DNA of 64,000 nt from Flavobacteriales bacterium. GTDB taxonomy: Bacteria > Bacteroidota > Bacteroidia > CAIKAF01. Each line of letters begins with the position of its first letter. The stretch's first letter is position 1. Below the pieces are notes generated by a model that worked only from the letters and a program-made list of their open reading frames with translations, was not told the origin of the DNA and ran no database searches. The position numbers were made by a program, and so were the translations under genes. Below, in pieces: positions 1-64,000 of the stretch. The DNA is taken from assembly GCA_025451235.1 (NCBI GenBank), contig JANWKT010000001.1, positions 124,001 to 188,000 of the forward strand, in the 5' to 3' direction.

Positions 1-1
1 A

Positions 2-544
2 TGGAAAGTAAAAGGGCAATGGTTTATTCCACTTACCAAAAACGAAAAATTTGTTTTAATGGCCAGGGGAGAAATGGGATTCCTGGGATATTATAATCCT
101 GATATTGGTGTAACACCCTTTAAAAGGTTCTTCTTAGGTGGAGATGGGCTTACCGGATTCAATATTGATGGTAGAGAGATCATTGCTTGCCGTGGATACC
201 AAAATTCATCATTAACACCTGGATTTAATGGAAATGCGGCCAGTGCAGTTGGAGGGGGAGTGTATACCAAATATACATTGGAGTTCAGGTACCTGATCTC
301 ACCGAATCCACAAAGTAAGATCTTTGCTTTGGCTTTCATGGAAGCCGGAAACTCCTGGGCAGATGTAAGGGATTTTCAGCCTTTCAAACTCAACCGGAGC
401 GTTGGAGTGGGGGTAAGAATATTCCTGCCGATGTTTGGATTATTGGGAGTTGATTACGGATGGGGATTTGATCCTATACCCGGAGTGGATGAAAGTAAAA
501 GACAAAAAGGAGTGTTCCACTTTATGATTGGACAACAGTTTTAA
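2..544 (+). CDS. bamA: BamA outer-membrane assembly factor, C-terminal part (5' end outside window)
   Basis: This is the C-terminal piece of a BamA/Omp85 protein, the beta-barrel that inserts other outer-membrane proteins. The frame is already open at base 2, so the gene begins before the window, and the ATG at 59 is internal. Visible signs are the barrel segment beginning WKVKGQWFIPL, the glycine-rich RxFxxGG-type strand (KRFFLGGDGLTGF), the following RGYQNSSLTP stretch, and a final strand ending in an aromatic residue (IGQQF), as Omp85 barrels do. About 180 residues of the usual 750-900 are present. The next gene, 27 bases on, is an OmpH/Skp chaperone, the usual neighbour of bamA in Bacteroidota, which supports the call. 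Confidence 0.9.
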   Translation, partial: WKVKGQWFIPLTKNEKFVLMARGEMGFLGYYNPDIGVTPFKRFFLGGDGLTGFNIDGREIIACRGYQNSSLTPGFNGNAASAVGGGVYTKYTLEFRYLISPNPQSKIFALAFMEAGNSWADVRDFQPFKLNRSVGVGVRIFLPMFGLLGVDYGWGFDPIPGVDESKRQKGVFHFMIGQQF

Positions 545-571
545 TAATTTTATAGATTTAAAAAAAGTAAC

Positions 572-1174
572 ATGAAAAATTTCCTCTTATTGATTGGTTT
601 TGTTGTTTCGACCCTGGGGATTTCAGCGCAGAAATTTGCCTATGTTGATACCGAATATATATTGAGTAATATCCCGGAATATACTGCTGCGAAAAAGGAA
701 TTGAACAGCATCTCTGTAAAATGGCAGAAAGAAATTGAGACCAAGATCGCAGAAGTGGATAAAATGTACAATGATCTTCAGGTAGAAAAAATTCTTCTTA
801 CCGAAGACCTTCGCATAAAAAGAGAAGAAGAGATCATTAAAAAAGAAAGAGAAGTAAAGGAGCTTCAAATGAAAAGATTTGGTGTGGATGGAGACTTGTT
901 CAAAAAACAACAGGAGTTGATTAAACCTATCCAGGACAAAGTATACAATGCCATTATGGAGATCAGCGAAAGCAAAGGATTTGGAATGGTATTCGATAAA
1001 TCAGGGACCACCACCGTTATTTATACCCAGGCCAAATACAATATCAGCGATGATGTGATCAGGCAATTGGGCTATGTACCAGGAGCCAATGAGACCGAAG
1101 AAGATGTAAAGGATGAAGAAGAAGGGGACCTGGAAAACAACGATAAGAACGATACTGAAAAAAAAGAAAAATAA
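572..1174 (+). CDS. OmpH/Skp family periplasmic chaperone
   Basis: A 200-residue OmpH/Skp-like chaperone that would hold unfolded outer-membrane proteins in the periplasm and pass them to BamA. Residues 1-19 form a signal peptide ending ISAQ. The mature protein starts KFAYVDTEYILSNIPEY, the typical OmpH opening, followed by a long charged coiled coil (about 45-115) rich in K, E and Q, and then the family's C-terminal return segment (GFGMVFDKSG). The last 30 residues are an acidic Glu/Asp/Lys tail beyond the usual domain. It sits between bamA and murI on the same strand, with only 3 bases before murI, so co-transcription is likely. Family assignment is firm; client range is inferred. Confidence 0.88.
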   Translation: MKNFLLLIGFVVSTLGISAQKFAYVDTEYILSNIPEYTAAKKELNSISVKWQKEIETKIAEVDKMYNDLQVEKILLTEDLRIKREEEIIKKEREVKELQMKRFGVDGDLFKKQQELIKPIQDKVYNAIMEISESKGFGMVFDKSGTTTVIYTQAKYNISDDVIRQLGYVPGANETEEDVKDEEEGDLENNDKNDTEKKEK

Positions 1175-1177
1175 TTC

Positions 1178-2020
1178 ATGCCCGCATCCCTCTCTTCGGC
1201 ACCCATAGGCATATTTGATTCAGGGGTTGGAGGTCTTACCGTTTTAAAAAGCATTCGAAAAGAGCTGGGTCAATACGATTATATTTACCTAGGAGATAAT
1301 GCACGAGCACCTTATGGACCCCGATCGTTTGAAGTTATTTATCAGTATACCCTAGAAGCAGTAGAAAAACTTTTCTCCATGGGTTGTCACCTGGTGATCC
1401 TGGCTTGCAATACTGCCTCAGCAAAGGCATTAAGAACCATTCAGCAAAATGACCTGCCTAAGATAGCACCTGATAAAAGAGTATTAGGGGTGATCCGGCC
1501 CACCACAGAGAATATTCATTTATATACCCAATCGAAACATGTGGGTATTCTTGCTACCTACGGAACGGTAAAATCGGATTCATACGTCATCGAGATCAAT
1601 AAATTTTCACCCGACATTGTGGTGAGCCAGGAGGCCTGCCCCATTTGGGTTCCATTGGTTGAAAATAATGAATACCATACCGAAGGAGGGAAATATTTTA
1701 TTCAAAAACATGTAGAGGCTTTATTCAATAAAGATCCCAAGATCGATACCCTGATCCTGGGATGCACCCACTACCCTATTTTGGTGAATGAATTAAAAAA
1801 ATTTGTGCCTGACCATGTTACCATTCTATCGCAAGGTGAAATTGTGGCTGGTCAGCTCAAAGATTATCTCAAAAGACATCCTGAAATGGACGCGAAATGC
1901 TCCAAAGGAGGGACCATTCAATATTTGACTACCGAAGACCCTGCCAGCTTTCAGGAAAAGGCCGGTATTTTTATGGATGAAAAGATTGAGGTGAAGCATG
2001 TGGAATTGGGGATAAAATAA
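1178..2020 (+). CDS. murI: Glutamate racemase
   Basis: Glutamate racemase interconverts L- and D-glutamate and supplies D-Glu for peptidoglycan in the cytoplasm. The 280 residues carry the family signatures: GIFDSGVGGL (11-20, with Asp14/Ser15), CNTASA with catalytic Cys77, and LGCTHYP with catalytic Cys196. Length is normal for the family. The ATG at 1178 lies 3 bases after the OmpH stop, so translation is probably coupled. Grouping a racemase with bamA and ompH is common in Bacteroidota and links wall precursor supply to envelope assembly genes. Confidence 0.96.
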   Translation: MPASLSSAPIGIFDSGVGGLTVLKSIRKELGQYDYIYLGDNARAPYGPRSFEVIYQYTLEAVEKLFSMGCHLVILACNTASAKALRTIQQNDLPKIAPDKRVLGVIRPTTENIHLYTQSKHVGILATYGTVKSDSYVIEINKFSPDIVVSQEACPIWVPLVENNEYHTEGGKYFIQKHVEALFNKDPKIDTLILGCTHYPILVNELKKFVPDHVTILSQGEIVAGQLKDYLKRHPEMDAKCSKGGTIQYLTTEDPASFQEKAGIFMDEKIEVKHVELGIK

Positions 2021-2046
2021 ATCCGTTATTTAAATTTTTATCCCAT

Positions 2047-2131
2047 CGAAGTACGAATAAAACCATACGAACCTACGAACTACGGACCTCAACTGGAGCA
2101 GTTCGTAGGTTCGTAAAAAGTTCGTACTTCG
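2047..2131. repeat. Large nested inverted repeat downstream of murI
   Basis: Two perfect inverted repeats are nested. The outer arms are 11 bp (2047-2057 and 2121-2131, CGAAGTACGAA and its complement). The inner arms are 16 bp (2066-2081 and 2100-2115, TACGAACCTACGAACT and its complement). The centre is 18 bases. The motif TACGAAC recurs within the arms. It may act as the 3' end structure of the bamA-ompH-murI transcript, although there is no clean T-run, or be a member of a dispersed intergenic palindrome family. Confidence 0.85.
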
Positions 2132-2222
2132 CTGAGTGGCCTACCTATTTATCATTAAATTAACACCTGTATGGTGCTTATTGGTTTGAAAATTGGTATG
2201 TTTAATATGTAAAATAATTATC

Positions 2223-2942
2223 ATGAAGAAAATATCAGCTGTTATCATCGTTTTTGCATCCATCACCTTTGCCCAGGCGCAAAATGGTTTTATTAACGGA
2301 TTGTTTACCGCAAACAATGGAACCCAGCTCACCAACGATAATATGGTAGAAGGTCTCATGGAAGCCTTGAAGCTGGGTATCAATACTGCCTCAGGCAATG
2401 CCTCCAAAACCGATGGATTTTTTAAAAACCCAGAGATATTTATTCCATTCCCCAAGGAAGCCGAAAAAGTAAGGTCGACTGTGGAAGGAATGGGCATGAA
2501 AAAGCAGGTAGATGATTTTGTAATGAAACTCAACCGTGCTGCTGAAAAAGCTTCAGAAAAAGCGGCTCCTATTTTCCTGGACGCATTGAAGCAAATGACC
2601 TTTACCGACGCCTTGAATATTTTACAAGCCAAAGATGATGCGGCTACCCAATACCTGAAGGCAAAGACCATGACCCCGTTAACCGAGGCCTTTGCTCCGG
2701 TGATCAATGATGCCTTAAGTGAAGTAGGTGCAACCCAAGCCTGGAAGGTAATTGCCGATACCTATAACAATATCCCTTTTACACAGAAAGTAAATCCTGA
2801 CCTGGGAAAATATACCACCGAAAAAGCGTTGATCGGTATTTTTAAATTGGTAAGCCAGGAAGAAATGAAGATCCGTAAAGATCCTGCTGCTTTTGGGAAC
2901 AATATTATCCAAAACGTTTTTGGTGCGTTTACTGGAAATTAA
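2223..2942 (+). CDS. DUF4197 domain-containing protein
   Basis: A 239-residue secreted protein of the DUF4197 family, function unknown. The ATG at 2223 is chosen because it opens a signal peptide (MKKISAVIIVFASITFAQAQ, cleaved near residue 20); an earlier in-frame start at 2193 would add ten residues ahead of it. Family landmarks are the EALKLGINTA segment, the SKTDGFFKNP motif, a LNRAAEKASEKAAPIFLDA helix, TFTDALNIL and the closing VNPDLGKY and EMKIRKDPAA segments. It stands alone on this strand, with a palindrome upstream and convergent genes downstream. A periplasmic location is inferred from the signal peptide. Confidence 0.88.
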   Translation: MKKISAVIIVFASITFAQAQNGFINGLFTANNGTQLTNDNMVEGLMEALKLGINTASGNASKTDGFFKNPEIFIPFPKEAEKVRSTVEGMGMKKQVDDFVMKLNRAAEKASEKAAPIFLDALKQMTFTDALNILQAKDDAATQYLKAKTMTPLTEAFAPVINDALSEVGATQAWKVIADTYNNIPFTQKVNPDLGKYTTEKALIGIFKLVSQEEMKIRKDPAAFGNNIIQNVFGAFTGN

Positions 2943-3121
2943 AAAAAAGACGTAGGACCACTGCGCTTTAAGACGTAAGACTTAAGACAAAAATTATTCA
3001 GGATTCCTCCTTACAATTCGTTAGTGTACTCCGTTTAATCTTTTCACAAGCAAATAGGTCAGCAGGTAACCGACCCTGCTTGGGTAGTTATTTATTTTCA
3101 TATTCATTTTTACCAATATAT

Positions 3122-3136
3122 GGCCCCTTCGGGGTC
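3122..3136. terminator. Short hairpin between convergent genes
   Basis: The core GGCCCCTTCGGGGTC forms a GC-rich hairpin with a TTC loop and is followed on the + strand by TTCTTT. It lies at the junction of the DUF4197 gene (+) and a membrane-protein gene (-). It is a plausible terminator for the + strand but is 180 bases past the stop. The rest of the 2943-3140 gap shows nothing else I can assign. Confidence 0.35.
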
Positions 3137-3140
3137 TTCT

Positions 3141-3740
3141 TTACGCCTTTTTCTTTTTACTTACTTTCAAATTCAGTCCTGAATATTTTTCCATCGCTTC
3201 GATGATCTCTTTGGCATCCCAGCTGGGAATGTTCTTACCGAAGCGAACGGATTCGTTTTCACTGGTAAGCATCATTGACCCATCCGCGATTAAATAATTG
3301 ATCTCATTCTGGGCCACAGCAAAGCCATAATAGTCAAAGGTTTTACCAGTTAGTGGATGAATGGCAAAATCGTCCTTTACACCCGAAATGATCTTGGTAT
3401 GTTGATTTAATGGGATTGTTTTTATTTTTTTCTTCTTAAAAATCTTTCTAAATATTTCTACCCGGTCGCCGTACATCAGCAACGTCTCCACCATAAAAAC
3501 ATTTTTCATATAGGTCCGGGTAACGAGGAAATACTGAAATAAAATAAGTGATGGTACCATATATAAAAGTGTCCTAAACCATTCATCCTTATCGATATAC
3601 TGCAGGATGTACAATGGAGGGATCACAAATGATCCAATAATCTGCAACCAAAAACCAGCTTTTAGAATGGGTTTAAGGTTCGGTCGGATGGTCACTTCCA
3701 AATGATCCTCCTTTTTTGAAAACGAAAAGTAATGGGTCAT
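3141..3740 (-). CDS. Conserved hypothetical membrane protein (two TM segments)
   Basis: A 199-residue protein I cannot assign to a named family. Two hydrophobic helices lie at about residues 29-47 and 53-73. A cytoplasm-like C-terminal half follows, with a basic patch (KIFKKKKIKTI, about 98-108) and a Lys-rich end (VSKKKKA). The C-terminal half resembles PH-like or YcxB-like membrane proteins, in which two helices precede a small beta domain, but this is only an impression. It lies 61 bases downstream of the PAP2-like gene on the same strand and may be the last member of the rpoN transcript. Confidence 0.6.
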   Translation of the reverse strand: MTHYFSFSKKEDHLEVTIRPNLKPILKAGFWLQIIGSFVIPPLYILQYIDKDEWFRTLLYMVPSLILFQYFLVTRTYMKNVFMVETLLMYGDRVEIFRKIFKKKKIKTIPLNQHTKIISGVKDDFAIHPLTGKTFDYYGFAVAQNEINYLIADGSMMLTSENESVRFGKNIPSWDAKEIIEAMEKYSGLNLKVSKKKKA

Positions 3741-3803
3741 GCAAGCACTAAATTATAAAAACCTTTGAATGAATTTCACGGTTTAAAAAACAAATTGAAC
3801 ACT

Positions 3804-4442
3804 TTAAATAATACTTAATATTCTTGGCGATAAAAAACCCAAGATGAGGTATTGAGATAAAAATCCGGCGGCATAACCTGCAGCTACTTGTCCGGAACTA
3901 TGTGCACTTAGTTTCAACCTTGCAAAACCTACCAACCCCGAAGCGAAAACAAGAAAAAGAATAAGGTAGAACATATAATTATCTCCCCGGGGGGCCAAGG
4001 CGACTAACATTCCAGTTAATCCACCAATAGCCGCCATATGAATGCTGAGTTTATAAAACATGTTGATGAGGGTACATAACATCATGGTAGCAATCCCTGC
4101 AATCGCCACATTGTTCAATCCATCAGTGCCTGAAACTTTTTCAGTAGCGAACTTAATAAGCACATGGGCCAGTACGAAAAAAAATGTCCCAAACAATAAA
4201 GGCCATCTTCTCTCCTCCTTGGTGGGCATATGTACAGAGCTAATGGACTTATTGGATTTCATTATAAAAATGGAGATCAAAGGAAACAGGACGGTACAAC
4301 TGAACATGACGATGAGAATAAACCTTGAAAAAGCAGGATTGATCACAACGAAGAGCATATATCTTAAATAAATCGCCATTGCGATCAAAGGCATCAGCAA
4401 TGGATGGAATACATAGGATATGACATTCGCAAAAGTTCTCAA
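3804..4442 (-). CDS. PAP2-like polytopic membrane protein
   Basis: A 212-residue protein with about six membrane helices. Two histidines sit in segments like the PAP2 phosphatase motifs: SIHMAAIGGLTG (resembling the SGHxxxA motif) and ARLKLSAHSSGQVAAGYAAG (resembling the SRxxxxxHxxxDVxxG motif). The usual Asp after the second His is replaced by Gln, and the phosphate-binding KxxxxxxRP motif is not clear, so lipid phosphatase activity is uncertain. The start lies 1 base from the rpoN stop, so the two genes are almost certainly co-transcribed. Known PAP2 relatives dephosphorylate undecaprenyl or phosphatidyl lipids; applying that here is inference. Confidence 0.6.
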   Translation of the reverse strand: MRTFANVISYVFHPLLMPLIAMAIYLRYMLFVVINPAFSRFILIVMFSCTVLFPLISIFIMKSNKSISSVHMPTKEERRWPLLFGTFFFVLAHVLIKFATEKVSGTDGLNNVAIAGIATMMLCTLINMFYKLSIHMAAIGGLTGMLVALAPRGDNYMFYLILFLVFASGLVGFARLKLSAHSSGQVAAGYAAGFLSQYLILGFLSPRILSII

Positions 4443-4443
4443 A

Positions 4444-5931
4444 TTATAATTCCTTTCTTAAGCGTGCAACCGGAATATCCAATTGTTCTCTGTATTTGGC
4501 TACTGTACGACGGGCAATATTGTATCCTTTTTCTTTGAGGATATCAGCGAGCTTTTCATCGGTTAAGGGTCGTTTTTTATTTTCATTTCCAATACAATCC
4601 TGCAGGATCTTTTTTACTTCACGGGTCGAAACTTCCTCCCCATCATCCGTACTCAAGGATTCGGAGAAAAATGATTTCAATAAAAATGTGCCGAACGGAG
4701 TTTCAACATACTTACTATTCGCAACCCTGCTTACGGTAGAAATATCCAACCCTATGATATCTGCAATATCTTTTAATATCATAGGTCTTAACCGGGTTTC
4801 ATCGCCGGTAAGGAAATATTGATGCTGATATTCAATAATAGAACCCATCACTGCCATTAAGGTTTCCTGACGTTGTTTAATGGCATCAATGAACCATTTG
4901 GCAGCATCCAATTTTTGTTTTACAAAGATCACGGCATCTTTTGTGGTCCTGTCGGCGGTTTTTTTATTTTTGCTAAACCCTTCGAGCATTTCGCTATAGG
5001 TGCGACTGATCCGTAATTCAGGGGCATTTTTCGCATTCAGGTACAGCTCCAGTTTTCCATCCACATTGTGCAATATAAAATCCGGAATGATGGTTTGCAT
5101 TCCTCTGCTGGATTGGGCTACCGAACTTCCAGGTTTAGGGTTAAGGTGAAGTATCTCCGCAATCGCTTCCTTTAATTCATCATCCTGTATTCCTAATTTT
5201 TTCTGGATCTTATCGTAATGTTTTTTGGTAAACTCATCAAAGCATTTGGTGAGTATCTTGATGGCAGTATCGGTTGACCCATTCTGATCCTCTTTTTTCT
5301 TCAACTGTATCACCAAACATTCCTGAAGGTTTCTTGCACCAATTCCAGGCGGATCAAAATCCTGAATGATGGCCAATAACTCTTCCACATCCTCTTTGGT
5401 GGCTTCAATATTTTGGGAAAAGGCCATATCATCCACCATGGATTCTACATCCCGCATCAGGTATCCATCATCATCAATATTCCCGATGATATGCCTTGCA
5501 ATGGCCTGGTGTTTTTCCGTTAACGGCCTTAAACCCACCTGGGCGATCAGCAGTTCATGAAATCCTTGTCCGGCGCTGAATGGAATTTCCCGCTGCTCAT
5601 CATCACCGCTATAATTATTGGATTGTGTCTTATAATAAGGCTCATCGTCAGTGCCCAGGTATTCATTGATATCAATGTCCTCGTTTTTATTTTCGAGTTC
5701 TATCCCTTCGTCCGTCGTTTCAAAATCATCTTCGAATTCACTTTCATCAGCATCATTCTCTTCATTGTTTTCATACTCATCATCCCCTTCTTCCAATGCT
5801 GGATTACTTTCCAATTCCTCCTTGATCCTTTGTTCTAAAACGGCCGTTGGCACCTGCAGCAATTTCATCAATTGAATTTGCTGGGGGCTTAACTTTTGTA
5901 ATAGTTTTTGTTGTAAACTTTGCTTCAACAT
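4444..5931 (-). CDS. rpoN: RNA polymerase sigma-54 factor
   Basis: Sigma-54 directs RNA polymerase to -24/-12 promoters and needs an AAA+ activator. The 495-residue protein has all three parts. The N-terminal activator-interacting region is Gln/Leu-rich (KLSPQQIQLMKLLQVP, about 12-27). It is followed by a strongly acidic linker (about 45-95), the core-binding domain, and the C-terminal DNA-binding domain ending in the RpoN box ARRTVAKYRE near residues 474-483. The acidic linker is normal for Bacteroidota. No sigma-54 activator gene is visible in the window. The gene leads a tight group with a PAP2-like gene. Confidence 0.96.
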   Translation of the reverse strand: MLKQSLQQKLLQKLSPQQIQLMKLLQVPTAVLEQRIKEELESNPALEEGDDEYENNEENDADESEFEDDFETTDEGIELENKNEDIDINEYLGTDDEPYYKTQSNNYSGDDEQREIPFSAGQGFHELLIAQVGLRPLTEKHQAIARHIIGNIDDDGYLMRDVESMVDDMAFSQNIEATKEDVEELLAIIQDFDPPGIGARNLQECLVIQLKKKEDQNGSTDTAIKILTKCFDEFTKKHYDKIQKKLGIQDDELKEAIAEILHLNPKPGSSVAQSSRGMQTIIPDFILHNVDGKLELYLNAKNAPELRISRTYSEMLEGFSKNKKTADRTTKDAVIFVKQKLDAAKWFIDAIKQRQETLMAVMGSIIEYQHQYFLTGDETRLRPMILKDIADIIGLDISTVSRVANSKYVETPFGTFLLKSFFSESLSTDDGEEVSTREVKKILQDCIGNENKKRPLTDEKLADILKEKGYNIARRTVAKYREQLDIPVARLRKEL

Positions 5932-6002
5932 CAGAGGTTCTCCATTTTGTGTTAAATATTTTCTACCTGGCGCACTTTATCTATTAGAATCATGTGCCGT
6001 AA

Positions 6003-6033
6003 CAAATCTAACGAACTGGGTTCAAATAGTCAA
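6003..6033 (-). promoter_or_regulatory. Candidate Bacteroidota promoter for rpoN
   Basis: On the minus strand, TTG (6031-6033) is followed after 20 bases by TAGATTTG (6003-6010), a full match to the TAnnTTTG -7 element. This leaves about a 65-base leader before the rpoN ATG. Inferred from consensus only. Confidence 0.5.
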
Positions 6034-6095
6034 GAAGAGGTACGATTTTTGTGGAGAATAGTTACCTCCAGGGCAAAACCTTAACTTTTAATCAC

Positions 6096-6701
6096 TTATT
6101 TATTAAGATTTGTATACAATTGTGCCTGTGAAGAGGCCAGAATATACTTCCCAACTATATCAAATTCCAGATTTACTGTACTTCCTTTTACCAGGCCTTT
6201 AAAATTGGTATGATCAAAGGTATAGGGGATCACCGCCACTGAAAACTTTCCGGGCAATGATTGTACAACGGTTAAGCTTATTCCATTTACACAGATGGAT
6301 CCTTTTTGTACAGTAATAAATTCCTTTGAATCATACTCGAAATAAAATTCCCAACTCCCATTCTGATCCCTGATGTCCTTTACCACAGCAGTACAATCTA
6401 CATGTCCTTGCACAATATGCCCATCCAGTCGATCACCTAATTTAAGACATCTTTCCAGGTTGATCTCATTGCCTACTTCCAACTTACCCAAATTGGTTTT
6501 ATCCAACGTTTCTTTGATGGCTGTAACGGTATAGCAGTCCGGGCCCATTCCATCAACTGTAAGACAAACCCCATTATGAGCTATGGATTGATCGACTTTG
6601 AGTTCAGCTAAGAAGGAAGATTCAATAGAAAAGGTGAGATTATCACCACCAGGTGTAATGGATCTTACTTTTCCTACAGTTTCTATGATTCCCGTAAACA
6701 T
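6096..6701 (-). CDS. ribE: Riboflavin synthase, alpha chain
   Basis: Riboflavin synthase dismutates two 6,7-dimethyl-8-ribityllumazine molecules into riboflavin. The 201 residues contain two lumazine-binding repeats: MFTGIIETVGKV opens the first and LDGHIVQGHVDCTAVV opens the second near residue 95. The GVCLTV and GISLTVV segments are the matching strand pairs of each repeat. Length is typical. The gene stands alone on the minus strand behind rpoN's upstream region, with no other rib gene nearby and no recognisable FMN riboswitch in the 300 bases upstream. Confidence 0.96.
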   Translation of the reverse strand: MFTGIIETVGKVRSITPGGDNLTFSIESSFLAELKVDQSIAHNGVCLTVDGMGPDCYTVTAIKETLDKTNLGKLEVGNEINLERCLKLGDRLDGHIVQGHVDCTAVVKDIRDQNGSWEFYFEYDSKEFITVQKGSICVNGISLTVVQSLPGKFSVAVIPYTFDHTNFKGLVKGSTVNLEFDIVGKYILASSQAQLYTNLNK

Positions 6702-6865
6702 CGTATAAAGATATGGTTTTTTTGTTGGATTTTTTCCGATGGTCGTAGCTTCGCTTCTCCTGTTTTTGCTTCATACAGAATATTTGCCTGCTGCGCTACG
6801 CTTAGCAGGTGATGGGTTCCCGAAGAATTCGCAGATTTATTTGCAGAATTCTTTCTTTTATTGTG

Positions 6866-6914
6866 CTCATGCTCTCACCATCTCGGCTCAGCCGAGACGG
6901 TTCGGGTTCATGAG
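6866..6914. repeat. Intergenic hairpin between ribE and the lipoprotein gene
   Basis: TCTCGGCT (6881-6888) and AGCCGAGA (6890-6897) form a perfect 8-bp inverted repeat. Outer arms CTCATG/CATGAG (6866-6871, 6909-6914) could extend the structure. No T-run adjoins it. The surrounding bases 6702-6865 contain further short inverted repeats, such as AGAATTC/GAATTCT and CCTGCT/AGCAGG, but no convincing gene. Confidence 0.55.
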
Positions 6915-6939
6915 TATAAACCTTTTAAATAATAAACAA

Positions 6940-6976
6940 AAAGCCCTCATCCCGGTTGAACCGAGACGAGGGCTTT
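6940..6976 (-). terminator. Terminator of the coiled-coil lipoprotein gene
   Basis: AAAGCCCTC (6940-6948) and GAGGGCTTT (6968-6976) form a perfect 9-bp stem. On the minus strand it is followed by TTTGTTTATT, a U-rich tail, and it starts 24 bases after the stop of the lipoprotein gene. An inner CGGTT/AACCG pairing extends the hairpin. Confidence 0.8.
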
Positions 6977-7000
6977 CATTTTAAAAAATAAGGATGAAAA

Positions 7001-7870
7001 TTATTCTAACATTAATACACAATACTTGCTGTTGCTCCAGAATCTGGTGGCATCATTGATCACAAGTTTGGTAGTTTTATTCCCTTCTTTTACCATGGTA
7101 TAGCTATTGGAAGGATGAGATGTTTTTAAAGTAACTTTTTTAGCTCCTAACGGGATCTCATTTACTTTTCTTTTATCCGTTTTGGTAAAGTAATCAAGAT
7201 TTACATCCGCACTTAATTTAGAACCTGCTTTCGCATTAAAGGCTCCCCCTTTATCCAATACCTTGTTAGCCGTAAGCTCTTTGAAAGTTCCCATGCAATA
7301 GAAAACGGTATTCAATTCCTGGTCCTGGTTCTCAATAGTAACCTTGTTATCATTGGTAACCTGGGTTAAACTATCTTTTTCTTTAGCAAGGATCTCTACC
7401 CTGATATTCAAAGTAGCCAACTGTTCTTTTAGCTGGGTGATCTCTTTTTCTTTATCAACGATCTGTTGATTAAGATTAGCGATCAGTTCCTCCAGTTGTT
7501 TATTTTGCTTACCGGAACTTTTTATTTTTTTGTTCAGGGCATCAATTTTAGCTTTGTTCTCATCCATTAATTGTTGGATGATGTTGATGCTTTCCTGGAT
7601 CTTTTCTCTTTTATCATCCGTTAAATCGGCCTCTCCCTCCACAGAATTATCACTAATGATCCCTTCGTTTCTTTTTACTTCTTCCAATCGATCATAAATG
7701 GTATTCATTTCGGCAATATAGCCATTGATGTTTTCGGTATTTCCGCCATTGATCTCTTCAAGACTATCAAGCTTAGCTTGCATTTCTTTTAATTTGGCAT
7801 TGCTACCGCCTCCGCATGAGCTTAGCATGAATGCCAAGACTGAAGCAGAAATGAAAAATATTTTCTTCAT
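7001..7870 (-). CDS. Coiled-coil lipoprotein
   Basis: A 289-residue lipoprotein. The signal peptide ends in a lipobox (LSSC, Cys19), followed by a GGGSN stretch typical of surface-exposed Bacteroidota lipoproteins. Residues about 25-190 are a long heptad-rich coiled coil (K, E, Q, L, N). The last 100 residues form a small globular domain containing FYCMGTFKEL and ending NSKYCVLMLE. The layout is like a family in which some members are called Cbp1-type collagen-binding adhesins, but I cannot confirm that name from sequence alone. A -7-like TAGATTTG lies at 7902-7909 on the minus strand without a clear -33 box. It has its own terminator, so it is likely monocistronic. Confidence 0.7.
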   Translation of the reverse strand: MKKIFFISASVLAFMLSSCGGGSNAKLKEMQAKLDSLEEINGGNTENINGYIAEMNTIYDRLEEVKRNEGIISDNSVEGEADLTDDKREKIQESINIIQQLMDENKAKIDALNKKIKSSGKQNKQLEELIANLNQQIVDKEKEITQLKEQLATLNIRVEILAKEKDSLTQVTNDNKVTIENQDQELNTVFYCMGTFKELTANKVLDKGGAFNAKAGSKLSADVNLDYFTKTDKRKVNEIPLGAKKVTLKTSHPSNSYTMVKEGNKTTKLVINDATRFWSNSKYCVLMLE

Positions 7871-8093
7871 ATTATTAATAGTTAAGTGTTTAATACTGCC
7901 ACAAATCTAGCATGAAATATGTTGAATTTTGTTACATAATACCCAGATTTAATTTTTTTTAGCTAACAATGGGCTGTCCCTACAGGTCCTCCGGAAGGGC
8001 TCAATGCCGCCCCAGTCGGCTTCCCGGACAAATCGGCCATCCTCCATACGCTGGAAATAGAAAAATCCTATTAAATCCTTAATTTTGGATGAA

Positions 8094-8501
8094 ATGCTCG
8101 AAAATCAGAACGGAATCATATTGTTCGACGGAGTTTGTAATTTTTGCCATTCTTCAGTAAATACCATCATCCGGTACGATAAAAAAAAATATTTCCGTTT
8201 TGCGCCCATCCAGTCGGCCCTTGGTCAGGAATTAATGAATAAATTCGGTTTAGATCCCATTCAATTCGATTCGGTCATTCTAATCGATCATAACAAAGCC
8301 TATACTTATTCCTCCGCGGTACTCCATATTCTCAAAAAAATGGGGGGTATTTTCTCTTTGGGTTATGTCTTTATCATCGTTCCACCCATTATCCGCAATG
8401 GGATCTATAAATGGTTTTCCCGAAACCGATATAAATGGTATGGAAAAAAGGATTCATGTATGGTTCCAACTGCTGAGATCAGAAGCAGGTTCATCAGTTA
8501 G
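8094..8501 (+). CDS. DCC family thiol-disulfide oxidoreductase-like protein (DUF393)
   Basis: A 135-residue DCC-family protein. The hallmark DGVCNFC motif (near residues 13-19) is present, followed by the FRFAPIQS segment where the family has F(x)PLQS. A hydrophobic segment near residues 85-100 and a YKWFSRNRYKWYG patch close the protein. The family has a thioredoxin-like fold with a CxxC-type pair; physiological substrates are not established. I choose the ATG at 8094 over a TTG at 8085. TAATTTTG (8080-8087), a perfect -7 element, ends only 6 bases before this ATG, so the transcript may have almost no leader, or this is chance. Confidence 0.85.
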   Translation: MLENQNGIILFDGVCNFCHSSVNTIIRYDKKKYFRFAPIQSALGQELMNKFGLDPIQFDSVILIDHNKAYTYSSAVLHILKKMGGIFSLGYVFIIVPPIIRNGIYKWFSRNRYKWYGKKDSCMVPTAEIRSRFIS

Positions 8502-8686
8502 CAATTAACCATTTTGAGGTTGATTATTCATATTAAAGTTGAAAACTTTTCCTTTCTTTTTTGTTGAAAACCCTTATGTAGGACCTTCATTTAACCCTCA
8601 GTTTTCTTTTCGTTATTGTTTACTTAATAAGTACTGAACCATTACATAATACCATTGCACTAACTTTGTGAATAACCACTAAGATC

Positions 8687-9550
8687 ATGAAAGAACATGC
8701 AATTCGAGAAGTAGACATATTGGTTTTATCTGATATCCATCTGGGCACCTATGGCTGTCACGCCAAAGAGCTATTAAAATACCTCAAAACCATCAGACCC
8801 AAACAGGTAATATTGAATGGGGATATTATTGATATATGGCAGTTTTCAAAAAAATACTGGCCGAAATCGCATATGAAGGTGATCAAAAAATTCGTGAAGT
8901 ATATTACCAACGAAATACCTGTATACTATATTACAGGAAACCATGATGAAATGCTCAGAAAATTTACCGATTTTTCGATGGGTAGTTTTCATCTAAGAAA
9001 TGAGTTGGTGCTTACCCTGGATGACAAAAAAACCTGGTTCTTCCACGGTGATCTGGTAGATGTATCCATGAGGTATTCCAAATTTCTGGCCAAAGTGGGT
9101 GGCAAATCATACGATATGCTGGTATTGGTGAACAGGGCCATTAATTATTTGTTCAATAAAGAAGAAACCGATAAGATCCAGTTTTCTCATCACGTAAAAC
9201 AATCGGTAAAAAGAGCCATTAAGCATATCAGCGATTACGAAAAGGTAGCGGTAGAAATCGCCGCTGCCAAACAATATGATAGCATTATCTGCGGTCATAT
9301 CCACCAACCCAAGATCCAGGATTATGAATTCAATGGAAAGAATATTACCTATATCAATTCAGGCGATTGGGTAGAAAGTTTATCTTCCATGGAATATTAC
9401 GATGGGCAATGGCATACCTATAAATATATTCAGGACCCTATTATTAAAACGGTAACCGAAGAAGAAACCGAAGAATCGGAAATGAGCCATGAAACAGCAG
9501 AAGAAATGGCTTATTTTATGGGATTCCAGCAAATGATGTTTGTGAAATAG
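8687..9550 (+). CDS. UDP-2,3-diacylglucosamine diphosphatase-like metallophosphatase
   Basis: A 287-residue calcineurin-like phosphoesterase of the LpxH-type group, which removes UMP from UDP-2,3-diacylglucosamine in lipid A synthesis. All metal-binding motifs are visible: SDIHLG (15-20), GDIID (near 46), GNHD (near 85), HGDLVD (near 121), GHIHQP (near 204) and NSGDW (near 224). The tail after residue 255 is acidic (EEETEESE) and extends beyond the catalytic domain. A perfect -7 element TAACTTTG lies at 8661-8668, 18 bases before the ATG. Many Bacteroidota relatives carry this annotation, but substrate proof is family-level only. Confidence 0.85.
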   Translation: MKEHAIREVDILVLSDIHLGTYGCHAKELLKYLKTIRPKQVILNGDIIDIWQFSKKYWPKSHMKVIKKFVKYITNEIPVYYITGNHDEMLRKFTDFSMGSFHLRNELVLTLDDKKTWFFHGDLVDVSMRYSKFLAKVGGKSYDMLVLVNRAINYLFNKEETDKIQFSHHVKQSVKRAIKHISDYEKVAVEIAAAKQYDSIICGHIHQPKIQDYEFNGKNITYINSGDWVESLSSMEYYDGQWHTYKYIQDPIIKTVTEEETEESEMSHETAEEMAYFMGFQQMMFVK

Positions 9551-9571
9551 TGAATGGTTATTAGAAAATAG

Positions 9572-11377
9572 TTATTGGTTGGAATGAAAGAAGGCATGCA
9601 CTTTTTTAGCTCTTGACAAGCCCACCACCTCTTCTAGTTCTTCAACTGTCGCCTCTTTTATTTTTTTTACCGATTTAAAGTGTCTCAGCAATTCTGTGGC
9701 GGTAGCTTCCCCAATTCCTTCGATATCCTCCAGCTCCGTTTTTATCAATGATTTTTGATGCCTTTTTCGGTAATGTGTGATCCCAAACCGGTGTGCTTCG
9801 TTCCTCATTTGTTGGATCACCTTCAGGGTCTCACTTCTTTTATCTATATATAATGGGAATGAATCTCCCGGATAGAAAATCTCCTCCAGCTTTTTGGCAA
9901 TGCCGATCACTGTAATCTTCCCTCTTAATCCCAATTCATCCAATACCTCCACCGCCATGCTTAATTGCCCCTTACCCCCATCTATCACGATCAATTGTGG
10001 TAAGGGTTGGTTCTCTTCCAACAAACGGGTATATCTTCTGGTGAGCACCTCCTTCATGGTGGCAAAATCGTCGGGGCCCTCCACGGTTTTAATATTATAA
10101 TGTCTATAATCCTTTTTGCTGGGCTTGGCATCTTTAAAACATACCATGGCCGAAACGGGAAAAGCTCCCTGGAAATTTGAATTATCAAAACATTCAATAT
10201 GTTTTGGTAGTTCCTGCATTCTCAGGTCCTTCATCATGGTTTCCATAATCCGATCGGCATGAGATTGGGGATCTTTTATCTCGAGTTGCTTCAATTTATC
10301 GAGTTTAAAATATTTTACATTTCGCTGCGACAATTCGAGTAATAATTTTTTATCTCCTCTTTGGGGAACCGTAATTTTTACTCCTGGTATTTCCAGGTCC
10401 ACCTCAAAAGGCAAGATCATTTCTTTTGAATCACTTAAAAAAAGATTGCGCAATTCGATCATTCCTAACAGTAAAAGTTCCTCGTCTGACTCATCCATTT
10501 TCTTTTTTAACTCAATGGTATGCCCCTGTACAATGGCTCCAGACAAGATCTTTAAATAATTAACATAGGCAAATTTCGTATCGGATTCCACCGAGAAAAC
10601 ATCCACATCATCGATATCAGGATGCACTACCACATTTTTGTCTTTGAATTTCTCCAGATAATCGAGTTTATCTTTTATCTGTTGGGCCTCTTCGAATTGG
10701 TATTTTTCAGAAAGCTCCTGCATCATTTTTTTTAACTGGCGGGCAACATCATTTACATTCCCCTTTACAATATTCCGGATCTGGGCAATCATTTGTAAGT
10801 ACTCCTCTTCTGTCTGTTTGTTTTCGCAGGGACCTTTACAATTGCCTATATGGTATTCCAAACAAACCTTGAACTTTTTAGCCTCGATGTTCTCCTTGGT
10901 AAGTTTGAGCTGGCAGGTACGGATATGGTACAACTGTTTGATCAGGTCCAATACGGCCCGCATGGTCTTTACAGAGGTATAGGGTCCAAAATACTCTGAT
11001 CCATCTTTCACTTTCTTACGGGTGGGAAATATCCTGGGAAAGGGTTCTTTTTTAATACATATCCACGGAAAGGTTTTGTCATCCTTGAGTTGAACATTAA
11101 AACGGGGCTGGTGCTTTTTAATAAGTGTATTTTCCAGCAACAATGATTCCATTTCGTTGTTCACCACAATAAAACGGATATCTGCAATATTTTTAACGAG
11201 GACCTGGGTCTTCCGGTTCTCATACTGGATCTTGTTGAAATAGGAACTTACCCGGTTCTTGATGTTCTTGGCTTTACCCACATAAATGATCTTACCCTCC
11301 CTATCAAAATATTGATAGATACCAGGAACCTCAGGAAGGGATTTAAGTAAATCTTTTATTTTTTGATCTTGATCCAT
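9572..11377 (-). CDS. uvrC: Excinuclease ABC subunit C
   Basis: UvrC makes the dual incisions in nucleotide excision repair. The 601 residues contain, in order, the GIY-YIG nuclease (PGIYQYFDREGKIIYVGKAKN, residues about 18-38), a Cys-containing linker (HIGNCKGPCEN), the UVR domain near 200-235 that contacts UvrB, the RNase H-like second nuclease (HIECFDNSNFQG near 401), and C-terminal helix-hairpin-helix motifs (IEGIGEATATELLRHF). Length is normal. It stands alone on the minus strand and converges with the phosphatase gene 21 bases away. Confidence 0.97.
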   Translation of the reverse strand: MDQDQKIKDLLKSLPEVPGIYQYFDREGKIIYVGKAKNIKNRVSSYFNKIQYENRKTQVLVKNIADIRFIVVNNEMESLLLENTLIKKHQPRFNVQLKDDKTFPWICIKKEPFPRIFPTRKKVKDGSEYFGPYTSVKTMRAVLDLIKQLYHIRTCQLKLTKENIEAKKFKVCLEYHIGNCKGPCENKQTEEEYLQMIAQIRNIVKGNVNDVARQLKKMMQELSEKYQFEEAQQIKDKLDYLEKFKDKNVVVHPDIDDVDVFSVESDTKFAYVNYLKILSGAIVQGHTIELKKKMDESDEELLLLGMIELRNLFLSDSKEMILPFEVDLEIPGVKITVPQRGDKKLLLELSQRNVKYFKLDKLKQLEIKDPQSHADRIMETMMKDLRMQELPKHIECFDNSNFQGAFPVSAMVCFKDAKPSKKDYRHYNIKTVEGPDDFATMKEVLTRRYTRLLEENQPLPQLIVIDGGKGQLSMAVEVLDELGLRGKITVIGIAKKLEEIFYPGDSFPLYIDKRSETLKVIQQMRNEAHRFGITHYRKRHQKSLIKTELEDIEGIGEATATELLRHFKSVKKIKEATVEELEEVVGLSRAKKVHAFFHSNQ

Positions 11378-11471
11378 TCATTTGCAAAAATACAAGATAA
11401 TATGAAGGAATAGAGCATGATTAATTCCATCAAACTGAGGTAAGAAAACTAGAAGATGGAGAGGTTAGGAC

Positions 11472-11639
11472 TTAATCTACCCTGCCAGGGCATTTTTTAC
11501 AGCGCTTACCTTTTTTTTTGAATTTTTCGCAGCACTTTTTCTTTTTCATGAACATCGTGTTGTTCTCTTGGATATTCATGCAACAATTCACTGCGTTGCA
11601 AATCGGTTGAACAATCGGATTGTATGGTAATGGCTTCAT
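11472..11639 (-). CDS. Cys/Lys-rich microprotein (55 aa, or 25-27 aa from internal starts)
   Basis: A short frame starting ATG at 11639 and ending TAA at 11472 encodes 55 residues. The C-terminal half (MKKKKCCEKFKKKGKRCKKC, then PGRVD) is extremely basic and holds four cysteines in a CC-(x)9-C-(x)2-C pattern. Three more Cys lie in the N-terminal half (ICNAVNCC). A near-perfect promoter sits immediately upstream, and the predicted transcript start falls within a few bases of the first ATG. The real start may therefore be Met21, Met29 or Met31, giving a 25-27-residue core after a normal leader. I have the impression that similar short Cys/Lys-rich frames occur in other Bacteroidota but cannot verify it. 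The Cys spacing suggests metal, perhaps zinc or copper, binding. It lies in the 342-base gap between uvrC and the hmu operon. Confidence 0.55.
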   Translation of the reverse strand: MKPLPYNPIVQPICNAVNCCMNIQENNTMFMKKKKCCEKFKKKGKRCKKCPGRVD

Positions 11640-11647
11640 TTCGGATG

Positions 11648-11678
11648 CAAATATAGGCCCTTAAAGGTCTTGCTCAAA
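11648..11678 (-). promoter_or_regulatory. Promoter of the Cys/Lys-rich microprotein
   Basis: On the minus strand TTTG (11675-11678), 19 bases, then TATATTTG (11648-11655) match the Bacteroidota -33/-7 consensus exactly in sequence and spacing. The expected start of transcription is near 11641-11643. Confidence 0.7.
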
Positions 11679-11719
11679 GCCTAGGAGGCTAAATACCCTA
11701 AACGGGGTAGCCTTGAACA

Positions 11720-12730
11720 TTAAAACTTGGAAAACTCAAAGGCCGGGTAGCCTTTTTCACCCAAATCGTTCGTAAAGGAGATAAACCGAAGCTTATAAAA
11801 GTTATTTTCCACAGTTCTAATTATATAGGTCCTGTCAGGTTCTATTACATACACCATATTATCAAAATCATAATACTTCCAATCATATCCAATCGCATCC
11901 CAGAATTCAGAATATGAATAGGTTTGAAGATCTGTGTAGACAATATCAGTAAATGGCTTGCTAAAATCCTTTGCCACCTGCACCAAATATGGGTTGATCA
12001 GTACTCCATTCACAGAATAATCCTCGGTTATCTGGGTTTCGATCTGGGTAACTTTGGCTGTATATTGGGTAAATAATAAATCCCAATCATTCTTGTTCGG
12101 TTCTGCATCCACCTGTGAACCTGTACCACTCAAGCTGATATGCACAAAATTCTGGTTGGGGTCCTTGGTAACCGAAATGATATTTTCGCTGGAACCGTCA
12201 AGATTGGCTACCCTGATCTGGTAAACTCCACCCGTTAAACCAATTACCTGCATTTTCTTTTTACCAATATCTATCCCAAGGGTGGTGATACCTCTGTCTA
12301 CCACATATACAAACTGGTGTGAATTGGCATTTCCTGCGCTAAAGGTCCCCCATTCTCCCACAGCGGTGCTGTCCAGATATCCTTCAGACCTGTCGAATCG
12401 ATAGGTGAGTCCCGTTCCACTACTCACTGCATTAAAATCAGTGAAGCCTGTATTGGCAACCGACATTCTCTTCGCCAGATTCGTGAAAATATGATATTCA
12501 TTATCGCCACATTGAAAAGCCAGGTCCCAGGACTCCCTATGCACGATCTGAACAAAGGAATCGGTTTCAATATCGTAATACATCTGGATACCATAGTCGG
12601 GTCCCATAGCAGCCAGGCCGGAAGTAACCCCGGCAGGAGATTGGTAGGGAGGTACCGGCTCGTCCTCCTGGAAGCAGGAGGTAATACATGCTAACAGAAA
12701 TACGTATATGATATATTTGAGTCTTTTCAT
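11720..12730 (-). CDS. HmuY-family haem-binding lipoprotein
   Basis: A 336-residue HmuY-like lipoprotein. The signal peptide ends ACITSC (lipobox, Cys19), so it is probably anchored at the outer membrane. HmuY features are the repeated WDLAF/WDLLF segments (ESWDLAFQCGDNEYHIF and KNDWDLLFTQYT), the IGYDWKYYDF turn, and the closing YIIRTVENNFYKLRF strand pair. HmuY proteins take haem from host or environmental haemoproteins and hand it to the TonB receptor HmuR. Its ATG overlaps the stop of the receptor gene by 4 bases (ATGA), showing coupled translation. I cannot name the haem-ligating residues. It is a paralogue of the protein two genes upstream. Confidence 0.8.
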   Translation of the reverse strand: MKRLKYIIYVFLLACITSCFQEDEPVPPYQSPAGVTSGLAAMGPDYGIQMYYDIETDSFVQIVHRESWDLAFQCGDNEYHIFTNLAKRMSVANTGFTDFNAVSSGTGLTYRFDRSEGYLDSTAVGEWGTFSAGNANSHQFVYVVDRGITTLGIDIGKKKMQVIGLTGGVYQIRVANLDGSSENIISVTKDPNQNFVHISLSGTGSQVDAEPNKNDWDLLFTQYTAKVTQIETQITEDYSVNGVLINPYLVQVAKDFSKPFTDIVYTDLQTYSYSEFWDAIGYDWKYYDFDNMVYVIEPDRTYIIRTVENNFYKLRFISFTNDLGEKGYPAFEFSKF

Positions 12731-14973
12731 TTTTTGCTGACAATAAAATTATAGGCAATGGATACGCCAATGGTTCTGCCCCACATAGTGGGCAAAGTAG
12801 CACTTCCCACAGAGTGAGCACCGCCTGAATTTGCCCCCGATTGGTTGATATTGGTTACGTTCAATAAGTTCTTTCCGTACACTCCTATTTGTAATTTGTT
12901 TTTAAAAAACGACTGAAGGTAAGAAATATCCATGGTGCCAAAACTTTCAATCTGGCCTTCCTGAATTACTTCTGCCTGCAAAGTCTCATCATATTGGGTA
13001 TACAAGAAAGGTTGCGCTCCGGAGTATTTGAAAAATACGTTCAACCTTCCATGCCATTTTTTGAAATGATAGGAGGCATTCGTTTGAATTTCGGGATAAA
13101 ATTTATACTCATTGGTTCCAATCACTTCATCTGAGATCGTATTGATCACCCCGGTATAAGTAGCTCCCAGGCCAATCGAAAGGTTTTTCCAGCTGAAATT
13201 CAATGTAGCCTGACCTCCTACTGATTGGAACCTGGCAATATTCTCATTTCGGTAAACATTCGAATCCGCTGTAATGGAAACGGCAATGAGCCTGATCTGA
13301 TTTTGGATATCATTATAAAACCCTCCTGCAGAAAAACCAAACTCAACATGCTTATACTTTTTATTGGTATACGTGATACTCCCATTTATATTATTTCCAT
13401 ACTCTGCCTGGAGTTTTGTATTTCCATACACATTGTGGTTCACATCCACGAATAAAAAATACAGTTCCTTGAGTGTAGGTGCCCTGAATCCCCTTGAATA
13501 CGACAAGCGAATATCTACATTCTTATGTGGGGATAACCTGGTATGGAGAGATGGGATCACCGGCATTTCGAATTTCGACTGGTACCCATAACGCACTGCA
13601 GGTTTAATGCTCCAAATCTTTACCAGTTTGATCTCAGCAGCTGCAAAAACAGCTACATCTCCCATTTCCTGGAACCCATTTTCTATTCTTTCTCCACTGG
13701 CTGTTTCGTAATTAAATTCGTAGCCACCTTGCACTGTAATTCTTGAATTGGGTTTGTTATAATTATAGATCCCCCTGCTCATGACCTGGTTAAATACATC
13801 TACATTTTCTTCCATCAGATGTTGATCAAGGGTAACCAAATCTTTTCTAAAGGTTTGTCTCCTTCTTTGATAATAAGCATAAGAAACCGTAAGGTCGAGG
13901 TGATGGTTTTTAGCAATATAACCTGTAAAGAATAATCCATGTGTGGTGCGGATGGTCCTGAACCATTGGTCAACCGCCGTTACGTAAAACGGTGTTTCCG
14001 GTGTCCCTTTATTTTCCAATAGTTCATGGAAGATATTTCCGGAATAGCGAAGGTTGAGTAATTTAAAGGATCGGTTATACTGTACTTCTCCAAAATATTG
14101 TTCTTTGGGTTTCCACAGTTTGTACCTGGTAATGGAATCGGTGGTACTGAATCCATCGAAAAAATACCTACCCCCGTTGATCTGAAGAAAATTCTTTTTG
14201 AATTTCCATCCCAGTCTTGCATCTACATTATACGTTCCTACCGATTCATAATAAAATTTTGTACTCCCTTCCAAATTATGGTGCTGGGTCTTTTTGGTAA
14301 TAATATTGATCACCCCACCCATGGCATTGCTACCATATATTGTAGAGGTGGATCCTTCAATCACTTCGATTTTCTCCACATTGTTCATATTGATCTGGCT
14401 AAGGTCCAGGTTACCATCCAATCTCCCAATCAATGGGACCCCATCCACCATGATCTTTACGTTCTCCCCACCCACACCTTGCATCTTAACACCGGTACCC
14501 AATACAGCATCCTGCGACAAACGAATGTTCAAATCGTTGGTGAGCAAGTCACGTAAATTTTGTGCCCCCTGACTTTCGATCCTTATCCTGTCGATCACCT
14601 TGATCTTATAAACAGATTCCTGCACCCTCGTAGGTACTGCATAGGAAGTAACCACAAATTCATTCATCTGCGACTGGTCTTCCTGGAAAGTAAAATGAAA
14701 ATCCTGACCCGGAGTGATCGTATCAACAATAGTTTTGAATCCTACAAAGGATATTCTAATTTGCGCATTTGAGGTAGCTATATTCTTTATTTTCCCCTCT
14801 GCATTGGTAATTTCATACATGGCCTTTTCGCCGTTCAGTGGGTCGATAAAAATATGGGCCCCATACACTTCTTTGCCCTCGGTGTCTTTTACATAAATAA
14901 AAGATTGGGCTGAAACAAGTCCAGCCCAACCCACTATACACAAGAATACTATGTAGTTTTTATAACTATTCAA
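12727..14973 (-). CDS. TonB-dependent haem receptor, HmuR-like
   Basis: A 748-residue TonB-dependent receptor. It has a signal peptide (cleaved after SAQ, residue 23), a carboxypeptidase-like N-terminal extension (about 25-95), a plug (about 115-230, with DGVPLIGRLDG and IEVIEGSTSTIYGSNAMGGVINII-type signature ending in the plug), and a beta-barrel to the C-terminus. Residues 496-521 show the haem-receptor layout: a FRAP box (GFRAPTLKEL), His513 in DVNHNVYG, and a degenerate NPNL box (GNTKL). Known haem receptors use the His between the two boxes. The start is a TTG three bases after the upstream stop, and there is no better in-frame ATG before the signal peptide. It sits between two HmuY-like genes. 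Confidence 0.85.
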   Translation of the reverse strand: MNSYKNYIVFLCIVGWAGLVSAQSFIYVKDTEGKEVYGAHIFIDPLNGEKAMYEITNAEGKIKNIATSNAQIRISFVGFKTIVDTITPGQDFHFTFQEDQSQMNEFVVTSYAVPTRVQESVYKIKVIDRIRIESQGAQNLRDLLTNDLNIRLSQDAVLGTGVKMQGVGGENVKIMVDGVPLIGRLDGNLDLSQINMNNVEKIEVIEGSTSTIYGSNAMGGVINIITKKTQHHNLEGSTKFYYESVGTYNVDARLGWKFKKNFLQINGGRYFFDGFSTTDSITRYKLWKPKEQYFGEVQYNRSFKLLNLRYSGNIFHELLENKGTPETPFYVTAVDQWFRTIRTTHGLFFTGYIAKNHHLDLTVSYAYYQRRRQTFRKDLVTLDQHLMEENVDVFNQVMSRGIYNYNKPNSRITVQGGYEFNYETASGERIENGFQEMGDVAVFAAAEIKLVKIWSIKPAVRYGYQSKFEMPVIPSLHTRLSPHKNVDIRLSYSRGFRAPTLKELYFLFVDVNHNVYGNTKLQAEYGNNINGSITYTNKKYKHVEFGFSAGGFYNDIQNQIRLIAVSITADSNVYRNENIARFQSVGGQATLNFSWKNLSIGLGATYTGVINTISDEVIGTNEYKFYPEIQTNASYHFKKWHGRLNVFFKYSGAQPFLYTQYDETLQAEVIQEGQIESFGTMDISYLQSFFKNKLQIGVYGKNLLNVTNINQSGANSGGAHSVGSATLPTMWGRTIGVSIAYNFIVSKK

Positions 14974-14976
14974 AGA

Positions 14977-16233
14977 TTATCTAATAATAAATTTTTGGTT
15001 TGACATGGCATTTCCAACCTGAACCCTGGCAATATAAATACCTGTTGAAAGATTCATGGAGGTAAGGTCTATCATTACATGGTTAAATCCATGGTTATTG
15101 CTCAGTTTTTGTGTGGTGATCAATTTCCCATTCATATCAACAATACTTAAATCAGCGGTTTCAACATCGTTGTCCATTGTATAGGCAATATGGATAAAAT
15201 CCGATGCTGGATTAGGATATATATTGAAATTAGCCATATTGTTTCCTTCCTCCTCTACCGATACCCAACCTGCCTGACGTACATTGAACAAGTATTTTCC
15301 AGCACCGGAACCTACAAAACCTGTAAACCAGATCTGGTAAATATCCCCTTGGAGGTCTTCCACAAAATACGACAATGAATCTTCAATTACCCAAACTCCG
15401 GTAAATGCTTTCCAATCGTGTCCGATCTCGGTCATATTAACTGACGTGGGATAATAGGTGGAATACCAAACATTGTATGCATCCGATGGTACAATATATC
15501 TGGCTTCGGTGATCTTTACCCCTTCATTGGCTCTTACTCCTGTTACAGGATAATATCCTACACCCAGCCAAGCCGCATAACGATCGAACATCAGGTCATA
15601 ACTGCTTTTGGAGGGCTCTCTATCCATAATGCTACTGGTGGCCAATGCTACGTATGAATAATTTTTATTGGTGTTTCTGTTCACTGTAAAGGTATTGTCA
15701 CCACTATTGTCCAGGTTTGCTACCCGAATGGTGATCGAATTGCTCATGGATGCAAAATTTTTGATCCATACTTTTTTATAAACTGAACCCCCGGCTAAAC
15801 GAATAACAAACAATTTATCTCCAATTACATCATGGGTAATATTGTTATAATTCCCCCAGCCATAGTTTGGATGACCGGTCGCTCCGGTTTCAAAAGCACT
15901 TGGCTCGAAACTGGTATCACTGTCATGGCAACGGATCCAACTTACTCCTCCTTGCAGACCAGCAGTATCCAAGCTGGACCAAGTAGTGGTATCTCCTATT
16001 GATTTATATAGCTCCACCCCAAAACCTTCGTTGATCCGAATAGCCACCGTAAAGAGGGCATTAGAAGCAATGGCAATATCCCAATCGTTATTGGCGGTAA
16101 TGGTATCATTTCCGGTACCAATGGTATAATATCCCTTTCCCACATATCCGGCACCAATAGTTACGGAATCGGGAGTTTGTGCCTGAATCCCCAGAATGGT
16201 ACTGACTAAAATAATCGTAAAAATCTTCTTCAT
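14977..16233 (-). CDS. HmuY-like protein with T9SS sorting domain
   Basis: A 418-residue secreted protein. A signal peptide (ending IQAQ, near residue 19) is followed by a HmuY-like region (about 20-325) and a type IX secretion sorting domain (about 335-418: FNIYPNPASDFIHIAY, SIVDMNGKLI, STGIYIARVQ). Paralogy with the lipoprotein two genes downstream is visible at IRVANLD, at EPSKSSYDLMF against EPNKNDWDLLF, and at IGHDWKAF against IGYDWKYYDF. T9SS cargo crosses the outer membrane and is released or anchored by A-LPS, so this paralogue would work outside the cell. It leads the operon, three bases ahead of the receptor. A direct haem-binding role is inferred. Confidence 0.75.
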   Translation of the reverse strand: MKKIFTIILVSTILGIQAQTPDSVTIGAGYVGKGYYTIGTGNDTITANNDWDIAIASNALFTVAIRINEGFGVELYKSIGDTTTWSSLDTAGLQGGVSWIRCHDSDTSFEPSAFETGATGHPNYGWGNYNNITHDVIGDKLFVIRLAGGSVYKKVWIKNFASMSNSITIRVANLDNSGDNTFTVNRNTNKNYSYVALATSSIMDREPSKSSYDLMFDRYAAWLGVGYYPVTGVRANEGVKITEARYIVPSDAYNVWYSTYYPTSVNMTEIGHDWKAFTGVWVIEDSLSYFVEDLQGDIYQIWFTGFVGSGAGKYLFNVRQAGWVSVEEEGNNMANFNIYPNPASDFIHIAYTMDNDVETADLSIVDMNGKLITTQKLSNNHGFNHVMIDLTSMNLSTGIYIARVQVGNAMSNQKFIIR

Positions 16234-16265
16234 CGTTTATGTTTTAATTCATTGAATGTTGGCCG

Positions 16266-16296
16266 CAAAGGTATTGGCCGGAAGGCAAGTAAACAA
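16266..16296 (-). promoter_or_regulatory. Promoter of the hmu-like operon
   Basis: On the minus strand TTG (16294-16296), 20 bases, then TACCTTTG (16266-16273), a full -7 match. The ATG of the first operon gene is 33 bases downstream. A 6-bp inverted repeat AGGTTG/CAACCT lies upstream near 16324-16342 and is a possible operator. No Fur box is obvious to the eye. Confidence 0.6.
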
Positions 16297-16375
16297 TCCC
16301 GCATATTGGGTAAATTGACTACCTAAGGTTGGGTATTGCAACCTAATAAAACTAAACAGTTGTTAATTGATGGAT

Positions 16376-17032
16376 TTACTCTTTTTCCACCAGCCCTTGG
16401 GTATAGGCGTAATTGATCAGCTCTGCAGCGCTTTTGCAGGACAGTTTTTTCAGGATATTTTTGCGGTGGGTATATACAGTATGCGTACTTAAAAACAATT
16501 TATCAGCAATCTCCTTGGTGCTCTTTCCTTGGGTGATCAGCATCAATACTTCCATTTCTCTTTCGCTTAGATCGTCGTGGAGTTGTTGTTGAGGTTTTTC
16601 AGGGCCACGTTTAAAGCTATATTCGATCAATGCCTCTACTACCTTAGGGGTAAAGAACTTGATGCCCTCAATGGTTCCCCGGATGGTTTGCATCACCTCC
16701 TCGTCAGAGGAGTGAAGGGTAAAAAAACTGGTGATACTTAACTTATGCAGTTTATAAATGCTTTCTTTATCAGGATCGGAGAACAGAATGGTCTTGTATT
16801 TGACGATTAAGCCATTGGTTTCTTCCCATTCCGATTCCAGAAACATTTGCTCGAACCAACGATCGATCATTAGAATGGAAGGCTGATGCACCACTAGCAT
16901 TTCCAATAACTGCTGCCTTCCGGTTGCAATACCTGAAAGTTCCACATCCTCCATTTTCTCCAAAATGCGAACCAGGCCTGATGATACTACCTGCTGAGAG
17001 GTAGCTAAAACTATCTTTGTTGTAGAGGACAT
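16376..17032 (-). CDS. LuxR/NarL-type regulator with degenerate receiver
   Basis: A 218-residue regulator with an N-terminal receiver-like domain and a C-terminal LuxR helix-turn-helix (about 155-213: LSEREMEVLMLITQGKSTKE, then a THTVYTHRKNILKKL recognition helix). The receiver keeps an Asp at the phosphorylation position (Asp57 in LMIDRWF) but lacks the usual acidic pair after strand 1 and the conserved Lys: the ITSFFTLHS segment stands where GAxGYLxK is expected. It may therefore respond to something other than phosphorylation. It lies 142 bases upstream of the haem operon on the same strand, but the operon has its own promoter. Control of that operon is a guess from position. Confidence 0.8.
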   Translation of the reverse strand: MSSTTKIVLATSQQVVSSGLVRILEKMEDVELSGIATGRQQLLEMLVVHQPSILMIDRWFEQMFLESEWEETNGLIVKYKTILFSDPDKESIYKLHKLSITSFFTLHSSDEEVMQTIRGTIEGIKFFTPKVVEALIEYSFKRGPEKPQQQLHDDLSEREMEVLMLITQGKSTKEIADKLFLSTHTVYTHRKNILKKLSCKSAAELINYAYTQGLVEKE

Positions 17033-17321
17033 TTTCTTTAAAAAGCATGCAAAGATGCAAAAAAAAACCCTCTTTTCCTAATGATGTATGTGGGCCTGTT
17101 TTATGGTCCATCGCCTATTTTAATACATTATAATGCTAATTCATAAACGCAAAATTGCAAAGAGCAGATAGCATCGGAAACTCATGGGAGCGGGCATTAG
17201 CCATACTTAGTGAGGCAGTTTTGATAGAAGGAATGGGCTACTGAATAGGGTTTAGGCGGGAGCCTATGGATTTGAAGTGGATAGCTGTAGGAGCCGGCCT
17301 GTGGGCTGGTGATATTAGGTC
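17033..17321. other. Non-coding stretch between the regulator and polyprenyl synthase genes
   Basis: These 289 bases separate divergent genes. I find no convincing short gene, RNA or long repeat. Only short GC-rich words such as GGAGCCGGCCTGTGGGCTGG near 17290-17309 stand out. The next 97 bases (17322-17418) hold the promoter and leader of the synthase gene. Confidence 0.5.
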
Positions 17322-17349
17322 TTGTTTATTTTAAGCATATTTAATTTTG
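17322..17349 (+). promoter_or_regulatory. Promoter of the polyprenyl synthase gene
   Basis: TTG (17322-17324), 17 bases, then TAATTTTG (17342-17349), a full -7 match. The gene's ATG is 69 bases downstream. In-frame TTG at 17347 falls inside this promoter, which argues against any start that early. Confidence 0.55.
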
Positions 17350-17418
17350 CCATCTAAAATTTATGTGCAACTTTTGGAGCCCGTCCGAATCGGTTCATCC
17401 GGGCGGAGTAGATTGAGC

Positions 17419-18393
17419 ATGCTGAAACTTGACAAGATAAAGGCCCCTATACAAGCAGAAATGGATGTGTTTGAGAAAAAATTCAAGCAATCCATGAAAA
17501 GCTCAGCTCCTTTGCTCGATAAAATAACACAGTATATTGTTAAGCGAAAGGGCAAACAAATACGACCCATGTTTGTTTTCTTAAGTGCCCATGTCAGTGG
17601 TCAGGTAACTGATCAAACCTATAGGGCGGGTATATTGATAGAGCTCCTGCATACCGCTACATTGGTACATGACGACGTGGTTGATGACAGCAACGAAAGG
17701 CGTGGTTTTTTCTCCTTGAACGCTATCTGGAAAAATAAAATTTCGGTTTTAGTGGGTGATTTTTTATTAAGCAAGGGCTTATTGTTATCCACTCAAAACG
17801 GTGATTACAGGTTATTGGAAATAGTAACCAATGCAGTAAAATTAATGAGTGAAGGGGAGTTGCTCCAAATTGAAAAAGCACGCCGGCTTGATATTGTGGA
17901 AGAAGTTTATTTCGAGATCATTCGCAGAAAAACAGCATCCCTCATTGCCTCTTGTTGTGCCTGCGGGGCCTGTAGTGCCAATGCCCCTGAAGAAACTGTA
18001 CAGCTCATGGCCGAATTTGGCGAAAAAATAGGGATTGCCTTCCAGATCAAGGATGATCTATTCGATTATCAGCATTCTCATTTAATAGGAAAACCAACAG
18101 GTATTGATATTAAAGAACAAAAAATGACCTTGCCCCTTATCTATGCACTCAACAATACGGACAAGGCTACCAAAAGAACAATTATCCGTATTGTAAAAAA
18201 CAACAACAATGATCCTAAAAAGGTAGAAGAAGTAATTGATTTCGTGAATAAAAGCGGTGGCATCCCCTATGCCACGCAAAAAATGAATGAGTATAAGGAT
18301 TCAGCACTCGATATGCTAAAAGCTTTCCCCGATAATGATTATAAGCAGTCGTTGATCGACCTTGTAAATTTTACAGTGGAAAGAAATCATTAA
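17419..18393 (+). CDS. Polyprenyl diphosphate synthase (trans-isoprenyl type)
   Basis: A 324-residue synthase that extends allylic diphosphates with isopentenyl diphosphate, probably giving a C35-C45 chain for menaquinone side chains. The first Asp-rich motif is HDDVVDDSNERRG (near residue 90), the second is KDDLFDY (near 212), and GKQIRP near residue 48 binds diphosphate. ATG 17419 is chosen because the promoter ends at 17349 and GGAGTAGATTGAGC precedes the start. Chain length cannot be read reliably from sequence. It is monocistronic, followed by the tRNA-Gln promoter. Confidence 0.9.
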   Translation: MLKLDKIKAPIQAEMDVFEKKFKQSMKSSAPLLDKITQYIVKRKGKQIRPMFVFLSAHVSGQVTDQTYRAGILIELLHTATLVHDDVVDDSNERRGFFSLNAIWKNKISVLVGDFLLSKGLLLSTQNGDYRLLEIVTNAVKLMSEGELLQIEKARRLDIVEEVYFEIIRRKTASLIASCCACGACSANAPEETVQLMAEFGEKIGIAFQIKDDLFDYQHSHLIGKPTGIDIKEQKMTLPLIYALNNTDKATKRTIIRIVKNNNNDPKKVEEVIDFVNKSGGIPYATQKMNEYKDSALDMLKAFPDNDYKQSLIDLVNFTVERNH

Positions 18394-18496
18394 AAAGGCT
18401 AAGACCTAGTATTTTTGTCTTTGGTCCTGGATCCTAGGCCTTGCTTAAGGCACGCTATCGCTTCTCCCCCTGCTTGATACGGCTTATTAATAGCAT

Positions 18497-18527
18497 TTTG
18501 GCTAATTTTATAAAATTTCTATCTTTG
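18497..18527 (+). promoter_or_regulatory. Promoter of tRNA-Gln
   Basis: TTTG (18497-18500), 19 bases, then TATCTTTG (18520-18527), an exact match to consensus and spacing. The tRNA begins about 93 bases downstream of the expected start. A hairpin near 18568-18598 (CGGAAGAA/TTCTTCCG arms) lies in the leader that would be trimmed. Confidence 0.7.
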
Positions 18528-18625
18528 CACTCCTAAATGGTTACTGGTAATTAGTAACTGGTAACTCGGAAGAACATAAAAATGTTATTCTTCCGAATTA
18601 CAAACAACCAATTACTATTTACCAA

Positions 18626-18698
18626 TGTCCGATGGTGTAACTGGCAACACGTCTGATTTTGGTTCAGAAGAGTCCAGGTTCGAGCCCTGGTCGGACAA
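18626..18698 (+). tRNA. tRNA-Gln (anticodon TTG)
   Basis: A full cloverleaf can be drawn. The acceptor stem is TGTCCGA (18626-18632) with TCGGACA (18691-18697). The anticodon stem TCTGA/TCAGA encloses the loop TTTTGGT with anticodon TTG. The T-loop has GGTTCGAGCC. The 3' CCA is not encoded (ACAAAA follows). Strongly supported by structure. Confidence 0.97.
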
Positions 18699-18701
18699 CA
18701 A

Positions 18702-18729
18702 AAGGTCTAACGAAAGTTAGGCCTTTTTT
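18702..18729 (+). terminator. Terminator of tRNA-Gln
   Basis: AAGGTCTAAC (18702-18711), a GAAA loop, then GTTAGGCCTT (18716-18725) with one G-U pair, followed by TTTT. A standard intrinsic terminator four bases after the tRNA. Confidence 0.85.
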
Positions 18730-18775
18730 GTTTGAACAGGACGAGAAGCCTGTCCCGAATTTACTTCGGGTAGCT

Positions 18776-18792
18776 CTGGTCGGACAACAAAA
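18776..18792 (+). repeat. Duplicated 3' end of tRNA-Gln
   Basis: CTGGTCGGACAACAAAA at 18776-18792 is an exact copy of 18687-18703, the 3' acceptor arm of tRNA-Gln plus trailing bases. No 5' half accompanies it. This is either the relic of a lost tandem tRNA or an attachment-site-like duplication. Confidence 0.8.
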
Positions 18793-18797
18793 ATCCT

Positions 18798-18828
18798 CAT
18801 CCGCCTTTTGGCGAGATGGGTTTTTTTT
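18798..18828 (+). terminator. Second terminator after the tRNA fragment
   Basis: CATCCGCC (18798-18805), TTTT loop, GGCGAGATG (18810-18818, one bulged A), then GG and eight T. It repeats the layout tRNA end plus terminator seen 90 bases earlier, with a different stem. Confidence 0.7.
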
Positions 18829-18846
18829 GGCCATTTTTTGAATTAA

Positions 18847-18874
18847 AAAAGCCCCCTACTATTAGGGGGCTTTT
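18847..18874. terminator. Bidirectional terminator at the end of the giant secreted-protein gene
   Basis: AAAAGCCCCCTA (18847-18858), CTAT, TAGGGGGCTTTT (18863-18874) form a perfect 12-bp stem with A/T runs on both sides. On the minus strand it begins about 20 bases after the stop of the large gene. Confidence 0.88.
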
Positions 18875-18894
18875 CAATATTAGATGACATCCAA

Positions 18895-21800
18895 TTAATA
18901 TTGGGTGGTAATCACAATTCTATGTGTATATACATCATCATTGCTACGAAGTACGATCAGATAAGTACCAGCTCTTAATGTAGAAAGGTCTATTTCCTGC
19001 AAGAAGGTTTCGGTTACCTGTCCATACACGTAGTTTCTAAGGATCCTTCCTTCGATATCGGTTACCTCCATTCTCAATTCTTTACCCAAAAATCCTTGGA
19101 TATTCATATTTATGATTCCATTGGATGGATTTGGATAATAACTAACAGTCGCAATTGAACCATCTGGATTATTGATACCGGAAGTAAAGTTCACTTGGAT
19201 CGTATCAGAGTCCGAACAACCATTTGCATCCGTTACGGTTACCCAATAGGTACCATTTGTATTCACGTTAATGGTTTGTGTTACTGCTCCTGTGCTCCAG
19301 AGATAAGAACTGAACCCTGCGCCTGCATCCAACATTGCTGGTGGGTTAGGTTGCACAATATTCGGTCCTAAGTTAACCACTGGAAGCGGATTGATCGTTA
19401 CGGTAGCTACATCTGTATCTATAGTGCCACAACCATCTGTTACCGTAAGTGTATAAGACGTTGTAGATGATATCAAACCTGTGGTAATGCTACTTGTGGC
19501 AGCCCCTCCGGGGTTCCATGAGTATCCATATACTCCATTACCACCCGTAACCATAGAACTTAATACAAATCCCGAACCCGGTCCACAATTTGCCGTATCT
19601 GTTACAGTAACATTCATAGGATCCACAATATCAATCAGCACTGAGTCCGTAAGAGAACCGCAACCGTCGGTAACCGTTACTCCTACCATATAATCAAATG
19701 GGATACTTGAAACAAAAGCAGAATCATTGGTACCTAAACCATCACTCCAAAAGAAAGTATAATCACCATAACCACCATTGGCATTAGCCACCAGGGTATC
19801 AGGACCTCCGACACAAGTAAGTGCTGGAGAAGCAAATGGATTTAATGTCAACGGAGCCAATACATGAACATTCAAGGTATCATAATTATAGCAACCCGTA
19901 ATAGAATCCAATGCGGTAAATACATAATCAGTAGTTACAGTAGGCGAAGCATTGGTTGTTAATGAATCAGGATATTGAACGGTCCCTGATGGAGTCCATA
20001 CAGTACCTATGTTTGCTGTTTTCATCAATACAATATTTGGCCTGTCAGACGATATAGCTGTTGCAGTTGGATTTGTACACACTGTTGGAAAGTTATCAGC
20101 TCTAAAATAACTTACTGATGTGAAAGGTGTAGTAGTATGATTCATGGTGACATTCTCGGTATATGCTAACACATCATTGTTATAACATGTTTCAATGATA
20201 ATATTAGAAGTTCCGTCCCAGTTAAATGGAGTGGAGAAGGTATGGGTCATCACACCTACAGATATAATTTCATAGGGAACTGCATATACTGTGGTAAAAG
20301 AGGGTGTCTCAAATGTTGCAGTAAGTGCATTCACGGATGTGGGTGCCATTTTTATGGTAAACCCTAATAGTGAATCCACGGAAAGGTTCATATTGATCAC
20401 CTCCAACTGCATAGCAGTAAAGTCTCCCCCTGTAACTCCCATTGCCGTTAATTCCGATGCAAGGATCAAGATCTGATGTCTGGCACCCTCATACCAGTTT
20501 CCATATACACATGGATAAGTGGTGGTGGTATTTTGTACCGTACCTGTACCGAGAACTACAGAAGATGGTGAAAAAGTAGCATTCAATACTACTGGAACAG
20601 CTCCATTGCAAATGGTATCATCACTAACGGTAGTTGTAAACTGAGGAGCCAATGATACAGCTAACATAAGTGTATCAATATTTGAACATCCTGTTACCGT
20701 ATCCAAAGCATTTACAAAATAAGTTGTTGTTGTTGTAGGGGTAGCGGTAATACTATCTCCAGTTGTTGAACTTAATCCGGCAGCAGGTGTCCAGTTATAG
20801 GTATATCCTGCATTCGGACTGGTAACGGTAAATGTAGAGAAGTTATCAAAACTGGTTCCGGTACAAATACCAGTACCTGAAGATGAAGTAGCAGTAATGG
20901 TTGGAGGAGTGGTTACAGTAGCTATCACTGTGTCTCTGTAAGATGCAGCACAACCCGAAGTATAATGGACAATACCATTGAATACACGAGGTTGATTTAC
21001 CATTCCGGCAAATGCAGTTCCTCCATAACCTTGATAAACCTCCAGGTCAGCGTTCGCGTTATATATGGCACCTAATACAGTTCCATTGGTGTAATTCACT
21101 CCACCGTTATTAAATATTTGGAACGAATAGGTTTGACCAGCAGGAATAGTTACGCTAAACATGATTGGAATAGGAGTTACCAAACCTGTACCCATCTGAG
21201 GCACGCCAGTAGCTGTTCCTAATTGAGTCCACCCAACGTTGGAAAGATGCGATCCAGGAGAAAGTAGAAAATCATTCGGACGATACCATACTTCCCAGTT
21301 TCCAGGGGCAGTAGTACTCGTATGGCCATCAAAGTTAGTAACGGTAATGGTTGTAAGTGCTTTAATGGTAAAACAATTTCCGCTGGAACCATTACCGGCT
21401 GCATAGGTAGTCGTATGTGCACCTGCTGCTGTTCCCGTTGAACTCTCAACATAGAAAGTATCTGTTTGAGTAACGAATGGGGTATAAACAATTCCGGTAT
21501 CCAAAGAAGTACCTCCATTAGGAACGTTGAACCAGTTAAGCAACCCTGATCCGGAAGCATATAAATCTAATAAACCAGGACCACAACGTGAGGTATCATT
21601 ACCGATGGCGGGTAATACATAATTGATGATAACTGTATCAATGGTAGAGCTATGAAGTCCACATGAAGTTGATCGGAAGAAGAGGGTATCAGGCGTTGTA
21701 CTTACATCCGTATATACATATGGATTAGTAGTAGCTGATGGAATATTTGACCAAGCCACCCCATTTTGAGAAATTTCCCATTGGTAGGTACCACCGGTAG

Positions 21801-24800
21801 TTGCTCCTGCATTCGTTAATGTAACAGTTGCTCCTGCACAAATACTTCCCTGATTGGTGGTGGAAGTACCTCCCGCCACCGTTATATTTACAACACCCAT
21901 CGCATCATTAGAATTAATGAAATCCAATGGTGTAGTGGCCGAAGCATTCCATGTATAAGTTCCAAGAGCAGTCATATCATAGTTGGTTCCCACCAACACA
22001 TCCATGGTTCCTCCTCCAGCTAATATTCCTGAGGTAAGCACTACCGTTGGAAATACTACAGGATTAGGACCCGCTACACTTGAGTTAATCGTAACATTGT
22101 TCACTGAAAAGTCGATCGCACTGGTAGTTGCATAATTTTTTAATCTCACAATTACAGAATCTGTTGCACTATGACATTCAGAAGTTCCGGGATTCACCAA
22201 CAATGAAATTCCTATATCTATATTCACCGGGAAAGCATCTACTTCATCCGCTCCAATATCCGGATCGGTACCACCACCATTAACACTACCAATTGGTCCT
22301 GGACGAGTATCACCATCAATATCCACATTGATTCCGGTTACTCCAATTGCACGACTCTCCACAATGGACACCAATGCTCCGTTGATGTGAGGATCTGTTG
22401 CACTCATAAATCCTGGATTTGCAAAGAATGAGTTGGTATCGTTGGCAGAGGCAGATACCCATGCGGATAAATTGGCAACGTTGGCTGCGTTATAGCTACC
22501 AAACATAAATCCGGTTCCATTACCAAAATAAACATTCCTGTCGGATTTAATCGTTGTGTTGTTGTTTAAACTAATGGCATAATGGATTCCAGTAGATGTA
22601 CCATTGCTTCGGAAGTTTGTAATGACATTGGCTTTTAGCGTATCTGTTGCACCTACGGTAGTTCTTCTAAAGCCTATGGTATTGGTCGCTGCACCATTTA
22701 CACCCGTGCCTGCAATTCTAATCGTATTAAATAAAAACCGCGAACTTCCGGTGGTTGATTTGCTCATGCCAATAAATCCATTCGGCGCAGTGATCGATGC
22801 AGCTGTAAGATCCAATCCTAAATCCACAAAATTGTTATAAACCCTCATGTTACCAATCAGGTTATCAATTCCAATAATAGATGCGCCTCCGGTATTTAAG
22901 GGAGCTCCCAAATTAGAAATCTTGTTTTCATAGATCAGGTTATTTGTACCCACGGTAGTAGTGGTACTATATACCAATCCTTGCACAACCACATTCGCTC
23001 CAGATGAGGCCAGGTTATAAATATTGCTAATGATGTTATCTGAAATATTCAATCCGTTTACAGTCCCTGTACGAACAATACCTGCAGCCGAAGAGGTGGT
23101 AGTCGCATTTATTTGAGGAGATAAAGTGGCCAGGTTATTAACGGTATTTCCAATAATAGAGGCTGTACCTGATGAGATTAAAATTCCCCGGATACTTCCC
23201 GTAGTAGATGTACCATTATAATAACTGGTCATATTGGCGATGGTGTTATTGGAAATGGTTCCAACACCTGCACCCCCTGTGATTCTGATTCCTTCAACAA
23301 TTCCAGCTGTTGCAGCTGTCGAAAAATTAGTTCGGATATTGTTATTGATGGTAGTACTTCCGATCAGGTTATTGGAAATCGTGTTGTTAGTTCCTGAGCT
23401 AACACTTATCCCCACAAACGAAGTAGAAACTGTTGGCAAAGTACCATTGAGCTTCAATCCTCCAATCTGATTACCTGTAACGGTATTCACTCCAGTAGCA
23501 GTAACCGTAATGCCCATGGTAAGTCCGCCAGCCGTGCTGGTGGTTACTACGATACTATCACTATTGGTATTGCTCCCGATAATATTATTGGTAATACTAA
23601 AATTGTTGGTTGTGCCGGCAGCCGCAATTCCGCACCAGATTCCCGGAGTCGTTGTGATCCCGGAAGTGGTTGATAAATTGAAGTTTTTTATGGTATTGTT
23701 GGAGATGGTATTCACGGCAAAACTTGTATTCCCGGTTGCGTTGATCACATTCAAACGATTCGCAAAGTTACCGTTCATCGTATAGTTACCTGCCATGGTT
23801 GAGTCGGCTCCTCCAAATTTATTGTTAGAAATTAGATTACCTCCAGATGCAGCCGTCGTTGTTGAAACCAATATGATATTATGTGTATTTCCAACCGTGG
23901 TTGTTCTGGCAGCCGTTTGATAGAATTCATTGTTGGATATATTCCATGCTCGGTTACCAGCACCAATATTGATGGCGTTAGAGGCAGTTCCTGCGGCGAA
24001 CCAATCCTCAAATGTATTGTTATATAACGTCATGTTTACCCAGCTATTCGCCAATACATTTGTTGAGTATATAAATTGACTGGGATTGGTAGCTCCTTCC
24101 GAAAATGCAGAATTATTGATGAACAAATTGGTTTTACCTGCGGTAGTGGCATTGGTTCCTATATTTACTACTCCATTGGTAGTTCCGGTAGTAACCCCAA
24201 CTATATTTACATAGTTAGCCCCTAAGTTATCTCCATCATTGGTAAAGGACATTGCCGAAAAACCGGTTGCTGTATTAGCAATGGTTAATTCCTTGGTCGT
24301 TCCAGCACCACCCGGGCGTCCATCAAATCTAAAATAGGTAGCTCCGTTAAATACGACCGTATTTGAAGTACCATTGGTAATAGATAGATTGGTGGCTCCT
24401 ATTTCCGGTCTCACTGTAATAGAAGTACCTGGTCCTGACCCAACAAATGGAATATTCAAAGGAAAAGTTTCCACAGTGCTCACATAAGCTGCCTGCAATT
24501 CAAAATTACATGGACAAGCCAACCCTTGTAACACGGCATCAGCAATAGCTGCTGTGAGGGATGTATAGGCACCTGTTGGACCAACGGTATAATTTCCGCA
24601 AAGCATTCCACCTAAAGTTGCCTGCGTTCCGCTTAACGGTGGTATACTTGGGATACTTGCTATGGCATATACTTGCCAGTAATACAATGTATTTGAAAAT
24701 AACCCTGTTTGGGGAAGATTATAAGGTGTACCGGTGGTAGCCATTGATGCAGACACAACCGTTCCAGCGAAAGTATAATTGATCCCATCTATCGAACGAT

Positions 24801-25611
24801 ACACCTGAAAACTTGTTTCGTTCGTTGAATTATCAATCCACTCTACCGTCATTCCGGTGGTGGTAACTCCGCTAAAAGTTAAAGTGGTGGGTGCTGCAGG
24901 TGATACAGCTGTCCAGGTATACGTTTGTCCGCTTGTTGGAAGAAGGGTGGTATTTAATTCACAGGTGGCAAAATTAAATGCCCCGGGATTTGAGTTCGCC
25001 CAAGTATTGGGAATAATGGCAGCAACCTCTCTATTATTAAAATCTGCATTAGAGTTTCCCCTAAGACCTACCTCCACAAAATCATCTACACTGGCATCCT
25101 TTACAAAGGTTCCATAAACTACGTCAATAACATTGCTGGTTTCAGATAACCGGATTTGAAAATCCCAATCATCACCTGCATTGCTAAAATAATCCTGATA
25201 GTTGGTCCATTGAACCACCAACGTTCTGTTAGGAGCAGTTCCAATGGTTTCATATCTCAGGTCTCCATTCGCTAATCCCTGTATATCCTGGCTACAAGCA
25301 GCTATGATATTATTGGTTGTACCTGAGCTTATAGCCGTGTAAGAGGATGCAATAGCTGTACCCAACGCAATGAACCCGTTGGATTGCACACTAAATGATG
25401 TGTAGGCAATCCCATTGTACCAAAAAGTAAATCCAATAGGGTTATTAGGGAAGCTGGTATCGTCATTAGTTGGAACCCCTAAAACAGTTCCACCGCTTAT
25501 TGGGGTATAAGCCCCTGCGGATTGGGAGAAAGTATAAGCTGACACCTGTGCATTTATACAGGTGGTAAATAAACTAAGCCCGACTAAAAAAAGTAGAATT
25601 TTGTTTTTCAT
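18895..25611 (-). CDS. Giant T9SS-secreted beta-helix and Ig-like domain protein (2238 aa)
   Basis: A 2238-residue secreted protein from the ATG at 25611; an in-frame TTG at 25617 is less likely. Layout: signal peptide (about 1-22, ending INAQ); an N-terminal beta domain (about 25-235); a fibronectin III-like domain (about 237-330, PTTLTFSGVTTTGMTVEWID); a long right-handed parallel beta-helix (about 340-1120) with many SNNTI/GNT-type rungs, closed by PDIGADEVDAF; several Ig/PKD-like modules (about 1120-2150), each ending with words like TTTYFVNALDTVTGCSNIDT; and a T9SS sorting domain (about 2155-2238, YYPNPSNGIINMNI). It is very rich in Thr, Ser, Gly and Asn and poor in Lys. Likely a cell-surface or released adhesin or polysaccharide-binding protein; no catalytic motif is visible. 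Single-gene unit with its own terminator. Confidence 0.85.
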   Translation of the reverse strand: MKNKILLFLVGLSLFTTCINAQVSAYTFSQSAGAYTPISGGTVLGVPTNDDTSFPNNPIGFTFWYNGIAYTSFSVQSNGFIALGTAIASSYTAISSGTTNNIIAACSQDIQGLANGDLRYETIGTAPNRTLVVQWTNYQDYFSNAGDDWDFQIRLSETSNVIDVVYGTFVKDASVDDFVEVGLRGNSNADFNNREVAAIIPNTWANSNPGAFNFATCELNTTLLPTSGQTYTWTAVSPAAPTTLTFSGVTTTGMTVEWIDNSTNETSFQVYRSIDGINYTFAGTVVSASMATTGTPYNLPQTGLFSNTLYYWQVYAIASIPSIPPLSGTQATLGGMLCGNYTVGPTGAYTSLTAAIADAVLQGLACPCNFELQAAYVSTVETFPLNIPFVGSGPGTSITVRPEIGATNLSITNGTSNTVVFNGATYFRFDGRPGGAGTTKELTIANTATGFSAMSFTNDGDNLGANYVNIVGVTTGTTNGVVNIGTNATTAGKTNLFINNSAFSEGATNPSQFIYSTNVLANSWVNMTLYNNTFEDWFAAGTASNAINIGAGNRAWNISNNEFYQTAARTTTVGNTHNIILVSTTTAASGGNLISNNKFGGADSTMAGNYTMNGNFANRLNVINATGNTSFAVNTISNNTIKNFNLSTTSGITTTPGIWCGIAAAGTTNNFSITNNIIGSNTNSDSIVVTTSTAGGLTMGITVTATGVNTVTGNQIGGLKLNGTLPTVSTSFVGISVSSGTNNTISNNLIGSTTINNNIRTNFSTAATAGIVEGIRITGGAGVGTISNNTIANMTSYYNGTSTTGSIRGILISSGTASIIGNTVNNLATLSPQINATTTSSAAGIVRTGTVNGLNISDNIISNIYNLASSGANVVVQGLVYSTTTTVGTNNLIYENKISNLGAPLNTGGASIIGIDNLIGNMRVYNNFVDLGLDLTAASITAPNGFIGMSKSTTGSSRFLFNTIRIAGTGVNGAATNTIGFRRTTVGATDTLKANVITNFRSNGTSTGIHYAISLNNNTTIKSDRNVYFGNGTGFMFGSYNAANVANLSAWVSASANDTNSFFANPGFMSATDPHINGALVSIVESRAIGVTGINVDIDGDTRPGPIGSVNGGGTDPDIGADEVDAFPVNIDIGISLLVNPGTSECHSATDSVIVRLKNYATTSAIDFSVNNVTINSSVAGPNPVVFPTVVLTSGILAGGGTMDVLVGTNYDMTALGTYTWNASATTPLDFINSNDAMGVVNITVAGGTSTTNQGSICAGATVTLTNAGATTGGTYQWEISQNGVAWSNIPSATTNPYVYTDVSTTPDTLFFRSTSCGLHSSTIDTVIINYVLPAIGNDTSRCGPGLLDLYASGSGLLNWFNVPNGGTSLDTGIVYTPFVTQTDTFYVESSTGTAAGAHTTTYAAGNGSSGNCFTIKALTTITVTNFDGHTSTTAPGNWEVWYRPNDFLLSPGSHLSNVGWTQLGTATGVPQMGTGLVTPIPIMFSVTIPAGQTYSFQIFNNGGVNYTNGTVLGAIYNANADLEVYQGYGGTAFAGMVNQPRVFNGIVHYTSGCAASYRDTVIATVTTPPTITATSSSGTGICTGTSFDNFSTFTVTSPNAGYTYNWTPAAGLSSTTGDSITATPTTTTTYFVNALDTVTGCSNIDTLMLAVSLAPQFTTTVSDDTICNGAVPVVLNATFSPSSVVLGTGTVQNTTTTYPCVYGNWYEGARHQILILASELTAMGVTGGDFTAMQLEVINMNLSVDSLLGFTIKMAPTSVNALTATFETPSFTTVYAVPYEIISVGVMTHTFSTPFNWDGTSNIIIETCYNNDVLAYTENVTMNHTTTPFTSVSYFRADNFPTVCTNPTATAISSDRPNIVLMKTANIGTVWTPSGTVQYPDSLTTNASPTVTTDYVFTALDSITGCYNYDTLNVHVLAPLTLNPFASPALTCVGGPDTLVANANGGYGDYTFFWSDGLGTNDSAFVSSIPFDYMVGVTVTDGCGSLTDSVLIDIVDPMNVTVTDTANCGPGSGFVLSSMVTGGNGVYGYSWNPGGAATSSITTGLISSTTSYTLTVTDGCGTIDTDVATVTINPLPVVNLGPNIVQPNPPAMLDAGAGFSSYLWSTGAVTQTINVNTNGTYWVTVTDANGCSDSDTIQVNFTSGINNPDGSIATVSYYPNPSNGIINMNIQGFLGKELRMEVTDIEGRILRNYVYGQVTETFLQEIDLSTLRAGTYLIVLRSNDDVYTHRIVITTQY

Positions 25612-25828
25612 AATCAAAAAATTTTGGACAAAAAAGATTAAAATAATTTTAAGTATTCATTAAAATAGATGACGAAGGTAGGGAATCATTTGCTTATGAT
25701 AAAGCATTTTAACACCAAAAAATTTATATGATTCATAGTTGTTAAAGAAAGTGACGCGATGTGCAATAAATTGATTATGAGATCATTGATGATAAATCCT
25801 TTCATATCAAGCTAAAATTTGCATATTC

Positions 25829-27973
25829 GTGCTGAAAAAAATGGTAGATATGGCTTCATCCGTTGCAAAAAAAATCTCTTTTAGCCTCTTCGTATGCTGT
25901 TCTTCATTGATATACACACAGACTAACATGACACCACCTATCGCAAAAAAAATTCCGTATTCGCTTACTAATCATGGTGATACCAGAATAGATAATTATT
26001 ATTGGCTCAATAACCGTGAAGATAAAAAGGTGATCGATTACCTGGAGAGCGAAAATGCCTATACGAAGGGCATGATGTCACAAGTGGAGTCGTTTAAAGA
26101 AAGCCTGTTCAAAGAAATGGTAGGAAGGATCAAACAGACAGATCTTTCTGTTCCTTACAGGGTAAGGGGATATTGGTATTATACCAGATATGAAGAAGGA
26201 AAAGAATACCCTATTTATTGCAGGAAAAAAGAGAATATGGACAGTAAAGAAGAAATCATGCTGGACGTGAACATGATGGCTCAAGGATCGTCCTATTATG
26301 ATGTAACAGGACTTTCAATAAGTATTGACAATAACTTACTTGCCTATGGAGTAGATAATGTGAGCAGAAGAAAATATACGCTTTATATTAAAAACTTAAC
26401 CACCGGCGAAGTATACAAAGACAATGTTCCGAATACTGATGGATCTTACGTATGGGCCAATGACAACAAAACTTTATTTTATGATGTAAAAGATGAAGAA
26501 ACCCTGAGAACTTATCTCATCAAAAAGCACATTCTTGGAAATCCTGCCGACAAAGATGTAAATGTATATGAGGAAAAAGATGTAACATTTGGATGTGGTG
26601 TGTATAAGTCAAAATCTGAAGACTATATTTTTATAGGATCCTATAGTACGCTTACCTCTGAAGTATTTTATTTGAGTGCCAAAAATCCAGAAGGCAAGTT
26701 TAAATCGGTTATTGGAAGAGAACGTGACCATTTATACAGTGTAGAATATTTTGATGGTAACTTTTATATTACCACCAATAAAAATGCTAAAAATTTTCGT
26801 CTGGTAAAATTTGCTGTTAATGAAACCAACGAAGATAATTGGCAGGAGGTGATCCCTCACCGAGATGCAGTGCTGTTGGACGGAATAGAGATTTTCAAAA
26901 ATCACCTGGTGGTTTCGGAAAGGGAAAATGGATTAACCCATATCCGAATTATTAAATGGGACAACAAAAAGGTAGACTTTAGGTTAAAATTTCCGGAGCC
27001 TGTATATACCGCTTATACTTCTATTAACCCTGATTTTGATACCGATATTCTTCGGTATTCATACACCTCCCTTATTACCCCCAATAGTGTCTTTGATTTT
27101 AATATGAGCACTGGTGAAACCATCCTTCTCAAGCAACAAGAAGTCCTAGGAGGATATGATCCAACTTTGTATAAATCCGAAAGAGTATTTGCCAAAGCGG
27201 AAGATGGTACATTGATTCCTATCTCCCTTGTTTATAAATCAACTACCACTATAAGTTCAGAGACCCCTTTATTACTATACGGATACGGCTCCTATGGTGC
27301 TACGATGGATCCTTATTTTAGCTCGATGAGATTAAGCTTGTTGAACCGGGGGTTTGTTTTTGCCATTGCTCACATCAGAGGGGGTCAGGAAATGGGAAGG
27401 CAATGGTATGATGATGGTAAACTGTTGAACAAAAAAAATACGTTCACCGACTTTAATGCTTGTGCCGAACATATGATCAATATAGGATATACATCGCCGC
27501 AGCATTTATACGCCATGGGTGGAAGTGCTGGTGGACTCTTGATGGGGGCTATAATAAATATGCGACCAGATCTTTATAAAGGTATAGTGGCACAAGTTCC
27601 ATTTGTAGATGTGGTGACTACTATGCTCGATGAAAGTATTCCGCTTACTACAGGTGAATTTGACGAGTGGGGAAATCCAAAAGATCCAGTCTACTACGAC
27701 TATATAAAGTCCTACTCTCCTTACGATAATGTGGAGACCAAAGATTATCCAAATATGTTGGTAACCACAGGCCTCCACGATTCGCAAGTGCAATATTGGG
27801 AGCCTGCCAAATGGGTGGCTAAATTACGTGACATGAAAACGGACCAGAACAAACTCCTGCTGTATTGTGAAATGGAGGCTGGCCATGGGGGCAAATCAGG
27901 CAGATTTGAAAGACTGAGGGAAGTGGCGATGGAATATGTATTTTTATTGGACCTGGAAGGAATTAAAAAATAA
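25829..27973 (+). CDS. S9A prolyl oligopeptidase / oligopeptidase B-like
   Basis: A 714-residue serine peptidase of family S9A. An N-terminal seven-bladed propeller (about 110-440) is followed by the alpha/beta-hydrolase domain. Catalytic Ser sits in GGSAGG (near residue 566), Asp in LHDSQVQYWEP (near 651) and His in EAGHGGKSGRF (near 685). The RGGQEMGRQWYDDGK segment is typical of oligopeptidase B. A signal peptide-like stretch (SFSLFVCCSSLIY) suggests export to the periplasm or surface. The start is uncertain: GTG 25829, or ATG at 25841 or 25850, all give a signal peptide. It cleaves short peptides after basic or prolyl residues in known relatives; specificity here is inferred. Confidence 0.9.
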   Translation: MLKKMVDMASSVAKKISFSLFVCCSSLIYTQTNMTPPIAKKIPYSLTNHGDTRIDNYYWLNNREDKKVIDYLESENAYTKGMMSQVESFKESLFKEMVGRIKQTDLSVPYRVRGYWYYTRYEEGKEYPIYCRKKENMDSKEEIMLDVNMMAQGSSYYDVTGLSISIDNNLLAYGVDNVSRRKYTLYIKNLTTGEVYKDNVPNTDGSYVWANDNKTLFYDVKDEETLRTYLIKKHILGNPADKDVNVYEEKDVTFGCGVYKSKSEDYIFIGSYSTLTSEVFYLSAKNPEGKFKSVIGRERDHLYSVEYFDGNFYITTNKNAKNFRLVKFAVNETNEDNWQEVIPHRDAVLLDGIEIFKNHLVVSERENGLTHIRIIKWDNKKVDFRLKFPEPVYTAYTSINPDFDTDILRYSYTSLITPNSVFDFNMSTGETILLKQQEVLGGYDPTLYKSERVFAKAEDGTLIPISLVYKSTTTISSETPLLLYGYGSYGATMDPYFSSMRLSLLNRGFVFAIAHIRGGQEMGRQWYDDGKLLNKKNTFTDFNACAEHMINIGYTSPQHLYAMGGSAGGLLMGAIINMRPDLYKGIVAQVPFVDVVTTMLDESIPLTTGEFDEWGNPKDPVYYDYIKSYSPYDNVETKDYPNMLVTTGLHDSQVQYWEPAKWVAKLRDMKTDQNKLLLYCEMEAGHGGKSGRFERLREVAMEYVFLLDLEGIKK

Positions 27974-27983
27974 ACCCTAAACG

Positions 27984-28847
27984 TCACTGCTCTTCTAATT
28001 TCGTTTTAACTGCTTCGATTGAAGAAATCGACTTTCTTCTTACTATATTTTCTTCCAGGATCATTCTGGCTTCATCCACCGTATAATGAGCAATTGGCCT
28101 TTTAAAAGCAGGCTTAGCTGTTAAGGTCATGATCAATTCACTCAGTTTCTCCGGAATTCTCTTCTGTCTTTTCAGTGGTACCGACAACATCATCTGCAAC
28201 AAAACAGCAGGGTGATTTTCCTTATACGGCACCTCTCCCGATAACGATTCATACATGCAAATTCCGAGGCTAAAAAGATCTGTACATTCCGAAACCAGTA
28301 GTGGTTCATTCAACATCAGTTCGGGTGCTGCATAGAGCATGCTAAAATGTAATGGGGCTTCTTTTTGTTTCGCCGGAAGGGCATCCTTTTTTAAAGCTAA
28401 TCCAAGATCGAGCAATATTACAGATTCCCCAGATCGTGAAAAGTCATATCCAGAAAACAGAATATTGGAAGGCTTGATATCTCCATGAATATATCCTCCT
28501 GAGTGCAATACTTTTATCTTCTCACATAGCTCTTTATATAGCTGAATGTATGACACCAGGTTTTTTTTACGTCTAAATTTTTTCTGTACTTCTTTTAGCG
28601 TCATGCCGGGAATAAATTCGCGGATGATATAATAATGGTTCTCCTGTTTTTTAAAATCAATGGTTCGGGAATTCACTCCTTCGAAAAAAGGCAAGTCAGC
28701 TTCCGCGGTAAACCGGGTCACGGCCATGTCGGAATGGATCAATCTTGGATGGAGTTGCTTAATAATGAATTTCTCCGATCCCTTTTCAACCAGGTATACA
28801 ATAGAAAATTTGCCCTCATGGATCTTTTTGGCTTTGCTTAGATCCAT
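27984..28847 (-). CDS. Ser/Thr protein kinase (Hanks type)
   Basis: A 287-residue soluble kinase without membrane or sensory domains. Key residues are present: Lys30 in FIIKQL (ATP), HGDIKPSNIL (121-130, with Asp123 as catalytic base; HGD replaces the usual HRD), DLG (147-149, for DFG), and an APE-like AAPELM. The glycine loop is reduced (EGKFSIVYLV). HGD and DLG suggest a non-RD, possibly weak or atypical, kinase. The gene lies 6 bases after the secreted hydrolase gene and is probably its operon partner, although the two products act on opposite sides of the membrane. Substrates are unknown. Confidence 0.85.
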   Translation of the reverse strand: MDLSKAKKIHEGKFSIVYLVEKGSEKFIIKQLHPRLIHSDMAVTRFTAEADLPFFEGVNSRTIDFKKQENHYYIIREFIPGMTLKEVQKKFRRKKNLVSYIQLYKELCEKIKVLHSGGYIHGDIKPSNILFSGYDFSRSGESVILLDLGLALKKDALPAKQKEAPLHFSMLYAAPELMLNEPLLVSECTDLFSLGICMYESLSGEVPYKENHPAVLLQMMLSVPLKRQKRIPEKLSELIMTLTAKPAFKRPIAHYTVDEARMILEENIVRRKSISSIEAVKTKLEEQ

Positions 28848-28853
28848 ATTTAA

Positions 28854-30248
28854 TTATTGGTATACTTTATTTAACCAATCCCTCATCAGGATAAGTACCT
28901 CGGGAGAAAAGGTTTCTTCGAGTTTGCCGTATTCACTTATTTCACCTGTAGTGGTAGTTTGAAACAGGTGGTTTTTATCCTTTACTTCCACCACTTCGTT
29001 TTTTGGGTTATTTGCCAGGTATTTTTTAAAAGCTTTCAGGTTCTGTGCAGCATTTACCTGCTTATCCAATGAGCCATTCAATGCAAGAAAAGGAGTTTGG
29101 ATACTATCTAAATAGTTGGAAGGATTAAATGAAAGAAATGCCCTCATTGGTTTTCTAAGAAACTCAGCGATTACTTCATCCTCCTCGGCTCCAATAGAAA
29201 AACGCGATTTGGCTGCATCCGGTAATTTAGGTCCATGAATTTTAAAAATATTTTTAATGGAGGAGCCAGCGGTGGCACTATCCACCGTAAGATCCCCGGC
29301 TATTTTAAATATTTTATTTAAAAATGGGCCTACCAGTTTGGCAAAATCATTTTCATTTACACCCATCACTGTGCTTAGATCTTTATTCTGCTGCATCATT
29401 AATTCTTTCACTGGGACCGCAGGGCCTGCCAATGAAATAAAGAATCCTAGCTTTCTATCTTTTAAAACAATTTGCGACACCAGCGATCCCTCGCTATGGC
29501 CAATCAATCCCATTTTTTTATCATCCGTGATCCCGGTTCGCTCTTTCGCCATATCGATCACCGCGTTTACATCGTTGGCAAAATCAAAAATGGTGGAGTT
29601 CTCAAAACTACCAGTGCTTCTGAATGAGCCACGGTCATCAAATCGCATCACGGCATAACCATTTTTGGTGAGATAGTCGGCAATGATCCAGAAGGGTTTA
29701 TGGCCTACCATGCTTTCTTCCTTATCCTGCTTCCCACTGCCACTGACCAGAATGGCACAGCCTTTCATTTGATATCCTTTTGGAATGGTTAAAGTGGCAA
29801 ACAAGGTTAAATTGTCTTTTGTATTCGTTACCAATAATTCTTCTACCAAATAATCAGGGAAGAGATCAGGGTTCTGGGGCCGAACAGGTTCAATATTATC
29901 GTATGACCTGTTCACACCCAATGGAAACTGATAGGGTCCTTGTATCCAGGAGCCCACTGCCATTGAATCATGATGTTCTTTTTTGCCTAGAAACCTGGCC
30001 TTGGCAACAGGTATATCTATATTAAAACTGTCTTTACTCCATTTGGCCAATTTACATTCCAGGTCCCAAACATGTTGTTCGGGAATATCCAGGGTTACCC
30101 ATTTTGGATTGGGCCAATCATAGGTTACATTAAACTCAACGGTTACGGTTGCAGTGCCCATGTTCAATTTCCCAGACCAAAAATCCATGTATTGGGAAAA
30201 GAGTTGACCAGAACACAATAAAAATAAAATGAATAGGCATTTTTTCAT
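28854..30248 (-). CDS. Secreted alpha/beta hydrolase (serine hydrolase)
   Basis: A 464-residue alpha/beta-hydrolase exported by a signal peptide (MKKCLFILFLLCSGQLFSQ). I choose the ATG at 30248 for that reason; an upstream in-frame ATG would add 23 unconvincing residues. The nucleophile elbow is GHSEGS (near residue 250), preceded by the strand ISGSGKQDKEE-type oxyanion region (LVSGSGKQ) and MRFDDRGSFRS. The final His is in KDKNHLFQ, near the C-terminus. It resembles exported esterase or dienelactone hydrolase-like proteins of Bacteroidota. TATATTTG (30254-30261, minus strand) is a perfect -7 element only 5 bases before the ATG. Confidence 0.82.
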   Translation of the reverse strand: MKKCLFILFLLCSGQLFSQYMDFWSGKLNMGTATVTVEFNVTYDWPNPKWVTLDIPEQHVWDLECKLAKWSKDSFNIDIPVAKARFLGKKEHHDSMAVGSWIQGPYQFPLGVNRSYDNIEPVRPQNPDLFPDYLVEELLVTNTKDNLTLFATLTIPKGYQMKGCAILVSGSGKQDKEESMVGHKPFWIIADYLTKNGYAVMRFDDRGSFRSTGSFENSTIFDFANDVNAVIDMAKERTGITDDKKMGLIGHSEGSLVSQIVLKDRKLGFFISLAGPAVPVKELMMQQNKDLSTVMGVNENDFAKLVGPFLNKIFKIAGDLTVDSATAGSSIKNIFKIHGPKLPDAAKSRFSIGAEEDEVIAEFLRKPMRAFLSFNPSNYLDSIQTPFLALNGSLDKQVNAAQNLKAFKKYLANNPKNEVVEVKDKNHLFQTTTTGEISEYGKLEETFSPEVLILMRDWLNKVYQ

Positions 30249-30446
30249 ATTTTCAAATATACATAATTTAATGGCTGCCTGCCTGCCGATAGTTGCGGGA
30301 TGGACGTCTATTCTCATCCTGGTAAAAAGTCGTTCCGTAGGCCTACATTGTTATCCTAAAATCCATGCCAGGTTGCGCTGGATTGATGGTCTTGGATTGA
30401 TCCCGGGGTGGTGACCATGCATAAAGAGGGGTGCACAAAAAGATAT

Positions 30447-31187
30447 TTATTTCTTCTTGTTCTTGAGTTTGCCTTGCTCCACTCTGGTATCGTATTCATA
30501 ATATCTATGTGTACGATAATTGAGAATGTATTCTTTTTTTAGATACGTCAGCTCTCCATTGCTCTTTTTTATGTCGCTGGCAATCGTAGGATTATAATAC
30601 CCCCTCATTCTGCGTTCTTTATCTACCAATACAATGCTATAGGGATCCGGGGCTTCTTTTACATCGGGATCATAAACAAAATATCCATTCTTTTTAATGG
30701 AATCGAGCTTTTCGTCAGGCACGATTACATATAACCAAGAAGTATCTTTTCCTGCCAACAAAGGTGTATAGGCCGATGGAGGAGGAATGGACTGCCCCTT
30801 ATAATGCTCCAGATAGGTAATGAAATAAATATCCTTATGCTGTCCTAAGATCTGTGATGCGCAATAGATGATTTGGTTCGGAATGGAATCCAGTTTCGAA
30901 AAATCAAGAAAGTGGGCAATATAGATCCTTCTTTCCATTTGCAGTGGATTAAAGGGAGTGGAATCTGTTTTTAACAACTGAACTGAAGGAATTTCGAAAT
31001 ACACCGTATCCTTTACTTGCTTTCCTTTAATAGTAGTATCCACAATGGTTATAGGTCCGTAAAATGGCAACCGGCTTACTTTGTGGACCCCTGTATAAAT
31101 GAAGAAATAAAAAAGGACAGTGGGCAATGCCAATAACCCAAGAAGTACCGAAAATTTGAATATTTTTTTTCTTTTTGAATCGCTCAT
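30447..31187 (-). CDS. SCO1/SenC-like protein lacking the copper ligands
   Basis: A 246-residue membrane-anchored protein (TM about 10-30), with VSRLPFYGP just after the anchor and SIVLVDKERRMRGYYN near the C-terminus. Both resemble SCO/SenC copper chaperones of cytochrome oxidase. The CxxxC copper motif is absent: the region where FFTxCPxxCP should stand reads IYIAHFLDFSKLD. The conserved His before the LVD strand is Tyr (DPYSIVLVD). The only Cys in that region is in IIYCASQ. Position just downstream of the oxidase operon supports the SCO origin. A perfect terminator separates it from cox4, so it is expressed apart or by read-through. The C-terminus is Lys-rich. It may be a scaffold or a decayed paralogue. 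Confidence 0.6.
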   Translation of the reverse strand: MSDSKRKKIFKFSVLLGLLALPTVLFYFFIYTGVHKVSRLPFYGPITIVDTTIKGKQVKDTVYFEIPSVQLLKTDSTPFNPLQMERRIYIAHFLDFSKLDSIPNQIIYCASQILGQHKDIYFITYLEHYKGQSIPPPSAYTPLLAGKDTSWLYVIVPDEKLDSIKKNGYFVYDPDVKEAPDPYSIVLVDKERRMRGYYNPTIASDIKKSNGELTYLKKEYILNYRTHRYYEYDTRVEQGKLKNKKK

Positions 31188-31219
31188 AATATTCGCAAAG
31201 GTAATCGTATTAAAATAAA

Positions 31220-31249
31220 AATGGGTTATAAGAAACCTTATAACCCATT
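31220..31249. terminator. Terminator after the cytochrome oxidase operon
   Basis: AATGGGTTATAAG (31220-31232), AAAC, CTTATAACCCATT (31237-31249) form a perfect 13-bp stem. On the minus strand it is followed by TTTTATTTTAAT. It begins about 20 bases after the cox4 stop. Confidence 0.88.
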
Positions 31250-31269
31250 AAAAATATTCTTATGGATGA

Positions 31270-31698
31270 TCAATGCCCGCCTCCACCTTCAGGATTTCGC
31301 TGCATGAAAACAGGAAAATCGTAGTGGATGGTATTTTGATAATATCCCTCGTTCATCATTAATATAACGAAATAAGTAAGTACTACTACCAAAAATCCTA
31401 AGGTCAATTTAAAAGATACTTTCTCATCCTTTAAGTGCATATAGGAGAATATAATATAGCCGGCTTTTAACAGTGTTAGGGCTATGTAAATAAATTTAAG
31501 CCATTTGGTAATGTTATGATGGGTAATTTTATCTGCTCCCCAAACATTGTAATAGTTCATGAAAGCCAGACTCACCTCTGCAGTAGTAACCACCAACAGG
31601 ATCCAAAATACTTTCCAGATCCACCACGTTTTGGCAGGAGCTATAGGATCACCTGGGCGGTGAATGTGTTGCTCATAATAATCATATTCCATTGACAT
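31270..31698 (-). CDS. Cytochrome c oxidase subunit IV (bacterial type)
   Basis: A 142-residue protein with three membrane helices (about 28-46, 65-85 and 93-115), matching the small subunit IV of haem-copper oxidases in Bacteroidota. A short His-containing N-terminus (YYEQHIHRPGDP) precedes helix 1, and the LKDEKVSFKLTLGFLVVVLT segment starts helix 3. The tail is Gly/His-rich (GGGGH). It is the last gene of the ctaB-cox3-cox3-cox4 operon and helps assemble the oxidase in the inner membrane. Confidence 0.85.
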   Translation of the reverse strand: MSMEYDYYEQHIHRPGDPIAPAKTWWIWKVFWILLVVTTAEVSLAFMNYYNVWGADKITHHNITKWLKFIYIALTLLKAGYIIFSYMHLKDEKVSFKLTLGFLVVVLTYFVILMMNEGYYQNTIHYDFPVFMQRNPEGGGGH

Positions 31699-31731
31699 AA
31701 AACGAAATTTATTTTTTAGTAAATAATATGC

Positions 31732-32436
31732 TTAGATCAAATAGTAGAATGTAAATACAAACACCCAAACTAAATCTACAAAATGCCAGTATAATCCAAT
31801 TTTTTCAATCCACTCATAGTGTCCTCGTCTCTCAAATACACCCCTAATCACCATGATCAATGAAATGACGTTGATGAGTACACCGGAAAATACGTGTGAT
31901 CCATGAAATCCGGTAATGGTAAAGAAGAGGTTGGCAAATGCCTTGGCGCCATATTCATTTTCTATCATGGTTGCCCCATAAATATGAGATCCGTCGGGTT
32001 GTTGATATCCATGAGGAGTTCCTGTAATAAAATGTGTCCATTCCCATGCCTGAGATCCTAAGAACATACATCCACCAACGATGGTCAATACCATCCATAG
32101 GATCACTCTTTTTTTATCACCTCTATGTCCGGCATCCACTGCTAAGACCATGGTAACCGAGCTCATGATGAGAATGAAGGTCATTAAGGAAACGAAGAGA
32201 AGAGGAATATGTCCTTCAACTCCCGGGAAATGGTTAAAAACTCCATCGGGATCAGGCCAATGCTGAGAATTAGCGTTCCTGGTAGCTCCGTAATAGATTA
32301 ATAAAGCCGAGAAAGTAAGTGCATCCGAAACTAGGAAAAACCACATCATCATTTTTCCCCAAGAGATATTGTAAGGGGCTGCACCACCACCCCAGGCTTG
32401 TTTACTGGAAATTTGTTCAGTTGCTGAGTGAGACAT
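31732..32436 (-). CDS. Cytochrome c oxidase subunit III (long copy)
   Basis: A 234-residue subunit III with about five membrane helices. Motifs seen: MWFFLVSDALTFSALL (first helix), HGYQQPDGSHIYGATM (loop with insertion), FFTITGFHGSHVFSGVLIN (helix with the conserved GFHGxHV), and the ending WHFVDLVWVFVFTFYYL. These are the family's carboxyl and His landmarks. It is encoded 24 bases from the shorter cox3 copy. Subunit III stabilises proton pumping by subunit I; subunits I and II are not in the window. Confidence 0.93.
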   Translation of the reverse strand: MSHSATEQISSKQAWGGGAAPYNISWGKMMMWFFLVSDALTFSALLIYYGATRNANSQHWPDPDGVFNHFPGVEGHIPLLFVSLMTFILIMSSVTMVLAVDAGHRGDKKRVILWMVLTIVGGCMFLGSQAWEWTHFITGTPHGYQQPDGSHIYGATMIENEYGAKAFANLFFTITGFHGSHVFSGVLINVISLIMVIRGVFERRGHYEWIEKIGLYWHFVDLVWVFVFTFYYLI

Positions 32437-32460
32437 ATATTCTTGTTCTATAGTGTTAAG

Positions 32461-33081
32461 TTAAAATAACTGATCTGCATAGTTCCAAAACAGGAACAAA
32501 TATAACCACAATCCATCTAAAAAATGCCAGTACATTCCGCTCAACTTAAGGCCTGTATGACTTTTCGGACTATACTTCCCAACTGCTGAACGGATACCCG
32601 TTACCAGCAAAGAGATCAATCCTCCAATCAAATGGGCCAAATGCAAGGCTGTAATAACATAAAATAATGAACCACTGTTACTCTTTGTCCTGGGATCGGC
32701 AGGGTAAATATCATTTCTGATCAACTCTTTCCAACCTTCCCACTGCAAATAAGTAAATATTATTCCTAAAATCAAAGTACTGAATATAAATAATGTAGCT
32801 AAACCTTTCTTAGCCCTTTTAGTGAACATACTTCCTAGCATCATGGTAATGCTGCTGAGAACTAATACAATGGTGCTTTGGGTAAACTGCAAAGGGATAT
32901 CAAAGAGGATCCATGCGCTTTGTGCCTGTCTTACTATAAAATATGAACAAAAGCCTCCAAACATGATAAAAATGGCAAACATGGCCAGCCACATCATAAA
33001 CAACTTGGCTCTTTCCATGTCCCGCTTGGTAGGCTCTGAAGAAAAAGGTGGCGGACTGGTGATCTGGACGTTTTCTGTCAT
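32461..33081 (-). CDS. Cytochrome c oxidase subunit III (short copy)
   Basis: A 206-residue subunit III paralogue with five helices. The ATG at 33081 overlaps the ctaB stop by 4 bases (ATGA); an upstream GTG would add four residues. Typical motifs are HLAHLIGGLISLL (the HxxH helix), LKLSGMYWHFLDGLWLYLFLF (ending helix, aligned with the end of the longer copy), and WLAMFAIFIMFGGFCSYFIV in the first helix. Tandem subunit III genes of unequal length are usual in this phylum. Both copies probably join one oxidase complex. Confidence 0.93.
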   Translation of the reverse strand: MTENVQITSPPPFSSEPTKRDMERAKLFMMWLAMFAIFIMFGGFCSYFIVRQAQSAWILFDIPLQFTQSTIVLVLSSITMMLGSMFTKRAKKGLATLFIFSTLILGIIFTYLQWEGWKELIRNDIYPADPRTKSNSGSLFYVITALHLAHLIGGLISLLVTGIRSAVGKYSPKSHTGLKLSGMYWHFLDGLWLYLFLFWNYADQLF

Positions 33082-34058
33082 ATATTTATCCACATAAAGA
33101 TTTGAACTACAGGCAAGTACAGAAAGCTGGTAAACATTAGGACGGTCGCATCCTTCATATGGAGGCTTTTATACAACCTGAGAGCAGGAATAAGGAATAC
33201 AATTCCACAGATCCCGATAATAATTCCGGAGATCAAGTGGGTATACCCCATAAAAACGGGTACTATACTTACTGGGATTAAAAACAAGGTATAGATAAGG
33301 ATTTGAAAGGCATTCTGTTTACTATGCCCAGATCTAAAGGGCAGTAAACTAAACCCTGCTTTGGCATAGTCCTCATTCATCCTCCAGGCGATTGCCCAGA
33401 AATGCGGGAACTGCCACATGAACTGGGTAGCAAATAATAACATTGCCAGATAATCAACGCTGCCCTTGGCGGCTACATAGCCTAATAATGGAGGCAAAGC
33501 TCCTGGGATGGCCCCTACAAAAACGGCTATAGAACTTACCCTTTTAAGTGGGGTATATACAAAAGCATATAAGATCAAGGACGAAACGCTTAATACGGTG
33601 CAAAGCGGATTGGTCCCAAACCATAGAAACAACGTTCCAGTGATCGTAAACACTATTACCAAAACGTAAGCCTCGGTTACCGACATTTTTTCTTTCGGTA
33701 AAGGACGTTGCATAGTCCTTTTCATGAGCTTGTCCAACTCTCTTTCGAAGATCTGGTTAAGCCCGTTACTTGCAGCAGTAATAGAGAATCCTCCGATCAA
33801 TAAACAGATAAATGTACTTGGATCAAATATTCCACCGGCAATCAGGTAACCCAATCCGGCTGAAAATAAAACCAGTAATGATAACCTTAGCTTAGTAAAA
33901 GCTATATAATCAGAAATTTTTAGAGAAGAGGATTTTTCGATTTGTACTGAATTTTCTGCCAACACCTGAGGATAATTTCTTAACGGGGCAAAAGTAATGT
34001 TTTTGGGTAAAAAGGCTGAGATTATTAACAAAAAAGAATATTCGATTTTTTTGTACAT
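33078..34058 (-). CDS. ctaB: Protohaem IX farnesyltransferase (haem O synthase)
   Basis: CtaB attaches a farnesyl group to haem B to give haem O, the precursor of haem A in the oxidase. The prenyltransferase signature NQIFERELDKLMKRTMQRPL lies near residue 105 and is followed by about seven membrane helices. The start is uncertain. The ATG at 34058 gives 31 extra residues unlike the family start. A perfect -7 element TACTTTTG on the minus strand near 34000-33993 would place transcription downstream of it, and GTG or TTG codons around residue 32 (before LAENSVQIEK) are then likelier starts. It heads the oxidase operon. Confidence 0.92.
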   Translation of the reverse strand: MYKKIEYSFLLIISAFLPKNITFAPLRNYPQVLAENSVQIEKSSSLKISDYIAFTKLRLSLLVLFSAGLGYLIAGGIFDPSTFICLLIGGFSITAASNGLNQIFERELDKLMKRTMQRPLPKEKMSVTEAYVLVIVFTITGTLFLWFGTNPLCTVLSVSSLILYAFVYTPLKRVSSIAVFVGAIPGALPPLLGYVAAKGSVDYLAMLLFATQFMWQFPHFWAIAWRMNEDYAKAGFSLLPFRSGHSKQNAFQILIYTLFLIPVSIVPVFMGYTHLISGIIIGICGIVFLIPALRLYKSLHMKDATVLMFTSFLYLPVVQIFMWINI

Positions 34059-34079
34059 TCGCAGTCCTTTTGATTATTT

Positions 34080-34170
34080 GGAGAGATGTCCGAGTGGCTT
34101 AAGGAGCACGCTTGGAAAGCGTGTGTACTCCAAAAGGGTACCGTGAGTTCGAATCTCACTCTCTCCGCCA
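34080..34170 (+). tRNA. tRNA-Ser (anticodon GGA)
   Basis: The acceptor stem is GGAGAGA (34080-34086) with TCTCTCC (34160-34166), discriminator G, and an encoded CCA (34168-34170). The anticodon stem ACGC-TTGGAAA-GCGT holds GGA. A long variable arm (TGTACTCCAAAAGGGTACC region) marks it as class II. T-loop: GAGTTCGAATC. Confidence 0.97.
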
Positions 34171-34177
34171 AAGAAAT

Positions 34178-34199
34178 GAAGCCCAACTTGTTGGGCTTC
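34178..34199 (+). terminator. Terminator of tRNA-Ser
   Basis: GAAGCCCAAC and GTTGGGCTTC are perfect 10-bp arms around TT, followed by ATTTCTTT. It starts 8 bases after the tRNA. Confidence 0.8.
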
Positions 34200-34256
34200 A
34201 TTTCTTTGAACAGCTCCCCACTCAGAGATCACGAAGCGAAGCGGAGTAATCTCATT
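34195..34256 (+). repeat. Direct repeat after tRNA-Ser, copy 1
   Basis: About 62 bp, starting in the right arm of the terminator with GCTTCATTTCTTTGAACAGC and ending GCGGAGTAATCTCATT. It matches 34294-34356 with only a few mismatches and one 1-base gap. No gene is visible in 34171-34406. Confidence 0.85.
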
Positions 34257-34293
34257 GACCGATTACCGGATGGAGAAAAAGAGCAGTTTGGCT

Positions 34294-34356
34294 GCTTCAT
34301 TTCTTTGAACAGCTCCCCCACTCAGAGATCACGCAGCGAAGCGGAGTGGCCTCATT
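34294..34356 (+). repeat. Direct repeat after tRNA-Ser, copy 2
   Basis: Second copy of the 62-bp repeat, ending GCGGAGTGGCCTCATT. The pair, 99 bases apart, probably arose by local duplication. ACGCAGCGAAGCGGAGT is itself rich in CGAAG/CGCAG words. Confidence 0.85.
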
Positions 34357-34406
34357 ATCAATGTTTTAAATTCAAATAGCTGATTAACCAACCGCCCAAC
34401 ACTACC

Positions 34407-34886
34407 ATGATGTTAACCCAAAAAGGAATCATAGAAATAGTTGAATATAAGCCCGAACATCGCCAAAGGTTCAAGGAGATCAATGAGGAATGGATCACCA
34501 AGTCTTATTTCATGGAAGAGGAGGATCAAAAAACCCTGGATAATCCGGAAGATTATATATTGAAGAACGGAGGTAAAATATATATTGCGCTCTATGATGG
34601 ATTTCCAGTTGGCACCTGTGCTTATCTGAATCTGGGTGACCGGGTGTACGAAATGATTAAAATGGCAGTAGATGAAAAATACAGAGGATTAAAGATCGGA
34701 TGGAAAATGGGTGAATCATCGGTGCTTAAAATAAAAGAAGAGGGAGCTAGAAAAATTATTCTTTATTCCAACACCAAGGGTTCGGCGGTAGCGATTGAAT
34801 TATACTATAAACTGGGATTTATAAAAGTCCCCTTAGATAATTCGGAATTCATTCGGGCTGATATAAAAATGGAAATGGATTTTTAA
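34407..34886 (+). CDS. GNAT family N-acetyltransferase
   Basis: A 159-residue GNAT acetyltransferase. Motif A for acetyl-CoA is VDEKYRGLKIGWKMGESSV (about 93-110), where RGLKIG fits the R/Q-x-x-G-x-G/A pattern. Motif B is IILYSNTKGSAVAIELYYKLGFIKV (about 124-148). This puts it among the amino-group acetyltransferases of small molecules or peptides. Substrate is unknown. It starts ATG 34407 (a second ATG follows directly). Its stop overlaps the convergent asparaginase gene by 4 bases. Confidence 0.87.
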   Translation: MMLTQKGIIEIVEYKPEHRQRFKEINEEWITKSYFMEEEDQKTLDNPEDYILKNGGKIYIALYDGFPVGTCAYLNLGDRVYEMIKMAVDEKYRGLKIGWKMGESSVLKIKEEGARKIILYSNTKGSAVAIELYYKLGFIKVPLDNSEFIRADIKMEMDF

Positions 34887-35905
34887 GTTCTTTCACCCCG
34901 GATAGGCCGGAGAAATTCTTCCGCAATTATTTTTTTATCCCTATGATTCGCCAATAAAAACATAAGCTTAGTTAAGGCGGCTTCGCAGGTCATATCGGCC
35001 CCGCTCAGCACATTTAATTTTTTAAATCCTGCACCCGTTTCATATTTACCTTGTTCCACCATACCTTGAATGCATTGGGTAATATTGATCAACAGGATCC
35101 CTTTTTCCTGCGTAGCCTTCAACCATTCGAAAAACCAGGGCTCCAATGTGGCATTACCGGCGCCGAAAGTTTCCAAAATGATGGCTTCAATTCCGGGGAT
35201 ATTGCTCATCGATTCTACCACCTGTTTAGTAATTCCGGGAAACATTTTAAAAACCACCACATTCGGATTCAATGTTCCATAAAACTTTGTTTTACCTACC
35301 GCATGGTGAATGACATGATCGTGATATTCAATATTCACACCTGCTTCGGCCAACAAGGAATAGTTAGGACTCATGTATGCATTGAACTGGCTGGTGCTGA
35401 ATTTAAAGGTTCGGTTGGCTCTGTATAATTTAAATTCAAAATAAATAGAAACTTCAGGCACTCTGGCTAGGCCATCTTTGCTTTTTGCGGATGCAATTTC
35501 TATTGCAGTAATAATATTTTCTTTGGCATCGGTCCTTATCAATCCCAAAGGGATCTGTGAACCTGTAAAGATGACGGGCTTCTGTAAATTTTCTATTAAA
35601 AAGCTAACAGCAGATGCAGAATAAGCCATGGTATCGGTTCCATGCAATACCACAAATCCATCATAGTTTTCGTATTCGGTTTTAATAGCTTGAGTTATCT
35701 TGATCCAGTCGGCTGGCAACATATTGCTGCTATCTTTTGGCTCATCAAGTGTATGTACAGTAACATTGGCATTTACCTGCTGTAGTTCAGGAATAAAGTC
35801 TACCAGCTTTTCGAAATTCACCGGCTTCAACGAATCAGTTTCGGGATCAATAAAACTCCCAATGGTGCCGCCGGTGTAAATAATTAATATTTTACTTTTT
35901 GCCAT
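34883..35905 (-). CDS. ansA: L-asparaginase, type I
   Basis: A 340-residue cytoplasmic-type asparaginase that hydrolyses L-asparagine to aspartate and ammonia. The catalytic threonines lie in IIYTGGTIGS (near residues 8-17) and in VLHGTDTMAYSASAVSF (near 85-100, with the Thr-Asp pair and Lys later in the chain). No signal peptide is present. The start is the base next to the tatD stop, so it belongs to the mre-mrd-tatD operon as its last gene. The functional link to rod-shape genes is not obvious and may be only operon packing. Confidence 0.93.
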   Translation of the reverse strand: MAKSKILIIYTGGTIGSFIDPETDSLKPVNFEKLVDFIPELQQVNANVTVHTLDEPKDSSNMLPADWIKITQAIKTEYENYDGFVVLHGTDTMAYSASAVSFLIENLQKPVIFTGSQIPLGLIRTDAKENIITAIEIASAKSKDGLARVPEVSIYFEFKLYRANRTFKFSTSQFNAYMSPNYSLLAEAGVNIEYHDHVIHHAVGKTKFYGTLNPNVVVFKMFPGITKQVVESMSNIPGIEAIILETFGAGNATLEPWFFEWLKATQEKGILLINITQCIQGMVEQGKYETGAGFKKLNVLSGADMTCEAALTKLMFLLANHRDKKIIAEEFLRPIRGERT

Positions 35906-36673
35906 TTAAAACAATTTAAAAACTGAATGTGCATTCGCCGTAGTTTTTTCTTCGATCTCATGCAATGGAACCTGGAAAATGTCAGCCAACTTCAACGCGA
36001 CTAAATTGGTATAACTGCTTTCATTTCTTTTACCCCGGTATGGAGTCGGTGCCAGATAAGGAGAGTCGGTCTCAAGGACCAGCTGATCTACCCCAACCTC
36101 CTTTAAAATTCCAGGTAAGGTTGAATTTTTAAAAGTAACCACCCCTCCAATCCCCAAGCAATATCCCATTGAAATAATTTCCTTTGCCTCTTCCAAAGTT
36201 CCGCCAAAGCAATGAAAAACTCCTTTGCGACTGCATATTATTGTATTTTTTAAAATTTCAATGATCACCGAAGTGCTTTCCCTGGAATGAATAGAGATGG
36301 GTAAGCTTAATTCATTGGCCCAACCTACCTGCGTAATAAAAGCCGTTTTTTGTTGGTCTATAAAAGTTTTGTCCCAATATAGGTCAATCCCAATTTCACC
36401 CACAGCGATATATTTTTCTGCAAACAGTTTTTCCTTGATAACGGCTAATTCATCCAGGTAATTTTCCTTAACGGAACATGGGTGTAAGCCCATCATAGGG
36501 ATAAAAAGATCCGGATCCTTTTCAACGGTATTTTTCAGGGCTTGCAAAGTAGAGCTATCCACGTTGGGAAGAAGTACTTTTTTTACATTGGCCTGTTTAC
36601 AGCGTACCAACACTTCATCCCAATCGGGCAAAAAACTTTCTTCATATAAATGCGAATGTGTGTCAACCAACAT
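35906..36673 (-). CDS. TatD-family metal-dependent hydrolase
   Basis: A 255-residue TatD-type TIM-barrel hydrolase, known in relatives as a 3'-5' exonuclease or DNase with quality-control roles. Metal ligands: HSHLYEE opening (DTHSHL), GEIGID, SIHSRES, HCFGG and the DSPYLAP motif near residue 202. Length is normal. It is wedged between rodA (4 bases) and ansA (0 bases), so it is co-transcribed. Confidence 0.93.
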   Translation of the reverse strand: MLVDTHSHLYEESFLPDWDEVLVRCKQANVKKVLLPNVDSSTLQALKNTVEKDPDLFIPMMGLHPCSVKENYLDELAVIKEKLFAEKYIAVGEIGIDLYWDKTFIDQQKTAFITQVGWANELSLPISIHSRESTSVIIEILKNTIICSRKGVFHCFGGTLEEAKEIISMGYCLGIGGVVTFKNSTLPGILKEVGVDQLVLETDSPYLAPTPYRGKRNESSYTNLVALKLADIFQVPLHEIEEKTTANAHSVFKLF

Positions 36674-36677
36674 ATCT

Positions 36678-37958
36678 CTATCTTAATATTTGCATATTCT
36701 GAGAATCCATTTTTATAAAGATCCAGAACAGCAAAGTAAATCCAAGCAAGGAAGAACCTCCGTAACTGAAGAATGGCAAAGGCACACCTACGGCCGGGGC
36801 CAAGCCTATAGTAGTCCCTATATTCATAAAATAATGGAAAAACATGAGACAGGCTACACAATAACCATAAGCCATATGGAAACGGTTTCGCTGTCGATCA
36901 GCTACCAGGACCAACCTGGCTATAAAGGCGAGGTAGATGAGCAATACCAATGATGATCCCCAGAATCCCCATTCTTCACCTACTACCGAAAAAATAAAAT
37001 CGGTACGTTGTTTAGGAATGAAATGAAGTTTGGTAAATGAACCATGTAAATATCCTTTACCCAGGAATCCTCCCGAACCAATCGCCACTTTTGAATTGTA
37101 AACATTCCAGGCTGCTCCCCGCCTGTCTTTTTCAATCCCCAGCAAAACGTTGATCCTTGATTTCTGGTGCGGTTTTAAAATATGCTTAGACTCGTATACT
37201 CTTTTTACACCCAATGAAAACCCAATGGATACAACAAAAATAATGGCGGTAAGCAGAATCGACAGCAAGGTTTTGGTATACAACCTGATGGCAAAGAAGC
37301 TAACCACAGAGAGGACGATGATCACAATGATCATTGTATTCATCGGAAATAAAATACTGAGGAAAAAGATGGTTACCAGGGATACTGCAATGATCAATAA
37401 TATCCATGGCAAACCAAACCGAAATAATGCCAGGATCAAAGAGAAAAAAACCAAAGTGGTCCCCAGGTCATCTTCCAACAATACCAATGCAGCGGGAAAC
37501 AAAATAATAGCAAAAGAAAGTACCCAAAATCTAATCTTTTTATACGTAAATTCTTTTCTTGAAACCAGTGCTGCAACTGCAAGAGCCGCCCCGATCTTGG
37601 CAAACTCAGAAGGTTGTAATTTAATATTGCTGGTAATAACGATCCATGCTTTGTTACCATCTACTTTTTGTCCGATGAGCAAAACCAGTATAAGTAAAAC
37701 GATACACCCTCCGTAAAATACATACCAGAAATTGGTATAGAACCTGCTATCAAAAAGCATGATAAAAAAGGCAAGGCCGAAACAAACGGCCATCCACAAC
37801 AGTTGTTTTCCGTGAGAGGTAGATAAATTAAAAAGCTGGCGGCTTTCTTCGGTACTTGAAGAAGAATAAATGTTCATCCACCCGAAAAAGACCAGGAAAA
37901 AATAGAAGAAGATGAGCCAGCCATCCAAACTTCCAAATATGCCCGATTTTCTGTTCAA
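36678..37958 (-). CDS. rodA: Rod-shape SEDS glycosyltransferase RodA
   Basis: RodA polymerises glycan strands with PBP2 during cell elongation. The 426 residues contain about ten membrane helices. Family landmarks are KQRTDFIFSVVGEEWGFWG (near 312-330), GGFLGKGYLHGSFTKLHFIP just before it, and the ending VPLPFFSYGGSSLLG. The start is a TTG whose TTGA overlaps the mrdA stop by 4 bases, so translation is coupled and probably modest; the next in-frame ATG lies inside the first helix. Confidence 0.95.
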   Translation of the reverse strand: MNRKSGIFGSLDGWLIFFYFFLVFFGWMNIYSSSSTEESRQLFNLSTSHGKQLLWMAVCFGLAFFIMLFDSRFYTNFWYVFYGGCIVLLILVLLIGQKVDGNKAWIVITSNIKLQPSEFAKIGAALAVAALVSRKEFTYKKIRFWVLSFAIILFPAALVLLEDDLGTTLVFFSLILALFRFGLPWILLIIAVSLVTIFFLSILFPMNTMIIVIIVLSVVSFFAIRLYTKTLLSILLTAIIFVVSIGFSLGVKRVYESKHILKPHQKSRINVLLGIEKDRRGAAWNVYNSKVAIGSGGFLGKGYLHGSFTKLHFIPKQRTDFIFSVVGEEWGFWGSSLVLLIYLAFIARLVLVADRQRNRFHMAYGYCVACLMFFHYFMNIGTTIGLAPAVGVPLPFFSYGGSSLLGFTLLFWIFIKMDSQNMQILR

Positions 37959-39805
37959 TGTGTGGTGGATCTTTTTATAACGTTCATCAAATCTTTTTCC
38001 ATCATTTGTTTTTCCATAGATGGCCTGGAGGTTTTACCCTTCAAGTATTTTTCTATCATTAAAGCAGCGATGGGGGCTGCCCATGTACCACCAAAACCTG
38101 CATTCTCGATCAAAATCCCAACTGCAATCTTCGGATTGTCTTTTGGTGCATAACACATAAATACGGAGTGGTTTTCTCCATGTGGATTTTGGGCAGTTCC
38201 TGTTTTTCCGCAAATCACAATATCTGCCAGTTTTATATGATAAGCGGTACCCCCTGGTAGATTGACTGCCCCATACATTCCTTCTTGCACCACATCAAAG
38301 TATTTGTCATCCACCCCCACATAGTTCTTTTTGAATTGCTCAGGATCAACCACTTTATTACCTACCTTTTTGCCCACATGAGGTGTGATCCAATATCCTC
38401 TGTTTGCAACAGCACACGATAGGTTGCAAATCTGCAAGGCATTCGCCTGCAGCTCTCCTTGCCCTATACCTAAAGAAACAATGGTCATCCCTGTCCAATG
38501 TCCTGGATAAAGCTTATCGAAATACTCCGGAGGAGGTACATTTCCTTTCTTGATATTAGGTATGTCGGAACCAGGAAAATTTTGTCCAAATCCAAATCTC
38601 ATGGCATAGCCCCGCCAAGCCGCATAACCTTGTGAAGGGGTAGGATATCTCCTTACAAAATTGGTAAATACATGGCAATAATAGGAGTTACACGATGTTT
38701 GAAGAGAGTATCTGAGATCAGCGGTAGGGTGACCATGACAATCAATCGTGTGGGCCGCCGAAATTCTAAAACCGCCACCACATGGGTACTTGGTTTCATT
38801 GACCAGAAATCCTTCCTGCTGACCTGCCAATGCTTGCATTACTTTAAAAGTTGATCCGGGTGGGTATCCATCCATGATCGCTCTGTTGTAAAGTGGTTTG
38901 TTCTTATCTAATAATAATGTAGGATAGTTCATTTTTCGGCCTCTCCCTACCAATAAATTCGGATCGTAGGTAGGTGCGGAGATAAGCGCAAGTACTTCAC
39001 CCGTCTTTGGCTCAATGCAAACAATGGCACCTTTTTTATGGCTCATGAGCATTTCTCCATACTCTTGTAAATCTGCATCAAGTGTAGTTGTAAGGTTTTC
39101 ACCCTGCACCGAAACCGTATCTTCGGCACCATCCAGGTATTTACCTTTTTCATTTTGTTTTACATCCACAAACACTTTTCTTACACCCTTGATCCCCCTT
39201 AATACCTTTTCGTACGATTTTTCAATTCCGCTTTTCCCAATATAATCCCCCGGACGATAATAGGGATCATGGTTGGTAATAGCAGTATCACATTCTGCAA
39301 CTTCTCCAAGTATCAAGGCTCCGATAGGTCGTGGATATCTTCTCAACGATTTTTGTTCAAGATAATATCCAGGGAACTTTGTCATTTTTTCGCGAATGAT
39401 GGCCACATCCTCCTTGGAGATGTCTCTAACTATGGGTACAGGTTCTGTTTTACTAGCTTCTTTGTTCTTGATCCTTTTCCAAGCTGCTCTGGAAACCTTT
39501 ACAAAATCCTCATAAGAAATATCCGAAAGCATACAAAAGTCAACCGTATCTATTGGTTTGGCTTCATCCGGCTGCATATAAATATCAAAAGCAAAATCAT
39601 TCCCTACCAATATCTTTCCATTTCTGTCAAGGATATTCCCTCTGGCCGGAAAACGAACAATTCGTTTAATGGCATACGTGTCGGCAAATTTCTTGTTGTA
39701 CTCGGTATTGATCACCTGGAGTTGCAGCAGTTTTAAAATAAAAGCCAGCGCAACAAAAGCAAAAATGCCTATAAATACATATTTTCTAGCGCTTTCGTCT
39801 TTCAT
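37955..39805 (-). CDS. mrdA: Penicillin-binding protein 2 (elongation transpeptidase)
   Basis: PBP2 cross-links lateral wall peptidoglycan with RodA. The 616 residues comprise one N-terminal TM (about 9-29), the dimerisation domain (to about 235) and the transpeptidase domain. Active-site motifs are SxxK in PPGSTFKVM (Ser near 317), SxN in TSCNSYYC, and KTG in CGKTGTAQNPHG (near 535). The ATG at 39803-39805 lies inside a 21-bp direct repeat shared with the end of mreD, 91 bases upstream, so the original mreD-mrdA overlap appears to have been split. Confidence 0.96.
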   Translation of the reverse strand: MKDESARKYVFIGIFAFVALAFILKLLQLQVINTEYNKKFADTYAIKRIVRFPARGNILDRNGKILVGNDFAFDIYMQPDEAKPIDTVDFCMLSDISYEDFVKVSRAAWKRIKNKEASKTEPVPIVRDISKEDVAIIREKMTKFPGYYLEQKSLRRYPRPIGALILGEVAECDTAITNHDPYYRPGDYIGKSGIEKSYEKVLRGIKGVRKVFVDVKQNEKGKYLDGAEDTVSVQGENLTTTLDADLQEYGEMLMSHKKGAIVCIEPKTGEVLALISAPTYDPNLLVGRGRKMNYPTLLLDKNKPLYNRAIMDGYPPGSTFKVMQALAGQQEGFLVNETKYPCGGGFRISAAHTIDCHGHPTADLRYSLQTSCNSYYCHVFTNFVRRYPTPSQGYAAWRGYAMRFGFGQNFPGSDIPNIKKGNVPPPEYFDKLYPGHWTGMTIVSLGIGQGELQANALQICNLSCAVANRGYWITPHVGKKVGNKVVDPEQFKKNYVGVDDKYFDVVQEGMYGAVNLPGGTAYHIKLADIVICGKTGTAQNPHGENHSVFMCYAPKDNPKIAVGILIENAGFGGTWAAPIAALMIEKYLKGKTSRPSMEKQMMEKDLMNVIKRSTTH

Positions 39806-39917
39806 GTTGCTTTTTCATTTTAATCTTGTTCCAATTTGCCACCGCTCAACCTGGCTCCTCCCAAAAAACTTCCACCGGAAGTTTTTTACTCAGCCCTCTA
39901 GCGCTTTCGTCTTTCAT
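39785..39917 (-). repeat. 21-bp direct repeats flanking a 91-bp insert between mreD and mrdA
   Basis: TCTAGCGCTTTCGTCTTTCAT occurs exactly at 39785-39805 (start of mrdA) and 39897-39917 (end of mreD), period 112. The insert 39806-39896 contains a perfect 11-bp hairpin (AAAAAACTTCC-ACC-GGAAGTTTTTT) with T-runs either way. The unit fits either a tandem duplication or an insertion with a long target duplication. Confidence 0.9.
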
Positions 39918-40431
39918 TTTTCTTAGCCGGTTTCATAAACAGCATTTGAATAAATACCAACAGGAGTATATCTAAAACTGCACTGGCAAACGTCTTCTTC
40001 AAAATTAGGAATAAAGAATCCATTTTGTATATTTCAAGAGAAAAGAAAGTAAGTTGGTGAATCAAGATTAAAATGGACGAATAGATCAAATATTTTCTGG
40101 TTCCAAGGGCGTACAATCCGGGTGAAATATTGTTATCCTCATCCTCTGGTGCCAGGTAGAAGCGCAAGGTAAATATTCTCACAAAAGCCATCATGGTAGA
40201 AGCGGCAGCATGGATACCTCCGGTATTCATGAAAAGGTCCACGACCAATCCACAAAAGAAAGCAAACAAAAGAAGGATCCCCTTAGAAGTTCTAACAGGT
40301 AAAAGAAGAATGCTCAACAGATATATATGAGGGGTGAAATAAGTACCCATCTTCAATTCGCTGATCAGAAAGATATCAATGATCAGCAGAAGAAGTAACT
40401 GAATTACTATGCGTAAGTTCCTGTTAGTCAT
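39898..40431 (-). CDS. mreD: Rod shape-determining protein MreD
   Basis: A 177-residue polytopic membrane protein (about five to six helices). Start taken at the ATG 40431, which overlaps the mreC stop (ATGACTAA); a GTG four codons earlier is possible. Support is mostly contextual: it lies between mreC and mrdA, is the right size and topology, and includes the GLVVDLFMNTGGIHAAASTMMAF segment, where MreD has its D-x-x-x-x-x-x-G-hA helix. MreD links cytoskeletal MreB to the wall machinery. Its last codons lie within the 21-bp repeat. Confidence 0.85.
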   Translation of the reverse strand: MTNRNLRIVIQLLLLLIIDIFLISELKMGTYFTPHIYLLSILLLPVRTSKGILLLFAFFCGLVVDLFMNTGGIHAAASTMMAFVRIFTLRFYLAPEDEDNNISPGLYALGTRKYLIYSSILILIHQLTFFSLEIYKMDSLFLILKKTFASAVLDILLLVFIQMLFMKPAKKNERRKR

Positions 40432-41272
40432 GAGATATTGCACCTACATCTACGGCTAGGCTATCTTCTAGTTGTTTTTGCTCCCGTTTAAATAAATAGT
40501 CTATTACATATACTTGCCTCAATGAAGTAAAGGAAGTAGATAGGCGAATTAAAATAATATAACTTCCATCATCAGGATTAATGGTATATCTAAGCACATA
40601 TCCTACCGGGATCCCCTCAGGGTAGATGGATGAATTACCAGAAGTTTCAATGGTATCACCCGGTTGAATGTCCACGTGGTTGGGAACCCCTACCACTTTT
40701 GAATAAACCGGTGTCCTTCCATCCCAGCTGAGGGTACCTTCATCTTTCGATTTTTTGGTTTGAACAGAAACCGGATAGTTCACATTGAGTACTGATTGGC
40801 AAACTGCAAAATTTGGGCTGACCCCTTTTACGATGCCTGCAATTCCGGAGGGTGAGATCACCCCCATATCTGCATGTATCCCTTGTGCAGAGCCAGCATC
40901 AATGGTAAAATAGTTTTGGGTTTTAGATACTGAATTATTGATCACTTTGCAGGGAGTATAAGTAAAAACCTGTTGATAGGCCGAGTCGATCCCTTTGGAA
41001 GGAGCGGAGAAGTTTCTCAAACTTTGTTCTACCAGAGCGTGAAGCCGAACATTTTCCTGAGCCAAAATTTCGTTCTCCTTACGCAAATAGAAATATTCTT
41101 TGAACCCACCATAATATGAATAAACCTGACCGGTAAGTTCGTTGGTTGAATTTAAGAAGGCTACTTTTTGAAAGTTATTCCGTTTAATGATCAGAAAGAA
41201 GGCGATCCCTTCCAGCAACAAAAACAGGAGTACAAACCCAAATTTTTGTAGTAAGAAGGATAGATTTCGCAT
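40424..41272 (-). CDS. mreC: Rod shape-determining protein MreC
   Basis: MreC is the periplasmic scaffold of the elongation complex. The 282 residues have an N-terminal TM (about 8-27), a coiled coil (about 58-92, FYLRKENEILAQENVRLHAL), then two beta-barrel-like lobes with GVISPSGIAGIVKGVSPNFA (near 145) and DIQPGDTIETSGNSSIYPEG (near 217), both typical. Length is normal. It follows mreB by 17 bases. Confidence 0.94.
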   Translation of the reverse strand: MRNLSFLLQKFGFVLLFLLLEGIAFFLIIKRNNFQKVAFLNSTNELTGQVYSYYGGFKEYFYLRKENEILAQENVRLHALVEQSLRNFSAPSKGIDSAYQQVFTYTPCKVINNSVSKTQNYFTIDAGSAQGIHADMGVISPSGIAGIVKGVSPNFAVCQSVLNVNYPVSVQTKKSKDEGTLSWDGRTPVYSKVVGVPNHVDIQPGDTIETSGNSSIYPEGIPVGYVLRYTINPDDGSYIILIRLSTSFTSLRQVYVIDYLFKREQKQLEDSLAVDVGAISHD

Positions 41273-41289
41273 TTAGTTTCAACGGTATT

Positions 41290-42312
41290 TTATTTAATAA
41301 GAAACGAAAATTTATCGATGTTCTTAAGCGCAATTCCGGTTCCTCTCGCCACCGCCCGTAAAGGATCATCGGCTACATGCACAGGTAGTTTGGTTTTCAT
41401 ACTGATCCTTTTATCAAGACCTCTGAGCAATGCCCCTCCTCCTGCCAGATACAATCCATGTTTATAAATATCAGCCGCTAACTCCGGCGGAGTAAGCTCA
41501 AGAGCACTCAGAATGGCTGCCTCGATTTTGGTAAGGGTTTTATCCAATGCATAGGCGATCTCCTGGTAGGATACCATGATCTCCTTCGGAATACCGGTCA
41601 TCAGGTCACGTCCGTGAACCGGGAAATCGGCCGGCGGGCTATCCAGTTCCTGCATGGCTGAACCTACTTCTATTTTTATTCTTTCTGCAGTTCTCTCACC
41701 AATGGTGATATTATGCTGCCTTCTCATATAATCCTCAATGTCATGGGTAAGATCATCACCAGCCACTCGTATGGATTTATCGCAAACGATTCCTCCCAAT
41801 GCTATTACCGCAATTTCACTCGTTCCTCCACCAATATCAATCACCATATTGCCCATGGGCTCTTCCACATCGATCCCAATACCAATGGCTGCTGCCATGG
41901 GTTCATGTATGAGGTACACCTCTTTGCCCCCGGCATGTTCAGCGCTGTCTTTTACAGCCCTCTTCTCCACTTCAGTAATACCTGAGGGTATACAGATCAC
42001 CATTTTAAGAGTGGGTTTCATGAACTTTCCCTTGTTGTAGATCTTTTTGATCATCCCTCTAATCATTTCTTCGGCCGCATAGAAGTCAGCAATTACCCCA
42101 TCCTTCAAGGGCCGTATGGTTTCAATATTGGCGTGGGTCTTCCCGTGCATCATCAATGCTTCTCTTCCGATAGCAATTACTTTTCCGGTTTTTCTATCTA
42201 CAGCAACAATAGAAGGTTCATCTACTACGACCTTATCGTTACTGATAATCAATGTATTGGCTGTGCCAAGATCGATTGCTATTTCCTGTGTAAAAAAATC
42301 AAATAGACCCAA
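41290..42312 (-). CDS. mreB: Rod shape-determining protein MreB
   Basis: MreB is the bacterial actin that directs lateral wall synthesis. The 340 residues carry the actin-fold motifs: DLGTANTLI (phosphate 1), the GGxTSE-like DIGGGTSEIAVIALG (phosphate 2), the KxGLxLAGGGALL adenosine motif near residue 287, and EPMAAAIGIG. The start codon appears to be TTG at 42310-42312; an in-frame stop lies just upstream and no ATG is available. Minus-strand TACTTTTG elements at 42384-42391 and 42418-42425 are candidate -7 boxes, without good -33 boxes. Leads the operon. Confidence 0.96.
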   Translation of the reverse strand: MGLFDFFTQEIAIDLGTANTLIISNDKVVVDEPSIVAVDRKTGKVIAIGREALMMHGKTHANIETIRPLKDGVIADFYAAEEMIRGMIKKIYNKGKFMKPTLKMVICIPSGITEVEKRAVKDSAEHAGGKEVYLIHEPMAAAIGIGIDVEEPMGNMVIDIGGGTSEIAVIALGGIVCDKSIRVAGDDLTHDIEDYMRRQHNITIGERTAERIKIEVGSAMQELDSPPADFPVHGRDLMTGIPKEIMVSYQEIAYALDKTLTKIEAAILSALELTPPELAADIYKHGLYLAGGGALLRGLDKRISMKTKLPVHVADDPLRAVARGTGIALKNIDKFSFLIK

Positions 42313-42559
42313 AATATTCCGATTTTATGAGTTGAGGTGACTAAGTAAAAAATTGTTTAGAATTAAAGCAAAAAAAGTTTATGCAAAAGTACTCTTTTGT
42401 TTCATATTGTATTGCTTCAAAAGTAATTTTTTTTTCTTCCAAGTTTTTCTTTTCGAAAGAAATAAATTAATTTTTAATTGAGGACCAAAAAAGAAGTCTG
42501 TTGAGTATTCAAAAAAAGTACTAATAAAAAAATGCAAAAGAGATTAGCCGGGTTTGATT

Positions 42560-44089
42560 TTAGTGTTTGAAATGTCGAACTCCGGTTAAAACCATGGCCT
42601 GGTTATTAGCATTTGCAGCATCAATGCTGTCCTGGTCCTTGATGCTACCTCCTGGCTGTGAAATGGCCGTTATACCTGCATCTGCTGCAATTCCAACACA
42701 ATCCGGGAACGGGAAAAAGGCATCAGAAGCCATGACGGCCCCTTTTAAACTAAACCCAAACTCAGCTGCTTTCTTAATGGCTTGTTGCAAGGCATCTACC
42801 CTGCTGGTTTGACCACATCCCATGCCGATGAGTTGACGGTTTTTTACCAATGCTATCCCATTTGACTTCAAGTGCTTAACTGCTTTAATGGCAAATTCAA
42901 GGTCCGAAATTTCCAAGTCGGTTGGCTTCTTATTCGTGACTATCTTAAAGTTACCTGCACCCTCCGCACTTCTGTCGGTATCCTGCTCTATTACTCCATT
43001 CAACAAAGACTTGAACATGTTAAAGAAAGGAACATCCCTCTTTTTTCTTATCAATATTCTGTTCTTTTTCCCCTTCAGCAGGGCCAGGGCCTCCTCCTGA
43101 TAGCCAGGAGCAATGAGTACCTCGAAGAAAAGTGAGTTGATCTCGTTGGCTGTCTCCAGATCAATTTCCTGGTTGCAGGCAATAATACCTCCAAACGCTG
43201 AGGTAGTATCACAGGCAAAAGCCCTTTTATAGGCTTCGCAAATTGTATCAGCTGAGGCCAGGCCACAGGAATTCGTATGCTTAACAATAGCCACCGTGGG
43301 TTCGAAAAACTCCTGGATGAGATGAATGGAAGCATCAATGTCAACCAGGTTGTTATATGAAAGTTCCTTCCCATTCAGGATTTCAAAAATATCCTCCAGG
43401 TTACCATAGAATTTTGCTTGCTGATGCGGGTTTTCACCATATCTAAGCACCTTTGCCTCCGCCTTGATCTTATAGTCACCAGCCCCTTCAATATGCCCGT
43501 TGGCAAAGTAAGAATGGATCAATCCATCATAATAAGAAGAAGTGGCGAAAGCATTCGTGGCAAAATATTTTCTGTCTTCAATATCCGATTTTCCCAACTT
43601 GGAATTCAATAGATCCAGTAACGGTTGATAGTCATTCTTCGAGGAAACAATAAGGGTATCCTGGAAGTTTTTGGCTGCTGCCCGGATCAGAGAAATGCCC
43701 CCTATATCGATCTTCTCAATGATTTCATCCTGGTCTTTGGTTGATCGTACCGTATCTTCAAAGGGATATAGATCCACAATGACCAAGTCAATCGAGGGGA
43801 TATCATATTGTTTTTGCTCCAGCAGGTCCTGTTCATTTTCTCTTCGGTATAAAATTCCTCCCAAAATTTTGGGGTGCAAAGTTTTTACCCGTCCTCCAAA
43901 AATGGATGGATAATCCGTGAGGCTTTCCACCGGTATAGCTTTCAATCCTAGGCTTTCTATAAAAGTCTGGGTACCGCCAGTGGATATCAATTCCACTCCT
44001 AATTCGTTTAATTTCCTCAGGATAGGCTCTAACCCATCTTTATTAAAAACCGAAACAAGGGCGGATTGTATTTTTTTAGAAGAGCGCAT
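42560..44089 (-). CDS. purH: Bifunctional AICAR formyltransferase / IMP cyclohydrolase
   Basis: PurH performs the last two steps of de novo purine synthesis, formylating AICAR and closing the ring to IMP. The 509 residues contain the MGS-like cyclohydrolase domain (VELISTGGTQTF, FGGRVKTLHPKILGGIL) and the AICARFT domain (VAIVKHTNSCGLA near 268-280 with its Lys-His pair, GMGCGQTSRVDALQQA, SDAFFPFPD). Length is normal. Monocistronic, and divergent from the ABC permease. Confidence 0.96.
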   Translation of the reverse strand: MRSSKKIQSALVSVFNKDGLEPILRKLNELGVELISTGGTQTFIESLGLKAIPVESLTDYPSIFGGRVKTLHPKILGGILYRRENEQDLLEQKQYDIPSIDLVIVDLYPFEDTVRSTKDQDEIIEKIDIGGISLIRAAAKNFQDTLIVSSKNDYQPLLDLLNSKLGKSDIEDRKYFATNAFATSSYYDGLIHSYFANGHIEGAGDYKIKAEAKVLRYGENPHQQAKFYGNLEDIFEILNGKELSYNNLVDIDASIHLIQEFFEPTVAIVKHTNSCGLASADTICEAYKRAFACDTTSAFGGIIACNQEIDLETANEINSLFFEVLIAPGYQEEALALLKGKKNRILIRKKRDVPFFNMFKSLLNGVIEQDTDRSAEGAGNFKIVTNKKPTDLEISDLEFAIKAVKHLKSNGIALVKNRQLIGMGCGQTSRVDALQQAIKKAAEFGFSLKGAVMASDAFFPFPDCVGIAADAGITAISQPGGSIKDQDSIDAANANNQAMVLTGVRHFKH

Positions 44090-44133
44090 AATTGGATTTA
44101 AAATATTGATAATGAGATATTTATTTATTATTA

Positions 44134-45453
44134 ATGATTTTTACAAAAGTCAGAAAAATTGTTGAACCCTATATTTCTATTTTTACACCAAGTATTAACA
44201 ACTTCGCCTGCTTGATTTTAAAGATCATTAAAGAAAGTGCTGTATTTGCCTGGGGTTCGCTGGTGGCAAATAAACTCAGGACATTACTCTCCTTGTTGGG
44301 TATAGTAATTGGAATCCTTGTGATCATAGGGGTGCTCGCTGTAGCCGACGCATTGAAAAAAAATGTAAACGATACTTTATCCAAGCTTGGGAGTGATATT
44401 GTCTATGTTCACAAATGGCCATGGGAAGGCGGATGGGATTATCCCTGGTGGAAATATTTTTTAAGGCCTCAGCCATCGGTTGGCGATGCGGAGCAGATCA
44501 TCAAACGAAGCGAGTTGGCCGAAAATGTATCCTATTGTGTAGATTTCCAAAGGCCTGTAAAGTTTAGGGATAACTATGTGAACAATGCTTCTATCAATGG
44601 GGTTTGGCTCTATTACGAGAAAGTTCAGGAAATTAAGATCGCCTCAGGCAGGTATTTTACAGATGCTGAAATACGTGCAGGCCGCAAAGTGGTGGTAATT
44701 GGCCACCATATTGCCACCAACCTTTTTGGCAATCAGGATCCCGTTGGAAGCATGATTAAAATTAAGGGGGAGAACTTTGCCGTAGTGGGAGTTTTAAAAG
44801 CGGAAGGAGAAGGCTTGTTTAGCATTGGCATCGACGAAACAGTCTATGTCCCATTTTTTGCAGCCCGAAATATGGTGGATCTTAATAACTGGAATGTGCA
44901 GCAGGAGATCCTGGTAAAGCCCAAACCGGGTGTAACATCTGCCCAACTTAAAGATGAACTTACCGGAATTATGCGTTCCATTCGAAAGCAACAACCCAAG
45001 GAAGAAAATAACTTTTCACTTAACGAAGCCAATATGGCCAAGAAGCAATTTGGGAGTATTTTTGATATCCTCTATATTATTGTATTTGTGATCGGTGGTT
45101 TTGCCATGCTGGTGGGTGTATTTGGAACCACCAACATTATGTTTGTTTCCGTGAAGGAAAGGACCAATATTATTGGGATCCAGAAGGCCCTTGGTGCAAA
45201 AAGGGCTTTTATCCTTTTACAATTCCTGGTTGAATCAATGATCCTCAGTGTACTTGGAGGCGTCATCGGATTGGTATTAGCATTTGTGGCTACCACTTTG
45301 GTAGGTATTTTACTCGATTTCAGCATGCCTCTATCGGCTTATCGTATTATGACGGGTCTTTTAATATCCTCCGTCGCAGGGGTAGTTGCAGGAATTATTC
45401 CTGCATATTCAGCCTCCCGGCTGGATCCTGTAGAAGCTATTCGTTCGAAATAA
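44134..45453 (+). CDS. ABC transporter permease, MacB/FtsX type
   Basis: A 439-residue permease with one N-terminal helix (about 50-72, SLLGIVIGILVIIGVLAVAD), a large periplasmic MacB-like domain (to about 300) and three C-terminal helices (FtsX domain), ending PAYSASRLDPVEAIRSK, a class hallmark. Such proteins pair with a separate ATPase for mechanotransmission, lipoprotein release or efflux; no ATPase gene is adjacent. The start is uncertain: ATG 44134, or a TTG at 44212 that gives MILKIIKES, nearer the family's usual length. The short 44-base gap to purH favours the latter if both promoters must fit. Confidence 0.87.
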   Translation: MIFTKVRKIVEPYISIFTPSINNFACLILKIIKESAVFAWGSLVANKLRTLLSLLGIVIGILVIIGVLAVADALKKNVNDTLSKLGSDIVYVHKWPWEGGWDYPWWKYFLRPQPSVGDAEQIIKRSELAENVSYCVDFQRPVKFRDNYVNNASINGVWLYYEKVQEIKIASGRYFTDAEIRAGRKVVVIGHHIATNLFGNQDPVGSMIKIKGENFAVVGVLKAEGEGLFSIGIDETVYVPFFAARNMVDLNNWNVQQEILVKPKPGVTSAQLKDELTGIMRSIRKQQPKEENNFSLNEANMAKKQFGSIFDILYIIVFVIGGFAMLVGVFGTTNIMFVSVKERTNIIGIQKALGAKRAFILLQFLVESMILSVLGGVIGLVLAFVATTLVGILLDFSMPLSAYRIMTGLLISSVAGVVAGIIPAYSASRLDPVEAIRSK

Positions 45454-45480
45454 TTTTTACATTTACCCTTATTTTAGACT

Positions 45481-46509
45481 ATGAAAAAAATACTGAAAAT
45501 ATCCATTATTTCCATTGGTGTGCTGGCCTTGATCTTGTTGCTTCCTCCTCTCTTTATGCCTTCTTCTTATACTGCCAGTTCAAGCATCGTGATCGAGAGC
45601 AATGCCTACACGGTGTTCCCTTATTTTGCAGATCTGCGAAGCTGGGATAAATGGTCGCCCTGGAAGGAAAAAGCCCCCAATTCGAAATACGAATATTCCG
45701 AAAATACTTTTGGAGCAGGTGCTACCATGGCATGGGAAAGCCAAGAGCAGGGTACCGGGAAAATGACCACGGTTCAGTTTAAAAAATTCCATCATATCAA
45801 TTATCAATGGGATTTTATCAAGCCTTTTAAAAGTACTTCTGGTGGGCAAATAATGGTAGAAAAGCTCAACGAAAACCAGGTAAAAGTAACCTGGACCAAT
45901 ACCGGTAAACTTAAATGGCCATTTGATCGGTGGATGAATGCTTTTGCGGATTTCAAACAAATGCTTGAAAAGGATTTCGCTGTGGGATTGGGAAATTTAA
46001 AGAAAGTGGTGGAAGCGGGTCCAAAAAAAGAACTGCCCAAAGTAAATCCCGAAAAAATGGAGCTACCCGACCAAAGTATTTATTCTATCATGCATGAAAC
46101 GGTGCGTAATGCTGAAATAAGCGCCCGGATCGCGGAAAGTTATCGATCCATTTTAAGGACCATAGAAAGAACAGGATCAATTGCCAAGGAAGAGCCTCCC
46201 TTATGTTTATACTATATGCATAACAGGGTAACTACTAAAATGAGGCCCGGTCTAATCGTACAAGGTTGCAGTGCGGTGCTGAAAGGTGATGTGGAATGTA
46301 TTGTGTTGAGAGCTGGTAAGGTTTTACGTTTTGTTTATTATGGTGGCTATTCAAACCTTGAACCCACGTATGATGCCATTGATATATACCTGGAGGAAAA
46401 TAAGATCAACAAAAGAGAAAACTATACCTGGGAATCCTATGTTTCAGATCCGGGTGCTGAGCCTGATTCAACCAAGTGGTTGACGTATATTTACGTGCCG
46501 GTTAAATGA
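45481..46509 (+). CDS. SRPBCC plus GyrI-like effector-binding protein
   Basis: A 342-residue membrane-anchored protein. An N-terminal TM (about 5-26) is followed by a START/polyketide cyclase-like SRPBCC domain (about 35-170, SSIVIESNAYTVFPYFADLR, ending DFKQMLEKDFAVGLGNLKKV) and a GyrI-like small-molecule-binding domain (about 195-342, VRNAEISARIAESYRSIL and a closing YIYVPVK). Such fusions are common in Bacteroidota; the ligand is unknown. It lies 27 bases after the ABC permease gene and is likely co-transcribed. Confidence 0.82.
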   Translation: MKKILKISIISIGVLALILLLPPLFMPSSYTASSSIVIESNAYTVFPYFADLRSWDKWSPWKEKAPNSKYEYSENTFGAGATMAWESQEQGTGKMTTVQFKKFHHINYQWDFIKPFKSTSGGQIMVEKLNENQVKVTWTNTGKLKWPFDRWMNAFADFKQMLEKDFAVGLGNLKKVVEAGPKKELPKVNPEKMELPDQSIYSIMHETVRNAEISARIAESYRSILRTIERTGSIAKEEPPLCLYYMHNRVTTKMRPGLIVQGCSAVLKGDVECIVLRAGKVLRFVYYGGYSNLEPTYDAIDIYLEENKINKRENYTWESYVSDPGAEPDSTKWLTYIYVPVK

Positions 46510-46629
46510 GTTTGGGCAGGTTCTCTGCTTCAACACCCCACCTTTGACGGAGCTGACTCACGAGCACCTTGTAATAAAATGATAGTGCGAATAATCTCAT
46601 GCGCTTCAGTTGATTCTTATCTTTGGTGA

Positions 46630-47517
46630 ATGGCTTTGGCCCCCAAAATAACAAACGAACAAAAAGCAATTAAGACCACTTATTTCAGCATTGCTGGTAA
46701 TACCGCTTTAGCCATCATTAAAGGGCTGACAGGTTTTTTTGGTAATTCTTATGCGTTAATAGCCGATGCAATCGAATCGACAACTGATATTTTTTCTTCC
46801 TTCTTGGTATTATTAGGAATAAAATATTCCAACAAACCGGCTGATAAAAATCATCCATATGGGCATGGACGTGCAGAGGCGTTAATTACCTTTATCGTAG
46901 TTGCTTTTTTAATTACTTCGGCCACTGTCATTGCCTACGAAAGTATTAAAAATATTATGCGACCGCATGCATCACCCAAGCCTTATACGCTTATCGTTCT
47001 TGGGGCCATTATCATCTGGAAAGAAATTTCATATCGGTTGGTGATGAAGAAAAGTAAAGAAACCAATAGCTCATCACTTAAAGCGGATGCCTGGCATCAT
47101 CGAAGTGATGCAATCACCTCCATTGCCGCATTTATTGGTATTTCCATCGCTTTGATCCTAGGAAAGGGATATGAATCGGCAGACGATTGGGCAGCTCTTT
47201 TTGCCTCTGCATTTATTCTTTATAACAGCTATTTAATTTTCAGGCCGGCACTTGCTGAGATCATGGATGAACATGTGTATGACGAGCTAATAGTTGAAAT
47301 AAGAAAAGTATCCAACGAAGTGAAAGGAATCCTGGATACTGAAAAATGTTTTATCCGAAAGGCAGGAATGAGATACCATGTCGAACTCCATGCAATGGTA
47401 GAAGCAACTATCACAGTTAAACAAGGCCATGAACTAGCTCATCAGCTCAAAGACAAGCTAAAAGAGGAAATTCCCACATTGGGGCATGTTTTGATCCATA
47501 TTGAACCAAAAGAGTAA
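46630..47517 (+). CDS. Cation diffusion facilitator (metal efflux)
   Basis: A 295-residue CDF transporter exporting divalent metals such as Zn2+ or Fe2+ by proton antiport. About six helices; the metal site pairs are ADAIESTTD (residues 40-48) in helix 2 and WHHRSDAIT (near 157-165) in helix 5. HPYGHGRAEAL is the helix 2-3 loop signature. A C-terminal cytoplasmic domain includes VRNAGMRY-type CDF fold (RKAGMRYHVELHAMVE). A perfect -7 element TATCTTTG (46618-46625) ends 4 bases before the ATG, suggesting a near-leaderless start. It is followed by the thioesterase 5 bases on. Confidence 0.92.
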   Translation: MALAPKITNEQKAIKTTYFSIAGNTALAIIKGLTGFFGNSYALIADAIESTTDIFSSFLVLLGIKYSNKPADKNHPYGHGRAEALITFIVVAFLITSATVIAYESIKNIMRPHASPKPYTLIVLGAIIIWKEISYRLVMKKSKETNSSSLKADAWHHRSDAITSIAAFIGISIALILGKGYESADDWAALFASAFILYNSYLIFRPALAEIMDEHVYDELIVEIRKVSNEVKGILDTEKCFIRKAGMRYHVELHAMVEATITVKQGHELAHQLKDKLKEEIPTLGHVLIHIEPKE

Positions 47518-47522
47518 ACAAA

Positions 47523-47954
47523 ATGATAGAAAATTTCAAGCATAAACTCCCTATCCAGGTACGCTTTAAGGATGTAGACGTGATGGGCCATGTAAACCAT
47601 GTGGATTATTTAAGTTATGTTGAACTGGCAAGGCTCAAATATTTTGATGATGTACTGGGTACCATAGAAACCGACTGGCATCAACAACATGGCCTGATCA
47701 TGGCAAGACTCGAGGCCGATTACAGGGAAGCCATCGGATTTGATGACCATATAGTGGTTTATACCCGTTGCTCTAAACTGGGCAGCAAAAGTTTTGAGTT
47801 GAACTGGGTTCTCACCAAAATGAGCAGTGAAGGAAATGAGCAGGTAGCCGCCGAAGGAAAAACTACCATCGTTTGTTATGATTACGCATTAAAAAAGGCC
47901 AAAGAAATTCCCGAAGATCGAAAATTAAAAATTCGGGCCTTCGACAATTTATGA
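47523..47954 (+). CDS. Acyl-CoA thioesterase (4HBT hotdog fold)
   Basis: A 143-residue hotdog thioesterase of the 4-hydroxybenzoyl-CoA/YbgC type. The active-site segment is RFKDVDVMGHVNHVDYLSYVELAR (residues 13-36), with catalytic Asp in DVDVMGHVN. It hydrolyses short or branched acyl-CoA in relatives; the substrate here is unknown. Close packing with the CDF gene shows one transcription unit. Four bases overlap a possible upstream start of the next frame, although the lipoprotein start is placed later. Confidence 0.88.
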   Translation: MIENFKHKLPIQVRFKDVDVMGHVNHVDYLSYVELARLKYFDDVLGTIETDWHQQHGLIMARLEADYREAIGFDDHIVVYTRCSKLGSKSFELNWVLTKMSSEGNEQVAAEGKTTIVCYDYALKKAKEIPEDRKLKIRAFDNL

Positions 47955-48007
47955 GTATTTTGATCCGTTCGTTAATTGATATTTTCTTTCCTAAAAACCA
48001 CCTATCT

Positions 48008-49048
48008 ATGAAACAAAGTCTTTGTTGCTTTTTACTTATCTTGTTTACATTGGCAAGTTGCAGCCGTACCAACAAAAAAGAACCGGCTAAAAACGAAGAC
48101 ACGTCCAACCAGGAGAAAGACATATCCACGCTGCAAGGGTCCGAAATGCTCTCGAGTATGGAACAACAAGCTTCGAAAGATAAAAATTCCATTTATACCT
48201 CTGTTTTTTTATTGGCCTGGCAGGAAGTATCAAAGAAATATGAGGGCCCAGTGGTTTGCTCCCAAGCAAACACGGAAGAATTCATTCGTTTGGTAGAATC
48301 CAATTCTTACATCGGATCATTAAGGGAAGAGGAATATAAAAAAACGGTTGAGTTCAACGATGGCCTCCACATCCAAGGGATCTTTGAAAAATCACTCCCG
48401 TTTTTTCAGGAATTCAGAAGATCAAAATATTCTTTTAAGTTTAAGCAAATTCCGGTCACCGCTTTTGGTATGCCAAATTTTTATGACGAAGAAGCAAAAA
48501 ATATTAAAGTATTGTACTACAGAAATGATGATGTATTTGCCATTCAACTTAAATTAAAAGATCCGGATCACGAAATGGTCCTGGCCAAGGGATTAAGTCC
48601 TTCAGATAGTTTATTGGGATTAGTAAATCAAGTAGAATATTGGATCGAATTGGGAGAAAAAGAAAAAGAGAATGTTACCAAACAATGGAAATACAGCGTT
48701 AATTATGAAGACCGACTGCTGATCCCTATTTTAGATTTCAATATAAGTTCCCGTTTCCCTTCCATTGCAGGACAGAAATTTTCAATTAACAATAAGGAGC
48801 ATTTTGTAGCGGATGCCTATGAGAAAATTACTTTTACCTTAAATGAAAAAGGAGGGGAAATAGAAGTAGAATTTGCGATAACAACAGATTCTGCCACCGC
48901 TACTGAGGAAGATATAGAAATCGAACTACCTCATCCAAAGATCATGCATTTTAATAAGCCCTTTTTATTCTACCTGAAGAAAAGGGATGCCAATGACCCC
49001 TATTTTGTTGTGAAGGTGGAAAATACAGAGTTGATGATACCTTTTTGA
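48008..49048 (+). CDS. Lipoprotein with serpin-like C-terminal motifs
   Basis: A 346-residue lipoprotein. ATG 48008 is chosen because it opens a lipoprotein signal peptide (MKQSLCCFLLILFTLASC, lipobox LASC); an earlier in-frame ATG at 47951 overlaps the thioesterase stop. The middle is Lys/Glu-rich and I recognise no family there. The C-terminal part resembles serpins: EKITFTLNEKGGEIEVEFAI (about 271-290) looks like the serpin hinge-region consensus (VNEEGTEAAAAT), and FNKPFLFYLKK (about 315-325) like FxxPFLFFIR. Serpins inhibit proteases through the loop between them. The loop here is acidic and the match is remote, so inhibitor function is a hypothesis. Confidence 0.5.
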   Translation: MKQSLCCFLLILFTLASCSRTNKKEPAKNEDTSNQEKDISTLQGSEMLSSMEQQASKDKNSIYTSVFLLAWQEVSKKYEGPVVCSQANTEEFIRLVESNSYIGSLREEEYKKTVEFNDGLHIQGIFEKSLPFFQEFRRSKYSFKFKQIPVTAFGMPNFYDEEAKNIKVLYYRNDDVFAIQLKLKDPDHEMVLAKGLSPSDSLLGLVNQVEYWIELGEKEKENVTKQWKYSVNYEDRLLIPILDFNISSRFPSIAGQKFSINNKEHFVADAYEKITFTLNEKGGEIEVEFAITTDSATATEEDIEIELPHPKIMHFNKPFLFYLKKRDANDPYFVVKVENTELMIPF

Positions 49049-49143
49049 AAGGACAAAAAAATTTAATGCCTCAGATCCAAGGGATCCAGGAGTTGATCAA
49101 CATGCATGAAACAGGTGTTAACTAAAGATGGCCGGATTTATCT

Positions 49144-49323
49144 TTAGCCGTTGTTCCTTCTTTTTCTTTTTAGCACGAGCTCTTCAAATGAAACGGTGTG
49201 GCCGAATTCACTTCGCATTTTCTCCAGCTCGTCCAATTCCTTCAACATTTTGTTGTACTTCTTATAGGAAAGAAGCACAGATTTAATGTTTCCGTCGTCG
49301 TCCGTAATATACTGCGTTTTCAT
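49144..49323 (-). CDS. Phd/YefM-like antitoxin-type small protein (orphan)
   Basis: A 59-residue frame from ATG 49323 to TAA 49144. The opening MKTQYITDDDGNIKSVLLSY and the helix KKYNKMLKELDELEKM resemble Phd/YefM-type antitoxins in Bacteroidota, where a short strand and turn are followed by the VxLxxxxYxxMLxELEEL helix. The C-terminus is basic (KRKRRNNG). I see no toxin gene in the bases on either side: the left gap is 95 bases, and the next minus-strand gene to the right is a membrane protein. It would thus be an orphan antitoxin or unrelated. The region 49049-49143 otherwise holds nothing I can assign. Confidence 0.6.
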   Translation of the reverse strand: MKTQYITDDDGNIKSVLLSYKKYNKMLKELDELEKMRSEFGHTVSFEELVLKRKRRNNG

Positions 49324-49419
49324 AGTGCCAAGTTACGGATAAAAGGCCCGGGGCTAGAACCTTTAACTCTTTTTTATCTGATTGATTATAAGATAATTAT
49401 ATTGCCAGAAAAGTTGGCG

Positions 49420-49986
49420 CTAATTGTTAAAATAAGGGCTCAAATACTTCAAAATCCACATTTTCTGAGCATTAGTTCCAAATTCGAAAAAACGATGCGC
49501 CTTTCCCAAATACCTGAATGCAGGTGCAGGTTCCCTTGCCCCCATACCCAGCACAAGCATTAAGATCGGGCTGGTGAGAAAGAGAAAAAGGGTCACAAAT
49601 TCATCAGCCACCTCTGCTTGGTCCATTCGTATCCCGACGATCTGCTTCCTTTCGAATTTTCGCGTTTGTACCTTTGACCAACTGCTTTTACTTATTATTA
49701 CCCACTCAGGGGTGATCTCTAGCTGCTGAACTTCCGTTTTATATTTGAATTGCAGAATCAATAAGGCTCCCATCATCAATGCCAACGTCCCCATTAAAAT
49801 GGAGATCGCTAATAAATGGGGCCTGGAAATGGCGATTCCAATACCTACAGCTAAAAATATCAACCCAATAACAATCACTGAAATAATAGAATTATTAATG
49901 CTATCGGAGTATTTCCGGTAAAAGCGTATTTTTAAGAGGTCTTGCTCCTCCTCTATTGACCAAATTTTTATTTCTTTCGATGGCAT
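49420..49986 (-). CDS. Hypothetical two-TM membrane protein
   Basis: A 188-residue protein from ATG 49986; an earlier in-frame ATG would add 40 residues with no coding character. Two hydrophobic helices (about 33-52 and 58-77) follow a soluble start (MPSKEIKIWSIEEEQDLLKI), and a third lies around 128-146. The layout, two helices then a small beta domain, resembles PH-like membrane proteins, as for the gene at 3141-3740. I do not recognise the family. No operon partner. Confidence 0.6.
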   Translation of the reverse strand: MPSKEIKIWSIEEEQDLLKIRFYRKYSDSINNSIISVIVIGLIFLAVGIGIAISRPHLLAISILMGTLALMMGALLILQFKYKTEVQQLEITPEWVIISKSSWSKVQTRKFERKQIVGIRMDQAEVADEFVTLFLFLTSPILMLVLGMGAREPAPAFRYLGKAHRFFEFGTNAQKMWILKYLSPYFNN

Positions 49987-50110
49987 CAGGAAAATATCTT
50001 GGTTACGAATAAACAAAGAAAATTCTAAATAACGGCAGTGCGGTGGGACAGGTTGGGTTGCTCCAGCGGGTCGCAACCTCATCTGCACCTGATCGGAAAT
50101 CCCCAAAACA

Positions 50111-50143
50111 AAAAGACCGGTCCGAGGAAAGGACCGGTCTTTT
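50111..50143. terminator. Perfect bidirectional terminator
   Basis: AAAAGACCGGTCC (50111-50123), GAGGAAA, GGACCGGTCTTTT (50131-50143) form a perfect 13-bp stem with A and T runs. It follows, on the minus strand, a 44-codon frame whose stop is 35 bases away, and precedes no + strand gene. Confidence 0.9.
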
Positions 50144-50177
50144 ATAAACTACTCAACCTACATTTATGAAAAGAAAC

Positions 50178-50312
50178 TTACACAACTACTTTTTTATAAC
50201 TATGAGAAGTGGAGTCGAAGAATAACATAAACCTGCATAGCCTGCCATTTACATAGCCCAGGTAAATTTCGCTTTGCTGCATGGTTTGTTTATATGTTAG
50301 TTTCGCATTCAT
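50178..50312 (-). CDS. Possible 44-residue small protein
   Basis: A frame from ATG 50312 to TAA 50178 encodes 44 residues, starting MNAKLTYKQTMQQSEIYLGY and ending SYKKVVV. An A/T-rich TAATAATTATAACA leader precedes it, as is usual for Bacteroidota translation, and the perfect terminator at 50111-50143 follows. A -7-like TACATTTA (one mismatch) lies upstream near 50325-50332, without a good -33. I know no family. It could equally be a non-coding RNA ending at the same terminator. In the wider gap 50107-50491 nothing else is assignable. Confidence 0.4.
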   Translation of the reverse strand: MNAKLTYKQTMQQSEIYLGYVNGRLCRFMLFFDSTSHSYKKVVV

Positions 50313-50491
50313 TGTTATAATTATTAAGTAAATGTACGTTTCCAATACTTACATGGCTAAAACTAAAAAGTTCATGTATCAGCCCGTTAAATACTTATAA
50401 CTAGGTATCGCCCATTTTTGAACCTACTGTATTTGCAGGGTTTTTACATTTTATTTACATTACATAAAATTTCAATTGTCGGTAAAAAGCG

Positions 50492-50854
50492 ATGGCTTTA
50501 CATCTTAAATTCGGTAGAGAAGGCGAAAAAGCTGCTTTAGATTTCCTCATAGAAAAGGGCTATATGGTTTTAGAGGTGAATTATCGTTTACACCCATATG
50601 AGGTAGACATCATCGCCATGGATGGAGACTGGGTGGTTTTTGTAGAAGTAAAAACCCGGCAAACCGATGAATATGGCCATCCCATTGAGTTTATCACCGG
50701 AAAAAAGGAGCAAAACCTCCTTAAAGTGGCTGATTATTATCTCCAGTACAAAATGCCCGGCCGTGAAGGTAGGTTTGATGTTATTACCCTCTTTAAAAGG
50801 GAGGAAACCTTTATTTTAGAACATTTTGCCAATGCCTTTACCGCTATTGGCTAG
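50492..50854 (+). CDS. YraN family protein (UPF0102)
   Basis: A 120-residue YraN/UPF0102 protein with a restriction-endonuclease-like fold. Motifs: GREGEKAALDFL (8-19) and EVDIIAMDGDWVVFVEVKTR (31-50), where the E-x-D...E-V-K pattern gives the nuclease core. Biochemical function is not established for most members. Isolated on the + strand. Confidence 0.9.
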   Translation: MALHLKFGREGEKAALDFLIEKGYMVLEVNYRLHPYEVDIIAMDGDWVVFVEVKTRQTDEYGHPIEFITGKKEQNLLKVADYYLQYKMPGREGRFDVITLFKREETFILEHFANAFTAIG

Positions 50855-50959
50855 GTTTATCATAACTTTGCCCCCTGAATACAAGAGAAGGACATAAAAC
50901 ACCAGCACCCTATTGTTCTTCCTATTCACTATTTACCAATTACTATTAACGAATACAGC

Positions 50960-52345
50960 ATGAGAAATGAAAGAGGGCCAAAGAGAACTGGCCGGTCCGG
51001 ATCAACAGGATATAAAGGAAAATCATCTGGCTCTGACAGCAAAAAGTCCGGAGGATATAAAAAATCATCGAGTCCTAAAAAATATTCAAAATCAACCACC
51101 GATTCAGGCAAGGATTTTAAGAAAACAACTGGCCCTAAAAAATATGGGACCGGTTTCAAGAAAGACAGTGATTCATCTTTTTCCAGGTCACCTTATAAGA
51201 AAAAGTTTGGAGCTGGCAAAGACATTGACGATAAGGGAGACAAAAAGCCTTTCGGGAAAAAACCTTTCGGAGAGAAAGATTTTACAAAGGATAAAAAAAG
51301 TTTTTCTTCCAAGTCACCGTATAAGAAAAAATACCCCGCTAAGGATAACGCTGATACCCCAGATCGCAAATCGTTTGAGAAAAAACCTTTTGGAGAAAAA
51401 AAAGCCGATGGCTACCGGAGTACTAAAAAATCAGGAAGTTACGCTGACTATAAAAAGAAGGGCAGTGATAGCTCTTTTGCTGAACGAAAGGAATTCAAAA
51501 AGAAAACCGGGATAAAAACCTATGTTGATAAAAAGGATGGGGAAAAGACCTATACCAAATCAACCGAGATCGTGAGGAAAAAGGATGCCAGCAAAGGTTT
51601 TAAAAAGGTAAAGATCTATAATAAAAGCAAAGAGGATGATGGTTTGATCAGGTTGAATAAATTCATTGCAAATGCAGGGATATGTTCGCGAAGAGAGGCG
51701 GATACTTTTATTCAAACCGGTGTAGTTACAGTAAATGGAGTGATTATAACGGAACTGGGTTATAAAGTAAAGCCGGATGACCGGGTTCTTTTTCATGATA
51801 AACCTATCATAGGGGAGCAGCCGGTATATATTCTGCTCAACAAACCCAAAGATTATATTACTACATCCAAAGATCCGCAAAACCGTAAAACTATTTACGA
51901 ATTAATGAAAGGTGTAAAGGAAAGGGTTTTCCCAATAGGTAGGCTCGATAGGAATACTACGGGTGTTCTTTTACTTACCAACGATGGCCAGCTGGCTGAA
52001 AAGCTAATGCATCCACGCAAGGGTGTTCCCAAGATATATCATGTTGAACTGGATAAAAAATTTACAGCCCCGGACATGGAACAAATAAGAAAGGGGATTG
52101 AGCTGGAAGATGGTTTCTTTCAACCGGATGTGGTGGATTATGCCGAAGGAATGGATAAACATCATGTAGGTATTGAGATCCATAGTGGCAAGAACAGGAT
52201 CGTTCGGCGTTTGTTCGAAGCATTGGAGTATAAGGTGATTAAGCTCGACAGGGTGGTATATGCTGGATTAACCAAAAAAGGACTTACCCGTGGGAAATGG
52301 CGTTTCCTGAAAGACTCCGAATTGCATATGTTAAAAATGATGTAA
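50960..52345 (+). CDS. RluB/RsuA-type rRNA pseudouridine synthase with long basic N-tail
   Basis: A 461-residue pseudouridine synthase. Residues 1-225 are an unusual low-complexity tail rich in Lys, Ser and Gly, with repeats such as SPYKKKFG, SPYKKKYP, FGKKPFGEK and FEKKPFGEK. An S4 RNA-binding domain (about 229-285, RLNKFIANAGICSRREAD) precedes the catalytic domain, whose signature GRLDRNTTGVLLLTNDG (near 327) holds the catalytic Asp. RluB modifies 23S rRNA near position 2605 in E. coli; the target here is inferred. The tail may bind rRNA; such basic tails occur in some Bacteroidota relatives. Confidence 0.9.
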   Translation: MRNERGPKRTGRSGSTGYKGKSSGSDSKKSGGYKKSSSPKKYSKSTTDSGKDFKKTTGPKKYGTGFKKDSDSSFSRSPYKKKFGAGKDIDDKGDKKPFGKKPFGEKDFTKDKKSFSSKSPYKKKYPAKDNADTPDRKSFEKKPFGEKKADGYRSTKKSGSYADYKKKGSDSSFAERKEFKKKTGIKTYVDKKDGEKTYTKSTEIVRKKDASKGFKKVKIYNKSKEDDGLIRLNKFIANAGICSRREADTFIQTGVVTVNGVIITELGYKVKPDDRVLFHDKPIIGEQPVYILLNKPKDYITTSKDPQNRKTIYELMKGVKERVFPIGRLDRNTTGVLLLTNDGQLAEKLMHPRKGVPKIYHVELDKKFTAPDMEQIRKGIELEDGFFQPDVVDYAEGMDKHHVGIEIHSGKNRIVRRLFEALEYKVIKLDRVVYAGLTKKGLTRGKWRFLKDSELHMLKMM

Positions 52346-52428
52346 TCAGAGCTCTGCAACTCAAAGCCGTCCATCCTATGTTATAAATTCGTATTTTTGC
52401 AATTCATTAAAAACCGCCACATTCAAGT

Positions 52429-53964
52429 ATGGAAATACTTGGTACTATTATAAAGAGAGGTCTTACCTTTAGGAAAAACATTGGCAAGGTAAGGCGAAAG
52501 TCTTCTGGAGCTAAACAGCAAAGGAAATCCCTTTTAAAGCTTCTAACAAAAGCCAGGTATACTCAGTTTGGCGAAAAATTTGAGTTTGATTCTATTTTAT
52601 TGGCTACCCATCCTGAACAGATGTTTCAGAAGATGGTTCCGATTTATGATTATGATAAGATCTTCAACGAATGGTGGCATAAGGCTTTAAAAAATGAGGC
52701 CGATGTATGTTGGCCCGGAAAGATCAAATACTTTGCGCTGTCCAGTGGGACTTCGGGTGCTCCCAGTAAACAAATACCTGTAACTTCCTCTATGCTAAGG
52801 GCTATGCGTAAGACCAGCATTCGGCAGGTGATGTCTTTAACCAATTATGGTTTCTCGGAAGAGTTTTTTCAAAAAGGGGTTTTGATCGTTGGAGGGTCGA
52901 GTAACCTTCAAAATATGGGACATTATTATCAAGGGGACCTAAGCGGGATCAATGCTACAAAAATGCCTTTCTGGACCTCTCCCTTTTATAAACCCGGAAA
53001 AGAGATCGTAAAACTCAGGGATTGGAACACCAAGATCGAAGAAATTGTGAACCATGCTCCCGAATGGGATATAGCCATGATCACCGGCGTACCTGCCTGG
53101 AACCAGATCATCATTGAAAAAATTGTAGAAAAATATAAGCTGAAGAATATCCATGATTTATGGCCTAACCTGCAAGTATTTATTTATGGAGGGGTGGCCA
53201 TTGGACCATATCTGAAGAGTTTTGAAAAATTGTTCGGAAAAAAGGTGCATTACCTGGAAACCTATCTGGCAAGCGAAGGCTTCTTGGCTTATCAAAGTCA
53301 TAAGGACGTGAAAGGAATGGAGCTTATACTCGACAATGGCATCTTTATGGAATTCATCCCCTTTAATGAAAATAACTTTAACAGTGACGGAAGCTTAAAA
53401 GCAAACCCGGAAGTAAAATTGATTGAAGAAGTACAAGAGGATATAGAGTACGCTATTTTAATATCCACCAATGCAGGCGCATGGAGATATATGATTGGAG
53501 ACACCGTTAAATTTACTTCGATTGAACACAATGAAATTATTATTACAGGAAGGACCAAGCATTTTTTAAGCCTTTGCGGAGAACACCTTTCGGTTGACAA
53601 TATGACCCAGGCAGTACAAAACCTAAGTGTTGAGCTGAACATGCCTATCAAGGAGTTTACGGTAGCAGGGACTGTGAATGGAAGTAATTTCGGTCACCAC
53701 TGGTTCCTGGCCCTCGAAAATACCCCTGTATCTGAAGAAATACTTGCCCAAAAACTGGATCAATACCTCAAAGAGTTGAATGATGATTATGCGGTGGAAC
53801 GAAAACATGCTCTTCAAAATATCAAGCTACAGGCTGTCCCCACTGGGAAGTTTTACGAATGGATGGAAAAAAAAGGTAAGTTGGGTTCCCAAAACAAATT
53901 TCCACGGGTTATACATAACAATCATTATACGGATTGGGTTCATTTCCTCAATGGAGGGGGCTAG
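52429..53964 (+). CDS. GH3 family acyl-adenylate-forming protein
   Basis: A 511-residue member of the GH3 family, known in plants for conjugating amino acids to jasmonate or auxin through an acyl-adenylate. Bacterial members are widespread in Bacteroidota with unknown substrates. Landmarks: the ATP motif LSSGTSGAPSKQIPVT (near 103-118), YLETYLASEGFLAY (near 277) and the YMIGDTVKFTS adenylation motif (near 350), followed by ITGRTKHFLSLCGEHLS. Length is usual for bacterial GH3. A -7 element TATTTTTG (52392-52399) lies upstream without a clear -33. Confidence 0.88.
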   Translation: MEILGTIIKRGLTFRKNIGKVRRKSSGAKQQRKSLLKLLTKARYTQFGEKFEFDSILLATHPEQMFQKMVPIYDYDKIFNEWWHKALKNEADVCWPGKIKYFALSSGTSGAPSKQIPVTSSMLRAMRKTSIRQVMSLTNYGFSEEFFQKGVLIVGGSSNLQNMGHYYQGDLSGINATKMPFWTSPFYKPGKEIVKLRDWNTKIEEIVNHAPEWDIAMITGVPAWNQIIIEKIVEKYKLKNIHDLWPNLQVFIYGGVAIGPYLKSFEKLFGKKVHYLETYLASEGFLAYQSHKDVKGMELILDNGIFMEFIPFNENNFNSDGSLKANPEVKLIEEVQEDIEYAILISTNAGAWRYMIGDTVKFTSIEHNEIIITGRTKHFLSLCGEHLSVDNMTQAVQNLSVELNMPIKEFTVAGTVNGSNFGHHWFLALENTPVSEEILAQKLDQYLKELNDDYAVERKHALQNIKLQAVPTGKFYEWMEKKGKLGSQNKFPRVIHNNHYTDWVHFLNGGG

Positions 53965-54126
53965 TCGCACCACCCGAACTTCCCAAAATAGGTTTAGAAG
54001 GCAATAAAAAAGAGGCTTAGAGAGTTATTCTCATGCTAGTTTATTAATACCTGCACGTTAATATCATTTATGAGGTAACCTCGATTCAGCCCTTCATTTT
54101 TGCAACTTTTGTAAATTATTCTAACA

Positions 54127-56742
54127 ATGGAAGAGGTAGATGTATTACTCAACCTGCCAGAAAAACCGGCGGTAAAGAAAAAAAGCAAGATCAAAAAGAT
54201 CCTCAAATGGTCTTTTATCAGCTTGTTTTCTCTGCTTTTCCTTTTAATAACCTCTGCATTCATCCTTGTATATTTTTTTGAGGATGACATTAAGAAATAT
54301 GCCATTGATCAAATCAATCAAGAGGTAAATACAAAAATTGAAGTAGAGGACATCAAACTCTCATTCTTCAAAAAGTTCCCCATGGCCTCTTTAGAATTTG
54401 TCAATGTAAAATGTCTGGAGGTAACTGATAAAGAACCCAAGGCCAGCTTATTGGAAGCGGAGTCAGTCTTTCTTGAATTTAGTATATGGGATATCTTTCG
54501 TGGAAAATATAAGTTCACTAAGCTCTCCATAGAAAACGGGAAAGTGGACCTGAAAATTGATAAGTACGGCAAAACCAATTTTGATATCATTAAAAAGAAA
54601 AAACCTGGGCAAGAAAAGAAAAAGCAAGAGATGAGCTTTAGATTCAGGGAGTTCAAGCTAAAAAACATGCATTTTTCGTTCCAGGACAAAAAGCAAATGC
54701 AGGAATACAGAGCGCAAATAAAAAAAATGACTTGCTCAGGAGCCTTCACTGAAAAAAATTATACGATCAAAACCAAGGTTCATTTCTTGAGTGAAGTGAT
54801 CAGCACGAACAATGATGATTTTTTGACGAATAAAAATATTTTCATCAATACAAGTTTGCAAATTAACCGGGATCAAAAATTATGCACGATCAACGCTGCA
54901 CATATTGAGCTTGAAAACATGAAGGTTGGATTAAGCGGATCCATTAAATTTGATTCTACCGCTTATGTGGATCTCTCATTTAAAGGAGAAAATCTCAACA
55001 TTCAATCCTTTCTCTCCTTGCTGCCCAACAGCTATAAGACCTTCGAAAACAAGTATAAAAGCAATGGAGATTTTTATTTGAATGGGACCGTCAAAGGAAG
55101 TCTGGCCGACAAAGCTTTGCCCCACTTGGTTTTGAACTTTGGAATTGAAAAAGGCAGGATTCGGTTTGTAGAAGAAGATATTGAAATGAAAGAAATACAT
55201 TTCCAGGGAAACTTCAACTCGGGAACAACCAATTCTCCCGAAAGCGCTGAATTGAATATTAACAGCTTTCAAGGTAAGCTTGAAAAATCGACCTTTTCAG
55301 GCAATTTTCATTTAAAAGACCTGGCAAAACCCTATTTGAAGTTTACCATTGATGCTGATGTAGACCTGCAAGAAGTTTTTAAGTTTATTCCCGTTGAAAA
55401 AATTGAATCGATCTCAGGGCGGGTGAAAGCTCAACTATCCTATGAAGGAAAGCTCAATGGGAATTCGTTTACATTCGATGATTATAAGAAAAGTGTAGCT
55501 AATGGAAAAGCCACGATGGAAAACGTATCTATTCAAATCAAAAATAAACCGGTAAACTTAAGCAATTGCAGTGGGGAAGTGATATTTGAAAATAATATTG
55601 GAGCTATCCCTCATTTAAAAGGTAAAATTGCCAGTACTGAGTTTTCACTTAAGGGGAGTGTAGTGAACCTTCCGGAATATTTTTATCTGGACAACTACCC
55701 ATTGATCATCGATGCAGACATAGAATTGGATAAAATAAAAGTGGAAGAATTCTTAACTTCTACTGTAGATGAAAAGAACAAAAAAGAATCAGGCTTCGAT
55801 ATACCTGCCAATATTGATCTGAAGCTTCAGGCCCATATCAACGACCTGAGCTTTAAAAAGTTTTCCGCAAAGAATATTTCAGGTTTTTTAATGCTCAAGG
55901 AGAAAAAATTATTTGCCGAAAACCTAAAATTTGAATCATGTGGAGGAACGGCTGAGATTAGCGGAAGCGTTAACACCTCCGACCCTGATAACATGATCAC
56001 TCAAGCTTATGGTTCATTCGACAAGATCAATATCACCAGTTTATTTTTTCAATTTGAAAATTTTTCCCAAACTGCCATAGAAGACAAACATCTGAAAGGA
56101 ACTACAAAAGCTAATATTGCCTATAGTGCCAGCTTTGATAGAGGCTTAAAAATGAAATTAAACAGCCTGTATGTAAACAGCCCGATTGAAATTAAAATGG
56201 GTGAACTGATTGCGTTCAAACCCCTGGAAGGCTTGTCGAAATTCATCCATGTTGAAGAATTGCGACATATTAAATTCTCCACACTTACCAATACCATTGA
56301 GATAAAAGATGAAGCCGTGATCATCCCTAAAATGGTGATACAGTCTACAGCTCTCAACCTTGAGATTGGAGGAATACATTATTTTGATAACAGGATAGAA
56401 TATTATTTCAACGTATTTCTAAAAGACCTGATCGCAGCTAAATGGAAGAAGAACAGGAAAGAAGATGAATTTGGGGAAATTATCGAAGAGGAAGGGGGGG
56501 CCAGGATCTATTTAAAAATGGTAGGGACCATGGATAATTATACCATTACCATTGACCGGAAGGGAGTAAAAGAGAAATTTAAAGAGGATATGAAAAAGCA
56601 AGGGCAAGACCTCAAACAAATCTTTTATGAAGAATTTGGGGCTTTTAAAAATGATAGCACGGTTAAAAAATCGACTTTAATCCCCCCTAAAAAAGAAAAT
56701 AAAAATAAGGTAAAGGAAAGTGAAGAATTTGAGTTCGAATAG
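54127..56742 (+). CDS. AsmA family protein
   Basis: An 871-residue AsmA-like protein, thought to carry phospholipids to the outer membrane along a hydrophobic groove. An N-terminal TM (about 29-51) follows a basic segment (KKKSKIKKILKW). The rest is periplasmic beta structure, with the typical KKFPMASLEFVNVKC start and repeated strands such as LKNMHFSFQDK and GEVIFENNIG. The Lys/Glu-rich C-terminus (KKENKNKVKESEEFEFE) is charged. Stands alone. Confidence 0.88.
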   Translation: MEEVDVLLNLPEKPAVKKKSKIKKILKWSFISLFSLLFLLITSAFILVYFFEDDIKKYAIDQINQEVNTKIEVEDIKLSFFKKFPMASLEFVNVKCLEVTDKEPKASLLEAESVFLEFSIWDIFRGKYKFTKLSIENGKVDLKIDKYGKTNFDIIKKKKPGQEKKKQEMSFRFREFKLKNMHFSFQDKKQMQEYRAQIKKMTCSGAFTEKNYTIKTKVHFLSEVISTNNDDFLTNKNIFINTSLQINRDQKLCTINAAHIELENMKVGLSGSIKFDSTAYVDLSFKGENLNIQSFLSLLPNSYKTFENKYKSNGDFYLNGTVKGSLADKALPHLVLNFGIEKGRIRFVEEDIEMKEIHFQGNFNSGTTNSPESAELNINSFQGKLEKSTFSGNFHLKDLAKPYLKFTIDADVDLQEVFKFIPVEKIESISGRVKAQLSYEGKLNGNSFTFDDYKKSVANGKATMENVSIQIKNKPVNLSNCSGEVIFENNIGAIPHLKGKIASTEFSLKGSVVNLPEYFYLDNYPLIIDADIELDKIKVEEFLTSTVDEKNKKESGFDIPANIDLKLQAHINDLSFKKFSAKNISGFLMLKEKKLFAENLKFESCGGTAEISGSVNTSDPDNMITQAYGSFDKINITSLFFQFENFSQTAIEDKHLKGTTKANIAYSASFDRGLKMKLNSLYVNSPIEIKMGELIAFKPLEGLSKFIHVEELRHIKFSTLTNTIEIKDEAVIIPKMVIQSTALNLEIGGIHYFDNRIEYYFNVFLKDLIAAKWKKNRKEDEFGEIIEEEGGARIYLKMVGTMDNYTITIDRKGVKEKFKEDMKKQGQDLKQIFYEEFGAFKNDSTVKKSTLIPPKKENKNKVKESEEFEFE

Positions 56743-56749
56743 CCCCACC

Positions 56750-58126
56750 TTATTTATGGGCATTGAATCGTAAGGTGATCCTATTATACGAAGGATAAGG
56801 AATGGTAAATGATGCCTCACCCTGATGATAGTCGATCACCCGCTTGACAATACTGAGGCCTATACCCGTTCCAGAAATGCCCGAAGAATTTTCAGCCCTG
56901 GTAAAAGTTCTGAACAGGTCATTCAGGTCCAGTATATCAGGATTTTTACCTGAATTTGTGAATTCAACAATTACCCGATCCTTTTCCCTCTTTAAGAGAA
57001 TGGAAACTTCTTTATTATCTGAGTATAAATAGGCATTTTTGATGATATTGAGTACCGCAATACGTAATAAACTTTCATCCCCATTTATTTCAAAATTATC
57101 TCCCTCCGCCTCCGAAGAAATATCGAAGTTGAATCTGAGATCCTCGTATAATTCTCCCTTTTCATTCATGCAATAAAAGAGCAGCTCATCTACCCGTATA
57201 ACAGGCAATGATTTTATTTTTTCGGTATTGGTGATTTTTGACAGCAACAGCAACGATGAAACCATATCTGCCATTTGATATGCTTCTTCACTAATATCCA
57301 GCAGTTCAGCATCCAGCTCGGGGCTCAGTTTTTGTTCTTCTCTTAGATTGGCTATTCGGGCAGTTATTCTGGTTAAAGGGGTTCGTAACTCATGCGATGC
57401 ATTTCCGGTAAACTCTTTTTGTTTACTATATGCCAGGTCGATCCTGTCCATCATCAAATTAAATGCGGTCGCAAAACCATCAATCTCATCTTTCCTTTTG
57501 GAAATGGGAAGCCGGGTTTTTAAATTTTGGTCGGAGTAATTCTGGATCTTTCTCCTCAATACGTCAAATGGTCTCAGACTTTGTCTGCTTAGATAATAAG
57601 AAAGCAACCATACAGAAATAACCCCCAGAACATAGGAAGCGAAAAGTATATATTTGAGGTATTCCAGTTTTTCATTTCCATCTATATCCTCTGCTTCAAT
57701 AATGGCATAGTAAACATTGTTGCCGGAAACATACTTCATTCCATAAATATCATGACGTTTTTTCCGTTTGGATAAGGCACCTGTTTGCTTCAGCTTCACA
57801 AGGTCGGAGGGTTCCCAAACGGCATTTGGAAAACGATTATTAATGGTATACTGCAGCTTTAAATTATCGTTGAAAATATAAATCCCCTCATTTACCAGGT
57901 GACTGATAGCGTCCCTTTCAACCAGGTCAACCAAGGAGCTGTCGGCTTTATTTACATCCACAAACAACTTAACATCGGTTTCCAATTGGTCTTCCAGCCT
58001 TGACTGAAAATCTTCGTGCCTGAACTTGGCATATAATGCAAAAACAAGAATTAATACCCCTCCAAGTACTATGGAAAATAGAAGGCTAAAGGCTACTGTA
58101 AACCGCTGTTTAAGATTCAGCGCCAT
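56750..58126 (-). CDS. Two-component sensor histidine kinase (HAMP-HisKA-HATPase)
   Basis: A 458-residue membrane kinase. Two TM helices (about 11-32 and 158-178) enclose a periplasmic sensor domain. A HAMP follows (about 180-235), then the H box with phospho-His245 in ASHELRTP, and an HATPase domain with N (NIIKNAYLYSD), F and G (GTGIGLSIVKR) boxes. Start taken as ATG 58126, overlapping the regulator stop by 17 bases; a GTG three codons earlier is possible. The signal is unknown. The coupled response regulator gene is upstream in the same operon. Confidence 0.94.
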   Translation of the reverse strand: MALNLKQRFTVAFSLLFSIVLGGVLILVFALYAKFRHEDFQSRLEDQLETDVKLFVDVNKADSSLVDLVERDAISHLVNEGIYIFNDNLKLQYTINNRFPNAVWEPSDLVKLKQTGALSKRKKRHDIYGMKYVSGNNVYYAIIEAEDIDGNEKLEYLKYILFASYVLGVISVWLLSYYLSRQSLRPFDVLRRKIQNYSDQNLKTRLPISKRKDEIDGFATAFNLMMDRIDLAYSKQKEFTGNASHELRTPLTRITARIANLREEQKLSPELDAELLDISEEAYQMADMVSSLLLLSKITNTEKIKSLPVIRVDELLFYCMNEKGELYEDLRFNFDISSEAEGDNFEINGDESLLRIAVLNIIKNAYLYSDNKEVSILLKREKDRVIVEFTNSGKNPDILDLNDLFRTFTRAENSSGISGTGIGLSIVKRVIDYHQGEASFTIPYPSYNRITLRFNAHK

Positions 58127-58811
58127 GGTCCTCACCTACATAATATCCATATCCCGAACGGTTATGGATCAGCTTTATCTCATGTCCTTTATCGATCTTG
58201 TTACGCAGAAAATTAATATATACTTCCACAGCATTGGTGCCGGTCTCAAAATTAATTCCCCAAACTCCCTCTACAATGGTTTTACGATTCACGATCTTTC
58301 CTTTAGATTTCATGAGTACTTCCAAAAGTTTATATTCCTTGGGTGTAAGTTCTACCACCTTTCCTGATCTTTTTACCGACATTTCGGAGGAATTTAATTC
58401 CAGGTCAGCGATCACAATGGTTTCTCCTTCGGGTTGTAACAAGTAGGAACCTCTACGAATAAGTGCTTTGATCCTCGCCTTCAGCTCTTCAAAAGAAAAG
58501 GGTTTTACCAGGTAATCATCTGCCCCGGATTCAAGTGCATTCACCCTATCATCTACCTCACCTAAGGCGGTGAGCATTAAAATTGGGGTATTGAGACCTG
58601 CTTTACGGATATGTTTGCATACATCCAATCCATTCATTCCTGGTACATTGATATCCAGAATAAAAATATCAGTGACCAAAGTCGATATCTGATCAGCCAA
58701 TTCTTTTCCATCATGGATCTCGGTACAGGTAAAGTCATGATTGGACAAAAATTGTTTAATTTCTTTGGCTAATTTTTTATCATCCTCTAGTAAAACTATT
58801 TTATGCGACAT
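58110..58811 (-). CDS. OmpR/PhoB-type response regulator
   Basis: A 233-residue response regulator: receiver with acidic pair LLEDD (8-11), phospho-acceptor Asp53 in ILDINVPG, and Lys103 in VKPF; then a winged-helix domain with LTPKEYKLLEVLMKSKGKIV and the recognition segment GTNAVEVYINFLRNKID, ending GYGYYVGE. It controls genes in response to the kinase encoded after it. On the minus strand, TTG (58905-58907) and TATATTTA (58876-58883), 21 bases apart, are a moderate promoter candidate. Confidence 0.95.
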   Translation of the reverse strand: MSHKIVLLEDDKKLAKEIKQFLSNHDFTCTEIHDGKELADQISTLVTDIFILDINVPGMNGLDVCKHIRKAGLNTPILMLTALGEVDDRVNALESGADDYLVKPFSFEELKARIKALIRRGSYLLQPEGETIVIADLELNSSEMSVKRSGKVVELTPKEYKLLEVLMKSKGKIVNRKTIVEGVWGINFETGTNAVEVYINFLRNKIDKGHEIKLIHNRSGYGYYVGEDHGAES

Positions 58812-58945
58812 ATATTAAAATTTTATTATGGAACTTGTTAATTTGATTTCGGTGTTTTGTGGTATAAATTTTAAATAAATATATAGGTTTTTTAAAACAG
58901 ATAACAATATAATAAAAAATATTTGCAGATTTAGTGCCTAAAGGC

Positions 58946-59035
58946 CGTTATTCGTTATCCGTTATTCGTTATTCGTTATCCGCTAACCGTTATTCGTTGG
59001 CCGGTTCCGGATAACGAATAACGGTTAACGGATAA
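58946..59035. repeat. Tandem ATTCGTTATCC-type repeats with 23-bp inverted repeat
   Basis: 58946-58975 holds short iterations of CGTTATTCGTTATCC. 58976-58998 and 59013-59035 are inverted arms, 22 of 23 bases complementary (inner 14 bp AACCGTTATTCGTT exact), around a 14-base spacer GGCCGGTTCCGGAT. It fills the gap between the regulator and the 1197-residue outer-membrane gene, and may terminate the latter. Confidence 0.85.
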
Positions 59036-59042
59036 CTCCTCA

Positions 59043-62000
59043 CTAAAAAAAGGCTCTGATCTGCATCGACGCTATATGGATAAAATTAGCGTTATCTGAT
59101 TTTCGTCCGTCGTAATTGATGGATAATTGAAGATTGCTCCCAATGGTCCGCTGAAAAGAGGCACCCCAGGTAAAATTGCTTCCAGTCCGCAAACCTTCCA
59201 GCATTTCGAATGCTAAAGCAGTATTATCGGCATTGTTATACGAAATATTGATATAATTGAATTTTACGCTGAGCTGACCTTTTAAAATAAAATTGGTCTT
59301 GAGCTCAAATCCCATGTCATGTATAACTGCTTTCTGTCCGCTGGTTACGGAAGTATCCTGTGTAAATCCGAGGTTATCTTTGATAGAGAAGCGATAGTTG
59401 AGAGAAATCCGCCACTTGGTGCTTGGCTGGATAAAAAATTCCGTGGGTGTTTCAATATACCGGATATTATAATTCCTGGTTCTGAGCAATTCGGAAAGAT
59501 TCGCTTTATAACCAAATTTAAATTCGTTGTTGATGGATAGCATTCTCGTGATGTTTACCCTGGTACGGGTAGAAAAGAACTGGTTCGATCTGCTGTCAAT
59601 ACCGTTGGTGAAAAGGGTTTTATTATTTACATCATTGTAATTCAGTTCTACCGACCATTTGGAAGAAAACCTGTTGAAATAAAGGGTTTGCCGAAAGCTA
59701 TAATTCGAATATACCAATGAAGTATCAAACTCATTGTACCCAAAAGGGTTCAAGGATCTTGCAAAATTATCCTGCTGGGTTTTGCGATCTGACCTGAAGG
59801 CTGTTTGGGCAGAAAACCTGGAAATAAACTTTTTAAACCCCTTTTCTTTTTTCCACTTATCCGGGGCCTGGATATTGAAAGTAAAGGTAAACTGGTTATA
59901 ATAGGTACGAATAAACTCGCTGGTAGGGAAAAAGTACTTGATATAGGTGAGTCCATCTGTTCCTACAATGGTCCCTGTCTTGATCTCATATTCATCCCGT
60001 TGTTTGATCCCGTCTGCATTGTAGTCGATCCATACATGGGTGCCTTGGGCATTGAGTGATTGAATATATTGGTAATCTCTTTTGTTTTCCAACCCTGAAC
60101 CTGCCTCATAAAACAACGTAAGCTGGATAGCCTTTTTAAAGAAATTTGCGTTGTACTCGATCCTGCCTAACAAAGTTGACTCATTGTTCTTTTTGAGGAT
60201 TGTGGTGTCGGTAATTTGCAAATACCTATAGGTAATGGTGGTTTTGAGTTGCTGGTTTTTTACATTGTTCATCTTAAACTCTACACCTGCATGGTGAGCA
60301 ATAGCCGCCATTCTCAATTCGTCATCCCCCGCCAGATGATCGATCCGGTTCTTATAAAACACCCTGAAATATTGCTTGATACTGTCGCCATTGGCGATAT
60401 AAAGCTCCCAGTCGTTAAATGCATAACTGTTCTTGAGCAATGAATCATTCGCATTCATATTAAACATATTGTATTCGCCGATTCCGTTGATCCCTATTTG
60501 AAAAATAGAAAAGCGCTTTGACAAAGAGGTCGTATGACGCAGGAACAAGGTATGATATACATTATCTCTTGTAGAGGTTTGACGCATGGCTGTTTGAAAG
60601 CTCCATCCCCTTTTCTTTATATTAGCCATGAAGTCATTTTTATAAGCCTGGTAAATATTTGCTTTAAAATAACCCTGCACCTGGTATCCAACGCTTCCCC
60701 ATGATTTCCTGCCGATATCAATGGAAAAAGAAGGAATATAATCATCACCTGTGATGGTATTCTGGAAACTGGCATTGGGATTGTTACGGTTCAGAAAATT
60801 CCAGTCACGTTCAAATTCAACCGACCGAAAACGGATAATAGGTTTGAAAAACTCGTTTACCTGCTCATAGGAAACAAACATATTCAAATTCAAGGTGTCT
60901 TTTGGCTTTTTATCCAGCGGGATATTGAACTTGCCGTCGAAACGAATGGCATATCCCAAGTCATCATTGGAATTATAAGGTGAAAAAGTATTTTGATCGT
61001 AATGTGAAAAGGCACCTTCAGCACTTAATACCAGCCGGGGGCTAATTCTGTAATCAAAAGCTGCCGTAAGCATTTGTTGAACCTTCGGAGTAACCAACTT
61101 AATAACGGGTTCATATTCCCCAAACTTTTGTCCGGTAATGGTATCCGGCATGATCCATTGATAAACCCTACCATTGGCTGTTGAATTCAACAATACATAA
61201 TTGCCGTTTCCCTTGCCCACATTTGAAAAACTCAGCCGGAAAAATGCACTGTCGGGAGCCGTGGAATATTGATAAAAGGTATAAGGTATAGAGGCGATAA
61301 CGGTATCAATCTTTTTATATAAAATTTCATTGGTATTGTATCCAACGGAATCAATAGCGGGTGAAAAGGAATTGAGCAAGGTATCACCTATGTTGAACAT
61401 GATGAGCTTTTCGGCATCGGTTAAGGCCTGCGTAAGAGGTGAGTTCCGGTCGTCGAATTCCCCGAAATAATTGATACGGTATCCTATTTTTTTATACTGC
61501 CATTCATGACTTACATGAGCCATCCACCGTTGATACTTTCTATCGGAATATTCGAACTCTACAATGATCCTTTTGTCTTTTGTAATGATCTGCTTGGCTG
61601 TAAAAGTGAGCTCCGCGGTATTATAATCGATGATATAATCATTCTCCTGGCCCCGTTCAAGTTTTTTACCATCGATGAAAACAGACTCACTGCCTGAGAG
61701 GATGATCAATTGTGATTCCCCATCATTCCCTGTAAGCCGGTAAGGGCCCTGGTTTCCCTCCACCCCTTGGAATTCCTGCCGGCGGAATTTTCCCCTGGCC
61801 ACTCCACCTTCCACTTTGAAATTCATTCCACCTGCCAGCTCCTGGTTTTTGAAAATGTTTTTATTCCATACCGTAGTTGATAAACTCAACCCTTGTGCCC
61901 GTTTGAACATGTTTAAAAAATATCCCTTGGGTTTTACGATGCTAAAATCACCCCCCACCGCTTTGGAAGCACCTTTGCTTAACTGAATAAATATCTTATC

Positions 62001-62636
62001 AAAATCTTGCAGGGTTTGTGTATTCCCATCAGGTTGTATAGGCACATTCTCATCCGTTATACTGGCCAGGATCTCCACATCATTGTTGAGCTTCCCCGAT
62101 AATTGCAAGTTAAATGCGGATATCACCGAAGCATCCTGCGTGTTCCCAAAAGAAACTCCTCTCGTAAAACTTCCAGATTTGTTGATCCCTTCCCATTTAA
62201 AAGTTTCGTTGAGAGGTCCTCCCACTTTATTTAAATTATATATCAGCTTATTGGTTCCACTGGTGTCGGTTTTATTCACCACCAGGGAATGTTTATTCTC
62301 ATCGCGGATCTTTTTAGAGAACAAAATGGGAAAAACCTTGTAAGTCGCATGAACATCTCTTTGATTGCCATATGACTTGAACATTTTTACGGGGTCAAAA
62401 GAGATCTGTGCTGCTGCAAGGTTCACAGTATAATGATCCTTAGGGATATCAACGCCATTCATTTTCAGTACCAGCGTTCCTGGAATGATACTCAACGTAT
62501 CAATGATCACCGTATCCCCAGAAGAAAATATTTGTGTTCTTTGATTGGTAGGCAGCTGAGCATATAAAACGGTTGGGAACATAGTGAGCAATACTATGTA
62601 AAACAAGCTCAAGCGTATGATCCTTCCTTGTGGCAT
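59043..62636 (-). CDS. Large conserved outer-membrane beta-barrel protein (1197 aa)
   Basis: A 1197-residue exported protein (signal peptide 1-26, ending VLYAQ). It starts with a sheet domain (ISFDPVKMFKSYG), then long runs of alternating strands with aromatic ends, typical of a large beta-barrel. Segments such as KLNNDVEILASITDENVPIQ, LQDFDKIFIQLSKG, GDFSIVKPKGYFLNMFKR and the closing INYDGRKSDNANFIHIASMQIRAFF-type strand end in Phe. Parts recall SprA, the T9SS translocon, but it is about half that size, so I call it a relative at most. Candidate promoter on the minus strand: TTG (62675-62677), 20 bases, TAACTTTA (62647-62654, one mismatch). Confidence 0.75.
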   Translation of the reverse strand: MPQGRIIRLSLFYIVLLTMFPTVLYAQLPTNQRTQIFSSGDTVIIDTLSIIPGTLVLKMNGVDIPKDHYTVNLAAAQISFDPVKMFKSYGNQRDVHATYKVFPILFSKKIRDENKHSLVVNKTDTSGTNKLIYNLNKVGGPLNETFKWEGINKSGSFTRGVSFGNTQDASVISAFNLQLSGKLNNDVEILASITDENVPIQPDGNTQTLQDFDKIFIQLSKGASKAVGGDFSIVKPKGYFLNMFKRAQGLSLSTTVWNKNIFKNQELAGGMNFKVEGGVARGKFRRQEFQGVEGNQGPYRLTGNDGESQLIILSGSESVFIDGKKLERGQENDYIIDYNTAELTFTAKQIITKDKRIIVEFEYSDRKYQRWMAHVSHEWQYKKIGYRINYFGEFDDRNSPLTQALTDAEKLIMFNIGDTLLNSFSPAIDSVGYNTNEILYKKIDTVIASIPYTFYQYSTAPDSAFFRLSFSNVGKGNGNYVLLNSTANGRVYQWIMPDTITGQKFGEYEPVIKLVTPKVQQMLTAAFDYRISPRLVLSAEGAFSHYDQNTFSPYNSNDDLGYAIRFDGKFNIPLDKKPKDTLNLNMFVSYEQVNEFFKPIIRFRSVEFERDWNFLNRNNPNASFQNTITGDDYIPSFSIDIGRKSWGSVGYQVQGYFKANIYQAYKNDFMANIKKRGWSFQTAMRQTSTRDNVYHTLFLRHTTSLSKRFSIFQIGINGIGEYNMFNMNANDSLLKNSYAFNDWELYIANGDSIKQYFRVFYKNRIDHLAGDDELRMAAIAHHAGVEFKMNNVKNQQLKTTITYRYLQITDTTILKKNNESTLLGRIEYNANFFKKAIQLTLFYEAGSGLENKRDYQYIQSLNAQGTHVWIDYNADGIKQRDEYEIKTGTIVGTDGLTYIKYFFPTSEFIRTYYNQFTFTFNIQAPDKWKKEKGFKKFISRFSAQTAFRSDRKTQQDNFARSLNPFGYNEFDTSLVYSNYSFRQTLYFNRFSSKWSVELNYNDVNNKTLFTNGIDSRSNQFFSTRTRVNITRMLSINNEFKFGYKANLSELLRTRNYNIRYIETPTEFFIQPSTKWRISLNYRFSIKDNLGFTQDTSVTSGQKAVIHDMGFELKTNFILKGQLSVKFNYINISYNNADNTALAFEMLEGLRTGSNFTWGASFQRTIGSNLQLSINYDGRKSDNANFIHIASMQIRAFF

Positions 62637-62646
62637 CCTAAACAGG

Positions 62647-62677
62647 TAAAGTTACGAAAATAGTTCTAAAGGGTCAA
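62647..62677 (-). promoter_or_regulatory. Candidate promoter of the 1197-residue outer-membrane gene
   Basis: Minus strand: TTG, 20 bases, TAACTTTA, which matches seven of eight bases of TAnnTTTG. The ATG follows 10 bases later. Confidence 0.4.
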
Positions 62678-62754
62678 GAGGCTCAGGCAGTTCAGATAAG
62701 GCCCTTCCACGCATCCAGAATACCCGGGATGAGTTGATTGATCCTCTAGAACCA

Positions 62755-62784
62755 TTGAACTATTGAACCTTTTGACTACTTTTG
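62755..62784 (+). promoter_or_regulatory. Promoter of der
   Basis: TTG (62755-62757), 19 bases, then TACTTTTG (62777-62784), a full -7 match with ideal spacing. The der ATG is 13 bases downstream. Confidence 0.65.
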
Positions 62785-62797
62785 CAGAAAATTCATC

Positions 62798-64000
62798 ATG
62801 GGGAATATAGTGGCTATAGTGGGAAGACCGAATGTGGGGAAATCTACCTTGTTTAACAGGCTTACGGAAACGCGTAACGCCATTGTGGATGAATTTAGCG
62901 GAGTAACCCGGGATCGCCATTATGGAAAAGTAGAATGGAATGGCAGGGAATTCTCTATTATTGATACCGGGGGTTATATCAGCGGGTCTTCGGATGTTTT
63001 TGAAGAAGAGATCAGAAAACAGGTGGTGATCGCCATCGAAGAATCAGATCTTATCTTATTTATCGTGGACAGCCAGGTAGGAATTACCGACCTCGACAAG
63101 GTAGTCGTTGACATGCTTCGCCGAAGTGGTAAAAAAATATTGGTGATCGCCAATAAGGTGGATAATTTCGAAATGATCCATCAAACATACGAGTTCCAGG
63201 GGTTTGGTATAGGAGAAGTTTTTGCCGTTTCCAGTCTAAGTGGTCAGGGAACAGGTGATCTGCTGGACAAGGTATTGGAGATGATCGAAGATAAACCGGT
63301 GGATTACGATGAGAGCTTGCCCAAGATTGCGATAGTTGGAAGGCCCAATGTGGGCAAATCATCTTTGACCAATGCATTGCTGGGTGATGAAAGAAATATT
63401 GTAACTCCACTGGCAGGAACTACCCGGGATTCCATTTATACCCGTTATAAGTCGTTTGGTTTTGATTTTTACCTGATCGATACTGCCGGACTCAGAAAGA
63501 AGGCCAAAGTAAAGGAAGACCTGGAGTTCTATTCGGTTTTGAGGAGTGTACGCACCATTGAAGCAGCAGATGTATGCATTCTTATGATAGATGCCACCGA
63601 AGGGTTCGAAAGCCAGGACATGAATATATTTACCCTCATCCAAAGAAATCATAAAGGCGTAGTTATATTAGTTAATAAATGGGATCTCATAGAAGAAAAG
63701 GGTACACATACGTCCAATGATTATAAAAAACTGATTGAAAAAAAGATTGCGCCCTTTACCGATGTCCCCATCATTTTTACTTCGGTTCCTGAAAAACAAA
63801 GGATCTTTAAGGCGTTGGAAACAGCTGTGGAGGTTTATCAGAACAGAAGCAAAAGGATTCCTACCCATTCCCTCAACGATTTTATACTTCCTATTATAGC
63901 TCAAACTCCGCCTCCTTCCTATAAAGGAAAATATATCAAGATTAAATATGCTACTCAGCTACCCACTCATTTTCCTCAATTCGCTTTGTTTTGCAACTTG
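62798..64000 (+). CDS. der: GTPase Der (EngA), 3' end outside window
   Basis: Der is a tandem GTPase essential for 50S ribosome assembly. The frame runs without a stop from ATG 62798 to the window end (401 codons; the family is about 435-440). Both G domains are seen: the first has [14 protein letters not shown] and DTGGY, with NKVD near 125; the second has [16 protein letters not shown] (near 178), [11 protein letters not shown] and NKWD near 296. The KH-like C-terminus has begun ([20 protein letters not shown]). No frame break is visible. Confidence 0.96.

Follow-up and report, generated by a model that had tools for sequence, protein, structure and literature searches.

The window, a stretch of 64,000 nucleotides from a Flavobacteriales bacterium, carries three closely packed genes on its minus strand, behind one Bacteroidota-type promoter. 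In order along that strand these are T (HmuT9; positions 14977–16233), encoding an HmuY-like protein of 418 residues with a T9SS tail; a gene for a TonB-dependent receptor of 748 residues, with a TTG start (12727–14973); and L (HmuL; 11720–12730), encoding an HmuY-family lipoprotein of 336 residues. Three bases (14974–14976) separate T from the receptor gene, and the receptor and L genes overlap by the four bases ATGA (12727–12730); these coordinates agree with the gene order, strand and tight coupling reported in the initial annotation. The promoter, TTG-N20-TACCTTTG (16266–16296, minus strand), was read from the sequence as a Bacteroidota −33/−7 element. It stops 32 bases before the ATG of T, in a region where a scan for E. 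coli-type promoters returned no match; the motif recurs upstream of T in 15 of 65 relatives, as compared with none of 63 upstream of the receptor gene, one of 60 upstream of L, and 1.6% of random stretches. A promoter ahead of the set, as first proposed, is thus present, and the occurrence of its motif before T but almost never before the receptor gene or L argues that the three genes most likely form one transcript.

Immediately upstream of the operon lies a gene for a LuxR-type regulator (16376–17032, minus strand). Homologues occupy this position directly upstream in seven loci from several groups, so the regulator may control the operon. A different neighbour precedes T in 22 of 65 loci: a small single-span protein of about 120 residues (for example, L126:9447–9860, L119:2868–3236, and L108:9521–9901), in which an HQ- or HF-type motif follows the span and, in 20 of the 22, R(G/A)PP stands at the C-terminus (background, 26 of 596 small ORFs, the upstream proteins included). 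Three examples were compared with Pfam and gave no match.

The T protein begins with a signal peptide (residues 1–19) and ends with a Por_Secre_tail/TIGR04183 sorting domain (residues 338–418; 14980–15222, minus strand). The tail was recognized by Pfam (Por_Secre_tail, E 5e-14), by NCBIfam (TIGR04183, E 2e-12; 46.9 bits, cut-off 23), and by fold, through matches to the T9SS tails 8qb1 and 8glk. The genome itself has a T9SS, as judged from dozens of matches to the T tail region elsewhere in it and from SprA, found in all 27 related genomes tested. Signal peptide, C-terminal sorting domain and secretion system together mark T as a type-A T9SS cargo. The HmuY assignment is less direct: the T protein of the window falls below the curated score of the HmuY profile, PF14064, and does not match it, and the fold search with the T model, dominated by the tail domain, retrieved no HmuY structure. 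Members of the T family do pass PF14064 (L194, 65.7 bits; L195, 40.3; L196, 45.1), and the same three match Por_Secre_tail, L194 at 26.5 bits, just below the cut-off of 27. Kinship of T to HmuY rests, then, on the sequence profile, on these Pfam matches of close relatives, and on matching secondary structure. Residues 120–134, GHPNYGWGNYNNITH (15832–15876, minus strand), include the candidate haem ligands His121 and His134, conserved in 87% and 83% of 63 aligned relatives within the motif GHPDYGWGxYNxxTH; one or the other is absent from 19 of the 63, five of which belong to the window's own family and have Phe121. Two orphan T proteins of about 770 residues (L192:2966–5278 and L193:6414–8714) contain two whole HmuY regions in tandem; both have a T9SS tail, and no TonB receptor is encoded nearby.

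The L protein matches PF14064 directly (E 4e-18; 66.4 bits, cut-off 27). Its AF2 model (pLDDT 93.7) has ten significant matches in the PDB, all to HmuY-family structures at probability 1.00, with TM-scores that are low (0.3–0.5, depending on the target) because the L chain is longer than the solved HmuY proteins. Structure prediction had been suggested as a check on the initial annotation; HmuY-family folds being the sole significant matches, a fold unrelated to HmuY is ruled out for L. Its lipobox, ITSC, which ends in Cys19, is followed by FQEDE (12659–12676, minus strand), an acidic stretch that resembles the published Bacteroidota surface-lipoprotein export signal, C-X-K-(D/E)2-X (PMC5080379). 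The pattern C-x-x-(D/E)2 fits 38 of 54 aligned L relatives. With a polar residue next to its Cys and acidic residues from +3 to +5, L has the features of a surface-exposed Bacteroidota lipoprotein, and the two export routes originally assigned to the pair hold up as signals: a T9SS tail on T, and a lipobox with surface-lipoprotein signal on L. The alignment of 54 L relatives contains no conserved His; Met89 (12464–12466, minus strand) is Met in 42 of them.

The proposal that T and L are HmuY-like paralogues with common motifs was borne out by three comparisons. BLASTP aligns the two proteins at 30% identity over 188 residues (E 2e-15, a single comparison); hhalign aligns the two families over 273 columns at 99.9% probability (E 6e-32); and a tree built from 63 T and 54 L proteins, 117 in all, places each set on its own side of a branch with 100% support. 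Predicted secondary structures also match nearly strand for strand. Chance resemblance is thereby ruled out, and so, by the reciprocal T and L clades, is a recent duplication. Judged by sequence, T and L are true paralogues from an old duplication, which, given two fully supported clades, predates the spread of these lineages. In both proteins, moreover, the halves of the HmuY region resemble each other (hhalign, 76–83%; E about 1e-5), and PF14064 matches some relatives twice. This is suggestive of an internal repeat, in which T and L would each comprise two HmuY modules in a row.

The receptor consists of a carboxypeptidase-D-like extension, a plug and a barrel. Its best models are those of haem and haemoglobin receptors: TIGR01785 and TIGR01786 score about 105 bits, top among all models, yet below their cut-offs of 317–324. 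An alignment of 60 relatives locates FRAP (residues 496–499), His513, and an NxxL box (518–521) in one loop (13411–13488, minus strand). His513 and L521 are invariant in all 60, and N518 is present in 59. The three motifs had been listed in the initial annotation and are there, the "NPNL-like" box reading N-T-K-L, that is, NxxL; together they match the combination reported from haem/haemoglobin receptors (PMC9331221). With plug and barrel, and FRAP, His and NxxL in the L7 loop, the receptor is HmuR-like. Near the C-terminus, His720 in the sequence GGAHS (12814–12816, minus strand; His in 50 of 60 relatives) is a possible second haem ligand.

The T-receptor-L operon is found, in the same gene order, in all 16 genomes of the window's family, which in this collection is the whole order. 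The genes around it vary between genera, and T, receptor and L thus act as a self-contained unit. A scan of 84,980 species genomes yielded 71 named loci, of which 58, from many Bacteroidota groups, have the T-receptor-L order; most of the others end at contig edges. These counts rule out an oddity of one genome. Among 396 genomes sampled from the class, the T profile matches 154, some through L-type proteins only, and PF14064 scores above its cut-off in 161; among the matches listed, T and L lie on the same strand within 9 kb in 89 of the 92 class genomes that have both. At one locus (L102:10001–13189), T and the TonB receptor share a single frame of 1062 residues, through natural fusion or sequencing error.

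HmuY secreted by the T9SS, HmuY as a lipoprotein, and operons that pair HmuY with a receptor have all been described before, and the best reading of the operon is a two-paralogue variant of Hmu/Hfp haem uptake. It is quite likely a haem-import operon of that kind, in which a TonB receptor works with two extracellular HmuY-type proteins, both long (probably two-module) and derived from an ancient duplication. T would pick up haem on or outside the cell surface, with the His121/His134 motif as the probable binding site; L, on or beside the receptor, would hand it inward through His513 and perhaps His720, in a step powered by TonB. Different haem ligands, and with them different roles, are plausible for the two proteins: T keeps the H121/H134 pair, L lacks it and instead has Met89. 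Among relatives with solved structures, HmuY holds haem between two His, and Tfo probably does so with a pair of Met (PMC6200708).

Systems of the P. gingivalis type manage with a single HmuY. A pair therefore points to a relay or to a co-receptor built from both proteins, and the export signals bear on the choice. The T9SS tail is present in 53 aligned T proteins, none of which has a lipobox. Ten further full-length T proteins, from ten loci that form one clade, have no tail, and all ten have a lipobox. Loss of the T9SS was predicted as the cause and then refuted, since the 27 SprA-positive genomes include all ten with lipoprotein T. Several independent swaps of export route find no support either: a single change (support 86 on the T tree) suffices. 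A gene for a 126-residue membrane protein that contains a conserved His lies after L at L152:14315–14695 and at five other loci, all in the lipoprotein-T clade; Pfam gave no match for it.

Surface placement, and not release, is the property that T proteins have in common, as the exchange of tail for lipobox with the T9SS kept indicates; T of this particular organism may nonetheless be released. This fits an arrangement in which T and L both sit on the surface as a two-part lid on the TonB receptor, T recognizing the source of haem and L recognizing the receptor, with the T9SS tail serving as one route to the surface. The lipid-anchored T proteins keep both His121 and His134 in all ten cases, and T, receptor and L are tightly co-inherited, as such a lid would predict; however, the exchange of tail and anchor was a single event and so constitutes one natural experiment. 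Such a two-part co-receptor is a serious possibility that stops short of being probable.

The initial annotation had favoured a relay, in which T is released as a free haemophore and passes haem to anchored L and thence to the receptor. The T9SS tail on T and the lipobox with export signal on L are what a relay would lead one to expect, as are the differing conserved candidate ligands (the His pair in T, Met89 in L), and the HmuY of Flavobacterium columnare is described as T9SS-secreted (PMC9618737). The "released" state of T does not follow from its tail, however: a type-A tail is compatible with anchoring no less than with release (PMC10202324). And T is a lipoprotein throughout the ten-locus clade, in genomes that still encode the T9SS, so free diffusion is not generally required. 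A released T feeding L is therefore rather unlikely, and we lean slightly towards the surface co-receptor.

Haem is well supported as the ligand by gene neighbours, receptor motifs, the fold of L, and physiology. At L158 (Lewinella cohaerens) and L194, T is followed by genes for a periplasmic binding protein, a FecCD permease, an ATPase, HemS, and a TonB receptor. Elsewhere, T neighbours a divergent receptor-L-binding protein-permease-ATPase operon (L195), the T-receptor-L operon includes FeoB (L105), or HemS adjoins it (L147). In Aureibacter a full-length L homologue occurs in the order TonB receptor-HmuY-CobN (HmuS)-ExbB. Neither HemS nor a FecCD permease was found in the window's genome, a result that weighs against the haem-import reading. 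As for physiology, the window encodes a haem O synthase, CtaB/CyoE (33078–34058, minus strand; TIGR01473, 247 bits, cut-off 210), and so protohaem is used by this genome; two cytochrome oxidase subunit III (COX3) genes are also present. A search for ferrochelatase found none in the 16 genomes of the window's order, and recovered the enzyme in 8 of 14 control genomes, one of them a Bacteroides. Haem being needed and its last synthetic step missing, haem auxotrophy is predicted for the order, in the sense of that final step, ferrochelatase. In this order, the operon would probably supply most of the protohaem used by the cytochrome oxidases.

That the ligand is instead another porphyrin, cobalamin or a siderophore is improbable: the receptor plug matches the BtuB and CirA models too, and the binding-protein and FecCD genes of relatives are as like B12 importers as haem ones, yet the HemS, HmuS/CobN and FeoB neighbours, the HmuY fold, the lack of any cobalamin riboswitch or other Rfam match by the operon in nine loci (which also rules out such RNA control), the absence from the window's genome of FecCD, the usual B12/siderophore permease, and the missing ferrochelatase throughout the order all argue against it.

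A larger scenario, tentative and on balance doubtful, would have a whole order of Bacteroidia give up haem synthesis and live on environmental haem by means of a three-part surface machine, in which two HmuY sisters with different iron ligands pass haem sequentially to a TonB receptor, a machine that is also found across much of the class. Most work on Hmu-type haem uptake concerns mouth and gut pathogens that have a single HmuY. A widespread, ancient pair whose export route can be exchanged sets apart two questions that a lone HmuY cannot: whether a haem carrier must leave the cell, and whether two carriers share out the work. The ferrochelatase-less order, for its part, offers a natural test of environmental haem cross-feeding, and its haem-pathway status is worth a study of its own. 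In the literature library that was searched, no paper was found on a conserved paralogue pair, on exchange of the export route, or on an order without ferrochelatase.

The closest known systems each share part of this design. As in the Hmu system of Porphyromonas gingivalis (HmuY-HmuR-HmuSTUV), an HmuY-family lipoprotein adjoins a TonB haem receptor with FRAP, His and NxxL. The P. gingivalis HmuY, however, is a single domain of about 200 residues with ligands His134 and His166, whereas here there are two proteins, with HmuY regions of about 330 residues, one of them T9SS-tailed. Nor do hmuSTUV genes lie beside the operon in the window; with HmuS/CobN and the membrane genes absent, it is not a canonical HmuYRSTUV operon. 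The iron-regulated Hfp operon of Flavobacterium psychrophilum (HfpR-DoxX-HfpY) likewise encodes a TonB receptor and then an HmuY-like protein, but only a single one, with a DoxX gene between. HfpY is a haem-binding protein without which growth on haemoglobin is reduced, and HfpR keeps the receptor motif only partially (PMC9331221). C6N29_01035 of F. columnare, like T, combines an HmuY domain and a Por_Secre_tail in one protein; it is described as a single gene, with no partner lipoprotein or receptor operon described, and deletion of this hmuY caused no growth defect under the conditions tested (PMC9618737). In Tenacibaculum maritimum, the HmuY lipoprotein and HmuR are encoded by tandem genes, as receptor and L are here, and both are major secretome proteins; no T9SS paralogue is described. 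The initial claim of one HmuY lipoprotein per known hmu operon is thus only partly right: exceptions are the T9SS-secreted F. columnare protein (PMC9618737) and one locus in the class sample (L191, genome G310). There, two HmuY genes of canonical length alternate with two TonB receptor genes, so doubled sets arose in the single-domain branch too.
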